DNA of 55,561 nucleotides from Nitrospirota bacterium. Its GTDB lineage: Bacteria; Nitrospirota; Thermodesulfovibrionia; Thermodesulfovibrionales; JdFR-88. Below the pieces are notes generated by a model that saw nothing but the letters and a program-made list of their open reading frames with translations, ran no database searches and was not told where the DNA came from. Numbering within the stretch: the first letter of the stretch is position 1; every line of letters begins with the position of its first letter. The position numbers and the translations under genes are program-made. Positions 1-55,561 of the stretch are shown here, piece by piece. Location of the stretch: assembly GCA_021789555.1 (NCBI GenBank), contig JAJYJK010000012.1:1-55561 (forward strand), read 5' to 3'.

Positions 1-387
1 CCTTATTTTAAGCGGTTATAATAACGATTTTTAAATAGTTTTAGTTAGGTAGTCAAACTTTGGGCTAAAAATTCTTTTACTTACGGGAAGTTACACTATC
101 TGGCTTTTCTATTGGCGAAACTCGGGTTCAAGTATTGTGGGAGATGAATCCCCCTGTTCAATAATTGTTAAAGCAATTTTTGTACTAAAAAATGGAAACC
201 CGGAAGGGGATAATTAACCATGTATTAAATTTCAAGTTTAAAAACTTAAAAATTTAAATATTGACGGTTGTGTGCCAAATGGCGCTATTCAAGTGCGATA
301 TGGCTCAGGCCCCCGCAAACATCGGCCCGACGGTAAAGAAGCGGTTTCGGGAGAAGTTTTTAGATTAAAAAGAGGGATTTTTGCGGG
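1..387. other. AT-rich stretch without a recognisable gene
   Basis: The first 270 bases are much richer in A and T than the rest of the window, with runs such as aattaaccatgtattaaat. No open frame of convincing length or codon use was found on either strand. The region lies next to mnmG and rsmG, genes often found near replication origins, so I looked for DnaA boxes (TTATNCACA and its complement) and saw none. It may be the edge of an intergenic or acquired region cut by the window end. Confidence 0.5.
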
Positions 388-720
388 TCAGTAGATGGAG
401 CGGATCTTCCCGGTCTTCATGTCCAGGATTACGGTATCCACGTAAGTTTTTCCGCTGTAGACGTCCGCCTTGATGAAATGGCTTATCTGCTCCCTGATGA
501 CGGTCGCATAACCGTGGCTTGCGAAATACATGGTCAGGGAGTGGACGGCCTGGGGCACGGTCATCTGTGTATTGCAGATGCCATATGCGCTGCCGCAGCA
601 GTCCGTGTAGAAAAAGACGTGCACATTCTCCTGGGCCTTCCTTTCCTGCGCGGCTGCCGTTCCCAGGGAACTTGCAAGCAAGACAATCAGGAAAAGGGAT
701 TTCATCATTTTGGGCGCCAT
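388..720 (-). CDS. small secreted hypothetical protein
   Basis: A 110-residue protein read from the ATG at 720 (MAPKMMKSLFLIVLLASS...). Residues 1-24 form a typical signal peptide: a lysine, a hydrophobic core, then an Ala-rich cleavage region ending TAAAQ. The mature part is about 85 residues and carries a Cys-rich segment (YTDCCGSAYGIC) that may form a disulfide or bind metal. Family and function are not recognised. The frame stays open upstream to an ATG at 819 inside a G-rich hairpin, but the signal peptide favours the internal start; ATGs at 708 and 705 are alternatives. No clear Shine-Dalgarno sequence is present. The gene stands alone downstream of rsmG on the same strand, separated by 369 bases. 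Confidence 0.6.
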   Translation of the reverse strand: MAPKMMKSLFLIVLLASSLGTAAAQERKAQENVHVFFYTDCCGSAYGICNTQMTVPQAVHSLTMYFASHGYATVIREQISHFIKADVYSGKTYVDTVILDMKTGKIRSIY

Positions 721-785
721 TTTACCATGGGGTGAGAATTTTTCGCTTGAGGGCCGACCTTCTTCATAGGCTGGGGGATTTTTGT

Positions 786-822
786 CGAATGGGAGGGAGG
801 GAGGGGTATTCCCTCCCATTCG
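786..822. repeat. 12-bp inverted repeat containing a four-tract G-run
   Basis: CGAATGGGAGGG (786-797) and CCCTCCCATTCG (811-822) are perfect 12-bp inverted arms around a 13-base loop. The plus strand from 791 to 806 reads gggagggagggagggg, a textbook G-quadruplex motif with single-base loops. It sits in the gap between rsmG and the small secreted gene, both minus-strand, so the G-run is on the template strand. A terminator or regulatory role is only inferred. Confidence 0.6.
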
Positions 823-1089
823 TTTGCCCCCTTATCGGGGGCGCATCCCCAGGCCACGGCTTTTAGCCGGGCCTGGTTTGAGAAACACTTTTAGCAGGGT
901 GTATCCGCCTTTACCGTTTCCGCCTCTATCACCATCCCTGCCCATATCTGTTATTTACTTTATGCCTCACGTTTGAAGAATGTTTGAAGGAATTGTGAAA
1001 AAATTATGAACCCGACTTGTAACCGGGGCAGCCCGTGAAACCCGTGCAGCCGGATATTCTCAGGCGGCATTCCAGGTTAAGGCAGGCCT

Positions 1090-1800
1090 TCATCCTTTTT
1101 CGCGTCCATCCCTTACAATTATAATGGACCTTTCGATATCTGTAAAAGGGAGTTTCAGATGAAGACTCAGGACCTCATGTTTTCGTCTTATGCCTTCAAG
1201 CTCGGCTGCAAACGTGTGTCCCCTGCTCATGATGAAAAAACCGCCCGGCCTCACGATGCCGGATGCCCTTTTTATGAAATCGGGGGTCTTCCAGAGCGCC
1301 CTTGTAACGGCGATGTCGAAGCGGGCGCCTCCGTTTCCCCCCGGCTCCATCTCTTCCGCCTTCCCCTCGAAGACGGTCAGGCCCCCGTCCAAGACCCTGT
1401 CGAGTTCAAGGCGCCCGGCGATATGCCTGAGGAAGGCGGCCCTCTTCCATGAGGGCTCAATCAGGCACACACTAAGCGCCGGGCGGAGGAGTTTCAGCAC
1501 CAGGCCGGGGAAGCCCGCCCCGCTGCCCACATCGGCGATGCTTTCGCCGCGCCCGTCAACTGCCTTCAGGTAGAGGGCGGAGTCCAGGAAATGTTTTATT
1601 ATGATCTGCCGGTCTTCCGTTATGGCCGTGAGGTTATAGGTGCGGTTCCATTTCTTCAGCTCGGAGAGATAGAGCATGAACTTGCCCGTCGTCTCGCGCA
1701 ATTTCAGATTGTCTTCAGGGGCCAGCCCCAGTTGGGCAAGCCCGCTTCCAAGCAGTTTCTCAGCCTCGGCGCCCATCCTCAGGAGTCCCGGGTGCGCCAT
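1090..1800 (-). CDS. rsmG: 16S rRNA (guanine-527 N7) methyltransferase RsmG
   Basis: A 236-residue SAM-dependent methyltransferase that modifies G527 of 16S rRNA in the cytoplasm. The family signature [14 protein letters not shown] (about residues 49-62) is followed by the KHFLDSA motif and the SAM-binding glycine loop [10 protein letters not shown] (about 90-99). Length fits the family (about 210-240). The start codon at 1800 lies 22 bases inside the end of mnmG, so the two genes are translationally coupled, the classic gidA-gidB arrangement. Internal starts such as residue M9 are possible. Assignment is firm; the exact start is less so. Confidence 0.95.
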
Positions 1801-3674
1801 CTGATGTCCTTTGCCGCCACCATCAGGAGCATGAGGGCCGCCGGGGTCATGCCGGGGATCCTGCCCGCCTGCCCGATGTCTTTGGGCCGGACCTGCTCAA
1901 GCTTCCCGACGATCTCGTTTGACAGCCCCGGTATCAGGCGGTAATCGATCCCCTGCGGTATCTTCATGCCTTCCGAGGATTTTAACCTCTCCACGGCCTC
2001 GCGCTGTTTTTTTATGTAGCCCCGGTATTTGATTTCCGTCTCGACCAGCATCTTTGCGTCGGGCGACAATATCTGGGGTGGAGGGCCGCTCTGCAACATG
2101 CCGGATATCCTGCTTATGTGCCGGTAGGCCACACCGGGCCTCTTCAGGATCTGTTCGAGGGTCTCGCTGCGGCTGACGGGGCAGCCGATCTCCTCCAGGA
2201 CGCCATTTGCCTCTTCCGGTTTTACCCTCGTATTCGAGAGCCTCCGCATCTCGGCGGTGACGGCGCGGCTTTTCTCTGTGAACTTTTCATAATCATCCCC
2301 GCTGAGAAGACCCGCATCGAAACCTTTCTGGCAGAGCCGCATGTCGGCGTTGTCATGTCTCAGGAGGAGCCTGTACTCGGCCCTGGATGTAAACATCCTG
2401 TACGGCTCGGATGTGCCCTTCGTGACGAGGTCGTCAATCAATACTCCTATATATGCCTCGTGCCTGCCGAGGACAATCGGGTCCCGGCCGGTTATCTTCA
2501 ACGCCGCGTTCATGCCGGCCACGAGCCCCTGGGCCGCGGCCTCCTCGTATCCGGAGGTGCCGTTTATCTGGCCGGCCAGGAAGAGGCCGCTGACCTTCTT
2601 GGTCTCCAGCGTGGGGGCAAGCTCAAGGGGGTTTACGAAATCGTATTCGATCGCGTAGCCGGGGCGCATGATCTCGGCCTCTTCCAGCCCGCGGATGCTT
2701 CTGACAAGCCTTATCTGCACGTCCATCGGCAGACTGGTCGAGATGCCGTTTGCGTAGTATTCTGAGGTGTTCAGGCCCTCGGGCTCAAGGAAAATCTGAT
2801 GCCGGGGTTTTTCCGAAAACCTGACCACCTTGTCCTCAATGGAGGGGCAATAGCGCGGCCCCGTGCCCTTTATCTTTCCGCTGTAGAGCGGGGACCGGCT
2901 GAGGTTTTCAAGGATTATCCGCCTGGTCGCGTCGTTGGTGTAGGTGAGATAACACGGGAGCTGCGGGTTTTTGACCGTCCCGCCCCTCTGGGAGAAGGCG
3001 ACCGGCGGGTCTTCGCCCGGCTGCGCTTCGAGGGCCGGAAAATCGATGCTCCTCGCGTCGAGCCTTGGCGGGGTGCCGGTCTTCAGCCTGCCCATCTGAA
3101 ACCCGAGGGTTTTCAGCGAATCCGACAACCCGATGGAGGGAAACTCCCCGGCCCTGCCGGCCTCCTGGCAATCCATCCCTATATGAATGAGGCCTTTCAG
3201 GAAGGTCCCCGTGGTGAGGATTACCGCCCCTGCCTTGTGTAAGGCGTTTAGATTCGTTAAAACGCCCCGCGCCCTGCCGTCCTCGACGACCAGCTTTTCC
3301 ACCATCGCCTGCTTGATGTCCAGGCCCGGCGTGGCTTCCAGGGCCTGGCGCATCCGGAGCCGGTAGAGGACCCTGTCGGCCTGGTGCCTCAAAGACCAGA
3401 CCGCCGGTCCCTTGGAGCGGTTTAATATCCGGCTCTGGATGCAGGCGGCATCGGAGGCCAGGCCCATCTCGCCCCCCAGGGCGTCAATTTCCCTTACGAG
3501 ATGGCCTTTGGCAAGCCCGCCGATGGCGGGGTTGCAGGCCATATGCGCGATCGTGTCCAGGTTGAGCGTAAACAGGCATGTCTTCATCCCCATGCGCGCC
3601 GCGCCCAGTGCGGCTTCGCACCCGGCATGCCCCGCGCCTATCACAACGACGTCGTATTCGGATGCGCTTTCCAT
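1779..3674 (-). CDS. mnmG: tRNA uridine-5-carboxymethylaminomethyl(34) synthesis protein MnmG
   Basis: A 631-residue FAD protein that, with MnmE, installs the cmnm5 group on the wobble uridine of certain tRNAs. The N-terminal dinucleotide-binding motif [14 protein letters not shown] lies at residues 9-22, followed by the family motif [19 protein letters not shown]. The region [18 protein letters not shown] in the C-terminal half is also typical. The open frame extends upstream to 3989, but that would add about 105 residues without family resemblance and run into the divergent cold-shock gene; [13 protein letters not shown] at 3674 gives the usual length. No strong Shine-Dalgarno sequence precedes it. 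rsmG follows and overlaps its 3' end. Confidence 0.96.
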
Positions 3675-3739
3675 TTGTTTTTTTATTATGACAAAAAAGG
3701 GGCGCTCTTTGGGGATAACGGGGGGGTATGGCGGGTGAG

Positions 3740-3768
3740 TTGACTTGCCCGCCGGCAAGTGCGATAAT
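3740..3768 (+). promoter_or_regulatory. sigma70-type promoter of the first cold-shock gene, with a dyad in the spacer
   Basis: TTGACT (3740-3745), a 17-base spacer and GATAAT (3763-3768) form a near-consensus promoter. The spacer contains the inverted repeat CTTGCC-cgcc-GGCAAG (3744-3759), which could be an operator or cause DNA bending. Transcription would begin near 3775 and give a leader of about 128 nt before the cold-shock start codon, like the long structured leaders known for cspA genes. Confidence 0.7.
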
Positions 3769-3902
3769 ATATATGGAGTTTCAAATGGTAAGACGGTTTT
3801 ATCAAAGGGACAAGAAACAAGGAAGTTTGGGTTTTGGTCACTTTTTTTCCGCAGCAGCCATTTCTGAAGCTTTAATCCACAGGATGGAAGGAGGTAACGG
3901 AA

Positions 3903-4103
3903 ATGGCTGAAGGAACAGTTAAGTGGTTCAATGAGTCCAAGGGTTTTGGCTTCATAACGAGCAAAGACGGCAGAGACTATTTTGTCCACTACTCCTCGGT
4001 AAAAGGCGACGGCTTCAAGACGCTGAGTGAAGGCGACGCGGTAACGTTCGAAGTCGAGAACAGCCCCAAAGGCCCCAAGGCAGTAAGCGTAGTCAAGCAG
4101 TAA
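3903..4103 (+). CDS. cold-shock protein (CspA family)
   Basis: A 66-residue single cold-shock domain that binds single-stranded RNA and DNA and melts RNA structure. RNP1 is KGFGFI (in [14 protein letters not shown]) and RNP2 is YFVHYSS; usual Csp versions read VFVHFS, so the Phe-to-Tyr changes are mild. The start is fixed by a strong Shine-Dalgarno sequence (aaggaggt, about 3889-3896). It has its own promoter and a leader of about 128 nt, and a strong hairpin follows 10 bases after the stop. A paralogue lies at 36122. It is divergent from mnmG. Confidence 0.95.
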
Positions 4104-4113
4104 TGCTCTGGCC

Positions 4114-4141
4114 GGCCCCCCGCCCGCAAGGGCGGGGGGCC
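4114..4141 (+). terminator. GC-rich hairpin after the cold-shock gene
   Basis: GGCCCCCCGCCC (4114-4125), loop gcaa, GGGCGGGGGGCC (4130-4141): a perfect 12-bp stem. It lacks a U-tract (cttacct follows), so it may act as an mRNA 3' stabiliser, a leaky terminator or an attenuator in front of the next gene rather than as a full intrinsic terminator. Confidence 0.65.
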
Positions 4142-4162
4142 CTTACCTAAAGTGAAATCCCC

Positions 4163-4573
4163 ATGGGGGACATGATGGCGACAAGGCAGAATCATCTGGC
4201 AAAGGTTGAGATGATGAGGGAAAACATGCGTGCCGCCGGCCTCATGCGGGAACGCTTCCCGAAAGTCTCCGGCATCGTCATCCACATGACTTATTACCAG
4301 AGGGCGCCTGGCTCCGTCCTCATGGAACGCACCGTGAACTTTTATCCCTCCGGGTACGCCTATTTCAACATGAGGTGCATGGCCAGGGGTTGCGAAGACG
4401 GCGGTTTCGACCTGGCCCCCGTAATCAGGGGACTTGTCAAAAAGGGCCAGAGAAGCGCCAAAGGCTATCTGCCCTGCCGCGGCGCCGGCGACGGCCACGC
4501 CAGCATAGCCTACAGGATCGACGTAAGCTACTGCAGAAAATCCGCCCACCGCCTCAGCCCCGCCCACATTTGA
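4163..4573 (+). CDS. hypothetical protein with conserved-looking cysteines
   Basis: A 136-residue soluble protein of unknown function. The N-terminal 30 residues are Met- and Arg-rich and look helical; the rest is mixed and contains four cysteines in the order C-x4-C (MRCMARGCEDG), then LPCRG and SYCR near the C-terminus, a spacing that could form a metal site. No signal peptide or membrane segment is visible. It begins 59 bases after the cold-shock gene, past the hairpin, so readthrough from the cold-shock promoter is possible. ATGs at 4172 and 4175 are alternative starts. A longer frame on the opposite strand (3989-4576) covers the same DNA but has repetitive, low-complexity composition and runs into the cold-shock gene, so I treat it as a shadow. 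Confidence 0.6.
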   Translation: MGDMMATRQNHLAKVEMMRENMRAAGLMRERFPKVSGIVIHMTYYQRAPGSVLMERTVNFYPSGYAYFNMRCMARGCEDGGFDLAPVIRGLVKKGQRSAKGYLPCRGAGDGHASIAYRIDVSYCRKSAHRLSPAHI

Positions 4574-4599
4574 CAAGCCTTCAAAATTTTAATTATTGT
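4570..4599 (+). promoter_or_regulatory. candidate lipA promoter
   Basis: TTGACA (4570-4575), an 18-base spacer and TATTGT (4594-4599). The -35 box overlaps the stop codon of the preceding gene. The predicted start of transcription (about 4606) is only about 3 bases before the lipA ATG, and no Shine-Dalgarno sequence is present, so lipA may be read from an almost leaderless mRNA. Confidence 0.45.
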
Positions 4600-4608
4600 T
4601 AAGTAATC

Positions 4609-5475
4609 ATGAGACTGCCTGAATGGGTGAAGGCGTCATACCCCTCATCGAGCGTCCTTGAACTGAAAAAGCTCCTTCGGAAAGGCGGGCTCCATACGGT
4701 CTGCGAGGAGGCCAGGTGCCCGAATATGGGCAGATGCTTTTCGCGCCCGTCGGCGGCCTTCATGATAATGGGCGCAGTCTGCACCAGGAATTGCGGCTTC
4801 TGTTCGGTGGAGTCAGGGCGAAGCGCCGCTGGCGGCGCCGCCGGATTAGGGCCACTTTCGGATGATGAACCCGCCCGGCTTGCGGCCGCGGCCAGGGCGA
4901 TGGCCCTGAAATACGTGGTCATAACCTCCGTCACCAGGGACGACATCGAAGACGGCGGGGCAAGCCATTTCGCAAACTGCGTAAGGGCACTGAAGAGCGA
5001 GCTGCCGGCAGTGAAGGTGGAGGTGCTCACCCCGGATTTCGGCGGGAGCCGGAAGGCGCTTGAGAGCGTGCTTGCCGCCGGCCCGGACGTCTTCAACCAT
5101 AATGTCGAGACGGTCCCAAGACTTTATCCGGTAGTCCGCCCGCAGGCGGACTACGAAAGGAGCCTCAAAATTCTCGAACGGGCGTCTGCGGGGGGGGGCA
5201 TCCCCGTGAAATCCGGGTTCATGCTCGGCCTCGGCGAGAGGCCGGGAGAGGTGATGGCCGTCATGGAGGACCTCAGGGCGAGCGGGTGCGTGATGCTCAC
5301 AATCGGCCAGTATCTGCGGCCTTCGAGCAAGAGCCTGCCCGTCTTCGAATATATCAGGCCCGAGCGGTTTGACGAACTGAGGATTGCCGCCCTCGCGATG
5401 GGTTTCAAGTCGGTCGCCTCGGGCCCCCTTGTTAGAAGCTCAATGAATGCGGAGGAATATTACCGGCATGTATGA
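4609..5475 (+). CDS. lipA: lipoyl synthase
   Basis: A 288-residue radical SAM enzyme that inserts two sulfurs into protein-bound octanoyl groups to make lipoyl cofactor. All six iron-sulfur ligands are present: the auxiliary cluster C32/C37/C43 in [12 protein letters not shown] and the radical SAM cluster C58/C62/C65 in CTRNCGFC. The C-terminal RSSMNA segment supplies the conserved serine ligand of the auxiliary cluster. Length matches the family. No lipB is visible nearby. The 3' end overlaps the aminotransferase gene by 8 bases, so the two are probably co-transcribed. Confidence 0.96.
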
Positions 5476-6649
5476 ATTCGGCAGGATAAAGAGGCTACCG
5501 CCTTACGTCTTCGCAATAGTGAACAGCCTCAAGATGGAGGCCAGAAAGCGCGGGGAGGACATAATAGACCTGGGCATGGGCAACCCCGATATGGCGTCCC
5601 CGGAGCATGTGATAGAAAAACTCTGCGAGGCCTCGAAGAACCCCAGAAACCACAGGTACTCGGCGTCGAAGGGGATCACCCAGCTCAGGGTGGCCCTGAC
5701 CGAGTGGTACAAGAGGCGCTATGAAGTGGAGCTGGACCCCGAGACCGAGACCGTCGCAACGATAGGCTCCAAGGAGGGGCTCTCGCATTTCGTGCTTGCG
5801 ACCATACAGCCGGGCGATGTCGTCATGGTCCCCTCTCCGGCCTATCCCATCCACCCCTACAGCGTCATCATCGCGGGCGGGGAGACCACCAGCGTGCCCG
5901 TCGGCCAGGGAATGGATTTCATGGCGGAGATAGAGAAGGCCTACAAGCGCACGTGGCCGCGCCCGAAGATGCTTATCATCAACTTCCCCCATAACCCGAC
6001 GACGGCCGTCGTGGAGGGGACCAGATTCTTCCAGGACGTGGTGGACTTCGGCAGGGAAAATAACCTCATCGTGGTCAATGACCTCGCCTATGCCGACCTC
6101 GTCTTCGACGACTACAAGGCCCCGAGCATCCTCCAGGCAAAAGGGGCGAAGGACGTGGCGGTGGAGTTTTTCTCGATGACGAAGAGCTATTCGATGGCGG
6201 GCTGGAGGGTCGGTTTCTGCTCCGGGAACAGGGAGCTTGTGGGCGCCCTCATAAAGATAAAGAGCTATCTGGATTACGGCATGTTCCAGCCCATACAGAT
6301 AGCGAGCATCGTGGCCTTCCGCGGCCCCCAGGACTGCGTGGAGCGCTACAGGCAGACCTACCAGAGCAGAAGGGACGTCCTCATAAAGAGCATGAAGGCC
6401 GCGGGCTGGCAGATAGAGCCGCCCAGGGCCACGATGTTCGTATGGGCCGGGATACCGGAGCCCTTCAGGCAGATGGGCTCGCTTGAGTTCTGCAAATTCC
6501 TGATAAAGGAGGCCGGGGTGGCCGTCTCGCCCGGCATAGGTTTTGGCGAGGGCGGCGAGGGGTTCGTGAGGTTCGCCCTCGTTGAAAACGAGCACCGGAT
6601 CAGACAGGCCGCAAGGGGGATCAAGAAGGCCCTGAACGGGAAGGCGTAA
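5468..6649 (+). CDS. alaC: AlaC-type class I/II aminotransferase
   Basis: A 393-residue pyridoxal-phosphate enzyme of fold type I. The N-terminus ([15 protein letters not shown], then [14 protein letters not shown]) closely follows the E. coli AlaC pattern, a glutamate-pyruvate aminotransferase; related enzymes include LL-diaminopimelate aminotransferases, so substrate specificity is not certain. The PLP lysine is in [15 protein letters not shown] (about K239), and FPHNPT and [11 protein letters not shown] supply other cofactor contacts. I use the ATG at 5468, which overlaps the lipA stop (ATGTATGA), with gagg just upstream; an ATG 21 bases earlier would add seven residues lying wholly in lipA. 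A palindromic repeat follows the gene. Confidence 0.88.
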
Positions 6650-6659
6650 GGGCGAAAAC

Positions 6660-6768
6660 TCACCCTCTCCCAACCCTCTCCTTAGGAGAGGGTTTCACTA
6701 AAAGGCATTTTGCAAAATCACCTCCCTAAGAAGGGAGGTGATTAGGGGAGGATGATCTTTTGACCTGA
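6660..6768. repeat. paired palindromic repeat (family A), copy 1
   Basis: Two imperfect palindromes in tandem between convergent genes: aaccctctccttaggagagggttt (about 6673-6695) and cacctccctaagaagggaggtg (about 6719-6740), followed by attaggggaggatga. Related units occur at 11966, 45285 and 46430, always between genes. The position suggests a bidirectional transcription end or mRNA-stabilising element of the REP/BIME kind. Confidence 0.65.
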
Positions 6769-7341
6769 TCACACTCTCGGCTTCGCCAGCACCTCCAGCA
6801 CCCTGAGTTCCAGGAACCTCTTCGAGACGGCGGATTTTACGAGCAGCACTGTGTCCGCCCCCCTTGCGGTCCCGGCGACGGCAAGGACCTCTTCCCCCTC
6901 CGGGATGAGTCCGGCGTCGGCCGCCATCATCACTATCTCGCAGGCGACCTTCGAGCCCTCGCCGAAGCGTTTCAGGGACTGCGCTATTATCATCGTCGGA
7001 TAGATGCCCTGGAACTTGTGGTTCAGGGCCGTTTCAAGCGAGTGGGTGAGCATCGGGCCGGTGAAGATTTTTATCCCCAGGGATTCTATCTTCTGCCTGG
7101 TCTCCCGGCCCACGGATGTCGTATTGGGCTCTTTAAAACCCATGGAGTGCGTCACCGCGACTATGTTTGCGCGCTGGTCCCGGAGCGCCTCGCCCACGGC
7201 GAGGGCCGTGTCGCCCGTTGTCGTGGCGAGCACTATGTTCTTGTGCCCCCCGGCCTCCACCGCCTCTTTCAACACGGAGACGCAATCAGCCGTATTGTCG
7301 CGTCCGGGCTTTTCGAAGTAAACGGTTTTTTTTATTATCAT
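6769..7341 (-). CDS. stand-alone pyruvate-kinase C-terminal-like (alpha/beta) domain protein
   Basis: A 190-residue cytoplasmic protein. The pattern of a nucleotide-like alpha/beta fold with KNIVLATTTGDTALAVGEAL, then NIVAVTHSMGF and LAVAGTARGADTVLLV resembles the C-terminal allosteric domain of pyruvate kinase found as a free-standing protein. No catalytic pyruvate kinase barrel is present, so I infer a regulatory or unknown role, not kinase activity. The start at 7341 is fixed by aaggaggtt seven bases upstream; the frame continues further 5' but runs through the promoter region and into galU. It is divergent from galU and convergent with the aminotransferase gene. Confidence 0.65.
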   Translation of the reverse strand: MIIKKTVYFEKPGRDNTADCVSVLKEAVEAGGHKNIVLATTTGDTALAVGEALRDQRANIVAVTHSMGFKEPNTTSVGRETRQKIESLGIKIFTGPMLTHSLETALNHKFQGIYPTMIIAQSLKRFGEGSKVACEIVMMAADAGLIPEGEEVLAVAGTARGADTVLLVKSAVSKRFLELRVLEVLAKPRV

Positions 7342-7393
7342 GAATTGATAAACCTCCTTTCGCCGCAGAGATGTTTTTTCGGTTTCCGCGGCT

Positions 7394-7399
7394 ATTATA
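7394..7399 (-). promoter_or_regulatory. candidate -10 element for the minus-strand gene
   Basis: On the minus strand this reads TATAAT, preceded by a weak -35 region (TTTCAA, 18-base spacer). It would place transcription start about 45 bases before the ATG at 7341, leaving room for the strong ribosome binding site. Confidence 0.4.
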
Positions 7400-7519
7400 C
7401 TTGAACCGGTTTTCCCATTGAAACAAAAGGTTGCCCAGTAGTTATCGTGCATTTGTTTTGTGGTAGAATTGATTGACACATCAGGGACGATGGAAGATGA
7501 AAAAAGACCGGAGGCGCAG

Positions 7520-8407
7520 ATGATAAAAAAGGCCGTGTTCCCGGCTGCCGGGCTGGGCACCAGGTTTCTGCCCGCGACGAAGGCGTCCCCGAAGGAGATG
7601 CTCCCGCTTGTGGACAAACCCCTCATCCAGTACGCCGTTGAAGAAGCCGGCAACTGCGGGATGGAGGAACTGCTGATAATCACCGGGAAGCAGAAGCGCG
7701 CCATAGAGGACCATTTCGATTCCGCCTACGAGCTTGAGGACGCGCTGACGAAGAAGGGCAAGAAGGACCTGCTGGAGATGGTGCGGAGACTAAACCATAT
7801 AAACTTCGCCTATATAAGGCAGAGGGCGCCCCTGGGGCTGGGCCATGCCATACTCTGCGCCAAGCCCTTCGTGAAGGTGGAACCCTTTGCCGTGCTTTTA
7901 AGCGATGACGTGATAGACCCAGAAGACAGCCTCCTTGCGGACATGGTCGGGATAGCGACCGAGAGAGACGCCCCCGTGGTCGCCCTCGAGATGGTGGCGG
8001 AGGACGACGTCGAGAAATACGGGATCATAGAGGGGAAGGACGAGGGGGGCGGTATCTACAGGATAAAACGCCTTGTGGAAAAACCGAAACCCAGCGAGGC
8101 CCCCTCGAGGCTTGGCATCATAGGCAGGTATATACTTACGCCCGATATTTTTGATATACTCGAAACCCTCCCCGCGGGCAAGGGCGGGGAAGTGCAGCTG
8201 ACCGACGCCCTTAACAGGCTCGCCGGCCGCAGGCCGGTATACGGATATCTGTTCAGGGGCAAACGCTATGACGCGGGCGACAAGCTCGGGTTTCTACAGG
8301 CCACCGTGGAGCTTGCGCTAAAAGACAAGGCGCTGGGCGCGGCTTTCAGGGAATTCCTGGCCGGACTCATGAAAGATGAGTTTTCTTCCCCCCATCCAAG
8401 GCGCTGA
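7520..8407 (+). CDS. galU: UTP-glucose-1-phosphate uridylyltransferase
   Basis: A 295-residue nucleotidyltransferase that makes UDP-glucose from UTP and glucose-1-phosphate for cell-surface polysaccharides. The N-terminal signature AVFPAAGLGTRFLPATKAS with the KEMLPLVDKPLIQY continuation is diagnostic; VEKPKPSEAPS and GRYILTPDIF lie in the middle, and the KRYDAGDKLGFLQA motif near the end binds the sugar. The start at 7520 has ggaggc six bases upstream; an earlier frame start at 7460 or 7490 would add non-family residues. It is followed by lon after 45 bases. Confidence 0.95.
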   Translation: MIKKAVFPAAGLGTRFLPATKASPKEMLPLVDKPLIQYAVEEAGNCGMEELLIITGKQKRAIEDHFDSAYELEDALTKKGKKDLLEMVRRLNHINFAYIRQRAPLGLGHAILCAKPFVKVEPFAVLLSDDVIDPEDSLLADMVGIATERDAPVVALEMVAEDDVEKYGIIEGKDEGGGIYRIKRLVEKPKPSEAPSRLGIIGRYILTPDIFDILETLPAGKGGEVQLTDALNRLAGRRPVYGYLFRGKRYDAGDKLGFLQATVELALKDKALGAAFREFLAGLMKDEFSSPHPRR

Positions 8408-8452
8408 CGGGAATAAGGTCGTTAGCGGGAACCGATTAAAGAAGAGAGGCAA

Positions 8453-10888
8453 ATGTCAGGATTGAAAGAAAACGAAGTGCAGGACAACGAAACCAGGGTA
8501 AGCGACATCTCCAAAATGATAAAGGACCCGGAGGTCCCGGATGTGCTTGCGGTGCTGCCCATACGGGACATCGTGGTGTTCCCTTACATGATAATTCCGC
8601 TGTTCGTGGGCAGGCAGATATCGATAAATGCCATCGAGAGCGCCCTTGCGGGCAACCGGATGGTGCTGCTGCTTACGCAAAAGGACATGAGCGTGGAGAC
8701 GCCGGCGTCGACCGACCTTTACCGCGTGGGCACCGTTGGGCTCATAATGCGGATGCTGAAACTGCCGGACGGCAGGGTAAAGATACTGGTGCAGGGCGTC
8801 ACGAAGGCCCGCGCGGCGGAATTCGTCCAGCTTGAGCCCTTTTACAAGGCCAAGGTCGAGAAAATAAAAGAAGAGAAGGCGGGCGAGCTCACCATAGAGA
8901 TCGAGGCCCTCATACGAAACGTCAAGGAGCAGCTCGACAAGGCGGTCTCGCTCGGGAAAAACATAATCCCCGACGTCCTCGTGGTGATAGACGGCCTGGA
9001 TGAACCGGGGAGGCTGGCGGACCTGATAGCCTCCAACCTGGGGCTGAAGACCGAGAGCGCCCAGGAGGTGCTGGAGATAACCGATCCCGTCAGCCGCCTG
9101 AAGAAGATAAGCGATGTGCTGGCCAGGGAGATCGAGCTGCTGACTGTGCAGCAGAAAATACAGACGGAGGCCAGGGGCGAGATAGACAAGACCCAGCGGG
9201 AATACTTCCTGCGGGAGCAGTTGAAGGCCATACAGAAGGAGCTTGGCGACATAGACGAACGGGCCGAGGAGATAAGGGAATTCCAGTCCAAGGTGGAAAA
9301 GGCCAGGATGCCCGAGAAAGTCGCCAGGGAGGCGGAAAAGCAATTAAGGAGGCTGCAAAAGATGCACCCCGACAGCGCCGAATCCGCCACGATAAGGACA
9401 TATCTGGAGTGGCTGGTGGAGCTGCCGTGGTCAAAGTCCACGAAGGACAAGCTGGACATCAAACTCGCCCAGAAGGTCCTGGACGAGGACCATTACGACC
9501 TCGAAAAGATAAAGGAGAGGATACTCGAGTACCTCTCGGTAAGGAAGCTCAAGGCCAAGACGAAGGGCCCCATACTCTGCTTCGTGGGCCCGCCCGGCGT
9601 GGGCAAGACATCGCTCGGCAAGTCGATCGCGAGGGCCCTGGGGCGCGAGTTCGTCAGGATTTCACTTGGCGGCGTCAGGGACGAGGCGGAGATAAGAGGG
9701 CACAGAAGGACGTACGTGGGGGCGCTGCCGGGCAGGATCATCCAGGGCCTCAAGCAGGCCGGCACTAATAACCCCGTCTTCATGCTCGACGAGATAGACA
9801 AGATAGGCATGGATTTCAGGGGGGACCCTTCCTCGGCCCTCCTCGAGGTCCTTGACCCGGAGCAGAACAACACCTTCGTGGACCACTACCTCGGTGTCGC
9901 CTTCGACCTCTCCAACATAATCTTCATCACGACGGGCAACATGGTGGACACCATCCCCGGCCCCCTGAGGGACCGGATGGAGATAATCTACCTGAGCGGG
10001 TACACGGAGGAGGAGAAGCTTGGGATTGCGAGGAACTATCTCATCCCCAAGCAGCTCGACGCCCACGGGATAACCGAAAAGACCCTGAAATTCTCGGACG
10101 AGGCGGTAAGACAGGTCATCACCCAGCACACCAGGGAGGCCGGAGTGCGTAATCTTGAGCGCGAGCTCGCCCGGCTTTGCAGGAAGGTCGCAAGGGAGAT
10201 AGCCGAGAACGGAAACGGCAGCCGGAGGTCCTTCCAGATCACGCCCAAGAACCTGGAAAAGTATCTGGGCGTGGCCAAATACCTGCCCGAGGAGGAGATG
10301 GAAAAGGATTACGTGGGTGTCGCCACGGGGCTTGCATGGACCGAGGCGGGCGGCGATATCATCTACATCGAGGCCACCACGATGAAGGGCAGGGGCAATC
10401 TCACCCTGACCGGGCAACTGGGAGAGGTAATGAAGGAGTCCGCGCAGGCGGCCGTAAGCTATGTGCGCTCCAAGGCAAAGCGGCTCGGGATCAAGGAAGA
10501 TATCTTCGGCAGGACCGATATACATATACACGTGCCCGCCGGGGCGATACCGAAGGACGGCCCCTCGGCCGGCATCACGATGGCCACGGCCATAGCCTCG
10601 GCCCTTACCGGCAAACCGGTCAGGAAGGACGTGGCGATGACGGGCGAGGTGACGCTCCGGGGCAGGGTGCTGCCCATAGGGGGGCTCAAGGAAAAGGCGA
10701 TCGCCGCAAAAAGGATGGGCATAAAGACCATCCTCATCCCGAAGCGAAACACCAAGGACCTCGAGGAGCTCCCGAAATACATCACCCGGGACCTTGCCTT
10801 CGTCCCGGTGGAGACAATGGACGAAGTGCTGGCAAAGACCCTCAGGGAGAAGAAGAAAAAGACGGACAGGAAAAGACAGGCCGCATGA
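8453..10888 (+). CDS. lon: ATP-dependent protease Lon
   Basis: An 811-residue cytoplasmic AAA+ serine protease that degrades misfolded and regulatory proteins. In order: the N-terminal substrate domain ([19 protein letters not shown] at about residues 37-55), a coiled-coil middle region, the AAA+ module with Walker A GPPGVGKT (about 378-385) and Walker B FMLDEIDK, and the protease domain with the catalytic Ser in DGPSAGIT (about 705) and the Lys in [10 protein letters not shown]. Length is typical for bacterial LonA. No heat-shock promoter is obvious in the 45-base gap after galU. The stop overlaps the thiL start (ATGA), indicating translational coupling. Confidence 0.97.
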
Positions 10889-11937
10889 GGCCCCTCCGCC
10901 AACTGGGGGAACTCGCCCTGCTTGACTGGATTAGAAAGAGGGCCGGGGGGGAAAAAGGCGCCGGGGGCAAAAACCTTCTGGTGGGCATCGGGGACGATGC
11001 CGCGGCATTCCGGCTGACCCCGGGGAAGGCGGCGCTCGCCACCTCGGACATGATGGTCGAGGGCGTGCATTTCGATACCCGCTACTACACGCCTTATCAG
11101 CTTGGTTTCAAAATCGTCTCGGTCAACGCAAGCGACATATACGCCATGGGGGGCGTACCCCGTCTGGCCCTCTTCACCCTGGCCGCCCCGCCTGAGACAG
11201 AGACGGGTTTCATAAAAAAAATATTCGAAGGGGTTTTGGCCGCGCTCGGTCTCTACGGGGCCCGGCTTGCGGGCGGCGACCTGTCGGCATCGCATTCGGG
11301 TCTCGTGCTCGACATGACCGTAATAGGCGAGGCGGACGGGGTCATTAAAAGAAGCGGCGCCAGGGTGGGCGACGGGGTGTTCGTCACGGGGCCGCTCGGG
11401 GATTCGGCCTGCGGACTGGCGCTTCTTAAAGAGATGGCGGAGCCCGTTGCCGTCGAGAAGGGCGCAAGCGCGAGGGACAAACTGAAACGCCTCAGCCGCA
11501 AATGGCGATCCTCTTTGCAATGGGAGACGGTGAAACCCCTTGTTGTGCGCCACCTCATGCCGGTCGCCAAGAGGCCGCCCGGGCGGGTTTTAACCGCGAT
11601 GCTCGATATAAGCGACGGGCTTTTGCTGGACGTATCGAGGCTTTGCAAAGAAAGCGGGGTCGGTGTCAGAATATACGAGGACAAAATCCCCGTCTCCGGC
11701 CCGATGAGGCGGGCCGCTGAAACCCTGGGCCTGGACCCGCTTGCCCTGGCAAAGACCGGGGGCGAGGATTACGAACTGCTATATACCGCCCCGCAAGGGC
11801 AAAAACGGAAAAATATGGGGAAAAATAAAGGCGGTATACTTATAGGCGAGGTCATCCCGGCGGGCCGTTACATGGTGGACGCCGCCGGGAAAATGAAAAG
11901 GTTCAAGGCGCAGGGGTATGAGCATTTTGGTAAATAA
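10885..11937 (+). CDS. thiL: thiamine-monophosphate kinase
   Basis: A 350-residue enzyme that phosphorylates thiamine monophosphate to the active cofactor thiamine diphosphate. The N-terminal IGDDAAAF motif and the [12 protein letters not shown] segment bind metal and substrate; [18 protein letters not shown] and the C-terminal [12 protein letters not shown] complete the PurM/ThiL-fold pattern. The start at 10885 overlaps the lon stop by four bases; a longer reading frame upstream is a shadow inside lon. The rest of the thiamine pathway (thiS, thiG, thiE, thiC) lies 33 kb away at 45372-48560. Confidence 0.92.
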
Positions 11938-11965
11938 AGAGGAGAACATTTTATTTTTTATGAAT

Positions 11966-12014
11966 ATCCCCCTCGCCCAACCCTCTCCCCTCTGGGAGAG
12001 GGTTTCACTAAAAG
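11966..12014. repeat. palindromic repeat (family A), copy 2
   Basis: The unit aaccctctcccctctgggagagggtt, followed by tcactaaaag, is nearly identical to the first half of the copy at 6660. It sits in the 81-base gap between thiL and rimO. Confidence 0.6.
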
Positions 12015-12018
12015 AGAC

Positions 12019-13413
12019 ATGAAAAATTCATTCTATCTTTTAAGTCTCGGGTGTCCCAAGAACCTGGTGGATTCCGAGAAGCTGACCAGGAGGCTTTGTC
12101 TTTCGGGGCTGCGCCCGACGCGGGAGGCGGAGGAGGCGGACACGCTCATAGTGAACACCTGCGGTTTCATTGAGGCCGCCAGGAAGGAATCGATAGATGA
12201 GATTCTGGGGCTTGCGAAGCTCAAAGGGGGCAAGAGGAGGCTTTTGGTCTTTGGTTGCCTTTCCGAGAGATACAAGGAGGAGCTGCAGGCGGCGCTTCCG
12301 GAGGTGGACGCCATGTGGGGGGTAAACGCCGAGGAGGAGATCGCGCGTTATATGGGCACCAGTGCCGATGACGCCAGCGCCGATGACGCCAGCGCCGATA
12401 ACACCAGCGCCGATAACACCAGCGCCGATAACACCAGCGCCGATAACACCAGCGCCGATAACACCAGCGCCGATAACACCAGCGCCGAGGCGCGGCCTTC
12501 GACGTTTCCATACGCGTATCTAAAAATATCCGAGGGGTGCAGGAGGCGCTGCTCTTTCTGTTCGATACCGCTTATTCGCGGCCCGCTCCGGAATTATTCG
12601 CCGGAGACGATATTGAAAGAGGCCGAGGATTATATACGGTCGGGGACGAAGGAGCTGATACTCGTCTCGCAGGACACGGCAAGCTACAAGGTAAAGGGTT
12701 TCACATTTTCCGAGCTGCTAAAGGATATTTGTTCGATACCGGGAGATTTCTGGGTGAGGGTCCATTACCTTCATCCCTCGGGGGTTGACGACTCGATACT
12801 GGAGGCGATGGCGGGCGAGCCGAAGGTCGCAAGGTATCTGGATATGCCGCTTCAGCATTCGGAGCAGCGGATTTTGAGGCTCATGTCGCGGGGCGGGGGC
12901 CGGAGGGATTTTACAAAAATCATTAATCGCGCGAGGAAGATGATGCCCGGCCTTGCGGTGAGGACGACCTTCATAGTGGGTTTTCCAGGGGAGAGCGAGG
13001 AAGAGTTCGAGGGGGTTTTGGATTTCATCGAAGAGACGGGCTTCGAGCACGCGGGGGCGTTTGTCTACTCGAAAGAGGAGGGCACGGGCGCGGCCCGGCT
13101 GCCCGGGCAGTTGCCGAAGGCCGTGAAAAAACGCCGGTGGGAGCGCTTCATGCGCGCTCAGGCCGCAATCAGCCTGGAGAAAAACAAGTCCCTCATTGGG
13201 CGCGGGATGACGGCGCTCGTGGACGAGACCGACGGCAAGTTCGCCATCGGCAGGCTTGCCTCGCAGGCCCCCGACGTGGACGGGGTCGTTTTTATCGAGG
13301 ACGAAAAAGGCGCGCTCAAACCCGGCGATTTTGCGCGTGTGCTTGTAACGGAGGCCCAGGACTACGACCTCAGAGGGCTTTCACTTTCACTTAAACCGGC
13401 GGCGCAGGGATGA
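12019..13413 (+). CDS. rimO: ribosomal protein S12 methylthiotransferase RimO with a repeat-expanded linker
   Basis: A 464-residue radical SAM enzyme that methylthiolates an aspartate of ribosomal protein S12. The N-terminal UPF0004 domain holds the second cluster (C12 in SLGCPKN, C48 in VNTCGF, C80 in VFGCLSE). The radical SAM ligands are C174, C178 and C181 in EGCRRRCSFCSIP, and a TRAM domain ends the protein. Between the first two domains, residues 115-154 consist of eight tandem five-residue units (two SADDA, six SADNT) encoded by a 15-bp minisatellite. RimO normally has only a short linker here, so this insertion is unusual. The stop overlaps the next start (ATGA). Confidence 0.93.
   Translation: MKNSFYLLSLGCPKNLVDSEKLTRRLCLSGLRPTREAEEADTLIVNTCGFIEAARKESIDEILGLAKLKGGKRRLLVFGCLSERYKEELQAALPEVDAMWGVNAEEEIARYMGTSADDASADDASADNTSADNTSADNTSADNTSADNTSADNTSAEARPSTFPYAYLKISEGCRRRCSFCSIPLIRGPLRNYSPETILKEAEDYIRSGTKELILVSQDTASYKVKGFTFSELLKDICSIPGDFWVRVHYLHPSGVDDSILEAMAGEPKVARYLDMPLQHSEQRILRLMSRGGGRRDFTKIINRARKMMPGLAVRTTFIVGFPGESEEEFEGVLDFIEETGFEHAGAFVYSKEEGTGAARLPGQLPKAVKKRRWERFMRAQAAISLEKNKSLIGRGMTALVDETDGKFAIGRLASQAPDVDGVVFIEDEKGALKPGDFARVLVTEAQDYDLRGLSLSLKPAAQG
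12361..12488 (+). repeat. in-frame 15-bp minisatellite within rimO
   Basis: Eight contiguous 15-bp units: 12361-12375 agtgccgatgacgcc, 12376-12390 agcgccgatgacgcc, and six identical agcgccgataacacc units (12391-12480), then a partial agcgccga. The unit length is a multiple of three, so gain or loss of copies changes the protein by five residues without a frameshift. The identity of the six last units indicates recent expansion or homogenisation. Confidence 0.97.
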
Positions 13414-14309
13414 ACCATACGGTTGATCGGGATACGATGGGTGATCAGGATACGATTGAGCAGAAAAGGCGGAGAGCGAGGTTCCCGCTCGTACATATCG
13501 TCCTTTTTGTGCTTACGATATTTAGCACCCTTGCCGCCGGGATGATACAAAAGGGGATAAACCCGCTTGCGGAGCCGTGGAAGTTCTATGCGGGCGTGCC
13601 CTTTTCGGCGACCCTCATCATAATACTCCTGTCGCACGAGCTGTCCCACTATTTCACATCGAGGTGGCACAAGACAATCGCCACGCTGCCTTACTTCATC
13701 CCCGCCCCGACCCTTATAGGCACTTTCGGGGCGGTCATAAGGATGAAATCCCCTATCATGTCCAGAAGAGCGCTGATAGACATAGGGGCCTCCGGGCCGA
13801 TTATGGGTTTTCTGTTTTCGATGGTTGCCTGTGTAGTGGGACTGCACCTATCGACGGTCATAAGGGGGCCGCATCCGGCGGGGGGGGCGGCGGGCGTGAC
13901 GCTGGGGGACTCCATAATCTTCTACCTGCTTTCCAGGTTCATCGTGGGCAACACATCCGGCGCGGAGCTACTGCTCCACCCCATCGCCTTTGCGGGCTGG
14001 ATAGGGCTTTTCGTGACCTTTCTGAACCTGCTGCCGGTAGGGCAACTGGACGGCGGGCATGTAGCTTTTGCCTTTTTCGGGCGCGTGCACAAGGTGGTCT
14101 CGGGGATGATAGTGGCGCTGCTGGCGGTCTTAGGCATCTTTTTCTGGAAGGGATGGCTTGTCTGGGCGGCCCTGATGCTGATATTGGGGCTCAGGCACCC
14201 GCCGGTCTACTACTGGGAGACGCCGCTCGACCCGGCCAGGAGATACGTGGGGGCCGCAGTGCTTCTGATCTTCATCCTGACCTTCGTCCCCACCCCGTTT
14301 ACAATCTAG
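13410..14309 (+). CDS. site-2-protease-family (M50) membrane metalloprotease
   Basis: A 299-residue polytopic membrane protein. The zinc motif HExxH is HELSH (residues 76-80) in a membrane segment, and the third ligand motif is LLPVGQLDGGHV (about 210-221), the M50 arrangement. About six or seven hydrophobic segments are visible; the polar N-terminus (first 25 residues) is cytoplasmic by the positive-inside rule. The lack of a PDZ domain and the overall shape resemble short bacterial S2P/EGY1-like proteases of unknown substrate. It overlaps the rimO stop by four bases. Confidence 0.82.
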   Translation: MNHTVDRDTMGDQDTIEQKRRRARFPLVHIVLFVLTIFSTLAAGMIQKGINPLAEPWKFYAGVPFSATLIIILLSHELSHYFTSRWHKTIATLPYFIPAPTLIGTFGAVIRMKSPIMSRRALIDIGASGPIMGFLFSMVACVVGLHLSTVIRGPHPAGGAAGVTLGDSIIFYLLSRFIVGNTSGAELLLHPIAFAGWIGLFVTFLNLLPVGQLDGGHVAFAFFGRVHKVVSGMIVALLAVLGIFFWKGWLVWAALMLILGLRHPPVYYWETPLDPARRYVGAAVLLIFILTFVPTPFTI

Positions 14310-14355
14310 GGGGGTGTTTCAAAAGTTATTCGCATATTGTTCAAGTGTTTTTAGC

Positions 14356-14436
14356 CGTCATTCCCGCGAAGGCGGGAATCCGGAACTCTTTGTTTTTTAA
14401 GACAATGGATTCCCGATTACTACCTCGGGAATGACG
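14356..14436. repeat. 81-bp palindromic element with CGTCATTCCCG ends
   Basis: Perfect 11-bp terminal inverted repeats (CGTCATTCCCG at 14356-14366 and CGGGAATGACG at 14426-14436) enclose an inner hairpin (cccgcgaaggcggg). The style matches short non-autonomous repeats widely scattered in many bacterial genomes. It lies in the gap between the M50 protease gene and mraZ. Confidence 0.7.
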
Positions 14437-14507
14437 AAAAACGGATTTCTTGGAGCTTTCCGTGTAAAGAGATTTATGACGCAGGCCGCTCAAAAAAATC
14501 TAAAATT

Positions 14508-14539
14508 CGTCATTCCCCGGCCTGACCGGGGAATCCGCG
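14508..14539. repeat. second, shorter CGTCATTCCCC palindrome
   Basis: cgtcattccccggcctgacc followed by ggggaatccgcg forms a hairpin (ttcccc/ggggaa) related to the element at 14356. It appears to be a half or decayed copy. The rest of 14310-14650 shows no gene. Confidence 0.5.
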
Positions 14540-14653
14540 TTAGTGCCCGCCCCTTTCCCGTTGGATATTAAGCGCCCCGGCACCACAATATATAGTGTTT
14601 GAAATCACCCTGCAACCCCATATAATCCGGCCCTGAGATGTCTTCTTTTTTCC

Positions 14654-14683
14654 TTGACAACCCAAATCATCTTTACCTATGAT
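14654..14683 (+). promoter_or_regulatory. dcw cluster promoter (PmraZ)
   Basis: TTGACA (14654-14659), an 18-base spacer and TATGAT (14678-14683): a near-consensus sigma70-type promoter directly before mraZ. It is the only strong promoter seen upstream of the 18-kb division and cell wall cluster. Confidence 0.75.
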
Positions 14684-14686
14684 TTA

Positions 14687-14711
14687 GTGGTAAAAGGTGG
14701 GGGAAGGTGGT
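14687..14711 (+). promoter_or_regulatory. three GTGG boxes at 10-bp spacing: likely MraZ operator
   Basis: GTGG occurs at 14687-14690, 14697-14700 and 14707-14710, exactly one helical turn apart. MraZ is known to bind short G-rich direct repeats with 10-bp periodicity upstream of its own gene, so autorepression is a reasonable inference. The third box is also the mraZ ribosome binding site (aaggtgg), five bases before the ATG. Confidence 0.7.
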
Positions 14712-14715
14712 TTAA

Positions 14716-15168
14716 ATGCCGGGGTTTTCGGGCAAGTATTATTATACGATGGATGAGAAGGGGCGGCTGATGGTCCCGGCCCCTTTCAGGGAGATCATAT
14801 TCGCAAATTACAGCCCGAAGCTGATGGTCGCAAACTCCGCCTTTGACACTTGCCTAAACGTGTATCCGCTTGAAGAATGGATAAAACTGGAGGAGAAGGT
14901 TAAGGGGCTGCCGCGCTCGGACAGGGCGGTGAGGTATTTTTTGAGGAAGGTGATAGCCTCCGCGGTGGAGACGACGGTCGACCGGCAGGGCAGGATACTG
15001 GTGCCCTCGGCCCAGAGGCAGGATTCGGGGCTCGACAGCGAGGTGGTGCTGGTTGGGCAGGTGGAGATGATAGAGCTCTGGAGCAAATCCGGCTGGCTGC
15101 AGGAGACGGACGCCTCTCGCGTGGACAGGGTGGCATTTGAGGAATCACTCAGCCGTTATGGGATATGA
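14716..15168 (+). CDS. mraZ: transcriptional regulator MraZ
   Basis: A 150-residue DNA-binding protein, first gene of the dcw cluster. It consists of two AbrB-like repeats, each with the conserved D-x-x-G-R core: MDEKGRLMVPAPFRE near the N-terminus and VDRQGRILVPSAQRQ in the second half. MraZ forms a ring-shaped oligomer that represses its own promoter in characterised bacteria. The start is set by aaggtgg at 14705-14710. Its stop overlaps the rsmH start by four bases. Confidence 0.95.
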   Translation: MPGFSGKYYYTMDEKGRLMVPAPFREIIFANYSPKLMVANSAFDTCLNVYPLEEWIKLEEKVKGLPRSDRAVRYFLRKVIASAVETTVDRQGRILVPSAQRQDSGLDSEVVLVGQVEMIELWSKSGWLQETDASRVDRVAFEESLSRYGI

Positions 15169-16064
15169 CGGGTTTGGCAACGCGCAATCCGGTCCATCGC
15201 CCCGTGCTTGTGGGGGAGGCGATGGACATATTGAGGCCGGAGGCAGGGGGCGTTTATGTTGACGCCACGGTCGGTCTTGGCGGACACGCCGGCGAGATGC
15301 TCAGGCTCATGGGGGGCCGGGGCACGCTCATCGGGATCGACCGGGACGAGGAGGCGCTGAGGATGGCGGCCGCGGCGCTCACATCTGGAAACGTGGTGCT
15401 GCGGCACGCCGGCTTCTCACGTATCGGGGACGTCCTGGGAGAGCTGCGGATAGAGAGTGTGCAGGGCATCTTTTTTGACCTCGGGGTCTCGATGCTCCAG
15501 TTGAAAATGGCCGGCAGGGGATTTAGTTTCGCAACGGACGAGCCGCTCGATATGCGGATGGACATAACGCAGGCCCTGACGGCCCGAGAGGTCGTGAACA
15601 CCTATTCGCAGGAGCGCCTGACACAGATACTGCGGGAGTACGGCGAGGAGAGGCACGCCGCGAAGATAGCCAGGGCGATTGTGACTAACAGGAGGCAAAG
15701 ACCTATCGGGACGTGCAGGGAGCTTGCCCGCATAGCGGCATGGGCATATGGCAGGGCCGGCAGGCAGAGGATACATCCGGCCACAAGGACGTTTCAGGCC
15801 CTGAGGATAGAGGTAAACAGGGAACTCGATGAGCTTGAGGCCGGGTTGGGCTCGTCCGTGCGGCTTCTTTCGAAGGGCGGAAGGATGGCCGTCATCTCCT
15901 ATCATTCGCTTGAAGACAGGATAGTCAAGCATTTCTTTAAAAAGGCCGCGGCTGAAGGGCAGTTGCAGGTGCTGACGAAGAAACCGGTGAGGCCCGGCCC
16001 CGAGGAGGTCAGGGAAAACCCAGCCGCAAGGAGCGCAAGGCTCAGGGGGGCTGAAAAGCTATGA
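15165..16064 (+). CDS. rsmH: 16S rRNA (cytosine-1402 N4) methyltransferase RsmH
   Basis: A 299-residue SAM-dependent methyltransferase acting on C1402 in the ribosomal P site. The N-terminal HRPVLVGEAMDIL motif is followed by the SAM loop DATVGLGGHAGEML; GIFFDLGVSMLQL and SYHSLEDRIVKHFF are further family signatures. Length is usual. It overlaps mraZ and ftsL by four bases each (ATGA), so translation is coupled along the operon. Confidence 0.96.
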   Translation: MTGLATRNPVHRPVLVGEAMDILRPEAGGVYVDATVGLGGHAGEMLRLMGGRGTLIGIDRDEEALRMAAAALTSGNVVLRHAGFSRIGDVLGELRIESVQGIFFDLGVSMLQLKMAGRGFSFATDEPLDMRMDITQALTAREVVNTYSQERLTQILREYGEERHAAKIARAIVTNRRQRPIGTCRELARIAAWAYGRAGRQRIHPATRTFQALRIEVNRELDELEAGLGSSVRLLSKGGRMAVISYHSLEDRIVKHFFKKAAAEGQLQVLTKKPVRPGPEEVRENPAARSARLRGAEKL

Positions 16065-16396
16065 GGGCAGGCATGAGGAGCGGGTCAGGTGTGTTATCAT
16101 ATCTCTTTAAAGGAGCTGCATGTCTGGTTGTATTCATCGGCTTTTTCGGGTTGATCTGGCTTCGCTCCAGCATAAGGTCGGAAGAATATGAGATTGGTGC
16201 GCTCGAAAAAGAGCACTGGGGGGTGCTCAGACAGCGCAAGGACCTGGAGGCCGACAGGGCCACGCTTTTTTCCGCCGGGCAGATCGGCTCGGTCACGGCC
16301 GAAAAACTGGGGATGGATTTTCCGGACAGGACAAAGGTGTTTTACGTAAAGAGGGATAGGGGGAGTATCCCTTATGAGGCGTCTTACAGGCAATAA
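16061..16396 (+). CDS. ftsL: cell division protein FtsL
   Basis: A 111-residue single-pass membrane protein of the divisome. A short basic cytoplasmic N-terminus precedes a membrane segment (about residues 13-32), then a coiled coil rich in Glu, Leu and Arg (about 35-75) and the C-terminal KLGMDFPDRTKVFYV segment typical of FtsL. FtsL normally pairs with FtsB and FtsQ. Identification rests on topology and position between rsmH and ftsI, since the family is weakly conserved. Confidence 0.85.
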   Translation: MRAGMRSGSGVLSYLFKGAACLVVFIGFFGLIWLRSSIRSEEYEIGALEKEHWGVLRQRKDLEADRATLFSAGQIGSVTAEKLGMDFPDRTKVFYVKRDRGSIPYEASYRQ

Positions 16397-16478
16397 AAAA
16401 GAGAAATCGGGTTTTTGTTTTTTGCTTTTGTCTGTCGGGTTTTTTCCTGATCCGGTTTTCTGTGGGGTCTTCCTTTAA
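16374..16478 (+). CDS. possible 34-residue ORF abutting ftsI in the same frame
   Basis: An ATG at 16374, inside the end of ftsL, opens a 34-codon frame whose TAA (16476-16478) is directly followed by the ftsI ATG in the same frame. The predicted peptide starts basic (MRRLTGNKKEKS) and continues hydrophobic (GFCFLLLSVGFF). ftsI has no Shine-Dalgarno sequence, so translation of this frame could deliver ribosomes to the ftsI start. It could equally be a decayed N-terminal extension. Expression is unproven. Confidence 0.3.
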   Translation: MRRLTGNKKEKSGFCFLLLSVGFFPDPVFCGVFL

Positions 16479-18197
16479 ATGAACAGGGGACTTTTGCTTG
16501 GCACGGTGATCGCCTTCGGGTTTTTCGTGGTGCTGGCAAGGCTGGCCGGCCTCATGCTCCTGGACCACGCGGAGCTTTCCGCAAAGGCCAGCAGCCAGTA
16601 CCGGAGGGAAAGTCGGATTGAGGTCAAACGCGGCCAGATTTACGACAGGCATGGCAGGGAACTTGCCGTCAGCCTCGACGTCAACTCCCTCTACTGCTAT
16701 CGGGGGGAGGTGGCGTCCCCCCGCACGGTCGCGCTCGAAGTCTCCGAGGCGACCGGGATGAAATATGCCGATCTGATCGGCAAGATGACCGGCCCCGGGG
16801 GCAGGCGCTTCATCTGGCTCAGGAGGAAACTCACCGACGGCGAGTCCAAAACGCTCGGCAACCTGAGGTCCCAAAAAGGGGTCGGATTTACGGACGAGGT
16901 CAAGAGGTATTATCCCGGCGGCACACTTGCCTCCCAGGTCCTGGGCTACCTGAACCTCGACAACAGGGCGATGGCAGGGCTGGAAAGGCAATACAACGGC
17001 ACATTAATGAACAAGGGCGGCAAAGTGGTCGTGGAAAGAGACGCCACCGGCAAGGTCCTCTCCGAGGGCGTGCAGATGGACTCCAGGGGAGACAACATCG
17101 TGCTCACCATCGATGAAGGGCTCCAATATATCGCAGAGACCGCTTTAGACGAAGCGATGGAGAAATGGAAGGCCGAATCGGCTTCCGTGATAATGATGGA
17201 CCCCTATACGGGGGCGATACTGGCGATGTCCAACAGGCCCACCTTCAACCCCAACGACCCGGGCGTTTCCGATCCCGGGGCGCTGAGGGACAGGGCGATA
17301 ATGGACCTCTATGAGCCGGGCTCCGTTTTCAAGATCATCATCAGCACGGCGGCCCTCGAGGCCGGGGCCGTCACGCCCCAGTCGGTCTTCAACTGCCACG
17401 GCGGGGTCATGACCGTCGGCGGCAGGACGTTTCACGACGTGGAGAAAAACGGGGTCCTCACCTTCGCCCAGATAATACAGAAATCATCGAACGTGGGGGC
17501 GATCCAGGTCGCCATGCGGATAGGCCCCGACAAGTTCTACCAGTACGTCCGCCGGTTGGGTTTCGGACAGAAGACCGGCATCGATCTGCCGTGGGAGTCC
17601 GCCGGAGACGTCAAATACCCCCGGACCGATGTCTCGCTTGCCTCAAACGCGATAGGCTACGGGGTCTCGGTGACCCCGCTTCAGCTCCTTCGGGCATACT
17701 CGGCCATTGCCAACGGGGGATATCTGGTCGCGCCCCACGTGGTCTCCAGGATAACCGCGCCCGAGGGCCGGGTGATAAGCCGTTTCCGGGAGCAGCCCAG
17801 GCGGGTGCTTGCGCCAGGGACCGCCGCCGTCTTCAAAAGCATACTCTCTCTTGTCACCGAGGAGGGCGGCACCGCCGCGCAGGCCGCCGTCGCGGGCAAT
17901 GAGGTCTCGGGAAAGACGGGCACGGCCCGGCTCTTCGATCCGAGGACGGGAAGGTACTCGGACAAGTACGCAAGCACATTCGTCGGCTTTGTCCCCGCCA
18001 ACGATCCGAAGATAGCCATGGTCGTCGTGTTCAAGGGCTCGAAGGGGGCGATATACGGCGGCACCGTGGCGGGGCCGGTCTTCAGCGAGATTGCGGAGAA
18101 GGCGTTTGCGTACCTTAATGTGCCGCGCGACGACGCGGCCGGCAACAACACGGTTTATTTAGGAAGGGGCGAGCATGAAGTTGTCTACACTCCTTGA
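16479..18197 (+). CDS. ftsI: peptidoglycan D,D-transpeptidase FtsI (PBP3)
   Basis: A 572-residue class B penicillin-binding protein that cross-links septal peptidoglycan. One N-terminal membrane anchor (about residues 3-25) is followed by the dimerisation domain with the conserved RGQIYDRHGRELA motif, then the transpeptidase: the active-site serine in EPGSVFKI (SxxK), SSN in IQKSSNVG, and KTGT in SGKTGTARL. No PASTA domains. The start has no ribosome binding site, but a short in-frame ORF ends right before it. The 3' end overlaps murE by 23 bases. Confidence 0.95.
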   Translation: MNRGLLLGTVIAFGFFVVLARLAGLMLLDHAELSAKASSQYRRESRIEVKRGQIYDRHGRELAVSLDVNSLYCYRGEVASPRTVALEVSEATGMKYADLIGKMTGPGGRRFIWLRRKLTDGESKTLGNLRSQKGVGFTDEVKRYYPGGTLASQVLGYLNLDNRAMAGLERQYNGTLMNKGGKVVVERDATGKVLSEGVQMDSRGDNIVLTIDEGLQYIAETALDEAMEKWKAESASVIMMDPYTGAILAMSNRPTFNPNDPGVSDPGALRDRAIMDLYEPGSVFKIIISTAALEAGAVTPQSVFNCHGGVMTVGGRTFHDVEKNGVLTFAQIIQKSSNVGAIQVAMRIGPDKFYQYVRRLGFGQKTGIDLPWESAGDVKYPRTDVSLASNAIGYGVSVTPLQLLRAYSAIANGGYLVAPHVVSRITAPEGRVISRFREQPRRVLAPGTAAVFKSILSLVTEEGGTAAQAAVAGNEVSGKTGTARLFDPRTGRYSDKYASTFVGFVPANDPKIAMVVVFKGSKGAIYGGTVAGPVFSEIAEKAFAYLNVPRDDAAGNNTVYLGRGEHEVVYTP

Positions 18198-19806
18198 CGG
18201 GGTGAAGGTAAAAACGATGAAAGACGGCAGGGGCGACCACATGGATATCGACGGCTCCCCAATAGACATCGGGGGGCTTTCCATAGATTCCAGGCGGGTG
18301 CGCGCCGGGGACCTGTTTTTCGCCCTCAAGGGCGGCAGGGCCGACGGGAAGGCATTCATAGCCGATGCGATAAGCAGGGGCGCGGCCGCCGTATTGGCCG
18401 ATTCCCCAGGCGGCATGGACGAGGTAAAGGCCGGCGCGCCGGCCTTCATAGAGGTCGGGGAGGGAGAGGGCCGGCTGGCCCTCTCCGCCATAGCGGCCAA
18501 TTTCTACGGCAACCCGTCGAGGCGGCTTGCGGTCATCGGCGTCACCGGCACGAACGGAAAGACGACGACGGCCTTTCTCATACAGCAGGCGCTCGAATGC
18601 CTGGGCAAAAAGACGGGGCTCATAGGGACGATAAAATACATCGTGGGGCAGGTCGAGAAGGCCGCCCCCTTTACCACGCCCGAGGCCCCCGAATTCCAGT
18701 CGATGCTCCGGGCCATGCTCGAAGCGGGCCAGACCCACGTCGTCACCGAGGTCTCCTCGCACGCGCTCGCACAGAGGCGCGTCGACGGCACTTCTTTCAG
18801 GGCGGCGGTCTTTACCAACCTGACCAGGGACCACCTGGACTTCCACAAGACGATGGAGGATTATTTCGAGGCGAAAAAACGCCTCTTCACCGTGCTTCTG
18901 GAAAAAGAAAAAGGGAAAAACCCTTCCGCCCCCGCAATCATAAACATGGACGACCCCTTCGGACGCCGGCTCGCCCGGGAACTCTCGGGGAAGGCCCCCG
19001 TCATCGGCTTCGGCATTGAGGAGGAAAATGCTCCGGACATACGCGCGGCGTCAATCGTCAACGGGGCCTCCGGCCTTTGCTTCGAGATCGTCTATCTGGG
19101 CCGCGGATACGAGGTGAATTCCGGCCTCATCGGGGTCCATAACGTCTACAACCTGATGTCCGCCTTCGGGGCGCTTGTGGGGCTCGGCTTCGGGGCGGAG
19201 GAGGCCGCGGCGGCCATCCAGCGCCTGAAGGGCGTAAAGGGCCGCTTCGAACGCATCGACTGCGGTCAGGATTTTATCGTCGCGGTCGATTACGCGCACA
19301 CGCCGGACGCCCTCGAAAGACTCATCGGGGCCGCGCGGGAAATTGCGAAAGACGGCATGCACGACCGGATAACTGACCGGATAAGTGACCTAAAAACGGG
19401 CCGGAAGATAATCGTAGTCTTCGGGTGCGGAGGCGACAGGGACAGGGGCAAGAGGGCGCAGATGGGACATCTCGCGGCAAGCCTGGCGGATTTGGCCATC
19501 GTCACCTCCGATAACCCCCGCAGCGAAGACCCGCTTGCGATTATAGACGATATAAAGGCCGGCATGGATGATATAAATGCGGCGGCGGGCAAAGCCCGCC
19601 TTTTCATACCGGACAGGGCGGAGGCGATCAGAAAGGCGGTCGGGACGGCCGCCCCAGGAGATATCGTCCTTATTGCTGGAAAGGGGCACGAAGACTATCA
19701 GGAGATAAAAGGCGTGCGCCATCCTTTTAGCGATCAGGCTGCGGCCGTCCTGGCGATAAAAGAACTGGCGGCGGGCCGCCAGGCGATAAAGGAACGCGGA
19801 TGCTGA
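18175..19806 (+). CDS. murE: UDP-MurNAc-tripeptide ligase MurE (meso-diaminopimelate type)
   Basis: A 543-residue ATP-dependent ligase that adds the third amino acid to the peptidoglycan precursor. SIDSRRVRAGDLFFAL is the uridine-binding domain signature, GVTGTNGKTTT the ATP loop, and EVSSHALAQRRVDG a catalytic region. The motif DNPRSEDP near the C-terminus is the recognised marker of meso-diaminopimelate-adding enzymes. It is longer than the usual ~490 residues because of an N-terminal insertion (about residues 11-25) and small loops. A ribosome binding site (aaggggc) lies inside the end of ftsI. Confidence 0.95.
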   Translation: MKLSTLLDGVKVKTMKDGRGDHMDIDGSPIDIGGLSIDSRRVRAGDLFFALKGGRADGKAFIADAISRGAAAVLADSPGGMDEVKAGAPAFIEVGEGEGRLALSAIAANFYGNPSRRLAVIGVTGTNGKTTTAFLIQQALECLGKKTGLIGTIKYIVGQVEKAAPFTTPEAPEFQSMLRAMLEAGQTHVVTEVSSHALAQRRVDGTSFRAAVFTNLTRDHLDFHKTMEDYFEAKKRLFTVLLEKEKGKNPSAPAIINMDDPFGRRLARELSGKAPVIGFGIEEENAPDIRAASIVNGASGLCFEIVYLGRGYEVNSGLIGVHNVYNLMSAFGALVGLGFGAEEAAAAIQRLKGVKGRFERIDCGQDFIVAVDYAHTPDALERLIGAAREIAKDGMHDRITDRISDLKTGRKIIVVFGCGGDRDRGKRAQMGHLAASLADLAIVTSDNPRSEDPLAIIDDIKAGMDDINAAAGKARLFIPDRAEAIRKAVGTAAPGDIVLIAGKGHEDYQEIKGVRHPFSDQAAAVLAIKELAAGRQAIKERGC

Positions 19807-21263
19807 AACTTGAGGACCTGCTTAAGGCAACCGGGGCGGAAATCCTTCAGAAAGGGGCGGAGGTATTTTCCGGCGTCTCCATAGATTCAAGGACGATTAA
19901 AAAAGACGAGCTTTTCATCGCCCTCCAGGGGGAGAGGTTCGACGGACATGATTTCCTGACCGCCGCGCTCGGCGTCGGGGCCGGGGCCGTCATCAGCCGG
20001 ACCCTTGAAAAAATGGCGGCCTTCGAAAAAGTGATGGACTTTGAAAAAACCGGGGGCATCCAAAAAAGCATCCTCCTCGTGGAGGACACACTGAAGGCGC
20101 TCCAGGGGATTTCACATCACATCCGGATGGGCAGGCCCGAGATGCCCGTGGTCGGCGTCACCGGCTCTAACGGCAAGACGACCACGAAAGAGCTTGCGGC
20201 AGCCGTCCTGGGGCAAAAATTCAAGGTGCTTAAAAGCTCGGGCAATTTCAATAACCAGATAGGGCTTCCCCTGAACTTATGCCGCCTCGGGCCAGGGCAC
20301 GGGGCCGCCGTCCTCGAGATGGGGGCCAGCAGGCCAGGCGATATCAGGGAGCTCTGCGACATAGCGATGCCCACCCACGGCATCATCACCAACGTCGGTG
20401 AAAGCCACCTGGAAGGTTTTACTAAAGGCACAGGCGGCAGCGGAGCAGACCCGATGGAGACGCTCATAGACACAAAGCTGGACCTTGCGAGGGCCGCCGG
20501 GGCCGTCGTATATAACGCCGACGACGCACGGCTAAGCGCAGCGGTCAACAGGGAATTCAAGGGCGGAAAGGCAAAAAAACTCTTGAGCTTCGGCATCGGC
20601 GAGGGCGCGGATTTCAGGGCCCGCGGCATCGTCATGGAACGGAGCGCCACTTCCTTTGAGCTTTCCGCAAAGGGGCGGAAGGCAGCCAGGGTGAAACTCT
20701 CCGCCGCCGGCCTCTTCAATGTCTATAACGCCCTTGCGGCGGCGGCCGCCGGGCTGCTCTTCGATATAAGCCTTGAGGATGCGGCGCGTGCCATAATGGG
20801 GTTTGGCGGCGTGCCCATGAGATACGAGGTCATGGAAAAGGCGGGGGCGCTCATCTTAAGCGATGTGTATAACGCGAACCCGGCCTCGATGGAAGAGGCC
20901 CTGAAGGAGCTTGCGAGGCTCCGGGGCGGAAGGGCCGTGGCGGTGCTCGGGGACATGCTCGAACTCGGGCCATACGCGGAGGAGGCGCACAGGAGACTGG
21001 GCGCGCGCCTGGCCGGCCTGTCGGTGGACGTCTTCATAGCCGTCGGGCCGATGATGGCCCTGGCCTGCGAGGAATTCAAATCCGCAAAAGGGCAAAAATT
21101 TAAAAAGGGCGGGCTCGCCATTGCCTGCGCCGACTCCGTTTCGGCCGCGGAGGCGCTTATGAAAGACCTCAGGGCCGGCGACACGGTGCTCGTCAAAGGC
21201 TCAAGGGGGACCCGGATGGAACGGGTTTTGGAGCGGATGGGGGATATGCATGTTGGGAAATAA
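19800..21263 (+). CDS. murF: UDP-MurNAc-tripeptide:D-Ala-D-Ala ligase MurF
   Basis: A 487-residue cytoplasmic ligase that adds D-Ala-D-Ala to complete the pentapeptide precursor. The N-terminal GVSIDSRTIKKDELFIAL, the ATP loop GVTGSNGKTTTKELAA, the EMGASRPGDI motif and YNANPASMEEAL are characteristic of MurF. It overlaps murE by seven bases and is followed by mraY after 11 bases, with gagg between the two. Confidence 0.95.
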   Translation: MLKLEDLLKATGAEILQKGAEVFSGVSIDSRTIKKDELFIALQGERFDGHDFLTAALGVGAGAVISRTLEKMAAFEKVMDFEKTGGIQKSILLVEDTLKALQGISHHIRMGRPEMPVVGVTGSNGKTTTKELAAAVLGQKFKVLKSSGNFNNQIGLPLNLCRLGPGHGAAVLEMGASRPGDIRELCDIAMPTHGIITNVGESHLEGFTKGTGGSGADPMETLIDTKLDLARAAGAVVYNADDARLSAAVNREFKGGKAKKLLSFGIGEGADFRARGIVMERSATSFELSAKGRKAARVKLSAAGLFNVYNALAAAAAGLLFDISLEDAARAIMGFGGVPMRYEVMEKAGALILSDVYNANPASMEEALKELARLRGGRAVAVLGDMLELGPYAEEAHRRLGARLAGLSVDVFIAVGPMMALACEEFKSAKGQKFKKGGLAIACADSVSAAEALMKDLRAGDTVLVKGSRGTRMERVLERMGDMHVGK

Positions 21264-21274
21264 AGAGGAGGCGG

Positions 21275-22357
21275 ATGCTTTACAGCCTTTTTTACTGGCT
21301 CCATAAGTGGATAAGTCCATTTAACGTATTCAGGTACATAACCTTCAGGTCGGCGCTGGCGGCGCTGACGGCGGCCGCGATCTCGTATTTCGCGGTGCCG
21401 GCCTTCATCAAATGGGCCGGCAGGCTCGGCAGCACGCAGTCGATAAGGCAGGATGGCCCCTCCAGGCACCTCTCCAAGCAGGGCACTCCTACAATGGGCG
21501 GCATCGTCATAGCGGGCGCGATACTGGTGTCGGTGCTCTTCTGGGGCGATCTGGAAAACGGCTACATCCTCATCATGATGCTGGCGACGGCCGGTTTCTC
21601 CGCGATAGGTTTCTTTGACGACTACCTTAAAATCACGAAGAAAAACTCAAAGGGGCTGCCGGCAAGATACAAGTTCGGGCTGCAGATACTGCTTGCCCTC
21701 GCCCTCGGGATCATCGTCTACGCAAACCCGCATGACCCGTATGCGGACATGCTCTCGATACCGTTTTTCAAGAAATGGATGCTCCATTTCGGCGTCTTCT
21801 ACATCCCTTTTTCGGTGCTGGTGATGGTCGGCTCCTCCAACGCCGTGAACCTCACGGACGGCATAGACGGCCTGGCAATCGGCCTTGTGGCCATTGCGGT
21901 CCTCGCAAACGCCGTCCTCATATACATCTCTGGGCACAAGGGGCTCTCGGAATACCTGCATGTGCTGCATATGCCCAATGTCGGGGAGCTTACGGTCTAT
22001 TGCGGCGCCATATTCGGGGCCTCCCTCGGTTTTCTGTGGTACAACTCCTACCCGGCCGACCTCTTCATGGGCGACGTGGGTTCCCTGGGGCTCGGGGGCT
22101 CGCTGGGGACGCTTGCCATAATCTCGAAGCAGGAGATAATACTCGCCGTGGTCGGCGGGATATTCGTCGCGGAGACCCTCTCGGTGATACTGCAGGTGAT
22201 GTCGTTTAAGCTCACGGGCAAGAGGATATTCAGGATGGCCCCGATACACCACCACTTCGAGCTTAAGGGGTGGGCGGAGCCGAAGGTGATTGTGAGGTTC
22301 TGGATAGTAGGCATAATACTCGCCCTTATGTCACTGGCGACATTCAAGGTCAGATGA
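21275..22357 (+). CDS. mraY: phospho-N-acetylmuramoyl-pentapeptide transferase MraY
   Basis: A 360-residue integral membrane enzyme with about ten hydrophobic segments that links the UDP-precursor to undecaprenyl phosphate, giving lipid I. The catalytic aspartates appear in FFDDYLKI, the NAVNLTDGIDGLA loop and MGDVGSLGLGG; the cytoplasmic HHHFELKGW motif is diagnostic. Length is as in E. coli (360). A ribosome binding site (gaggagg) precedes the ATG. Confidence 0.96.
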   Translation: MLYSLFYWLHKWISPFNVFRYITFRSALAALTAAAISYFAVPAFIKWAGRLGSTQSIRQDGPSRHLSKQGTPTMGGIVIAGAILVSVLFWGDLENGYILIMMLATAGFSAIGFFDDYLKITKKNSKGLPARYKFGLQILLALALGIIVYANPHDPYADMLSIPFFKKWMLHFGVFYIPFSVLVMVGSSNAVNLTDGIDGLAIGLVAIAVLANAVLIYISGHKGLSEYLHVLHMPNVGELTVYCGAIFGASLGFLWYNSYPADLFMGDVGSLGLGGSLGTLAIISKQEIILAVVGGIFVAETLSVILQVMSFKLTGKRIFRMAPIHHHFELKGWAEPKVIVRFWIVGIILALMSLATFKVR

Positions 22358-22376
22358 AGAAGGCGGGCAAGGGCAG

Positions 22377-23765
22377 ATGAGCCTGTTAAATGTCTTCAAG
22401 GGCAAGAAGGTCCTCATATTCGGGCTTAAAAGAAGCGGCAGGGCGGCCGCGCTCGCCCTCGCCAATCTGGGGGCGAAGGTCTCCATTACCGATATGAAGA
22501 CCGCGGGGGAGCTTTCACAAGAGATAAAGGGCCTCCCCGCGGGCATTGACCTCCATCTTGGAGGGCATCCGGCGGAGGCCCTGGAGGGCGTGGAGCTTGT
22601 TGTCCTTAGCCCCGGCGTGCCGATGGGCATCCCCTCGCTAAAAGAGGCGGCCAGGCGGGGGGTGGAGATAATAGGCGAGCTTGAGCTGGGTTACAGGCTC
22701 TTGAAATATGAAAACCCGCTTGTGGAGTTCTATGCCGTCACCGGGACGAACGGGAAATCGACGACGAGCACGCTCCTACACTACATGCTCCTGAAGGCGG
22801 GCAGGAAGGCCGTCCTGGCGGGCAATATCGGGCAGGCCCTCACGGGATTTCTCACGGGGGACGCGAAAAGCGCCGACTGCGTAGTGGTGGAGGTCTCCAG
22901 TTTTCAGCTCGAAGCGGTTTCGGATTTCAAGCCGGCAATCGCGGCCATCCTCAATCTGGCCCCGGACCACCTGGACCGTTATGCCGGGCGCAAGGCGTAT
23001 TACGAGGCGAAGATGAGGATATACGAGAGGCAGGACTACGGAGACTACCTCGTCCTCAATTCGGCCGACCCCGCCTGCCGCGGCATTGCACGCAGGCTGA
23101 AGGGCGCGGCGGCCGCGCCCAGAATAATCTGGTTCGGCGGCAATAAGAACCCCGGGCTCTATGAGAAGGGGGGCTCTGTCTTTATAAACCTCCCCGGCAT
23201 GGACAATATGGAGCTTGTAAAGACCTCCGGGATAAGGATAAAGGGCGCCCATAACCTTGAAAACGCAATGGCCGCCGGCTGCATGGCGTTTCTGGCGGGA
23301 GTTCCGGCCGGGGCGGTGCGCGCGGCGCTCATGGAATTCCCCGGGCTTCCCCATCGGATGGAGTTTGTAAGGGAGCTTGACGGGGTCAGCTACATAAACG
23401 ACTCCAAGGGGACGAACCCGCCCGCGGTCCTGCGCTCACTTGAGAGTTTCGGCAAAAACCCCCTCATCCTGATTGCCGGGGGCAGGGACAAAAACGGCGA
23501 TTTCGAAAGCCTGCGCGATGCGGTCAAAAAGCATGTAAAACTCCTGGTGCTGATAGGCGAGGCAAGCGGGAAGATCGCGGCCGCGCTTGAGGGCGCATCG
23601 GCGATGGGCCGCGCCCGGGACATGGGCGAGGCCGTCCGCATCGCAAGGCAGGCCGCGCGCCCCGGGGACGTGGTCCTCCTCTCGCCGGCCTGCGCGAGCT
23701 TCGACATGTTCAAGGATTTCGAGGACAGGGGCGGAAAGTTCAGCGAGGAGGTGCGGGGGCTTTGA
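22377..23765 (+). CDS. murD: UDP-MurNAc-L-alanine:D-glutamate ligase MurD
   Basis: A 462-residue cytoplasmic ligase adding D-glutamate to UDP-MurNAc-L-Ala. The N-terminal Rossmann-like domain (VLIFGLKRSGRAAALAL), the ATP loop AVTGTNGKSTTSTLL, the LNLAPDHLDRY catalytic segment and NDSKGTNPPAVLRSL in the third domain mark it as MurD. The 3' end holds the ribosome binding site (gaggaggt) of ftsW and overlaps its start. Confidence 0.95.
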   Translation: MSLLNVFKGKKVLIFGLKRSGRAAALALANLGAKVSITDMKTAGELSQEIKGLPAGIDLHLGGHPAEALEGVELVVLSPGVPMGIPSLKEAARRGVEIIGELELGYRLLKYENPLVEFYAVTGTNGKSTTSTLLHYMLLKAGRKAVLAGNIGQALTGFLTGDAKSADCVVVEVSSFQLEAVSDFKPAIAAILNLAPDHLDRYAGRKAYYEAKMRIYERQDYGDYLVLNSADPACRGIARRLKGAAAAPRIIWFGGNKNPGLYEKGGSVFINLPGMDNMELVKTSGIRIKGAHNLENAMAAGCMAFLAGVPAGAVRAALMEFPGLPHRMEFVRELDGVSYINDSKGTNPPAVLRSLESFGKNPLILIAGGRDKNGDFESLRDAVKKHVKLLVLIGEASGKIAAALEGASAMGRARDMGEAVRIARQAARPGDVVLLSPACASFDMFKDFEDRGGKFSEEVRGL

Positions 23766-24958
23766 GGGGGCAGAGGCAAGACCTGCTCGAGGAGGGCAAA
23801 CCGGACAAGGTGCTGATAGTGACGGTCGCGGCCCTTGTCTTCCTGGGCGTCCTCATGATCTATTCGAGCACCAGCGTGATCACCTACGCGATGCAGAAAA
23901 AACAGATCACGACCCCTCTTTTCTATTTCAAACGGCACGTGCTTACGATAATCCTGGCCCTTGTGGCCGGTTTTGCCGCTTACAAGGCGAGGCCGGACCT
24001 CCTGGGGAAACTCTCCCCGCTTCTGCTTCTTGGCTCGATGGCGCTGCTGCTGCTGGTCTTTACCAGGCTCGGCATATCGGCCGGAGGCGCAAGGAGATGG
24101 CTCCGGCTCTGGCCCTCCACGTTTCAGCCCTCGGAGCTGGTGAAACTCTCGATGGTGATATTCCTTGCGTGGTATCTGTCGAGGGATTTTTTCCGCCCGG
24201 ACAACCTCTGGCTCTTCATCCTGCCTGTGGCGGTAATGGCTGTTTTTGCGGGGGTCATTATGAAGCAGCCCGATTTCGGCGGCACGCTGACCCTGGGGTT
24301 CATCACCATAGGAATGCTCTTTCTTGCGGGGGCCAGGCTGAGATACCTGGGAGGGCTCATTCTTTTTCTGCTGCCGGCCGTGTATCATCTCGCCCACAAG
24401 CCTTACCGCTGGAAGAGGATAATCTCGTTTTTGAACCCGTGGGCGGACGCACGCGGAGAGGGTTTTCAGCTTGCTCAGTCGCTGATAGCCTTCGGGCGCG
24501 GGGGGCTTGGCGGCGTGGGGCTTGGAAAGAGCATGCAAAAACTTTCGTTTCTGCCGGAGATGCACACGGATTTCATATTCTCGATAATCGGCGAGGAGCT
24601 TGGCTTTTTTGCCGCGGGCGCGGTCGTGGTGGCCTTCTGTGTGCTGTTTCTGCGTAGCGTGAGGATAGCAAACAGGATGAATGAAAGGTACAACTACCTG
24701 CTTGCATACGGCATAGCGCTCATGATTGCGCTGCCGTCCATAGTGAATTTCTGCGTCGTCACGGGGCTGCTGCCCACGAAGGGGCTCCCGCTGCCCTTCA
24801 TAAGCTACGGGGGCTCGTCCCTGATCGTGAACTTTATGGCGGTGGGAATATTGTTGAAACTTTCAAAAGGGGAGCCGCCCGGACAGGTGAAAGACAGGCT
24901 CAGGGAGATACTGGAGAAGAAGAAGGCCAGGCGAACGGTGTACGGAGCCGGGTTATGA
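23762..24958 (+). CDS. ftsW: lipid II polymerase / division protein FtsW
   Basis: A 398-residue SEDS-family membrane protein with about ten transmembrane segments that polymerises septal glycan with FtsI. Signature motifs: KQPDFGGTLTL in the middle and LPTKGLPLPFISYGGSS near the C-terminus. The most likely start is TTG at 23762, overlapping the murD stop (TTTGA) and ten bases after gaggaggt; no ATG lies near the 5' end, so a TTG start is an oddity here. murG overlaps the end by four bases. Confidence 0.92.
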   Translation: MRGQRQDLLEEGKPDKVLIVTVAALVFLGVLMIYSSTSVITYAMQKKQITTPLFYFKRHVLTIILALVAGFAAYKARPDLLGKLSPLLLLGSMALLLLVFTRLGISAGGARRWLRLWPSTFQPSELVKLSMVIFLAWYLSRDFFRPDNLWLFILPVAVMAVFAGVIMKQPDFGGTLTLGFITIGMLFLAGARLRYLGGLILFLLPAVYHLAHKPYRWKRIISFLNPWADARGEGFQLAQSLIAFGRGGLGGVGLGKSMQKLSFLPEMHTDFIFSIIGEELGFFAAGAVVVAFCVLFLRSVRIANRMNERYNYLLAYGIALMIALPSIVNFCVVTGLLPTKGLPLPFISYGGSSLIVNFMAVGILLKLSKGEPPGQVKDRLREILEKKKARRTVYGAGL

Positions 24959-26082
24959 GGGTCGTCATCGCGGGCGGGGGCACCGGCGGGCACCTCTACC
25001 CAGGGCTTGCCCTGGCGGAGGAGCTGCGGAGACGTTTTGGCGCGGAGGTCATGTTCATGGGGACTGAAAAGGGGCTTGAGTCCAGGGTCGTCCCGAAAGA
25101 GGGCTACCCCATAGCATTCCTGCCGGCCGAAGGGGTCGCGGGGAAATCGTTCGGCCGGAAATTTTCGGCGGCCGTAAAACTCATGCGGTCTGTAATCAAG
25201 GCAAAAAAAATTCTTGGCTCGTTTGAGCCGGATGTAGTGGTCGGCACGGGCGGGTATGTCTCCGTGGCCCCGGTGCTCTCGGCGAGGCTCCTTTCCATAC
25301 CGGTGCTCATCATGGAGCAAAACGTGGTGCCGGGGGCCGCAAACCGCTTCCTGGCCAGGATTTCGGGCGCGGTGGCCGCAACGTATATGGAGAGCACCGG
25401 GCGCTTCCCGAAGCAAAAGACCTTCCTGACCGGCAACCCCGTCAGGGCGGGCATCCTTTCCGCGGACAGGAAGTCCTCCTTCGGCCTCTTCGGGTTGGAG
25501 CCCGAGGGGTTTTTCACGGTCCTGGTCTTCGGGGGCTCAAGCGGGGCCACCAGCATAAACAAGGCGGTAACGGAAGCGCTTGAAAATCTGGCCGACTTGA
25601 AAGGGAAACTCCAGTTCCTCCACCAGAGCGGGCAGCGGGACTACCACGCGGTCCGCGAGGCGTACAGGGGGCCGGGGTTCAAGGCCATGGTGGCGCCTTT
25701 CATCTACCAGATGGCAGAGGCGTACGCGGCGGCGGACATGGTCATATCGAGGGCCGGGGCCACGACCCTGGCGGAGCTTACCGCGCTTGGCAAGCCCTCC
25801 GTCCTCGTGCCGTATCCGCATGCCGGGGCGCACCAGGAGTTCAACGCCAGGAAGCTGGAGGAACTGGGCGCCGCAAGACTGATCATGGATGCGGATCTCA
25901 GCGGCCCGCGCATGGCTGAGGAAATAAGGTTTCTGATGGGAAACGAGGCCGAAAGGGCCGATATGGCGGGCAAGAGCAGGGCCATAGGCCAGCCCGACGC
26001 CGCGAAGAAGGCGGCGGACCTGCTGCTCTCACTGATTCGGATGAAAAGGAGTTTCCGGGGGAAAGATGCTCAAACAGTATAA
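24955..26082 (+). CDS. murG: lipid II synthase MurG (GlcNAc transferase)
   Basis: A 375-residue peripheral membrane glycosyltransferase converting lipid I to lipid II. The N-terminal glycine-rich GGGTGGHLYPGLALAEEL is diagnostic; VVGTGGYVSV, FGGSSGATSIN and the C-terminal SRAGATTLAELTALGKPS with PYPHAGAHQEFNA form the UDP-GlcNAc site. Slightly longer than the usual ~355. ATGA overlap with ftsW; its end overlaps murC by 17 bases. Confidence 0.96.
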   Translation: MRVVIAGGGTGGHLYPGLALAEELRRRFGAEVMFMGTEKGLESRVVPKEGYPIAFLPAEGVAGKSFGRKFSAAVKLMRSVIKAKKILGSFEPDVVVGTGGYVSVAPVLSARLLSIPVLIMEQNVVPGAANRFLARISGAVAATYMESTGRFPKQKTFLTGNPVRAGILSADRKSSFGLFGLEPEGFFTVLVFGGSSGATSINKAVTEALENLADLKGKLQFLHQSGQRDYHAVREAYRGPGFKAMVAPFIYQMAEAYAAADMVISRAGATTLAELTALGKPSVLVPYPHAGAHQEFNARKLEELGAARLIMDADLSGPRMAEEIRFLMGNEAERADMAGKSRAIGQPDAAKKAADLLLSLIRMKRSFRGKDAQTV

Positions 26083-27466
26083 GGCGATACATTTCGTGGG
26101 AATAGGCGGCATAGGCATGAGCGGCATCGCCCAGGTGCTCCATACGCTCGGCTACCAGGTGACGGGCTCCGATTTAAAAGAGTCCGAGACGACAAGGAGG
26201 CTGGCCTCCCTGGGGATACCAGTGACGATAGGGCACAGCCCGGAGAACATAAAAAACGCGCAGGTGGTCGTCATCTCCTCCGCCGTGGGGAGCGAAAACC
26301 CCGAGGCCAGGACGGCGGCCAGAAACGGGGTGCCCGTCATCCCCAGGGCGGAGATGCTGGCCGAGCTGGGCAGGCTGAAATACGGCGTACTGGTGGCGGG
26401 CAGCCACGGCAAGACCACGACGACCTCCCTCATAGCCACCCTGCTTGCCAGGGCCGGACTGGACCCCACCGTGGTCATCGGCGGCAGATTAAATGCCTTT
26501 GGGAGCAACGCCCGCCTTGGCCGGGGGGATTTCCTGGTGGCCGAGGCCGATGAGTCCGACGGCTCTTTCCTGAAACTCTCACCCACCATAGCCGTCGCAA
26601 CGAACATAGACCGGGAGCACATGGAGTTCTTCAAATCGATGCACGCCCTGCGCGGGGCCTTCCTCGAATTCCTGAACAAGGTGCCCTTCTACGGCCTGGA
26701 TATCGTCTGCGCGGAGGACGCCCATCTAAGGGGGCTCCTGCCGGACATAAAAAGACGCGTCCTCACATACGGGCTCCGCGAGGATGCCGACCTGAGGGCC
26801 GTGAACGTCAGGAAAGACGCGATGAGCGTCGAATACGACGTGTTCATGAAGGGCAAAGAGCTCTTCCGCGTGCGCCTGCCCATCCCGGGCGACCACAATG
26901 TCCTTAATAGCCTTGCCGCAGTAGGCGCGGCCCTCGAGCTTGACATAGGCCCGGATGTCATCAGGGACGCGCTGCAGGAATTCGAGGGGATCGGCCGGAG
27001 GCTTGAGCTTAAAGGGCGGGCAGGCGGCATAAACGTTTACGACGACTACGGCCACCACCCGACGGAGGTGCGGGCGACTGTCAAATCGCTTAAAGAGGCG
27101 TGCGGGGGCTCCAGGCTCTTCGTCGTCTTCCAGCCCCACAGGTTCACACGCACGCGGGACTTGATGGAAGAATTCTCAGTCTCCTTCGGCCATGCCGACA
27201 GGCTCTTGCTGATGGACATCTACCCGGCGGGGGAGCGGCCGCTTGAGGGGATTACCTCTGAGACGCTTTTTCAACTCGTTACACGTGAGATAGGAGAGAA
27301 AGGCAGTTATGTGAAGGACGGCAAAGGGGCGCTTGCCCATCTCTCCAAAAACCTTCGCCCCGGTGACGTCGTCCTTACCCTCGGGGCCGGTGACGTCTGG
27401 AAGGTGGCCGAAGGGCTTGTAAAGAGGCTCAGCGGCAAGGGGGGCAGGGACAAAAAGGGTGGATGA
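26066..27466 (+). CDS. murC: UDP-MurNAc:L-alanine ligase MurC
   Basis: A 466-residue cytoplasmic ligase adding the first residue, L-alanine, to UDP-MurNAc. The N-terminal HFVGIGGIGMSGIAQ motif, the ATP loop GSHGKTTTTSL (characteristic GSHGKTT of MurC), EADESDGSFL and the YDDYGHHPTEVRATV segment confirm it. The start lies inside murG with gggggaaag upstream. The stop is within a few bases of the murB start. Confidence 0.96.
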   Translation: MLKQYKAIHFVGIGGIGMSGIAQVLHTLGYQVTGSDLKESETTRRLASLGIPVTIGHSPENIKNAQVVVISSAVGSENPEARTAARNGVPVIPRAEMLAELGRLKYGVLVAGSHGKTTTTSLIATLLARAGLDPTVVIGGRLNAFGSNARLGRGDFLVAEADESDGSFLKLSPTIAVATNIDREHMEFFKSMHALRGAFLEFLNKVPFYGLDIVCAEDAHLRGLLPDIKRRVLTYGLREDADLRAVNVRKDAMSVEYDVFMKGKELFRVRLPIPGDHNVLNSLAAVGAALELDIGPDVIRDALQEFEGIGRRLELKGRAGGINVYDDYGHHPTEVRATVKSLKEACGGSRLFVVFQPHRFTRTRDLMEEFSVSFGHADRLLLMDIYPAGERPLEGITSETLFQLVTREIGEKGSYVKDGKGALAHLSKNLRPGDVVLTLGAGDVWKVAEGLVKRLSGKGGRDKKGG

Positions 27467-27473
27467 GGAGAAA

Positions 27474-28475
27474 ATGTCTGATGATGAGATGTCTGCTGGC
27501 GGACCGGAAGGGGCAAGGGCGTTGATAAGAGAGCTGGATATAAATGCCGGGATAAAGGGGGCGGCCGGGATAAGTTTTTGGGAGCCGCTAAACAGGCGCA
27601 CGTCCCTGGGCATCGGCGGACGGGCGGAGGTCTATGCCCGGCCCGCGGACGCGGGCGCCCTGTCCGCGCTCCTGGCTGCCGCCCTTGCCGGTGACCGCCC
27701 CCTGCCCGTCTTTTTTCTCGGGGGCGGCACAAACCTCCTCGTGACGGATGAGCAGATCAGGGCGCTTGTCATATCGACTGCCGGACTGCGGGGGATAGAG
27801 ATAATGCCGGAGGGTGGCAGCACTTCTGTCATTTCAGTTTACGCCGGGGAGCCGCTGAAGAAGGTTTTGGCCTTCTGCATGGAGAAGGGTCTTCGCGGGC
27901 TTGAGTCCCTTGCCGGGATTCCCGGCAGCCTTGGCGGCGCGGTCGCGGGAAACGCGGGGGCCAATGGTATCGAGATCAAGGACGTCATAAGGCGCGTCCA
28001 TGTCATGGATGAAAAGGGCGTGACGAGGGAGCTGACTCCAAAACAGATGGATTTCAGATACCGGGGCTCCGCCGTCCTGGACGGAAGCGGCGGCCCTGCA
28101 GTTGCCCACAGGGGCGGGCTCATCGTGAAGGCGGAACTCGCCCTCGAAGAAGGCGATCCCGCCGAGATCAAAAATCTCATGAAGCGGAATTTCGAGATGA
28201 AGAAAAAGACCCAGCCCCTCCAGGCGCGCTCCGCGGGGTGCGTTTTCAGGAACCCGGCCGGGCATTCCGCCGGAAGACTGATCGACGAGGCGGGGCTGAA
28301 GGGCGCACGCATCGGCGATATCGAGGTAAGCCCCCTGCATGCGAATTTTTTCATCAACAGGGGCGAGGGGAAGGCCGGCGACTTTCTTAAACTCATGGAC
28401 AGGGTCGCGGACGAGGTCAAAAAACGCTTCGGGTTGATACTGGAGCCGGAGATAAGGATTTTACAAAAGGCATGA
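27474..28475 (+). CDS. murB: UDP-N-acetylenolpyruvoylglucosamine reductase MurB
   Basis: A 333-residue FAD enzyme that reduces the enolpyruvyl ether to make UDP-MurNAc. FAD motifs: [12 protein letters not shown] and [20 protein letters not shown]; substrate residues in FRYRGSAV. The proton-donor position, usually Ser in a GS-x-FKNP motif, is Cys here ([10 protein letters not shown]256), a variant seen in some MurB proteins. The start is uncertain: ATG at 27474 (gaggag three bases upstream) or GTG at 27459, which would overlap the murC stop. The 3' end overlaps ddl by four bases. Confidence 0.93.
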
Positions 28476-29419
28476 ATCTGAAAGACAGGAAAATCGGGGT
28501 GCTGATGGGCGGCCTTTCGGCCGAGAGGGAAATATCACTCAGGACTGGCGATGCGATATATAACGCGTTGAAAGTGCGGCTGGGCTATAACGTCTGCCGG
28601 ATAGACGCGGACAGAGACCTGCCCGAAGCCCTGAAGAAAGAGGGCATCCAGGCGGCGTTTATCGCGCTTCACGGCGGGGCGGGCGAAAACGGGGCGGTGC
28701 AGGGCCTCCTTGAGGTGATGGGGATTGCCTACACCGGCTCCGGGGTCCTGGCCTCGGCGCTCGCGATGGACAAGGAGTTCTCAAAGAGGATATTTCAATC
28801 GCGGGGCATCCCGGCGCCGGAAGGGACCGTCCTTAATAAGGCGGATTATGGCCCGGAGCTTATCGGCGAATTGATGCGGAAAGCCGGCTTTCCCTTCCCG
28901 TGGGTGGTGAAACCCGCGACCGAGGGCTCGAGCATCGGGGTGAGCATGGTGGAGGACAGCAGCGGGCTAAGGACGGCCCTCGATAAGGCTTTCACGCTGA
29001 GCGAGCGGGTGATAATCGAGCGGCGGATAAGGGGCAGGGAAGTGCAGGTGGGGGTGCTGGGCGGAAGGGTGCTGGGTTCCGTGGAGGTGCGCCCCTCGCA
29101 TGAACATGATTTCTACAGCTACGAGGCGAAATACACGGGCGGCAAGACCCAATACATACTGCCGCCGGAGATGGACGCCGGGGCGCTGAAACTGGCGCAC
29201 GAGACGGGGCTTGCCGCGCACATGGCGCTTGGCTGCCGCGGGGCCACGCGGGTGGATTTGATAATCGGCGACGCCTCGAAAGTTTATGTGCTCGAGGTGA
29301 ACACGATCCCGGGCATGACCGAGACGAGCCTCCTGCCGAAGATAGCGCGGGCCGGCGGGCTCGATTTCCCGGCCCTGGTGGAAGAGATACTCAAGGAGGC
29401 GTTTTTACCGGCAAGATGA
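28472..29419 (+). CDS. ddl: D-alanine-D-alanine ligase
   Basis: A 315-residue ATP-grasp enzyme making the D-Ala-D-Ala dipeptide used by MurF. The N-terminal [18 protein letters not shown], the [15 protein letters not shown] loop, the ATP-binding [12 protein letters not shown] and the metal ligands in [14 protein letters not shown] are all present. Position between murB and ftsQ matches the E. coli order (ddlB). Four-base overlaps on both sides indicate coupling. Confidence 0.96.
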
Positions 29420-30279
29420 GGGGAAGAAAAAACAAAAACAGGAAAAAAACGAAAATGGGCGGGCCGGGCGGCCCTCATTTTATCGCCGCGGGCAAGGCCC
29501 TTTTTTTAAAGGCGATAATTTCCCTGGCGCTTGTTGTTGCGGCCTGCGCGGCGCTCTTTGGCTACATGAGATCAAACGGGATGTTCCCGCTCAGGAAAGT
29601 CGTCTTCGAGGGGAACAAGAACCTCTCCAATGGGGAACTCCTGGCGCTCCTGAAGGTGAGGGCCGGCCAAAATATGCTCGAACTATCGAGGAAAGACTTG
29701 TCGGAGCGGCTCCTTGCGAGCCCATGGGTGCAGCAGGCGGCCGTGAGGAAGGAGATATTGACCGGCAGGATTGCCGTCCGGGTGGACGAGAGGAAGCCCT
29801 TCGTCATTATCAGGCGTGACGGGGTCATGTGGCTTGCGGACATCCAGGGCAGGCTGCTTGAGCCCATGAGGGCGGGGGTGGCCCCCTTTCTGCCCGTCAT
29901 CGACTCGGACGTGAAGGATTATCCCGATACGTTCAGGGAGGCCGTGCTGCTTGCAAGATGCCTCAGGGACCGCGGATATTTCCAGCGCCCCATCCAGATA
30001 ATGGCGGCCTGCCCGCCCGAGGACCTCTCCATGCAGTCGGCGGATGAAGTCGTCCGCGTGGGGTTTGGCGATTACGGGCAAAAACTCAATATGCTGGCCG
30101 AACTGGAATCGGAGATTGCAAAAAGGCAGATAAAGGCGAGCGTCATTGACCTCAGATTCGCAAACAGGGTCATCGTGACCCCCGTGGTCGCGCAGGCGGT
30201 GAAGGGCGCATCGGCGCAACCCACCTCCGTCCCCTCCGGGGAGGGGATGAAGGGTTGGGTGAAAGGGCGGGCCGGATGA
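29416..30279 (+). CDS. ftsQ: cell division protein FtsQ
   Basis: A 287-residue bitopic membrane protein of the divisome. The highly basic cytoplasmic tail ([13 protein letters not shown]) precedes a membrane segment (about residues 36-53). A POTRA domain follows ([20 protein letters not shown] to about residue 120), then the beta domain. The C-terminal 25 residues are low-complexity. Position between ddl and ftsA supports the call. Confidence 0.92.
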
Positions 30280-31568
30280 AAGGGCGATATATTGCCGGCA
30301 TAGATTTGGGCTCTACAAAGGTTTGTCTGATGGTGGGGCGCGTGGGGCGCGGGGGCGTCGAGATAGTGGGCGCGGCGAGTGTCGCCTCCCAGGGGCTTAG
30401 GAAGGGGGTCGTGGTAGACATCGACGAGACCGCGAACTCCATAAACCTGGCTGTGAAGGAGGTCCGGTCCGCGTCCGGCGTGGACATAAGGGCCGCATAC
30501 GTGGGGATTTCCGGCGGCCATATAAAGAGCCATGAGAGCTACGGGGCCACGGGCATCAAGGGGAAAGAGGTGGGCCCCGCGGACCTCGACAGGGTCATAG
30601 AGTCGGCCTCCGCCCTCTATGTGCCCCTGGACAGGGAGGTGCTGCACGTGCTGCCCTCGGAGTTCATCATTGACGGCCAGGACGGCATATCAAAACCCTT
30701 CGGGATGGCGGGCGTAAGGCTCGAGGTGAAGGTGCAGGTGCTCACGGCCTCCCAGGCCGCGCTCGAGAATATCGGGCGGGCGCTCGAACGTTCGGGCCTC
30801 AGGGCGCTGGAGATGGTGTTCCAGCCGCTTGCCGGCTCCATGGCCGTCCTCCGGGACGACGAGCTGCAGCAGGGCGTCCTGCTTATAGATATGGGCGGCG
30901 GCGTCACCGATGTAGCTTTGTTCAAGGGTGGCGCGCTGCGGTGGGCGGGGGTCATTCCGGTCGGCGGCGCCCACACGACAAACGACATAGCCGTCGGGCT
31001 GCAACTGCCGCAGAAAGAGGCCGAACGGCTGAAACTGCGCCAGGGCCTCGGCCCGGAGACCCTCAAGGTGAACCTCTTTGAGTCCGAGGAGAGCGTCGAG
31101 GCCAAAAGCATGAACGGGAAGGCCAGGCAGGTCCCCCATGCGGAGCTTGCAAGGATAATAAGGCTCCGCACGGAGGAGCTTTTCGAGCTTGTGAAGGACG
31201 AGGCCGAGCCGCAGATCATAAGGCATCAGCCCCTCTGCGCCGTCATCACGGGAGGGGCCAGCCAGATGAAGGACATCGCCCCCATGGCGGAGCGCTGGCT
31301 GGGGCTGCCGGTAAGGACCGGGCTGCCTGAGAGGTTTTTATCGCAAGGCGGCCTTTTCGCGGAGGCGCTCCGCGACCCCGGAAGCGCAACGGCCGCCGGG
31401 CTTCTGCTCTACGGGCTCGATGCGGAGGGCGGGGCGGCCGCCCTCCAGGGCCACCCTTTTTCTGATTCCATCGAGACGCTCAGACAGACCGTGATCGAGC
31501 AGGGCAGCGCGCTGGCGAAAAAATTAATGGGGAAGGTGCGCCGCTTCGAATGGGGCGCCCACGAATAG
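30276..31568 (+). CDS. ftsA: cell division protein FtsA
   Basis: A 430-residue actin-like ATPase that tethers FtsZ to the membrane. The N-terminal AGIDLGSTKVCLMVG phosphate loop, the 1C-domain region with YVGISGGHIKSHES, LIDMGGGVTDVALF (phosphate 2) and VITGGASQMKDI (adenosine) are present. The C-terminal helix (LAKKLMGKVRRFEW) is amphipathic and basic, as expected for membrane targeting. I use the ATG at 30276, which overlaps the ftsQ stop (ATGA), instead of a TTG 21 bases upstream. Confidence 0.95.
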   Translation: MKGRYIAGIDLGSTKVCLMVGRVGRGGVEIVGAASVASQGLRKGVVVDIDETANSINLAVKEVRSASGVDIRAAYVGISGGHIKSHESYGATGIKGKEVGPADLDRVIESASALYVPLDREVLHVLPSEFIIDGQDGISKPFGMAGVRLEVKVQVLTASQAALENIGRALERSGLRALEMVFQPLAGSMAVLRDDELQQGVLLIDMGGGVTDVALFKGGALRWAGVIPVGGAHTTNDIAVGLQLPQKEAERLKLRQGLGPETLKVNLFESEESVEAKSMNGKARQVPHAELARIIRLRTEELFELVKDEAEPQIIRHQPLCAVITGGASQMKDIAPMAERWLGLPVRTGLPERFLSQGGLFAEALRDPGSATAAGLLLYGLDAEGGAAALQGHPFSDSIETLRQTVIEQGSALAKKLMGKVRRFEWGAHE

Positions 31569-31625
31569 GGATTTGCGGGTTTTTATCTTTATAAAATTTT
31601 TCAAAGCAGAGAAGGAGGCAGGGGG

Positions 31626-32831
31626 ATGCTATTCGAGATTGAGGAAATGAAAGTGGACGCGGCGAAGATCAAGGTGATCGGAATTGGCGGGGCCGGCGGC
31701 AATATGGTCAATAACATGATCTCCTCCAACTTGAAGCATGTCCAGTTTGTCGCGGCGAACACGGACGCACAGGCCCTCGGCGTCTCCCTGGCGTCCAGGA
31801 AGGTGCAGCTCGGGGAGGATGTCACGCGCGGGCTCGGGGCCGGCTCCAAACCGGAGATCGGAAAACAGGCGGCCCTTGAGAGCAGGGAGGCCCTGACCGA
31901 GGCCCTGAAAGGGGCGGACATGGTGTTCATAACCGCCGGGATGGGCGGAGGGACAGGCACCGGGGCCTCGCCCATCGTGGCGCAGGCCGCGAAGGAGACC
32001 GGCGCCCTCACCGTGGCCGTCGTGACAAAACCTTTCTTCTACGAAGGCACCACCAGGCGGCATAACGCGGAGACCGGCATCAAGGAACTGGAGAAGAACG
32101 TCGATACGCTGATAGTCATCCCCAATGACAGGATAAGCTACGTCGTCGACAAGGGGACCAGCCTGCTGGAATCCTTCGCGCGTGCAAACGACGTGCTGAG
32201 GCAGGCCGTCCAGGGGATCTCCGACCTCATAGTCGTTCCGGGCCTCATAAACCTCGATTTCGCGGACGTAAGGACAATTATGCAGGAGGCGGGCAATGCC
32301 GTGATGGGGATGGGCGTCGATTTGAGCGCCAAGGAGGCGACGAAGAAGGCGATCTCGAACCCCCTGCTTGAAAACTCCACCATCGAGGGCGCAAGGGGCA
32401 TCCTCGTGAACATAACGGGCGGGCTGGGCCTGTCGCTCAAGGACGTCGAGGAGGCGGCAAGCCTGGTCTACGATTCGGCCCACCCGGAGGCCAATATCAT
32501 ATTCGGCGCGGTCATAGACCAGGAGTTGGACGGGGAGTGCCGCGTGACGGTCATAGCCACGAGTTTCGCCCCCAGGAAGCAGAAGCTCGATATCCCGGTG
32601 AAGAAGTGGGCGCCCCCGGCCGCGGCGCTGGCGAACCACGTGGGAGACGTGCCGGCAAACCTGAAAGGTTCGCAGCGGATTTTGGCGAAATCTTTGAAGC
32701 TCCCGCCCCTAAACCCCTTGAGCGCACAGGGGGAAAAGGAAGAGAAGGCGGGGTCCCCCGTTTCCTACGAGGACCCCTTCGATATCCCGACCTTCCTGAG
32801 GAAACAGATGAGCAGGGAGCATTCCACCTAA
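31626..32831 (+). CDS. ftsZ: cell division protein FtsZ
   Basis: A 401-residue tubulin-like GTPase forming the division ring. KVIGIGGAGGNMVNNM is at residues 16-31, the tubulin signature GGGTGTG at 107-113, and the catalytic T7 loop in NLDFADVRTIM. The C-terminal peptide DPFDIPTFLRKQ is the conserved FtsA-binding tail, after a variable linker. A strong ribosome binding site (aaggagg) precedes the ATG, and the 57-base gap after ftsA is AT-rich. A GC-rich hairpin follows 24 bases after the stop. Confidence 0.97.
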   Translation: MLFEIEEMKVDAAKIKVIGIGGAGGNMVNNMISSNLKHVQFVAANTDAQALGVSLASRKVQLGEDVTRGLGAGSKPEIGKQAALESREALTEALKGADMVFITAGMGGGTGTGASPIVAQAAKETGALTVAVVTKPFFYEGTTRRHNAETGIKELEKNVDTLIVIPNDRISYVVDKGTSLLESFARANDVLRQAVQGISDLIVVPGLINLDFADVRTIMQEAGNAVMGMGVDLSAKEATKKAISNPLLENSTIEGARGILVNITGGLGLSLKDVEEAASLVYDSAHPEANIIFGAVIDQELDGECRVTVIATSFAPRKQKLDIPVKKWAPPAAALANHVGDVPANLKGSQRILAKSLKLPPLNPLSAQGEKEEKAGSPVSYEDPFDIPTFLRKQMSREHST

Positions 32832-32855
32832 ACAGGCTTTCCCACCACGACGTAC

Positions 32856-32883
32856 GGGGCCCCTTTCCCCCCAAAGGGGCCCC
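32856..32883 (+). terminator. GC-rich hairpin closing the dcw cluster
   Basis: GGGGCCCCTTT (32856-32866), loop cccccc, AAAGGGGCCCC (32873-32883): a perfect 11-bp stem shortly after the ftsZ stop. No U-tract follows, so it may stabilise the 3' end or work with Rho. Confidence 0.6.
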
Positions 32884-32909
32884 ACCCCCCCTTGACGAAA
32901 GCGGCTCTT

Positions 32910-32993
32910 CCGCTCGCATACCCCATCCGCCTTCTGCTTCACACACGGTTTATTTAACACGCACTGTTTGCGAAAAGCCGCCATTGTCTGGCG
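32910..32993. repeat. dispersed repeat (family B), copy 1
   Basis: About 84 bases starting ccgctcgcat, with blocks ccgccttctgc, gcactgtttg and gccgccattg, clearly related to 48723-48807 downstream of thiC. Both copies sit 3' of an operon. No coding capacity. Confidence 0.6.
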
Positions 32994-33046
32994 TGATTCA
33001 TAAAAAAATGCGGCAATTTTTTAAGTGGGACGGGGGCAAGGGAGGG

Positions 33047-33054
33047 GATTTAGG
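33047..33054 (+). repeat. 8-bp target-site duplication, left copy
   Basis: gatttagg directly precedes the left inverted end of the transposon and recurs at 35958-35965 directly after the right end, the expected footprint of transposition. Confidence 0.9.
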
Positions 33055-33071
33055 GGTAGTGTCTCAGTTTG
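33055..33071 (+). repeat. transposon left inverted repeat
   Basis: GGTAGTGTCTCAGTTTG, perfect complement of 35941-35957. Confidence 0.95.
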
Positions 33072-33130
33072 GAAATTAAAAATTTTCTTGGAAAATGCCG
33101 ATTATAAAGCATGAGGTCTAATAATTATGC

Positions 33131-33159
33131 TTGACAAGGATAGGGGGTTTTTGTTTATC
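33131..33159 (+). promoter_or_regulatory. candidate upstream promoter of the left cargo pair
   Basis: TTGACA (33131-33136), a 17-base spacer and TTTATC (33154-33159). It lies inside the transposon and reads toward the gene at 33236. Confidence 0.4.
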
Positions 33160-33173
33160 CTTTAACATTCCTG

Positions 33174-33214
33174 TGTCAAATTTACTTGACAGGGTATACA
33201 GGGGCTTCTAAACT
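33174..33214 (+). promoter_or_regulatory. promoter with overlapping dyad for the left cargo pair
   Basis: TTGACA (33186-33191), 17-base spacer, TAAACT (33209-33214). The -35 box is the right arm of a dyad, TGTCAA-n6-TTGACA (33174-33191), a typical arrangement for an autoregulated operator. Confidence 0.5.
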
Positions 33215-33235
33215 GAGGTCAGTAGGGGTGGTATT

Positions 33236-33520
33236 GTGAAGAATGTCTTTGTAAAACAGGGGGATGTCCGTATGGAAGAGCGAAGAGAGGATGATTTTAT
33301 CGTTTTTGATAATCTGGTCCAGGCTGCCAGTGATATCGTAGGCGATAATCAACCCGTGAAGGCCAGAAAAGAATCTGGAAAAGAAAGCAAGTACGTCCAG
33401 GAAAATGCGAGTGGCGAGCCGTACCGGCCAGCAGGCCTAGAAGATGTCAGAGCCCGCGCCCAGCAGGCGGCCGAGCGTTTTAATGCTCTTTTTGCTGAGA
33501 GGGGAATTAAGTTGAAGTGA
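33236..33520 (+). CDS. transposon passenger: small acidic-basic protein, possible antitoxin-like partner
   Basis: A 94-residue protein not matched to any family I know. The N-terminal half is charged (VRMEERREDDFIVFDNLV), the middle is polar and probably disordered, and the C-terminus is an amphipathic helix (DVRARAQQAAERFNALFAE). Starts are GTG at 33236 or ATG at 33272, the latter with aggggga nine bases upstream. Its stop overlaps the next gene by four bases (GTGA). Small size, disorder, terminal helix, tight coupling to a second gene and a dyad over the promoter are the usual features of an antitoxin, but this is inference only. Confidence 0.55.
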   Translation: MKNVFVKQGDVRMEERREDDFIVFDNLVQAASDIVGDNQPVKARKESGKESKYVQENASGEPYRPAGLEDVRARAQQAAERFNALFAERGIKLK

Positions 33521-34020
33521 TTTTTATTGACCCCCACACTGACCTGCTGAATGTATTGGCTTTTATAAATGACTTTTCCAAGACCATCGGCGTAAAGAAC
33601 CTTGATATAGATACTAATCGCATAAGAGCGATTATCAGTGGTGCTGTACACGATGGTGATTATTCTGTTTCAACGGCCAGTCCATTTAAGAAACTCGCAG
33701 CTTTTGTTGCTTATTTTGTTGCTGAAAGACCAATGTTGGCCCCGTTGCCTTTAGAAAAATTCAGAAATATAGAAAACCATCAAAATGCTATATTTGCCTT
33801 GGAAATTGCTATCGATTCCTTATACGGTGCGAAAATACATCGGCGTGACGGCGAGTTTACGTTAAGAAACAAAATTGAATTATCTGAACATTCATATATT
33901 GATATTGTTGAGGCGATATCTTCTGTTACGCCAATGAGCGGTAAAAAGCTTGTAGCAGTATTGCTTGAGCAAATGTGTTACAGAAGAAATCCTGAGTGCG
34001 AGTATAACCTTGCTTCTTAA
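33517..34020 (+). CDS. transposon passenger: hypothetical protein, second gene of the left pair
   Basis: A 167-residue soluble, probably mostly helical protein with no recognised domain. It begins with GTG overlapping the stop of the preceding gene (GTGA) and ends one base before the end of the convergent transposase gene. Conserved-looking polar residues include IDPHTD at the N-terminus and GAVHDGDYS in the middle. It could be the toxin or effector of a two-gene module, or an accessory transposition factor. The frame is AT-richer than host genes, consistent with being part of the mobile element. Confidence 0.55.
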   Translation: MIFIDPHTDLLNVLAFINDFSKTIGVKNLDIDTNRIRAIISGAVHDGDYSVSTASPFKKLAAFVAYFVAERPMLAPLPLEKFRNIENHQNAIFALEIAIDSLYGAKIHRRDGEFTLRNKIELSEHSYIDIVEAISSVTPMSGKKLVAVLLEQMCYRRNPECEYNLAS

Positions 34021-34021
34021 A

Positions 34022-34894
34022 TCACCGCAGTAAGCTTAAAACGTCTTCCATGTTCCAGAGTTTATCCGTTACTCCAGCGGACATTGCGGGCGTAACCCTT
34101 AAAGAAGTATGAATCCTCACAAAATTATAAAACATGAAATAAAGGGAAAGTGCATGAATGTGATTTTCGACCTTTTTCGAAAAAGCATTAGTAAGGCGAG
34201 TGAATCGGCGCATTCCCATACGCATGTTCAAATTTTGCCGCTCGACATAGCTAGTGGAAACCTCGTCTTTATCGGGGTTACCCGAAACCCTTATCTTTTT
34301 AGCTCCGATACAATGAGCCGGGCTGTAACGTTTTTCCGGCTCAACGGGATTCCCATACTGTTTTACAAGCTGGCTGAAATCAACATCCGTTCCAAAAACC
34401 CCCTCAACGGCATCCAGATACATTCTATGGCCGTCCGAAGTAAGCTGAATGCGATTAGTAAGGCGGCTCGCTAACTCCTCTATAAAGGGCTTCGCGTCTT
34501 CTAAATCCCGCTTCCCGACTCGCCATGAGGGGACAAGCTTAGAATCCGCACAGATAGCCGTAAACGTCCAGACATCCCCAAAACCAAATTGCCCCTGCTT
34601 ATCTTCCGGTACATTCTTATCTTTGGAGTAGCAGAAAGACCAGATTTCATCTACCTGGAGCCGCTTGCATTGAAGATTGCGGAAAACCTTGTCCTGATAT
34701 TCAGAGCAAACATTCCCGGCATCCACAAGCAGTTTTGTGACCGTGTTTATAGACACATCCACTATCCGCGATATGGAGCGCATGGACGAACCCTCACAAA
34801 GCATCTGGAGGATTTGGACCCGCTTTTTAGTATCTAGCTTGTTCACAGTTTTATTATATGAACTTTTTGCTTGAGTGTCAAGCATTTTTTTCAT
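34022..34894 (-). CDS. IS1-family-type transposase
   Basis: A 290-residue single-frame DDE transposase. An N-terminal helix-turn-helix (RSISRIVDVSINTVTKLL, about residues 39-56) would bind the ends. Candidate catalytic residues are D82 in LQVDEIWSF, D154 in LTSDGHRMY and E218 in TSYVERQNLNMRM, the IS1-family pattern of the kind that needs no frameshift. The reading frame opens at ATG 34894; a GTG at 34846 (NKLDTKKRVQIL follows) matches the usual start of relatives and may be the true one. No clear ribosome binding site for either. The gene is intact. Confidence 0.88.
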   Translation of the reverse strand: MKKMLDTQAKSSYNKTVNKLDTKKRVQILQMLCEGSSMRSISRIVDVSINTVTKLLVDAGNVCSEYQDKVFRNLQCKRLQVDEIWSFCYSKDKNVPEDKQGQFGFGDVWTFTAICADSKLVPSWRVGKRDLEDAKPFIEELASRLTNRIQLTSDGHRMYLDAVEGVFGTDVDFSQLVKQYGNPVEPEKRYSPAHCIGAKKIRVSGNPDKDEVSTSYVERQNLNMRMGMRRFTRLTNAFSKKVENHIHALSLYFMFYNFVRIHTSLRVTPAMSAGVTDKLWNMEDVLSLLR

Positions 34895-34950
34895 TTAACT
34901 CTTTTTATGGAAAAATAATTAAAGTTTGGTAAAATAAGGGCCGATGAGAA

Positions 34951-34969
34951 GGTAAGTATATTACTTACC
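34951..34969 (+). promoter_or_regulatory. 19-bp palindrome before the right cargo genes
   Basis: GGTAAGTA-tat-TACTTACC: perfect 8-bp arms ending just before the aaggggg ribosome binding site of the gene at 34983. Likely an operator or a hairpin that can hide the ribosome binding site. It also lies between the divergent transposase and cargo genes, so it could control both. Confidence 0.55.
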
Positions 34970-34982
34970 AAGGGGGTCGTTC

Positions 34983-35219
34983 ATGCCATTAGAAAAAGAA
35001 CTGGAGACCTACAAGGCCAAATTGCCGGAACTTAAGCAATTTGAGGGTAAATACGTATTAATTCATGGCGATACGGTCGTGGATACATTCACAAGCTATG
35101 AGGATGCTATCAAAGCAGGATATAAGCAGTTCGGGTTGGAACCATTTCTTGTAAAGCAGATTAAGAGCATTGAGACCGTTCAGTTTATAAGTCGGTTTGC
35201 TCGTTTTTGTAAGGCATAG
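34983..35219 (+). CDS. transposon passenger: DUF5678-like small protein
   Basis: A 78-residue protein. The pattern ELETYKAKLPEL, then GKYVLIHGDTVVDTFTSYEDA, KAGYKQFGLEPFLVKQI and VQFISRF resembles small DUF5678-type proteins of unknown function that I recall near aspartic-protease-like genes. A single alpha/beta domain with no signal peptide. The start has aaggggg upstream, right after a 19-bp palindrome. Three bases separate it from the protease-like gene, so the two form an operon. Confidence 0.7.
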   Translation: MPLEKELETYKAKLPELKQFEGKYVLIHGDTVVDTFTSYEDAIKAGYKQFGLEPFLVKQIKSIETVQFISRFARFCKA

Positions 35220-35222
35220 AAA

Positions 35223-35672
35223 TTGCCTCACTTCACCCTATCGCTTTCTCCACAAGCTGGGCCTGTAGTAACCGCTGTATGTAGTGTGAGCGCAGAGCGT
35301 CGAGACGCGCTTACTAGAGCTAATGAACCTATCCCCGACCTAGTAACAATGCGCGCACTGGTTGATACAGGTGCAAGTTCTACATGTATAGATGCTGCAG
35401 TTATCCGGGCATTAAATTTGACCCCGACTGGAAGCCAGCAAGTAAACACTCCAAGCACAGGAACTGAACCAGCTACTTTAGAACAATACGATGTGGGTCT
35501 TATAATACCTGCGGCTACTCGTGACCATGTCCCATTCTACTTACCTACGTTGCCTGTTTTATGTACTGATCTCGCTGGACAAGGTATTCAGGCCCTAATC
35601 GGGCGTGACGTGTTAGCGCATTGCGTCCTTACTTATAACGGCAGTGCAGACTCATTTATCCTTGCTTACTGA
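35223..35672 (+). CDS. transposon passenger: retropepsin-like aspartic protease
   Basis: A 149-residue protein with the retropepsin active-site triad in RALVDTGASSTCID (D48-T49-G50-A51) and the second signature ALIGRDVLAHC (about residues 124-134), as in dimeric single-domain aspartic proteases. No signal peptide is seen. The start is TTG at 35223 (MPHFTLSLSP); no ATG is suitably placed until well into the domain. It follows the DUF5678-like gene by three bases. Its 3' end overlaps the convergent KGG-protein gene by 21 bases. Substrate unknown; proteolytic activity is inferred from the motif. Confidence 0.75.
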   Translation: MPHFTLSLSPQAGPVVTAVCSVSAERRDALTRANEPIPDLVTMRALVDTGASSTCIDAAVIRALNLTPTGSQQVNTPSTGTEPATLEQYDVGLIIPAATRDHVPFYLPTLPVLCTDLAGQGIQALIGRDVLAHCVLTYNGSADSFILAY

Positions 35673-35891
35673 TTTAGTCCATCTTACCTGAGCGGCATTA
35701 ATAGCTATCGCTTTCCTTTTTTCGGCTGATAGCTTTTTGGCTCTCGCCTTCCCGCCTTTAAGCCCACCCTTTCGGGCGTACTCTTTAAGATCAGGCTTTT
35801 CCTCAATCTCGCCAGTGGCTATCTTGGCGACCTTGATAGCGGCCCCGATTACATCGGCAGGTCTCTTTTGTCCTTGCGGGCCTTTAGGCAT
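35652..35891 (-). CDS. transposon passenger: KGG-type small basic protein
   Basis: A 79-residue lysine-rich protein (start MPKGPQGQKRPADVIG). The core ARKGGLKGGKARAKKLS (about residues 39-55) followed by EKRKAIAINAAQVRW is a recurrent motif in small bacterial proteins often labelled histone-like or stress-induced. Nucleic-acid binding is plausible from the charge. It runs toward the protease-like gene and overlaps its 3' end by 21 bases; its start lies about 50 bases from the transposon right end. Confidence 0.75.
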   Translation of the reverse strand: MPKGPQGQKRPADVIGAAIKVAKIATGEIEEKPDLKEYARKGGLKGGKARAKKLSAEKRKAIAINAAQVRWTKSVSKDK

Positions 35892-35940
35892 ACTTTTATT
35901 ATGGCATAGGGGCTTTTCTTAATCCAGATGGCGGGCTAGG

Positions 35941-35957
35941 CAAACTGAGACACTACC
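35941..35957 (-). repeat. transposon right inverted repeat
   Basis: CAAACTGAGACACTACC, the exact complement of the left end at 33055-33071. Confidence 0.95.
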
Positions 35958-35965
35958 GATTTAGG
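35958..35965 (+). repeat. 8-bp target-site duplication, right copy
   Basis: gatttagg, identical to 33047-33054, directly outside the right end of the transposon. Confidence 0.9.
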
Positions 35966-35972
35966 GGTGGGT

Positions 35973-36001
35973 TTGACATTTACGCTCGTGTGTGCCATAT
36001 T
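35973..36001 (+). promoter_or_regulatory. candidate promoter of the second cold-shock gene
   Basis: TTGACA (35973-35978), 17-base spacer, CATATT (35996-36001). Only 15 bases separate the -35 box from the transposon end, so any activator site or upstream element has been displaced by the insertion. It gives a leader of about 115 nt. Confidence 0.5.
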
Positions 36002-36087
36002 TAACACCATCGGAGTTGCCAGAAGAGGCCAAAAAATCCGAAGGTGTTTTGCGGCTCGGGGACCTGGCCCCCTTTATAGCAAACCCC

Positions 36088-36111
36088 GAAATATTATATT
36101 TCCTTAGGAGG
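36088..36111 (+). promoter_or_regulatory. hairpin next to the cold-shock ribosome binding site
   Basis: GAAATA-tta-TATTTC (36088-36102) is a small A/U stem directly before the ribosome binding site taggagga. Its low stability suggests it could tune translation with temperature; this is inference. Confidence 0.35.
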
Positions 36112-36121
36112 AAAGCAGCAG

Positions 36122-36322
36122 ATGTCGAGTGGTTCAGTAAAATGGTTCAATGAGGCGAAGGGTTTCGGTTTCATCACTACAGACGACGGCAAAGACGTAT
36201 TCGTCCATTTCTCGGCCATCTCGGGCGATGGCTTCAAGACCCTTGCGGAAGGCGATCACGTAAACTTCGATATCGAGGCGGGCCCGAAAGGACCCCGGGC
36301 CGTTAACGTCGTAAAGGCCTGA
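36122..36322 (+). CDS. cold-shock protein (CspA family), second copy
   Basis: A 66-residue cold-shock domain with canonical RNP1 KGFGFI and RNP2 VFVHFS. It is similar throughout to the copy at 3903 but closer to the consensus. The start is set by taggaggaa. It has its own leader and a strong intrinsic terminator, so it is a monocistronic gene. The transposon sits just upstream of its promoter. Confidence 0.96.
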
Positions 36323-36333
36323 AAGGTAGCGGT

Positions 36334-36377
36334 AAGCCCCCGGCCGTTCATTAGGCCGGGGGCTTTTTCTTTTTTTG
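36334..36377 (+). terminator. intrinsic terminator of the second cold-shock gene
   Basis: Stem AGCCCCCGGCC (36335-36345) with GGCCGGGGGCT (36354-36364), loop gttcatta, followed by a T-rich run (ttttctttttttg). Confidence 0.92.
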
Positions 36378-36442
36378 CCCCTCCGGCGGCCGGGCCGCCC
36401 CCGTTTGATAATTCCGCTCTCCATGGATCTCCGAATAGTCGT

Positions 36443-36448
36443 TATAAT
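36443..36448 (+). promoter_or_regulatory. -10 element placed for a leaderless mRNA
   Basis: TATAAT begins 12 bases before the ATG at 36455, so transcription would start at or next to the start codon. No Shine-Dalgarno sequence and no clear -35 box are visible. Confidence 0.45.
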
Positions 36449-36454
36449 AATGGG

Positions 36455-37078
36455 ATGTACAAATCCGGCGAGAAAGCGGCCTGGCAGAAGATAAGAGAAT
36501 TGGGCGATCAGATTCCCCGCACGGCGGGCATCGCCTTCGAGGGCGGCGCCTTCATGTTCCGCTCACTGGGAATGGATTTTCGCATAAGCCCCGGCGACGA
36601 GACGATAGAGCCGGCGGACGCCGAAGGCAAGTTATTCCTCTCAAGGTTCTCCTACTTCTTCAACCACCTCGCCCTGTGGTGGCTTGTCTGCTCAAGGGGA
36701 TTTTTACCGGCGGCGGGCAGGCTCGTAAGGCCGCAGGGGCTTTCCGGCGCGGAGGCCTTTTTCAGGGGTACGCACACGCTTCCCCTGGATGGGCTTGCGC
36801 GGCGCTACGGCAACGACAAAGAAGGGTTTATCAAAAAGGCGCGGGCATTGGGGGGGATAACCGGTGAAAAACCCGGCTCGGCCGGTGGAAACCTCTCCGC
36901 CGACGGCTCGGCGCTGCTTTCGCCAGCCCCCGGCTTTCCGGCCTATATCCTTTTATGGCTCGAAGACGAAGAGTTCCCCGCCAGGGCGGACATGCTGCTT
37001 CCTTTCAGCATCGGCGTCATCCTCCCGCTGGATGTCATCTGGTGCGCCGCGATGCTCTGTCTTCTGCCGATGTTCTGA
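36455..37078 (+). CDS. DUF3786 domain protein
   Basis: A 207-residue cytoplasmic protein. The order of motifs GIAFEGGAFMFRSLGMDF near the N-terminus, then LFLSRFSYFFNHLA, FFRGTHTLPLDGLARRYG in the middle and LWLEDEEFPARADMLLPFS near the end matches DUF3786, a family seen mainly in anaerobes and sometimes linked to corrinoid or CO metabolism. Function is unknown. Start: ATG at 36455 without a ribosome binding site but with a TATAAT 12 bases upstream. It is followed after eight bases by a radical SAM gene. Confidence 0.75.
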   Translation: MYKSGEKAAWQKIRELGDQIPRTAGIAFEGGAFMFRSLGMDFRISPGDETIEPADAEGKLFLSRFSYFFNHLALWWLVCSRGFLPAAGRLVRPQGLSGAEAFFRGTHTLPLDGLARRYGNDKEGFIKKARALGGITGEKPGSAGGNLSADGSALLSPAPGFPAYILLWLEDEEFPARADMLLPFSIGVILPLDVIWCAAMLCLLPMF

Positions 37079-37086
37079 GGGGAAAG

Positions 37087-39883
<2,797 letters not shown>

Positions 39884-40056
39884 CTATCTGCCCGCCCCCC
39901 AGGGCGTTTTGCCATTAATGGCCTCATAAAAAAATTTTTTTGAAAAACACAGCTTTTTTATGGCAATATTAGAATCCCTGAGAAGGCTCTGAATAATTTG
40001 AAATGCAAGGGGATTTTTAATTAGAATAAAAAGACTCTATCTGGAGGAAGCCGAGA

Positions 40057-40632
40057 ATGTCCGAGATGATTGAAATCAGATGGCATGGCAGAGGGGGCCA
40101 GGGGACCGTGACTGCCGCGAAGGTGCTGGCCGATGCCTGCCTGAGCGGAGGCCGTTACGTGCAGGCGTTTCCCGAATACGGGCCGGAGAGGGCCGGTGCG
40201 CCCCTGAGGGCGTATAACCGGATATCCGACCGGGAGTTGAGGCTTTATTGTCCCGTCACCAATCCGAAGGTCGTGGGCGTTGTCGATGCAACCATCATGG
40301 ACGCGATGAATGTCGCCGAGGGCGCCACGGACGATGCCATCTTCGTCGTCAACACCACTAAAGAGCCGGCGGAGATAAGAAAGGCCCTGGGCGCAAAGCC
40401 CACCCAGAAGGTATTCACGATAGACGCCACAAGCATAGCGATGGGCGAGATAGGCAGGCCGCTCCCCAACTCCCCGATGCTGGGCGCGGTCGTGAGGGCC
40501 ACGGGGCTTGTCGAGCTGCCTCACCTCGCGGATGAGGTAAGAAAGAGTTTTGGGAAGAAATTTTCGGAGAAGATAATAAACGGCAACCTTAAGGCCGTTG
40601 AAAGGGGATACAAGGAGGTCAGGGAAGGATGA
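40057..40632 (+). CDS. porC: 2-oxoacid (pyruvate):ferredoxin oxidoreductase, gamma subunit
   Basis: A 191-residue subunit. EIRWHGRGGQGTVTAAKVLADA at the N-terminus and PEYGPERAGAPLRAYNRIS are gamma-domain signatures. It forms the first gene of the order gamma-delta-alpha-beta, as in four-subunit pyruvate:ferredoxin oxidoreductases that interconvert pyruvate with acetyl-CoA and CO2 using ferredoxin. A good ribosome binding site (ctggaggaa) precedes it. The stop overlaps the next gene by four bases. Confidence 0.9.
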   Translation: MSEMIEIRWHGRGGQGTVTAAKVLADACLSGGRYVQAFPEYGPERAGAPLRAYNRISDRELRLYCPVTNPKVVGVVDATIMDAMNVAEGATDDAIFVVNTTKEPAEIRKALGAKPTQKVFTIDATSIAMGEIGRPLPNSPMLGAVVRATGLVELPHLADEVRKSFGKKFSEKIINGNLKAVERGYKEVREG

Positions 40633-40916
40633 AGAAGTGGACGGAGCTAGTGCCCGGCGCCGTTGTGCTTGAGGCGGGCAGTTCGGCCAGGTTCAAGACC
40701 GGCTCCTGGAGGACGTTCAAGCCCCGCTGGGTCCCGGAAAACTGCATACAGTGTCTCATGTGCTGGCTTTACTGCCCGGACATGGCCGTCAAGGTGGTCG
40801 ACGGCAAGATGACGGGCTTCGATTACGATTACTGCAAGGGTTGCGGGGTCTGTGCCAAGGAATGCCCCGGCAAACAGGGGAAAAAGGCGATTGTCATGGA
40901 ACCGGAGGGCAAATAA
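40629..40916 (+). CDS. porD: 2-oxoacid:ferredoxin oxidoreductase, delta (ferredoxin) subunit
   Basis: A 95-residue protein with two [4Fe-4S] motifs: CIQCLMCWLYCPD and CKGCGVCAKECPG, the 2x C-x2-C-x2-C-x3-C ferredoxin pattern. It passes electrons from the catalytic subunits to external ferredoxin. ATGA overlap with the gamma gene; TAATG overlap with the alpha gene. Confidence 0.92.
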   Translation: MKKWTELVPGAVVLEAGSSARFKTGSWRTFKPRWVPENCIQCLMCWLYCPDMAVKVVDGKMTGFDYDYCKGCGVCAKECPGKQGKKAIVMEPEGK

Positions 40917-42103
40917 TGGGCAAGATAGTCGCTGTTACCGGAAACGAAGCCGTAGCAAACGCCTTGAGGCAGGCCGACCCCGATGTCTGCTCCCTGTATC
41001 CCATAACCCCGCAGACCGACATAGTCCAGAGGTTTTCGTCCTTTGTCTCGAACGGGGTGGTGAAGACGGAGCTTTTGAACGCAGAAAGCGAGCACTCCGC
41101 CATGTCGGCTGCGATAGGCGCGGCCGCGGCGGGCGGCAGGGTGATAACGGCCACCTCCTCCCAGGGGATGGCCCTCATGTGGGAGATGCTCCATATAGCC
41201 TCCGGCATGAACCTCCCCATAATCATGCCGCTTGTAAACAGGGCGCTTTCGGCCCCCCTGAACATCCACGGGGACCACTCCGACGGCATGGGCGCAAGGG
41301 ACACCGGCTGGATACAGCTCTGGAGCGAGAGCGCGCAGGAGGCCTACGACAACACCATCATGGCCTTTAGAATTGGCGAGCACATGGACATAAGGCTTCC
41401 CGTAATGGTCTGCATGGACGGTTTTATCGTGAGCCACTCCATTGCGAGGATGGAATATCTGGAGGACGAAGAGGTCAAAAACTTCATCGGCCCCTATGCG
41501 CCGAAAAACCCGCTCCTGGATATCGAGCACCCGAAGAGTTTCGGCCCGCTGATACTCACCGACCTCTATCATGAGTACAAACGGCTCCAGCACGAGATAA
41601 TGGGCCGTGTAAAGGGTGTGGCGCTGAAGGTGTCGGATGAGTTTGCAAAAATCTCCGGAAGGAAATACGGGCTTTTCGAGGCCTACCGCCTGGAGGACGC
41701 CGAGATCGCCCTCGTCATCCTGAACTCCGCCGCCGGCACGTCCAAGGACGTGGTTGACGAGCTGAGGGACAAGGGGATCAAGGCCGGGCTCCTGAAGCCG
41801 AGGCTCTTCCGGCCCTTCCCGTACGAAGAAGTCGGCGAGGCCCTCGCGCACCTGAAGGCGGTCTGCGTCATGGACAGGGCGGACTCCTTCGGCGGCTACG
41901 GCCCGATGTTCATGGAGATAAGCTCGGCCATGTATCAGAACGTCGGCACGGGGCGGAAACCGAAACTCATAAACAAGATATACGGGCTGGGCGGAAGAGA
42001 CTACATGCCCCACGACGCGAGACAGGTGCTCCTGGAGCTTCACGAGATAGCCGGGGGCGCCCCCGTGAGGGTTGTTAAAGAATACATAGGAGTGAGGGAA
42101 TAA
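40916..42103 (+). CDS. porA: 2-oxoacid (pyruvate):ferredoxin oxidoreductase, alpha subunit
   Basis: A 395-residue subunit. The N-terminal pyrimidine-binding domain shows VCSLYPITPQTDIVQ and ELLNAESEHSAMSAAIGAA; the loop ATSSQGMALMWEML is typical. The transketolase C-terminal-like domain begins at about residue 265. The start shares one base with the delta stop (TAATG); a longer frame upstream is a shadow. Confidence 0.9.
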   Translation: MGKIVAVTGNEAVANALRQADPDVCSLYPITPQTDIVQRFSSFVSNGVVKTELLNAESEHSAMSAAIGAAAAGGRVITATSSQGMALMWEMLHIASGMNLPIIMPLVNRALSAPLNIHGDHSDGMGARDTGWIQLWSESAQEAYDNTIMAFRIGEHMDIRLPVMVCMDGFIVSHSIARMEYLEDEEVKNFIGPYAPKNPLLDIEHPKSFGPLILTDLYHEYKRLQHEIMGRVKGVALKVSDEFAKISGRKYGLFEAYRLEDAEIALVILNSAAGTSKDVVDELRDKGIKAGLLKPRLFRPFPYEEVGEALAHLKAVCVMDRADSFGGYGPMFMEISSAMYQNVGTGRKPKLINKIYGLGGRDYMPHDARQVLLELHEIAGGAPVRVVKEYIGVRE

Positions 42104-43105
42104 ATGGAACTTTCAACCAAGGAACTTTTAAAGTGGTCGGCCGAGGTGAAGCTGAGGCAGAAATCCAAGCAGGAAGCCCGCTTCGAGCACGGGCACAGGA
42201 TGTGCGCCGGCTGCGGGGCGCCCACAGTGGTCAAGATGGTCCTCATGGCCACGGAGTACCCGGTCGTCGTCTCCAACGCCACGGGCTGCCTGGAGGTCTC
42301 TTCCTGCATCCAGGACTATACCGCCTGGAAGGTGCCGTGGATACATACCGCGTTCGAGAACGCCGCGGCCACCCTGGCCGGTGTTGAGACGATGTACAGG
42401 GCGCTCCGGAAGAGAGAGTCCGGCAAGTCTTCCCCGGCGGAAAATGTGAAGTTCATCGCGTTCGGCGGGGACGGAGGCACCTATGACATCGGCCTGCAGA
42501 GCCTTTCTGGGGCCATGGAGCGGGGCCACGACATGCTCTACGTCTGCTACGACAACGGGGCCTACATGAACACCGGCATCCAGCGCTCGAGCGCAACACC
42601 GCTTGGCGCGGACACCACCACCTCGCCCATTGGCTCGGCAAACCCGGGCGGCAAGCTCCAGTCCAGGAAGGACCTTACCCGCATAATGGCGGCCCACGGC
42701 ATACCCTATGCCGCGCAGGCAAGCCCCTCCCACTGGCTGGACCTGATGACCAAGGTGAAGAAGGCCCACGAGATAAAGGGGCCCAAGTTCATAAACATCC
42801 TCTCCCCCTGCAACCGCGGCTGGAGGACGGCCACCGACAACTCGATAGAGATTTCGAGGCTCGCGGTCGAGACCTGCTACTGGCCCCTCTACGAGGTGGA
42901 AGACGGAAAGCTCAGGGTCACCGTCATCCCGGAGGAGAAAAAGCCCGCCGATCTGTTTTTAAAACCCCAGGGGAGGTTCAAGCACCTCTTCGCCCCGGAA
43001 AACGAGGCCTTCCTGAAGAAGGTCCAGGGCGAGATAGACAGGGTCTGGGAGGGGCTTTTGAAGGAGTCCGCCGCCTCCGCGGAAACGGGCAACCGGGCCG
43101 GGTAA
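42104..43105 (+). CDS. porB: 2-oxoacid (pyruvate):ferredoxin oxidoreductase, beta subunit
   Basis: A 333-residue thiamine-diphosphate-binding subunit. HRMCAGCGAPT and NATGCLEVSSC supply ligands of the proximal iron-sulfur cluster; GGDGGTYDIGLQSLSGA with YDNGAYMNTGIQRS is the ThDP/Mg motif. The ATPLGADTTTSP segment is typical of pyruvate-type beta subunits, though other 2-oxoacids cannot be excluded. ATG directly abuts the alpha stop. The mglB-like gene begins four bases after its stop, so they share a transcript. Confidence 0.9.
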   Translation: MELSTKELLKWSAEVKLRQKSKQEARFEHGHRMCAGCGAPTVVKMVLMATEYPVVVSNATGCLEVSSCIQDYTAWKVPWIHTAFENAAATLAGVETMYRALRKRESGKSSPAENVKFIAFGGDGGTYDIGLQSLSGAMERGHDMLYVCYDNGAYMNTGIQRSSATPLGADTTTSPIGSANPGGKLQSRKDLTRIMAAHGIPYAAQASPSHWLDLMTKVKKAHEIKGPKFINILSPCNRGWRTATDNSIEISRLAVETCYWPLYEVEDGKLRVTVIPEEKKPADLFLKPQGRFKHLFAPENEAFLKKVQGEIDRVWEGLLKESAASAETGNRAG

Positions 43106-43109
43106 GTCT

Positions 43110-43604
43110 ATGCCTGAGTTCGACCTCATCATTTACGAGAGCGAGTTCAGGCGCTTCGAGAAGGAGCTTAAGAGGCTCCGGTCCGAGTCGAATTCGAGGG
43201 CGGTCTTTCTTATTTCGGGAGACGGCCAGCTCATCGCATCCGCGGGGGAGACCGGGGGGCTCGACACCACCGGCCTGGCCACGCTTGCGGCCGCCAATCT
43301 CGCGGCCGCCGGGGAGATTGCGAGGTCTTTGGGGCAGAGGCAGTTCAGCGGGTTTTTGCTTGAGGGCGAAGGGGGCAGCATTCAGATTTCACCCGTCGGA
43401 GAAAGACTCATTCTGGTTGTGCTCTTCGACAACCGGACTTCTGTGGGGCTTGTGAGGCTGCGGGTGAAGAAGGCCGGCCGGAAATTCCTCGATATACAGC
43501 AGGCGATCGCGCCGGTGTCCGCAACATCGCCTTCCTTGCCGGCGGGCGGGCACTTTGCCGGCATTACCGACGAGGACCTGGACAATCTTTTCAGGGCATT
43601 ATAG
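43110..43604 (+). CDS. mglB: Roadblock/LC7 domain protein, MglB-like
   Basis: A 164-residue protein with one roadblock/LC7 fold (about residues 10-130: SRAVFLISGDGQLIASAG, then TLAAANLAAAGEIARSLG and GERLILVVLFDN). MglB is the GTPase-activating partner of MglA in polarity control. The C-terminal tail (ITDEDLDNLFRAL) is a short amphipathic helix. The gene starts four bases after porB and is followed by mglA after 57 bases. Confidence 0.85.
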   Translation: MPEFDLIIYESEFRRFEKELKRLRSESNSRAVFLISGDGQLIASAGETGGLDTTGLATLAAANLAAAGEIARSLGQRQFSGFLLEGEGGSIQISPVGERLILVVLFDNRTSVGLVRLRVKKAGRKFLDIQQAIAPVSATSPSLPAGGHFAGITDEDLDNLFRAL

Positions 43605-43661
43605 TTTTTATACGCAGGGGCGCTGTTTGATGCGCCCTTCAGTCAGGAGAGTTTTATCGCC

Positions 43662-44243
43662 GTGTCTTTCGTGGACCTTTCCTCCAGGCAGATAAGCTGC
43701 AAGCTCGTCTATTACGGCCCCGGACTGGGCGGCAAGACGACCAACCTGAAATATATCCGCCGGAAAACAAGCCCCCTCCAGGGCAGGCTCATCTCGCTGG
43801 CCACGGAGACGGACCGGACGCTTTTTTTCGATTTCCTGCCCCTCTCGCTCGGCGAGATAAAAGGTTTCAAGGTGAGGTTTCACCTCTATACGGTCCCAGG
43901 GCAGGTGTTCTATGCCGCACCGAGAAAGCTGATACTGAAGGGCGCTGACGGCGTGGTCTTCGTCGCGGACAGCCGCATAGAGCGGATAGAGGCAAACCTG
44001 GAAGGCATCGGGGACCTCCGGCGCAACCTGGAGGAGCAGGGCCATGACCTCGCCCGCCTGCCCTTCGTCATTCAATATAACAAGCGCGATCTTGCAAACA
44101 TAGTCCCCTCTGAGCGTATGGATGAATGCCTGAACCCCGGTGGCGCGCCCGCGTTCGAGGCGGTGGCCACCCTGGGAAACGGCGTTCTGGAAACCTTCAA
44201 GGCCGCGGCGAGGCTTGTCCTGAGGCAGGTCGATAAGGGCTGA
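43662..44243 (+). CDS. mglA: Ras-like GTPase, MglA family
   Basis: A 193-residue small GTPase of the MglA/gliding-polarity family. The P-loop is YYGPGLGGKTTNL (about residues 17-29). Switch II reads TVPGQVFY, the VPGQ variant typical of MglA, and the guanine specificity motif is QYNKRDL. GTG start at 43662 with aggaga 11 bases upstream. A strong intrinsic terminator follows after about 50 bases. Linked to the mglB-like gene, so likely forms a GTPase/GAP pair affecting cell polarity or motility. Confidence 0.92.
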   Translation: MSFVDLSSRQISCKLVYYGPGLGGKTTNLKYIRRKTSPLQGRLISLATETDRTLFFDFLPLSLGEIKGFKVRFHLYTVPGQVFYAAPRKLILKGADGVVFVADSRIERIEANLEGIGDLRRNLEEQGHDLARLPFVIQYNKRDLANIVPSERMDECLNPGGAPAFEAVATLGNGVLETFKAAARLVLRQVDKG

Positions 44244-44295
44244 GGCCCGTCTTCCCGGCTCTCCGAGACGCAGGAAATGGCCGTTTAAAAAAAGC

Positions 44296-44328
44296 AAAGG
44301 GGGCGGTCGAAACCGCCCCCTTTTTTTC
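44296..44328 (+). terminator. intrinsic terminator after mglA
   Basis: A 12-bp stem, AAAGGGGGCGGT with ACCGCCCCCTTT, tetraloop cgaa, followed by further T residues. The A-run on the left makes it bidirectional, serving the convergent lipoprotein gene too. Confidence 0.93.
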
Positions 44329-44405
44329 GTCCTTAATGCAGAGAATTTTTTATTTCTATATTCGCTCGCTATCCATTTATCAAAATTCCCGATTTTAAGA
44401 TAGGC

Positions 44406-44834
44406 TCAGTACCCCGGCCTCTCCGAGACGCTTGTGCAGACCTCCTTTACGCGGTTCTTCACGAGCTGGCCGTGGTCCCAGACGCGCTCGCGCACCTTCC
44501 TGCATCTCGTGTGCTCATCGGGATAATAGACCCTGGATTCGGGTTCGGCCCTGTAGACCCCCTGTCCGTTGTCGGTCTGGTACTGAACGGGCTGGCCCGT
44601 AGCAACGGCCTGCTGGTTGGCCTGCGCCGATACGTCCGCAATCGTCGCGCCGGCCAGTGCGCCCAGTGCGCCGCCTATCACGCCGCCGCGCCATGGGTTC
44701 CTGCTGTCCAGGAAAGCGCCCGCGATGCCGCCCAGCACACCTCCCACGCCCGCGCCCCGCGCCTGGTATTCCGTGCAGCCGTAGGAAACAGCGATGAGGG
44801 CCAACAACAATAAAACGCAAGTCAGTTTCTTCAT
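44406..44834 (-). CDS. glycine-zipper outer-membrane-type lipoprotein
   Basis: A 142-residue lipoprotein. MKKLTCVLLLLALIAVSYGC is a lipoprotein signal peptide with cysteine 20 as the likely lipid-modified residue. A glycine-zipper repeat follows (GAGVGGVLGGIAGAFLD, then GGVIGGALGALAGATIAD), as in SlyB/17-kDa-antigen-like proteins. The C-terminal half has a pair of cysteines (TRCRKVRE, KEVCTS). The start at 44834 has aaggaga upstream; a longer frame is not supported. It is convergent with mglA. Confidence 0.85.
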   Translation of the reverse strand: MKKLTCVLLLLALIAVSYGCTEYQARGAGVGGVLGGIAGAFLDSRNPWRGGVIGGALGALAGATIADVSAQANQQAVATGQPVQYQTDNGQGVYRAEPESRVYYPDEHTRCRKVRERVWDHGQLVKNRVKEVCTSVSERPGY

Positions 44835-45065
44835 AGACTCTCCTTCTTTCTCCTTCTCGATCTTTGACCGGCCGTTTTCCATATGCCGGTTTGCCTGCTT
44901 CACCCTGAAATGCGTCCATTCTAAGGACAAATCATGTATTAATTATGAAACAAATTGCTGTTTTTCTCAATGGACGCAGATCACACACTTTCCGACTATT
45001 TTCTCAATTGACATTGGACGGCGCGCTGGATTTCACTTTCAACTGTTTCCTCATTTGACACTCAT

Positions 45066-45094
45066 TTGACATGGGCCCCGCGCCGGATTATACT
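45066..45094 (+). promoter_or_regulatory. promoter of the thiamine operon
   Basis: TTGACA (45066-45071), 17-base spacer, TATACT (45089-45094), a near-consensus sigma70-type promoter. It would start transcription near 45101, just before the riboswitch. Other TTGACA-like hexamers occur upstream between 45009 and 45060. Confidence 0.75.
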
Positions 45095-45107
45095 CTATAT
45101 CAAGTGA

Positions 45108-45211
45108 ACACCCTTGGGGGCGGTGCGGCCTTAAGGCCGGGCCTGAGACTCCGTTGAAGGAGGACCCCTTGAACCTGATGCGGGTAATGCCGCCGTAGGG
45201 ATAGGGAAGGT
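45108..45211 (+). ncRNA. TPP riboswitch aptamer (THI element)
   Basis: The conserved cores are all present in order: CTGAGA (45142-45147), ACCCCTTGAACCTGAT (about 45164-45179), gcgggTAATGCC and GTAGGGA. The helix between the two halves (ggccttaaggccgggc) is variable as usual. It lies before thiS-thiG-thiE-thiC and is followed by an intrinsic terminator, so TPP binding should end transcription early. Confidence 0.95.
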
Positions 45212-45229
45212 TATACGGGTCCTAAAGAC

Positions 45230-45267
45230 AAAACCGCGTCCCTTTCCGGGGCGCGGTTTTTTATTTT
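45230..45267 (+). terminator. terminator stem of the TPP riboswitch
   Basis: AAACCGCGTCCC (45231-45242) pairs with GGGGCGCGGTTT (about 45248-45259), followed by ttttattttgg. This is the expression platform controlled by the aptamer. Confidence 0.85.
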
Positions 45268-45282
45268 GGCCGCGGTTTTTGT

Positions 45283-45362
45283 GAAACCCTCTCCCTCAAG
45301 GGATGGGGGTCCCCGAAAAGCCAAAGGCTTTTTGGGGCAAAGGTAGGGTTGGGAGAGGGTGT
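45283..45362. repeat. palindromic repeat (family A), copy 3
   Basis: gtgaaaccctctccctcaag at the left and gggttgggagagggtg at the right, with a hairpin between (ccccgaaaagccaaaggctttttgggg as an inner palindrome). Related to copies at 6660, 11966 and 46430. It separates the riboswitch terminator from thiS. Confidence 0.6.
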
Positions 45363-45371
45363 AAAGGTTTT

Positions 45372-45569
45372 ATGCGGCTTAAAGTAAACGGCGAATTTAT
45401 CGAATGCAGGGCCGGGACCGTCGGCGCCCTTCTGGTGGAGCTTGGGATAAGCGCCCCGGCCGTGGCTGTGGAGGTAAATCTTGCCGTCGTGAGGAAACAG
45501 GATTTCGGTTCCTTTGCCCTGAAGGAAGGGGACCAGGTGGAGGTGGTGAATTTTGTGGGGGGCGGATGA
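45372..45569 (+). CDS. thiS: sulfur carrier protein ThiS
   Basis: A 65-residue ubiquitin-like protein ending in VNFVGGG; the terminal glycines are activated to a thiocarboxylate that donates sulfur to the thiazole ring. MRLKVNGEFIECRAGTVGAL is a usual ThiS N-terminus. The start at 45372 gives the family length; an earlier ATG lies in the repeat. No thiF is seen in the window, so activation must rely on a gene elsewhere. Confidence 0.92.
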   Translation: MRLKVNGEFIECRAGTVGALLVELGISAPAVAVEVNLAVVRKQDFGSFALKEGDQVEVVNFVGGG

Positions 45570-45624
45570 TGTCGGCCGGGCAAGAAGGTAGCGGGAAGCG
45601 GATTATATTACCAAGGAGGATATG

Positions 45625-46410
45625 ATGGGAAGAGACGGGACCGATGACAAATTGATCATAAAGGGCATAGAGTTCAGCTCCAGGCTCTGGGTCGGCACCG
45701 GCAAGTACCGGAGCAACGAGGAGATGGCCATGGCGCTAGAGGCGTCCGGCACGGACGTTGTCACCGTCTCGGTGCGCAGGGTCGATCTGGGGCGCGTCGC
45801 CGGGAGCCTCCTTAACCATATAGATTTGAAAAAAATGAAAATCCTGCCGAACACGGCCGGCTGTTACACGGTGGAAGACGCCCTCCGGTACGCGAGGCTC
45901 GGCCGCGAGGCGGGTCTCTCGGATATGGTGAAGCTGGAGGTCATCGGCGATGAAAAGACATTGTTTCCGGACGTAATCGGGCTTTTGGAGGCGACGGAGA
46001 TCCTGGCCAAAGAGGGTTTTATCGTCTTTCCCTACACGAATGACGACCCTATCATGGCGAAGAGGCTTGTTGACGCCGGGGCCGCCTGCGTGATGCCTCT
46101 TGGCGCCCCCATCGGCTCGGGCCTTGGCATCAGGAACCCCTACAACATAAAGATAATCCTGGAGACGGTGAAAATCCCGGTCGTGGTCGATGCCGGCGTG
46201 GGGACTGCATCCGATGCGGCGATAGCGATGGAGCTTGGCTGCGACGCGGTCCTCATAAACACGGGGATAGCGGGGGCCTCGGACGCCGTCGCCATGGCAA
46301 GCGCGATGAAACACGCCGTCATGGCGGGCAGGCTCTCATACCGGGCGGGCAGGATACCGAAAAAACTCTATGCCACGGCGAGCAGCCCGCTTGAGGGGAT
46401 GCTCCTGTAG
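45625..46410 (+). CDS. thiG: thiazole synthase ThiG
   Basis: A 261-residue TIM-barrel enzyme that forms the thiazole phosphate from deoxyxylulose phosphate, dehydroglycine and ThiS thiocarboxylate. [18 protein letters not shown] at the start and the Schiff-base lysine region [15 protein letters not shown] are characteristic, with [16 protein letters not shown] binding phosphate. Two ATGs follow aaggagga; the second (45625) has better spacing. No thiH or thiO is present in the window. A repeat unit follows before thiE. Confidence 0.95.
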
Positions 46411-46420
46411 TTGGGCTCGC

Positions 46421-46540
46421 ATAGCTTTTTGTGAAACCCTTTCCCTTGAGGGAAAGGGTTTCACGGATAGGGAGTCATCCTCCCCTAATCCCCTCCCTTC
46501 CGGGGAGGGGATTTCAAAAAAGGAATTTGGAGAGGGTGTC
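46421..46540. repeat. paired palindromic repeat (family A), copy 4
   Basis: First palindrome gtgaaaccctttcccttgag with ggaaagggtttcac; second tcatcctcccctaatcccct with ccttccggggaggggattt. The second half is the reverse orientation of the second half of the copy at 6660. It lies between thiG and thiE inside the operon, so it must be transcribed. Confidence 0.65.
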
Positions 46541-46546
46541 TGTAAT

Positions 46547-47182
46547 ATGAAACCGGATTTCAGATTGTATCTCATAACGGGTGGAAAGCCCTCATCAGGA
46601 GAGCTTTTGGAGGCGGTGGGCCTGGCCCTCGAGGGTGGCGTAAGGGCCGTCCAACTTCGGATGAAGGATTTGCCCGCCCGCGAGCTTTTGAAACTCGCCC
46701 TGCGGCTCCGGGAGCTTACGGAGCGCCACCGGGCAAGGCTTTTCATAAACGACAGATTGGATATAGCCATTGCATCGAGGGCCGACGGCGTTCACCTGGG
46801 AGTAAACGGCATCCCCCCCGAAGCGGCGAGGAAGGCGGCCATGATGTCTTCCCAGGGGGGGCAGGAACTGATGATCGGGGTCTCCACGCATTCATTGAAA
46901 GAGGCGGAGTCGGCCCAAAAGGCGGGGGCCGATTTCATCACATTCGGCCCGGTCTTCGATACCCCTTCGAAGAGGATTTTCGGCCCGCCGCTGGGGGTTT
47001 CCAGGCTGGCAGAAGTCGTCCGCGCCGTGGATATCCCGGTATTGGCGATAGGAGGCATCAAACTCGGCAACATAAAAGAAGTGATTTCCGCCGGGGCAAG
47101 CGGCGCCGCCCTTATCTCCGGGATTCTGGGGGCGGAAGACATAAAAACTGAAGCCGGTTTGTTCATGCGGGCGCTTGAATGA
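46547..47182 (+). CDS. thiE: thiamine-phosphate synthase ThiE
   Basis: A 211-residue TIM-barrel enzyme coupling the pyrimidine and thiazole moieties to thiamine phosphate. RLYLITGG at the start, VQLRMKDLPARELL, LFINDRLDIAIASRADGVHLG and FGPVFDTPSKR are family motifs, with LAIGGI binding phosphate. The start at 46547 (MKPDFRLYLITGG) gives normal length; an upstream frame runs through repeat DNA. ggagagggtg upstream can serve as ribosome binding site. Confidence 0.92.
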   Translation: MKPDFRLYLITGGKPSSGELLEAVGLALEGGVRAVQLRMKDLPARELLKLALRLRELTERHRARLFINDRLDIAIASRADGVHLGVNGIPPEAARKAAMMSSQGGQELMIGVSTHSLKEAESAQKAGADFITFGPVFDTPSKRIFGPPLGVSRLAEVVRAVDIPVLAIGGIKLGNIKEVISAGASGAALISGILGAEDIKTEAGLFMRALE

Positions 47183-47208
47183 GGCATGCCGGCGCATGTG
47201 GTTTTGAT

Positions 47209-47252
47209 CCGGCAGTGAAGAAATTTTATAAGCCGGCAGTTAAGAAACTTTA
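47209..47252 (+). repeat. two 20-bp direct repeats between thiE and thiC
   Basis: ccggcagtgaagaaatttta (47209-47228) and ccggcagttaagaaacttta (47233-47252) match at 18 of 20 positions with a 24-base period. They lie just before the thiC ribosome binding site. Confidence 0.6.
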
Positions 47253-47267
47253 GAAGGTGGGAACGAA

Positions 47268-48560
47268 ATGAAAACAAGGATTGAGCTTGCAAGGGCTGGA
47301 ACGATGACGGAAGAGGTGGAAGAGGTCGCGGCCGCAGAAGGCGTCTCCGCTGAAAATCTTGCCGAAGATATCGCCGGAGGCCGGGCCGTAATCGCAAGGA
47401 ATGCAGAGCGGCAGCATGAGATACGCCCCCTGGGGATAGGCCGTGGGCTCAAGACAAAGATAAACGCCAACATCGGCACCTCCAGGGACAGAGACTCGCT
47501 TGACGACGAGAAGGCCAAGCTGGACCTGCTCCAAAGATACGGGGCCGACGCGGTCATGGACCTCTCGACCGGCGGCAAGATCAGGGAACTCAGGGACCTG
47601 ATACTCGGCCATTACCCTTTCTGTTTCGGCACGGTGCCTATCTATGAGGCCGCGGTCGGGGCCGTGGAGGCGCACGGCGCGATAGCAAAGATGAGCGCGG
47701 AGGACATGTTTTCGGCCATCGAGCGGCAGGCCCGGGAAGGGGTGGACTTCGTGACCGTGCACGCGGGCATCACGCAAAAGGCCGTGGAGCGGCTGAAATC
47801 CGAGGGCCGGGTGCTGGACGTGGTGAGCCGGGGCGGCTCATTCCTGCTTGAATGGATGGTCTTTAACGGGCGTGAAAACCCCCTTTATGAGGATTTTGGG
47901 AGGCTCCTGGAGATAGCAAGGAGATACGACCTCACGCTCTCCCTCGGGGACGCGATGCGCCCCGGCTGCATCGAGGACGCCACGGACAGGGCACAGCTCG
48001 AAGAGCTGATGGCTTTGGGCGAGCTGAGGGACGCCGCGCTTGAGGCGGGCGTGCAGGTCATAATCGAGGGGCCCGGCCATGTGCCTCTCAACCAGGTCGA
48101 GCTGAATATAAAAATACAAAAAGAGATATGCAAAGGCGCGCCCTTTTACGTGCTCGGCCCCCTTGTCACGGACACCGCCGTGGGATACGACCACATAGCG
48201 GGCGCGATAGGCGGGGCCATCGCCGGGGCCGCCGGCGCGGACTTCCTCTGCTATCTCACCCCATCCGAGCACATCCGCCTGCCCGATCTGGAGGACGTCA
48301 AGGAGGGGCTGATAGCCTCGAAGATAGCGGCCCACGCGGCGGACCTGGCAAAGGGCATCCCTTCGGCCATCGAGAAGGACAAGAAAATGGCCCGCATGAG
48401 GAAGGCCCTCGATTGGGAGGGGATGATAGGGCTCTCCTTCGACCCGCAGAAGGTCCGGGATTACCGCTCGGCCATCCCCCCCTCGGAAAAAGAGGTCTGC
48501 AGCATGTGCGGCCCCTTCTGTGCGATACGCACCGTGGAGCGCGCGCTGAAGGGCAAGTAG
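47268..48560 (+). CDS. thiC: phosphomethylpyrimidine synthase ThiC
   Basis: A 430-residue radical SAM enzyme that rearranges aminoimidazole ribotide to hydroxymethylpyrimidine phosphate. The unusual C-terminal cluster motif is CSMCGPFC (C-x2-C-x4-C pattern). IGTSRDRDSLDDEKAKL, DAVMDLSTGG, GDAMRPGCIEDATD and EGPGHVPLNQVELN are signatures. This is the short form common in anaerobes and archaea, without the long N-terminal extension of enterobacterial ThiC. The ribosome binding site is agaaggtggg. Confidence 0.97.
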   Translation: MKTRIELARAGTMTEEVEEVAAAEGVSAENLAEDIAGGRAVIARNAERQHEIRPLGIGRGLKTKINANIGTSRDRDSLDDEKAKLDLLQRYGADAVMDLSTGGKIRELRDLILGHYPFCFGTVPIYEAAVGAVEAHGAIAKMSAEDMFSAIERQAREGVDFVTVHAGITQKAVERLKSEGRVLDVVSRGGSFLLEWMVFNGRENPLYEDFGRLLEIARRYDLTLSLGDAMRPGCIEDATDRAQLEELMALGELRDAALEAGVQVIIEGPGHVPLNQVELNIKIQKEICKGAPFYVLGPLVTDTAVGYDHIAGAIGGAIAGAAGADFLCYLTPSEHIRLPDLEDVKEGLIASKIAAHAADLAKGIPSAIEKDKKMARMRKALDWEGMIGLSFDPQKVRDYRSAIPPSEKEVCSMCGPFCAIRTVERALKGK

Positions 48561-48602
48561 AGGCGTATAAGGGCCGCCCCCATGTCCACCCGAAACATCC
48601 GG

Positions 48603-48752
48603 GGCAGAAGGCAGAGGGGGCATGGCTCGCATCATTCTCGCTACGGGGCTCCGCCCCGCGCTCCGAGGCTTTGCCGAATGAGATTTTATTAAAGCCCCGC
48701 AAGGTCTCATTCGGCAAAAAATCCGCTCGCATGCCCCCGTCCGCCTTCTGCC
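48603..48752. repeat. 150-bp imperfect inverted repeat after thiC
   Basis: Outer arms ggcagaaggcagagggggca (48603-48622) and the complement of it near 48732-48752; inner perfect 14-bp arms TTTGCCGAATGAGA (48670-48683) and TCTCATTCGGCAAA (48705-48718), extended by G-U pairs in RNA. Between them a further ggggctccgcccc hairpin. It could be a non-autonomous mobile element or a bidirectional terminator between thiC and the convergent lemA. Confidence 0.6.
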
Positions 48753-48807
48753 TCACACGTGCTTGCTTACACCTGCACTATTTGAGAATAGCCGCTATTG
48801 CCCGGCG
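48723..48807. repeat. dispersed repeat (family B), copy 2
   Basis: About 85 bases related along their length to 32910-32993 downstream of ftsZ. The first part is also the right arm of the inverted repeat at 48603-48752; the last part holds the palindrome attgcc-cggc-ggcaat (48797-48812). Confidence 0.6.
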
Positions 48808-48817
48808 GCAATGTCCT

Positions 48818-49393
48818 TTAGAATTTCACCTGCGGAGCGGCCTCCTCGCCCTGCGGGGGCTGGTAGTACGGCGCGGGGCCAACATTGGCCAACCCGGCGT
48901 AGAGCCTGCCCCAAACGGTCCTGATATACGCGTCCAAGTCCATTACTGCGTCGTTATATCTCTTTCTCGCAACGGCTATCCTGTTTTCCGTCCCCTCGAT
49001 GCTGTCCTGGAGTTTGAGGAAATTCTCGTTCGCCTTCAGGTCGGGGTAGCGCTCCTGCAGCAGAAGGAGCCTCGAGAGCGGGCCTTCGATCTGGTTTGCG
49101 GCCTCTATCTTGTCCTTTACCGTGCCGGCCTGGAAATATTTCACCCTGGCCGCGGCAATGTCTTCAAAGATGCCCTTTTCGTGCGCCGCGTAGCCTTTTA
49201 CCGTCGCCACGAGATTGGGTATCAGGTCGAATCTCCTTTTGAGCTGGACTTCAACCTGCGCCCAGTTGTTTTTTACGTTCTCATCCATTATGACGACCCG
49301 GTTATAGCCCGATATTATCGTGCTGGCGAGGAGCACGCCCGCAACTGCGAGCACGGCTATCAAGACCATGGCCTTCTTTAAGCCATTTGACAT
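48818..49393 (-). CDS. lemA: LemA family protein
   Basis: A 191-residue protein anchored by one N-terminal membrane segment (about residues 8-28). The family core YNRVVIMDENVKNNWAQVEV followed by QLKRRFDLIPNLVATVKGYA is unmistakable; the rest is a long helical bundle. LemA proteins often pair with TPM-domain proteins, as here. Function is unclear. A strong ribosome binding site (aaggaggt) precedes it. The C-terminus is a short proline-rich tail. Confidence 0.93.
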   Translation of the reverse strand: MSNGLKKAMVLIAVLAVAGVLLASTIISGYNRVVIMDENVKNNWAQVEVQLKRRFDLIPNLVATVKGYAAHEKGIFEDIAAARVKYFQAGTVKDKIEAANQIEGPLSRLLLLQERYPDLKANENFLKLQDSIEGTENRIAVARKRYNDAVMDLDAYIRTVWGRLYAGLANVGPAPYYQPPQGEEAAPQVKF

Positions 49394-49420
49394 TCAAAAA
49401 ACCTCCTTTTCATGTTTCGC

Positions 49421-50209
49421 TTACCATCCGCCGCTAGCCCCTCCGCCTCCGAATCCTCCCCCTCCTCCGCCTCCGAAACTTCCGCCGCCTCCAAAGCCGC
49501 CCCCTCCGAAACCGCCGCCCCCAAAGCCTCCCCCTCCGCCCAGCAGATAAAGGAGGAAAAGCCCCGGGTGCCTCAGGAAAAGCCCGAAGACGATGAGGAA
49601 AAATATCCCGGCGATGATGAGACTGAAAGTATTTTCTGTCCCGCCCTGAGTGCCGGTCTCAAGCGGGGCAGGGGCATTTTCGAGCCCGGATATCCGGACC
49701 CCGGAATCCTGCGCTATCTTCTGGGCGACGGCAGTGACGGCCAGCGCTATGCCGGTCGAATAATCCCCGCGCTTGAAGTTGGGGACGAGGTATTCGCGCC
49801 CCAGGGTGCCCACAAAGCTGTCCGGCAGCGAGCCTTCAAGCCCGTAGCCGATCTCGAACCGGTATCTTCGCTCCTTCAGGGCCACCAGCAAAAGCGCCCC
49901 GTTGTCCTTCCCCTTCTGCCCGAGCTTCCATTTCTCGGCGACGGAGAGGGAAAAATCCTCTATCGGCCGCCCATTCAAGTCCGGCACGGTAAGCACTACC
50001 ACCTGCGCGGACGTCTTCCTTTCGAGTTCCTGTAGATAGCCATCAAGCCTCTGGCGGACGCCCGGGTCTATTATGCCGGCAAGGTCGACCACGTAGTCCT
50101 GCGGCGTGGATGGGAGGTTTATCTCCGCGGCGGCGAGGGCGGCCCCAAGCAGGGCAAGCGCCAGGGCGAGCGAGAGGAAGGTGAAAACCCTTTTATGGCC
50201 TGGCTTCAT
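49421..50209 (-). CDS. TPM-domain membrane protein (YgcG family) with Gly-rich tail
   Basis: A 262-residue protein. Signal peptide (about residues 1-28), TPM domain (YVVDLAGIIDPGVRQRLDGY through EIGYGLEGSLPDSFVGTL, about 38-160), a membrane segment (about 193-217), and a Gly/Phe-rich tail of about 35 residues made of GGGGF-type units ending GGGASGGW. This architecture is typical of proteins encoded beside LemA. The start overlaps the upstream nucleotidyltransferase-like gene by 17 bases. TPM domains can act as phosphatases or in membrane protein repair, but activity here is not shown. Confidence 0.9.
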   Translation of the reverse strand: MKPGHKRVFTFLSLALALALLGAALAAAEINLPSTPQDYVVDLAGIIDPGVRQRLDGYLQELERKTSAQVVVLTVPDLNGRPIEDFSLSVAEKWKLGQKGKDNGALLLVALKERRYRFEIGYGLEGSLPDSFVGTLGREYLVPNFKRGDYSTGIALAVTAVAQKIAQDSGVRISGLENAPAPLETGTQGGTENTFSLIIAGIFFLIVFGLFLRHPGLFLLYLLGGGGGFGGGGFGGGGFGGGGSFGGGGGGGFGGGGASGGW

Positions 50210-50948
50210 CCGTTATCTCTGCAAGCCTGCGAGTGGCCTCAAAATACTGCTCGAAAGCGGTGTTAAGCTCCTCGGAAGAGAAGCGGGCGCCAAGCCTCTT
50301 TTTTTCATGCACCTTGCCGAAGACATAGGTATTCACGCCGGTCATCTTCGAGAGGCCCTCAATCACTTCATTGGCCGCGACGGGCGGCTCTTTTCCCAGG
50401 AGGTAGATGATCCCCCTCATAAGCGGGATGTAGGATTTTATGGACCTGAAGAACGCCTCGGTCAGGCGCTTGTTGTCTTCAAGCATCGAGAGATATCCCT
50501 GCCGGAGCCCCACGAGCATCACCTCGAGCTCCCGCTCGCACTGGAGTTTCAGGTCTTTTTTGTCTATCCGGAGCGTCCCGAATATGTCCTCCCCATAGAC
50601 TGCCGCGTGCACGAGCCGGAAATTCAGAAACTCCACGGGGAAGACGTCTATGGAATTCTCTATATGCTCGCGGGTCATGAGAAGCGGCGGCGATATCCTC
50701 TTTTTGGCATGGGCCCTGCCTATGGGCGCGAGCCTTCTGATCGTGCCCAGATCCATCCGGTTAAAGAGGACGACCGTATTTATGTCCGAGGTCCTGGGAT
50801 GGTAATCCGCGGTAAGCACGCTGCCCACTACGTAGAGGGAGTGTATCTCGTCGCCGAAGGCCTTTAAGAGATCGTTGAAAAAAGGGGCCACCTTTGCGCC
50901 TGTATCGGGCGCGAGCCCCGAGAGTCTTATGCCGTCATCCTGGGCCAA
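50193..50948 (-). CDS. nucleotidyltransferase-like protein with altered metal motif
   Basis: A 251-residue protein. The N-terminal region shows a polymerase-beta-type pattern: GS (residues 42-43) in SLYVVGSVLTADY and, 12 residues later, SDINTVVLF. The usual D-x-D metal pair reads D-I-N (D55, N57), so one carboxylate is replaced and catalytic activity is doubtful. The rest is helical and resembles the HEPN-like or substrate domain of such proteins. It begins a minus-strand unit with the TPM and lemA genes. A ribosome binding site (agaaaggaggt) lies upstream. Confidence 0.65.
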   Translation of the reverse strand: MAQDDGIRLSGLAPDTGAKVAPFFNDLLKAFGDEIHSLYVVGSVLTADYHPRTSDINTVVLFNRMDLGTIRRLAPIGRAHAKKRISPPLLMTREHIENSIDVFPVEFLNFRLVHAAVYGEDIFGTLRIDKKDLKLQCERELEVMLVGLRQGYLSMLEDNKRLTEAFFRSIKSYIPLMRGIIYLLGKEPPVAANEVIEGLSKMTGVNTYVFGKVHEKKRLGARFSSEELNTAFEQYFEATRRLAEITDEARP

Positions 50949-50969
50949 ATGAATTAAGACCTCCTTTCT

Positions 50970-52385
50970 CTAATGTGAGAAACGCCGCGCAAGCCCGGTC
51001 TGTCTCGCGGCCTCCGCGACTGCGCGGGCCACCGCGGCCGTCACCTTCCTGTCGAAGATGCTGGGCAGGATATAGTCCTCGTGCAGCTCGTCGTCTTTCA
51101 CGATATCGGCGATGGCCTTTGCCGCGGCGAATTTCACCTGCTCGTTGACGCCGGTCGCCCTGGCGTCCAGGAGGCCGCGGAAGATGCCGGGGAAACTGAG
51201 CATGTTGTTTATCTGGTTTGGGTAGTCGGACCTCCCGGTGGCTAAGACCCTTACCAGGGGCAGCGCCTCTTCCGGGGGGATTTCGGGCTCCGGGTTTGCA
51301 AGGGTGAAGAGCACCCGGTCCCTGCCCATTGCCTTTACGTCTTCCGCCTTGACAACTCCGGGGCCGGAAAGGCCGATAAAGACATCCGCCCCGCGCATGG
51401 CGTCCGGGATGCCGCCCTTTATCTTCCGGGGGTTCGTGAGCCTCGCCAGTTGCCTTTTATACGGGTTCATGTCCCGTCTTCTGCCGGCATGGATGGCGCC
51501 CGCCCGGTCGCAGACGGTGATGTCCCTTATGCCGCACGCAAGGAGCATTTTCGATGTGGCCATGCCCGCGGCCCCGGCGCCTGCCACGGCCACCCGCATC
51601 TTTTTCATGTCCTTCCTGAGGAGCCTGGAGACGTTCATGAGCGCCGCCGTTATGATCACGGCCGTGCCGTGCTGGTCGTCGTGAAAGACCGGTATGTCGA
51701 GGGCCCGCCTCAGCCTGGTCTCGATATCGAAACACCTGGGGGCCGATATGTCCTCCAGGTTTATCCCGCCAAAGGCGGGGGCCATTTTCTCCACTACGTT
51801 TACTATCTCGTCCGGGTCGGTTGTGGAAAGCGCCACCGGGAAGGCGTCGACGCCGCCGAATTCCTTGAACAGCATGGCCTTGCCTTCCATCACGGGCATC
51901 GCGGCCTCGGGCCCGATATCGCCCAATCCAAGCACTGCCGTGCCGTCCGTGATTATGAGGATTGCATTTCCCTTTATCGTATAGCGCCAGGCGTGCTCCC
52001 TGTTTTCCTTTATGTCGAGGCAGACCCGGGCGACCCCAGGGGTATAGACCTTCGAGAGGTCGTTCCGGTCCCTGACGGGTATCCTGTTGTGTATCTCTAT
52101 CTTGCCCCCCAGGTGGGCGAAGAAGGTCTTGTCCAGCACGCGGAGCGCCTTCAGGCCGGGGATTGCCTTTACGGCCCTCACGATCTGCCTTTCGTGCTCC
52201 TCGTCCCTGGCGTCCACGGTGATATCGCGGATTATCTTCCCCTTTTCCACCCGGACGATATCGATGGAGCCAAGGTCGCCCCCCGCCTCGCCAATCGCGG
52301 CGGCAATCCTTGCGAACATGCCGATCCGGTTTTCTATCTCGCACCTGATGGTGATGCTGTAGCCGGGACTGGGCCGGTGCTGCAT
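50970..52385 (-). CDS. NAD(P)-dependent malic enzyme with N-terminal ACT domain
   Basis: A 471-residue enzyme converting malate to pyruvate and CO2. The first ~80 residues form an ACT domain (SITIRCEIENRIGMFARIA), suggesting amino-acid allostery. The malic enzyme core follows: RNDLSKVYTPGVARVC, the catalytic lysine region EGKAMLFKEFGG, FHDDQHGTAVI for metal, and a Rossmann segment VAVAGAGAAGMATSKML. ATG at 52385 is favoured by aagaaggtga upstream over a GTG at 52394. Stand-alone gene on the minus strand. Confidence 0.92.
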   Translation of the reverse strand: MQHRPSPGYSITIRCEIENRIGMFARIAAAIGEAGGDLGSIDIVRVEKGKIIRDITVDARDEEHERQIVRAVKAIPGLKALRVLDKTFFAHLGGKIEIHNRIPVRDRNDLSKVYTPGVARVCLDIKENREHAWRYTIKGNAILIITDGTAVLGLGDIGPEAAMPVMEGKAMLFKEFGGVDAFPVALSTTDPDEIVNVVEKMAPAFGGINLEDISAPRCFDIETRLRRALDIPVFHDDQHGTAVIITAALMNVSRLLRKDMKKMRVAVAGAGAAGMATSKMLLACGIRDITVCDRAGAIHAGRRRDMNPYKRQLARLTNPRKIKGGIPDAMRGADVFIGLSGPGVVKAEDVKAMGRDRVLFTLANPEPEIPPEEALPLVRVLATGRSDYPNQINNMLSFPGIFRGLLDARATGVNEQVKFAAAKAIADIVKDDELHEDYILPSIFDRKVTAAVARAVAEAARQTGLARRFSH

Positions 52386-52499
52386 GACGGTCACCTTCTT
52401 TTCGCAGTGTTTGGAACCTAAAGATTAGGTTAACAGAAAAAGGGCAAAAAAAGTAAAAAACCGCCCGCGTTATTCCTCGCCCGCCGCGGGTGGGTTATA

Positions 52500-53681
52500 A
52501 TGCTTATAATGAGCGTTTATACGGTAGAGGAAGGATTCAGGAGCTGCGATATAGAGTACATCTACCGGGACAGGTTCGCCCCGGGCAATCGTGTGGAGCT
52601 GCTATGGAAGGGGGCCGAGGCGTTCACCCGGATTTTCGAGGCGGTAAGGGCGGCGCGCTCGTTTGTGTGCCTTGAGTTCTATATCTACCGCAATGACGAC
52701 ACGGGGCGCGAGCTGGCGGAGATACTCAAACAAAAAGCGCGGGAGGGGGTCAAGGTCTATGTCCTCTATGACCAGTTCGGCTCCATTGGCACCCCAAGAA
52801 GCTTTTGGCGCGGGCTTGCGGAGGCCGGCGTGCGGATCGGGGCCTCGTACGTATTCAAGTTCGACTCCCCGTTTAAATACATCCACCGCGACCATAGAAA
52901 ACTCATCATCATAGACGGGCAGTCCGCGTTCACGGGCGGCCTGAATATCGCAAATGAATACAGGGGGCTCCATCTGAGGAAGAAAAAAGGATGGCGGGAC
53001 ACGGGCGTGCTCATAAAGGGCCCCGCCGCCCAGGCCCTCTTCGAGAAATTCAAAAAATCCTGGCGGCTGTGGGGAAAAAGCCGGATGGATTCGGCCCCCT
53101 CCGCGGGGGAAAAGCCGGATGTCACGGGTGGCCCCTTGCCCGTGATACCGATATTCGCGGGCTCCGGCAAGGGCAGAAGGAGGCTCCGCAGGCTCCTCTA
53201 CTACAGCATCAACCACGCGAAGAAGAGCATCTTTCTTACCACCGCGTACTTCTGTCCGAGCAGGAGGATGGTCGAGACGCTGGAGGCCGCGGCGGCTCGC
53301 GGCGTGGAGGTCAAACTCTTGCTGCAGGGCCATACGGATGTGCCGATGGCAAAATACGCCGGCATGATGTACTACGACAGGCTCTTGAGGGCCGGGATAG
53401 AGATTTACCACTACCTGGGGCAGGTCCTCCATGCGAAGACGTACGTCTTCGACCTGGCCTGGAGCATCGTGGGCTCCGCCAACCTGGACTTCCAGTCCCT
53501 GCGCTGGAATGACGAGGGCAACGTGGGCATACTGGACGAAGAGTTCGCAGGGATGCTCTGCGACGTCTTTCACGAGGACCTTTCAAACGCCGAACAGGTG
53601 GCGCTCGAGAAATGGAGGAAGCGTCCCCTAATGGACAGGATAAAGGAGCGGGTCTTCTCCCTGCTGAGAAGGAGGCTCTAG
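52500..53681 (+). CDS. cardiolipin synthase / phospholipase D-family protein
   Basis: A 393-residue protein with two HKD motifs: HRKLIIID (about residues 132-139, followed by FTGGLNIANEY) and HAKTYVFD followed by IVGSANLDFQSL near the C-terminus. The domain order matches the cytoplasmic-type (ClsB-like) cardiolipin synthase without the N-terminal transmembrane hairpin. It probably joins phosphatidyl groups at the inner membrane. Start is uncertain: ATG at 52500 or 52509; both lie in a TATAAT-rich stretch (ttataatgcttataatg), and the second would be leaderless. Confidence 0.88.
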   Translation: MLIMSVYTVEEGFRSCDIEYIYRDRFAPGNRVELLWKGAEAFTRIFEAVRAARSFVCLEFYIYRNDDTGRELAEILKQKAREGVKVYVLYDQFGSIGTPRSFWRGLAEAGVRIGASYVFKFDSPFKYIHRDHRKLIIIDGQSAFTGGLNIANEYRGLHLRKKKGWRDTGVLIKGPAAQALFEKFKKSWRLWGKSRMDSAPSAGEKPDVTGGPLPVIPIFAGSGKGRRRLRRLLYYSINHAKKSIFLTTAYFCPSRRMVETLEAAAARGVEVKLLLQGHTDVPMAKYAGMMYYDRLLRAGIEIYHYLGQVLHAKTYVFDLAWSIVGSANLDFQSLRWNDEGNVGILDEEFAGMLCDVFHEDLSNAEQVALEKWRKRPLMDRIKERVFSLLRRRL

Positions 53682-53688
53682 GGCCCGC

Positions 53689-53940
53689 CTACCATTCTTC
53701 CTCTTCGCCCTCGGCCTCTGCGTCTCCCAGGGTGGCCCCGCTTTCTTTCAGGTCCTCGATGAGGCTTTCGGAGAAACCTTCGACGTTTTTGATATCCTCC
53801 CAGTCTTCAAAGGGGCCGTTTTCATCCCGATAGTCCACCAGGGCCTGGGCCCTCTTCTTGCCGATTATCTTGATGCGGGCGAGTTCCTCGACATCGGCCA
53901 TATTGAGGTCTATCATTTGTTTGACGTGTTCTCTGGCCAT
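53689..53940 (-). CDS. helix-hairpin-helix (ComEA-like) small protein
   Basis: An 83-residue protein. IDLNMADVEELARIKIIGKK with AQALVDYRDENGPF is a ComEA-type helix-hairpin-helix unit, and KNVEGFSESLIEDL a second half-motif; together they make a non-specific DNA-binding module. The tail is very acidic (EAEGEEEE). No signal peptide, so cytoplasmic. Ribosome binding site agaggagg. It has its own promoter (54033-54061). Confidence 0.85.
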   Translation of the reverse strand: MAREHVKQMIDLNMADVEELARIKIIGKKRAQALVDYRDENGPFEDWEDIKNVEGFSESLIEDLKESGATLGDAEAEGEEEEW

Positions 53941-54032
53941 TGAAAACCTCCTCTGGATTTTACGGTCCTTGTAAATTAAAAACCTTTCACTTCAGCCGGG
54001 TTCTTAACCGTCGCTTCCCCCTCTCTGTCTAT

Positions 54033-54061
54033 AGTATATCAACCGTCATTTCCCCCTTCAA
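54033..54061 (-). promoter_or_regulatory. promoter of the helix-hairpin-helix gene
   Basis: On the minus strand: TTGAAG, a 17-base spacer and TATACT. It gives a leader of about 90 nt. Confidence 0.6.
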
Positions 54062-54111
54062 CGCCCATTGGATGTTTGGCTGGGGGAGGGTGAGCGGGGC
54101 GTTTTCAGGCG

Positions 54112-54510
54112 CTATTTTGCCAGTTTCCTCAGGGCCGACCTGTTGTCGGAGGTGCTGAATATGGCGGTGGAAGTGCGGCCCGCGGATGTCGTGCCGTACA
54201 TGTATGAGATATTTATCCCGGCGTCGGCGAGGACGCGGGCGACTTTGTCGAGCTCGCCGACTTTATTGGGCATCTCCACCGCGATGACGTCCTCCGCCTC
54301 CACGCTAAAACCCATTTTGCCCAACTCCCTCTTGGCCCTGGCCGGATCGTCCACGGTCATGTCCACGTAGGCCGTGTTGTCCCAACTGTAGGCGCATACG
54401 GCGGTGATGTTCACTTTTGCCCCGGCCAGGGTTTCAGTGACCTGGGCCAGGAGCCCCGGCCTGTCTTCCGTGCTGAAGCTCAAAAGCCTTGCCTTGGTTG
54501 CCTTTGCCAT
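54112..54510 (-). CDS. double ACT-domain protein
   Basis: A 132-residue protein made of two ACT domains: RLLSFSTEDRPGLLAQVTE (about 8-26) and IAVEMPNKVGELDKVARVLA (about 76-95). Such small proteins bind amino acids and are presumed regulators; no catalytic domain is attached. The ribosome binding site is aaaggaggt. The malic enzyme in this window also has an ACT domain, but there is no operon link. Confidence 0.88.
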   Translation of the reverse strand: MAKATKARLLSFSTEDRPGLLAQVTETLAGAKVNITAVCAYSWDNTAYVDMTVDDPARAKRELGKMGFSVEAEDVIAVEMPNKVGELDKVARVLADAGINISYMYGTTSAGRTSTAIFSTSDNRSALRKLAK

Positions 54511-54843
54511 ATCAAGACCTCCTTTTTCTTAGATTCTATGCCGATTTCGGACGGATGCAAAGAGGGCCGCGCGCATGACGGGGTTTCACAGGATTTGCCC
54601 GGCCTCCCGCATGTCGAATGCGCCTGCCCGCTGACACTTTCAGGAAGCCGAAACTCCATTAAGAGTACGCCCGGAACTCGAAACCCGGCGGGCGCTTATA
54701 ACCGGCGCGTGTTTCGTCCCCAAGTCCTCGGTCTTGAAATGGCGAATGACTCACGAATTCTGGTCGAAAGTGACATTATTTGAGATGCCCCCGCATTTAT
54801 TGCGAGATGTTCAAAATTTGTACAGCAGGTGTATAATTGAAAT
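54511..54843. other. 333-base gap without a recognisable gene
   Basis: No convincing frame, repeat or RNA was found between the double-ACT gene and the toxin-antitoxin pair. The last 15 bases contain a TATAAT that could drive the pair. Confidence 0.4.
54832..54837 (+). promoter_or_regulatory. -10 element of the BrnT/BrnA pair, placed for a leaderless mRNA
   Basis: TATAAT starts 12 bases before the ATG at 54844; transcription would start at the ATG itself. No Shine-Dalgarno sequence is present. The -35 region (gttcaa) is weak. Confidence 0.45.
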
Positions 54844-55116
54844 ATGAAGTTTGAATGGGATCCGGCCAAAAGCGCGGCAAACGGGATAAAACATGGCATC
54901 GACTTTACTGAGGCAAAAAGTTTATGGCTCGATGAGAACCGAATTGAAATTCATCTGCCCTATCCAGTGGAAAGCCGGTATATCGTAATCGCTAAATTGA
55001 ATAATAAACATTGGACGGCGGTTTACACCATGCGAAGTGAAAATATTCGTATTATTTCGGTAAGGCGTTCGAGAGAAAAGGAGGTCGCATTATATGGCAA
55101 AGAGAAAAATAGCTAA
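54844..55116 (+). CDS. brnT: BrnT-family toxin
   Basis: A 90-residue ribonuclease-type toxin. The N-terminus FEWDPAKSAANGIKHGIDF and the segments ESRYIVIAKLN, WTAVYTMRSENIRIISVRRS follow the BrnT pattern with the catalytic-type Asp/Lys/His and C-terminal Arg-Arg residues. The order toxin-first is normal for BrnT/BrnA. It overlaps the antitoxin gene by 23 bases. Confidence 0.88.
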   Translation: MKFEWDPAKSAANGIKHGIDFTEAKSLWLDENRIEIHLPYPVESRYIVIAKLNNKHWTAVYTMRSENIRIISVRRSREKEVALYGKEKNS

Positions 55117-55360
55117 AAGTGCGCGCGAGTTCGACAAGCGTTTTGACGCAGGCGAAGACATTCACGATCTTGTCGATATGTCCAAGGCTTCGGTTATTTC
55201 TCATGGCAAAAAGGTTCGTATTACTCTTGATGTGGCCGAATCCCTGGTTAACGAAATCGATGATATACGCAAGGAGATTGGAGTTGATCGGGGGGCATTA
55301 ATAAAAATCTGGCTTCATGAGCGGGTAAAAAAGGAAAAATCTGCCGGAGCAGTTTCATAA
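55094..55360 (+). CDS. brnA: BrnA-type antitoxin
   Basis: An 88-residue antitoxin. The N-terminal half is polar and would cover the toxin; the C-terminal half (KVRITLDVAESLVNEIDDIR through RGALIKIWLHERV) is a ribbon-helix-helix DNA-binding domain for autorepression. The start inside brnT has aaggaggt upstream, ensuring efficient antitoxin synthesis. Confidence 0.82.
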   Translation: MAKRKIAKSAREFDKRFDAGEDIHDLVDMSKASVISHGKKVRITLDVAESLVNEIDDIRKEIGVDRGALIKIWLHERVKKEKSAGAVS

Positions 55361-55561
55361 TTGTGTGTTAGGCAAAGAATTTAGTTGTGCCTCCAATAGG
55401 CGCATCCCAGGATGAGATGTCCGTCCGGAAGTCGAACCCGACTTTCGCCAATAGCAATGGGCAAAAGGCGTAACACCGCGACAGTATTGAGGAAAATAGG
55501 GGTGTCCGGCGTTTACCTAACTGGCGTTTAGATCGAGGCGCAGGTGCTTGAGCAGCACACT
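55361..55561. other. terminal 200 bases without a recognisable gene
   Basis: No open frame, tRNA or clear repeat was recognised before the window end. GTTAGGC (55367-55373) and ACCTAAC (55515-55521) occur but are not arranged as an integron attC site. Confidence 0.35.

Follow-up and report, generated by a model that had tools for sequence, protein, structure and literature searches.

Why should a housekeeping enzyme carry, between two of its domains, a run of five-residue repeats encoded by a 15-bp tandem array? The question is raised by the rimO gene of a Nitrospirota bacterium, probably of the order Thermodesulfovibrionales (contig JAJYJK010000012.1), which lies in the 55,561-nucleotide stretch of DNA analysed here (the window). 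The gene, its domains and the linker that holds the repeats are located as follows.

12019–13413, + strand: rimO, 30S ribosomal protein S12 methylthiotransferase, 464 aa, carrying the array (ORF, TIGR01125, Foldseek).
12031–12321, + strand: UPF0004 (N-terminal methylthiotransferase) domain, residues 5–101 (Pfam PF00919, 81.9 bits).
12367–12486, + strand: disordered interdomain linker, residues 117–156 (AlphaFold2, pLDDT <50).
12523–13029, + strand: radical SAM domain, residues 169–337 (Pfam PF04055, 92 bits).
13195–13377, + strand: TRAM domain, residues 393–453 (Pfam PF18693, 63 bits).

A previous sequence-only reading had called the enzyme otherwise canonical, and this holds. The ORF scores 448.5 bits against the curated TIGR01125 model (cutoff 356.95), the UPF0004, radical SAM and TRAM domains are all present, and both cysteine triads (Cys12, Cys48 and Cys80 of the UPF0004 domain; Cys174, Cys178 and Cys181 of the radical SAM CxxxCxxC motif) are invariant in the RimO alignment. 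Modelling of the linker, proposed in the same reading, was carried out with AlphaFold2 (33 relatives; mean pLDDT 88, pTM 0.85) and returned intact domains (pLDDT >90) joined by a disordered segment, residues 117–156, that coincides with the array region (pLDDT <50). The closest structure to this model was T. maritima RimO (4JC0; Foldseek TM 0.91 by target length). The window RimO is ordinary as an enzyme, and its linker alone is odd; the protein is expected to be still active, with the repeat peptide a passive and flexible segment.

Next to the gene, a stem-loop, CCCTCTCCCCTCTGGGAGAGGG, followed by TTTCACTAAAAGA, occupies positions 11975–12020 and directly adjoins the start codon of rimO. The genome of the window has a related stem-loop elsewhere (G000:C43, L240), again with TTTCACTAAAAGA, and none was found in the sampled stretches of congeners.

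The array itself can be resolved into units.

12355–12489, + strand: 15-bp tandem array, nine units of a 12-bp (imperfect) hairpin plus a 3-bp spacer, GAT or GAG (TRF, unit-by-unit reading).
12355–12366, + strand: unit 1, perfect mini-hairpin GGCAC-CA-GTGCC (GGCACCAGTGCC), a member of the GGNACCAGTNCC family.
12370–12399, + strand: units 2 and 3, GACGCCAGCGCC plus GAT, each with one mismatch in its arm pairing (unit-by-unit reading).
12400–12489, + strand: units 4 to 9, AACACCAGCGCC plus GAT (GAG in the last), six identical 12-mers (unit-by-unit reading).

TRF ranks it as the strongest tandem array in the window (12357–12488, period 15, 8.8 copies, 96% matches, score 229). It is read in the rimO frame as GT-SADDA-SADDA-(SADNT)x6-SAE, and its unit length is a multiple of three; TRF, ORF and Pfam data agree with the initial description of a coding minisatellite, set in the loop that joins UPF0004 to the radical SAM domain, whose 15-bp unit preserves the frame of ORF 12019–13413. 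That description counted eight copies, six of them identical; the six stand, but nine units are in register (12355–12489). Compared with the scheme of the mini-hairpin family (N5-CA-N'5 at a 15-bp period), only unit 1 of the nine is a perfect hairpin, units 2 and 3 carry one mismatch, and units 4 to 9 are decayed, with three of five arm pairs broken. The first search pattern, TCGGCGGACAACACG, was dropped as a mistaken unit. The exact array unit recurred neither elsewhere in the genome of the window (at up to 3 mismatches) nor in viral contigs, and gave no real match in congeners and the family. Because the predicted RNA fold of the whole linker is ordinary in the window (z −0.98) and moderate in the congener G002 (z −2.9), no RNA function is claimed.

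Comparison with relatives shows how far the window linker departs from the norm. The genus is sampled by three genomes, all drafts: that of the window (G000), G001 and G002. In 43 RimO proteins the linker was taken as the sequence from the first domain's end to the radical SAM motif; it is 63 aa in the window, the longest of the set, versus 42–43 aa in the two congeners and 27–52 aa across the 42 other sequences. The window linker thus exceeds those of its congeners by about 20 aa and the shortest linkers by about 35 aa; an earlier figure of 40 added residues is true only against the latter. In G002, a 42-aa linker with (SAKGT)n carries about four hairpin units at the orthologous place (GGCGCCAGCGCC-AAA, GGCACCAGTGCC-AAA, GGCACCAGTGCC-AAG and GGCGCCAGCGTC), all perfect or near-perfect, and the GGCACCAGTGCC hairpin of window unit 1 thus appears twice. 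Both arrays are built alike, from 12-bp inverted repeats N5-CA-N'5 plus a 3-bp spacer. The 43-aa linker of G001 holds an unrelated 18-bp repeat (2.5 copies, RPLGAE). Linker length therefore differs among relatives as anticipated, although the contrast in hairpin units (nine in G000, about four in G002) is one between two species, each represented by a draft. A second in-frame 15-bp repeat was observed in G001 rimO (GIGPS x2.7; L169 3462–3501), inside the radical SAM domain.

Draft status also raises the prospect that the rimO array is an artefact of short-read assembly. The window genome is in 108 contigs, and 135 bp is near read length, so the identical units may have been miscounted. On the other hand, the 5' side of the array is anchored by graded variant units, the frame is intact, and the independent assembly of a sister species (G002) has a related array in the same place; an artefact is extremely improbable.

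Other palindromes occur in the same linker in more distant relatives. In family f2 (rimO loci L016, L019 and L008 of G024, G035 and G044, respectively), G035 and G044 carry a different dispersed palindromic repeat in frame in the linker (G035 has 10 copies, including two within rimO), and G024 rimO holds two copies of yet another palindrome. The linker DNA folds better than dinucleotide shuffles in G024 (z −5.1) and G035 (z −3.9). Since several kinds of hairpin or tandem DNA occur there, the RimO linker is a site that tolerates them in this order. In both G024 and G035, the second palindrome copy sits in another loop of the same gene.

The membership of the array in a genus-wide mini-hairpin family was missed by the sequence-only reading. 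Copies of GGNACCAGTNCC number 38, 52 and 47 in G000, G001 and G002, compared with 9, 20 and 9 for backwards-pattern controls, whereas six other genomes of the taxonomic family fall below their controls (G003, 6 vs 12; G004, 7 vs 12; G005, 3 vs 27; G007, 10 vs 11; G008, 14 vs 23; G010, 2 vs 11). The exact 12-mer GGGACCAGTCCC has 32, 39 and 30 copies in the three genus genomes against 0, 2 and 0 for its backwards control. Among same-strand GGNACCAGTNCC neighbours lying 12–60 bp apart, 18 show a spacing of exactly 15 bp, and every other spacing together accounts for 10. A tandem-pair pattern with a 15-bp period, in which the spacer was free and the arms partly free, matched 2, 25 and 5 times in G000, G001 and G002 (32 in total) in a search of 176 genomes of the order; three further matches lay in family f8 (G048 and G066), none in the 171 other genomes, and the backwards control gave a single match over all 176.

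A check independent of the motif, made like the small-hairpin survey on sampled stretches rather than whole genomes, found a CCAG/CTGG hairpin in 12 of the 28 period-15 TRF arrays of the genus (the window's own array being one of the 12) and in none of six such arrays from four other genomes. In the drawn stretches, general small-hairpin excess by loop type was weak, and only CA-centred hairpins were modestly enriched in the genus (79 vs 45, 49 vs 26 and 30 vs 19). Genome-wide tandem-repeat density was rejected as a genus trait, as G019 and G022 are similarly dense. A literature search for the hairpin 12-mer returned nothing relevant.

These counts bear on the simplest reading, namely an isolated coding minisatellite that grew when a low-complexity linker underwent slippage and that resembles the CCAG hairpin family by coincidence. 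Several observations fit: the six identical units have no hairpin potential, RimO linkers are length-tolerant across the order (27–63 aa), the G001 linker has its unrelated 18-bp duplication, and 16 of the 28 period-15 arrays of the genus lack the hairpin. However, unit 1 matches the family perfectly, and family hairpins that are perfect or nearly so make up the orthologous array of G002; by our estimate, the probability of such a coincidence at a 130-bp site, with 47 copies per 2.9-Mb genome, is about 0.002. We consider this reading decidedly unlikely.

Where the hairpin lies in genes, its hosts are diverse. Those recognised by Pfam include a TamB-like protein with seven units, a LigT-like phosphoesterase, a HAD hydrolase, a TPR protein, CarB, MurD, HflX, an AMP-binding acyl/acetyl-CoA synthetase, PilP, a NuoF-like protein and a SPASM radical SAM protein. 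Further recognised hosts are a sigma-54 response regulator (between the AAA lid and HTH), NifDK/EN-like proteins (where the hairpin separates the two domains in G001 and is C-terminal in G002), HPF (between its two domains) and a histidine kinase (inside the HisKA region). Placement is mostly at domain borders, linkers and termini, so that the majority of copies avoid the interior of recognised domains; the HisKA, HAD and LigT-like cases are exceptions. Among Pfam-recognised hosts the DNA is read in five of six frames, host frames having been taken as the longest open stretch, so that single cases may be wrong; the peptides produced, by frame, are GTSPG, GPVPE, GDQSR, GHQCP, GTGPx and GLVP.

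The arms of the hairpin also covary. Positions 3 and 10 are paired in 44 of 52 units (shuffle mean 22, maximum 33), and positions 2 and 11 in 42 of 52 (shuffle mean 26, maximum 38), although some of these units came from a pattern that restricted positions 2 and 11 to R and Y. Both values exceed all 5000 shuffles, and seven different fully paired 12-mers occur among the units; because units within one array are not independent, such counts overstate the number of events. Given the unrelated hosts, the use of five of six frames and the covarying arms, the conserved object is the DNA hairpin rather than the SADNT peptide.

Two hosts show gain or loss of hairpin units at sites that are unoccupied in relatives. 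CarB of G000 has about 20 extra residues with two units in the linker between its halves, absent in 8 relatives, and MurD of G002 has an N-terminal array of three units that the window murD lacks, the proteins being otherwise 84% identical. Separately, MurE in the window (19363–19390) contains a 12-bp in-frame duplication (DRITDRIS), which lies within an insert that neither G002 nor G003 has.

The same evidence weighs on the proposal that selection acts on the protein, with the repeat serving either as a flexible spacer of tunable length or as a contingency locus through which RimO activity is altered. The exact interdomain position, the frame-preserving unit and the disordered linker would suit such a role. 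Yet the peptide chemistry varies (SADNT is acidic, SAKGT basic, and other genera have neither), the same DNA element lies in many unrelated proteins in other frames, and a 15-bp unit is unable to switch frame; selection of this kind is very unlikely. The significance formerly attached to an acidic, Ser/Thr-rich linker was not upheld, given the basic congener repeat and the occurrence of the hairpin DNA in other frames elsewhere.

Outside genes, the hairpin appears in other settings. In G000 it also forms the tip of a larger dispersed intergenic palindrome, TTCCCTGCGGCTTG-GGGACCAGTCCC-CTTGACGCAGGGAA (L233, L234, L237, L238, L241 and L247). Exact GGGACCAGTCCC is abundant beyond the genus as well, with 45 copies in G048 and 63–244 in genomes of genus g52 (G087, L294–L303; G080; G108). 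In G087 it lies within an apparently intergenic element, GCAAG-GGGACCAGTCCC-CTTGACCCCAT, possibly REP- or terminator-like, and no 15-bp arrays of the hairpin were found in that genome.

A REP-type element mobilised by a RAYT/Y1 tyrosine transposase, with the intragenic copies as transposition products, is another potential source. Each of the three genus genomes has PF01797 genes, the G000 hairpin tips larger intergenic palindromes, and both 5-bp stems and copies within genes have been described for GTAG REPs (PMC3733652). However, PF01797 copy number is similar (0–3) in hairpin-poor genera, no GGNACCAGTNCC lies within about 12 kb on the contig of any located PF01797 gene of the genus, the repeat unit has no GTAG or CGTC tag, and the strict 15-bp head-to-tail period is better explained by slippage than by transposition. 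The transposase was rejected as the driver, since its genes do not neighbour the hairpin and their number does not follow that of the hairpin, and the REP explanation as a whole is unlikely.

The rimO array is instead probably one site of a neutral intragenic mini-hairpin minisatellite family in this Nitrospirota genus, and the whole looks like a DNA-level process that lengthens protein linkers, not a special feature of RimO. Each unit comprises a 12-bp inverted repeat, N5-CA-N'5 with the consensus GGNACCAGTNCC, and a free 3-bp spacer; units occur singly or head-to-tail at a 15-bp period, inside and between coding genes. Counting against this reading, a single unit of the nine in the window is a perfect hairpin, the six that expanded are no longer hairpins, and the folding of the linker is not unusual. 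Slippage in replication between units would lengthen or shorten arrays, template switching across the quasi-palindrome would restore arm identity, and purifying selection on the host protein would remove insertions that break frame or fold. Template switching is known in bacteria, and in yeast it homogenises short inverted repeats in coding genes (PMC8604942). A GGCACCAGTGCC-type rimO array was probably already present in the common ancestor with G002, and the six identical copies may then have arisen through expansion of a decayed unit (AACACCAGCGCCGAT) in the lineage of the window. A bolder version, which we regard as speculative and rather doubtful, holds that the 12-bp hairpin maintains itself independently of any transposase, spreading through coding genes of a few Nitrospirota lineages, copied as DNA and restored by template switching, as a minimal selfish or mutational element that remodels interdomain linkers.

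If the self-maintaining reading were true, new linker peptides would repeatedly arise in housekeeping enzymes. To our knowledge, palindromes within genes have been described chiefly in Rickettsia, where they are long and inserted singly; a family of 15-bp tandem hairpins spread across many enzymes would rank among the smallest such systems. Its arrays record their own history in unit order, arm pairing and unoccupied orthologous sites, and slippage and template switching could therefore be separated directly by sequencing. They also carry a warning: odd linker peptides such as (SADNT)n are no ground for reading in function.

Among known systems, Rickettsia palindromic elements resemble this family as palindromic DNA tolerated in frame in many unrelated genes (PMC10969869). 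As that source describes them, they are single insertions of about 150 bp with a conserved peptide (Ogata et al., 2000, 2002), whereas the mini-hairpin is 12 + 3 bp, tandem, read in nearly all frames and without a conserved peptide; going by this account, a 12-bp element giving peptides in five frames does not belong to that class. GTAG/CGTC REP families are likewise short dispersed stem-loops with stems down to 5 bp, some of them tandem or intragenic (PMC3733652). The mini-hairpin falls outside them, having no tetranucleotide tag by its stem, a strict 15-bp head-to-tail period and no associated Y1 (PF01797) gene. PARCEL repeats share tandem coding repeats, dyad-symmetric DNA and a patchy phylogenetic distribution, but their product is a conserved amphipathic domain of 25 residues, carried by ORFs that have no assigned function (PMC2996958), in contrast to a 5-residue unconserved unit inside housekeeping enzymes. 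The window RimO matches its own family (TIGR01125, 4JC0) in domains, conserved cysteines and predicted fold, and differs in an interdomain linker longer than any other compared. Finally, ordinary bacterial coding minisatellites or VNTRs are like the rimO array in their short in-frame unit and in a copy number that differs in relatives; the mini-hairpin is set apart by a unit that is common to many loci of the genus, is an inverted repeat and has covarying arms.
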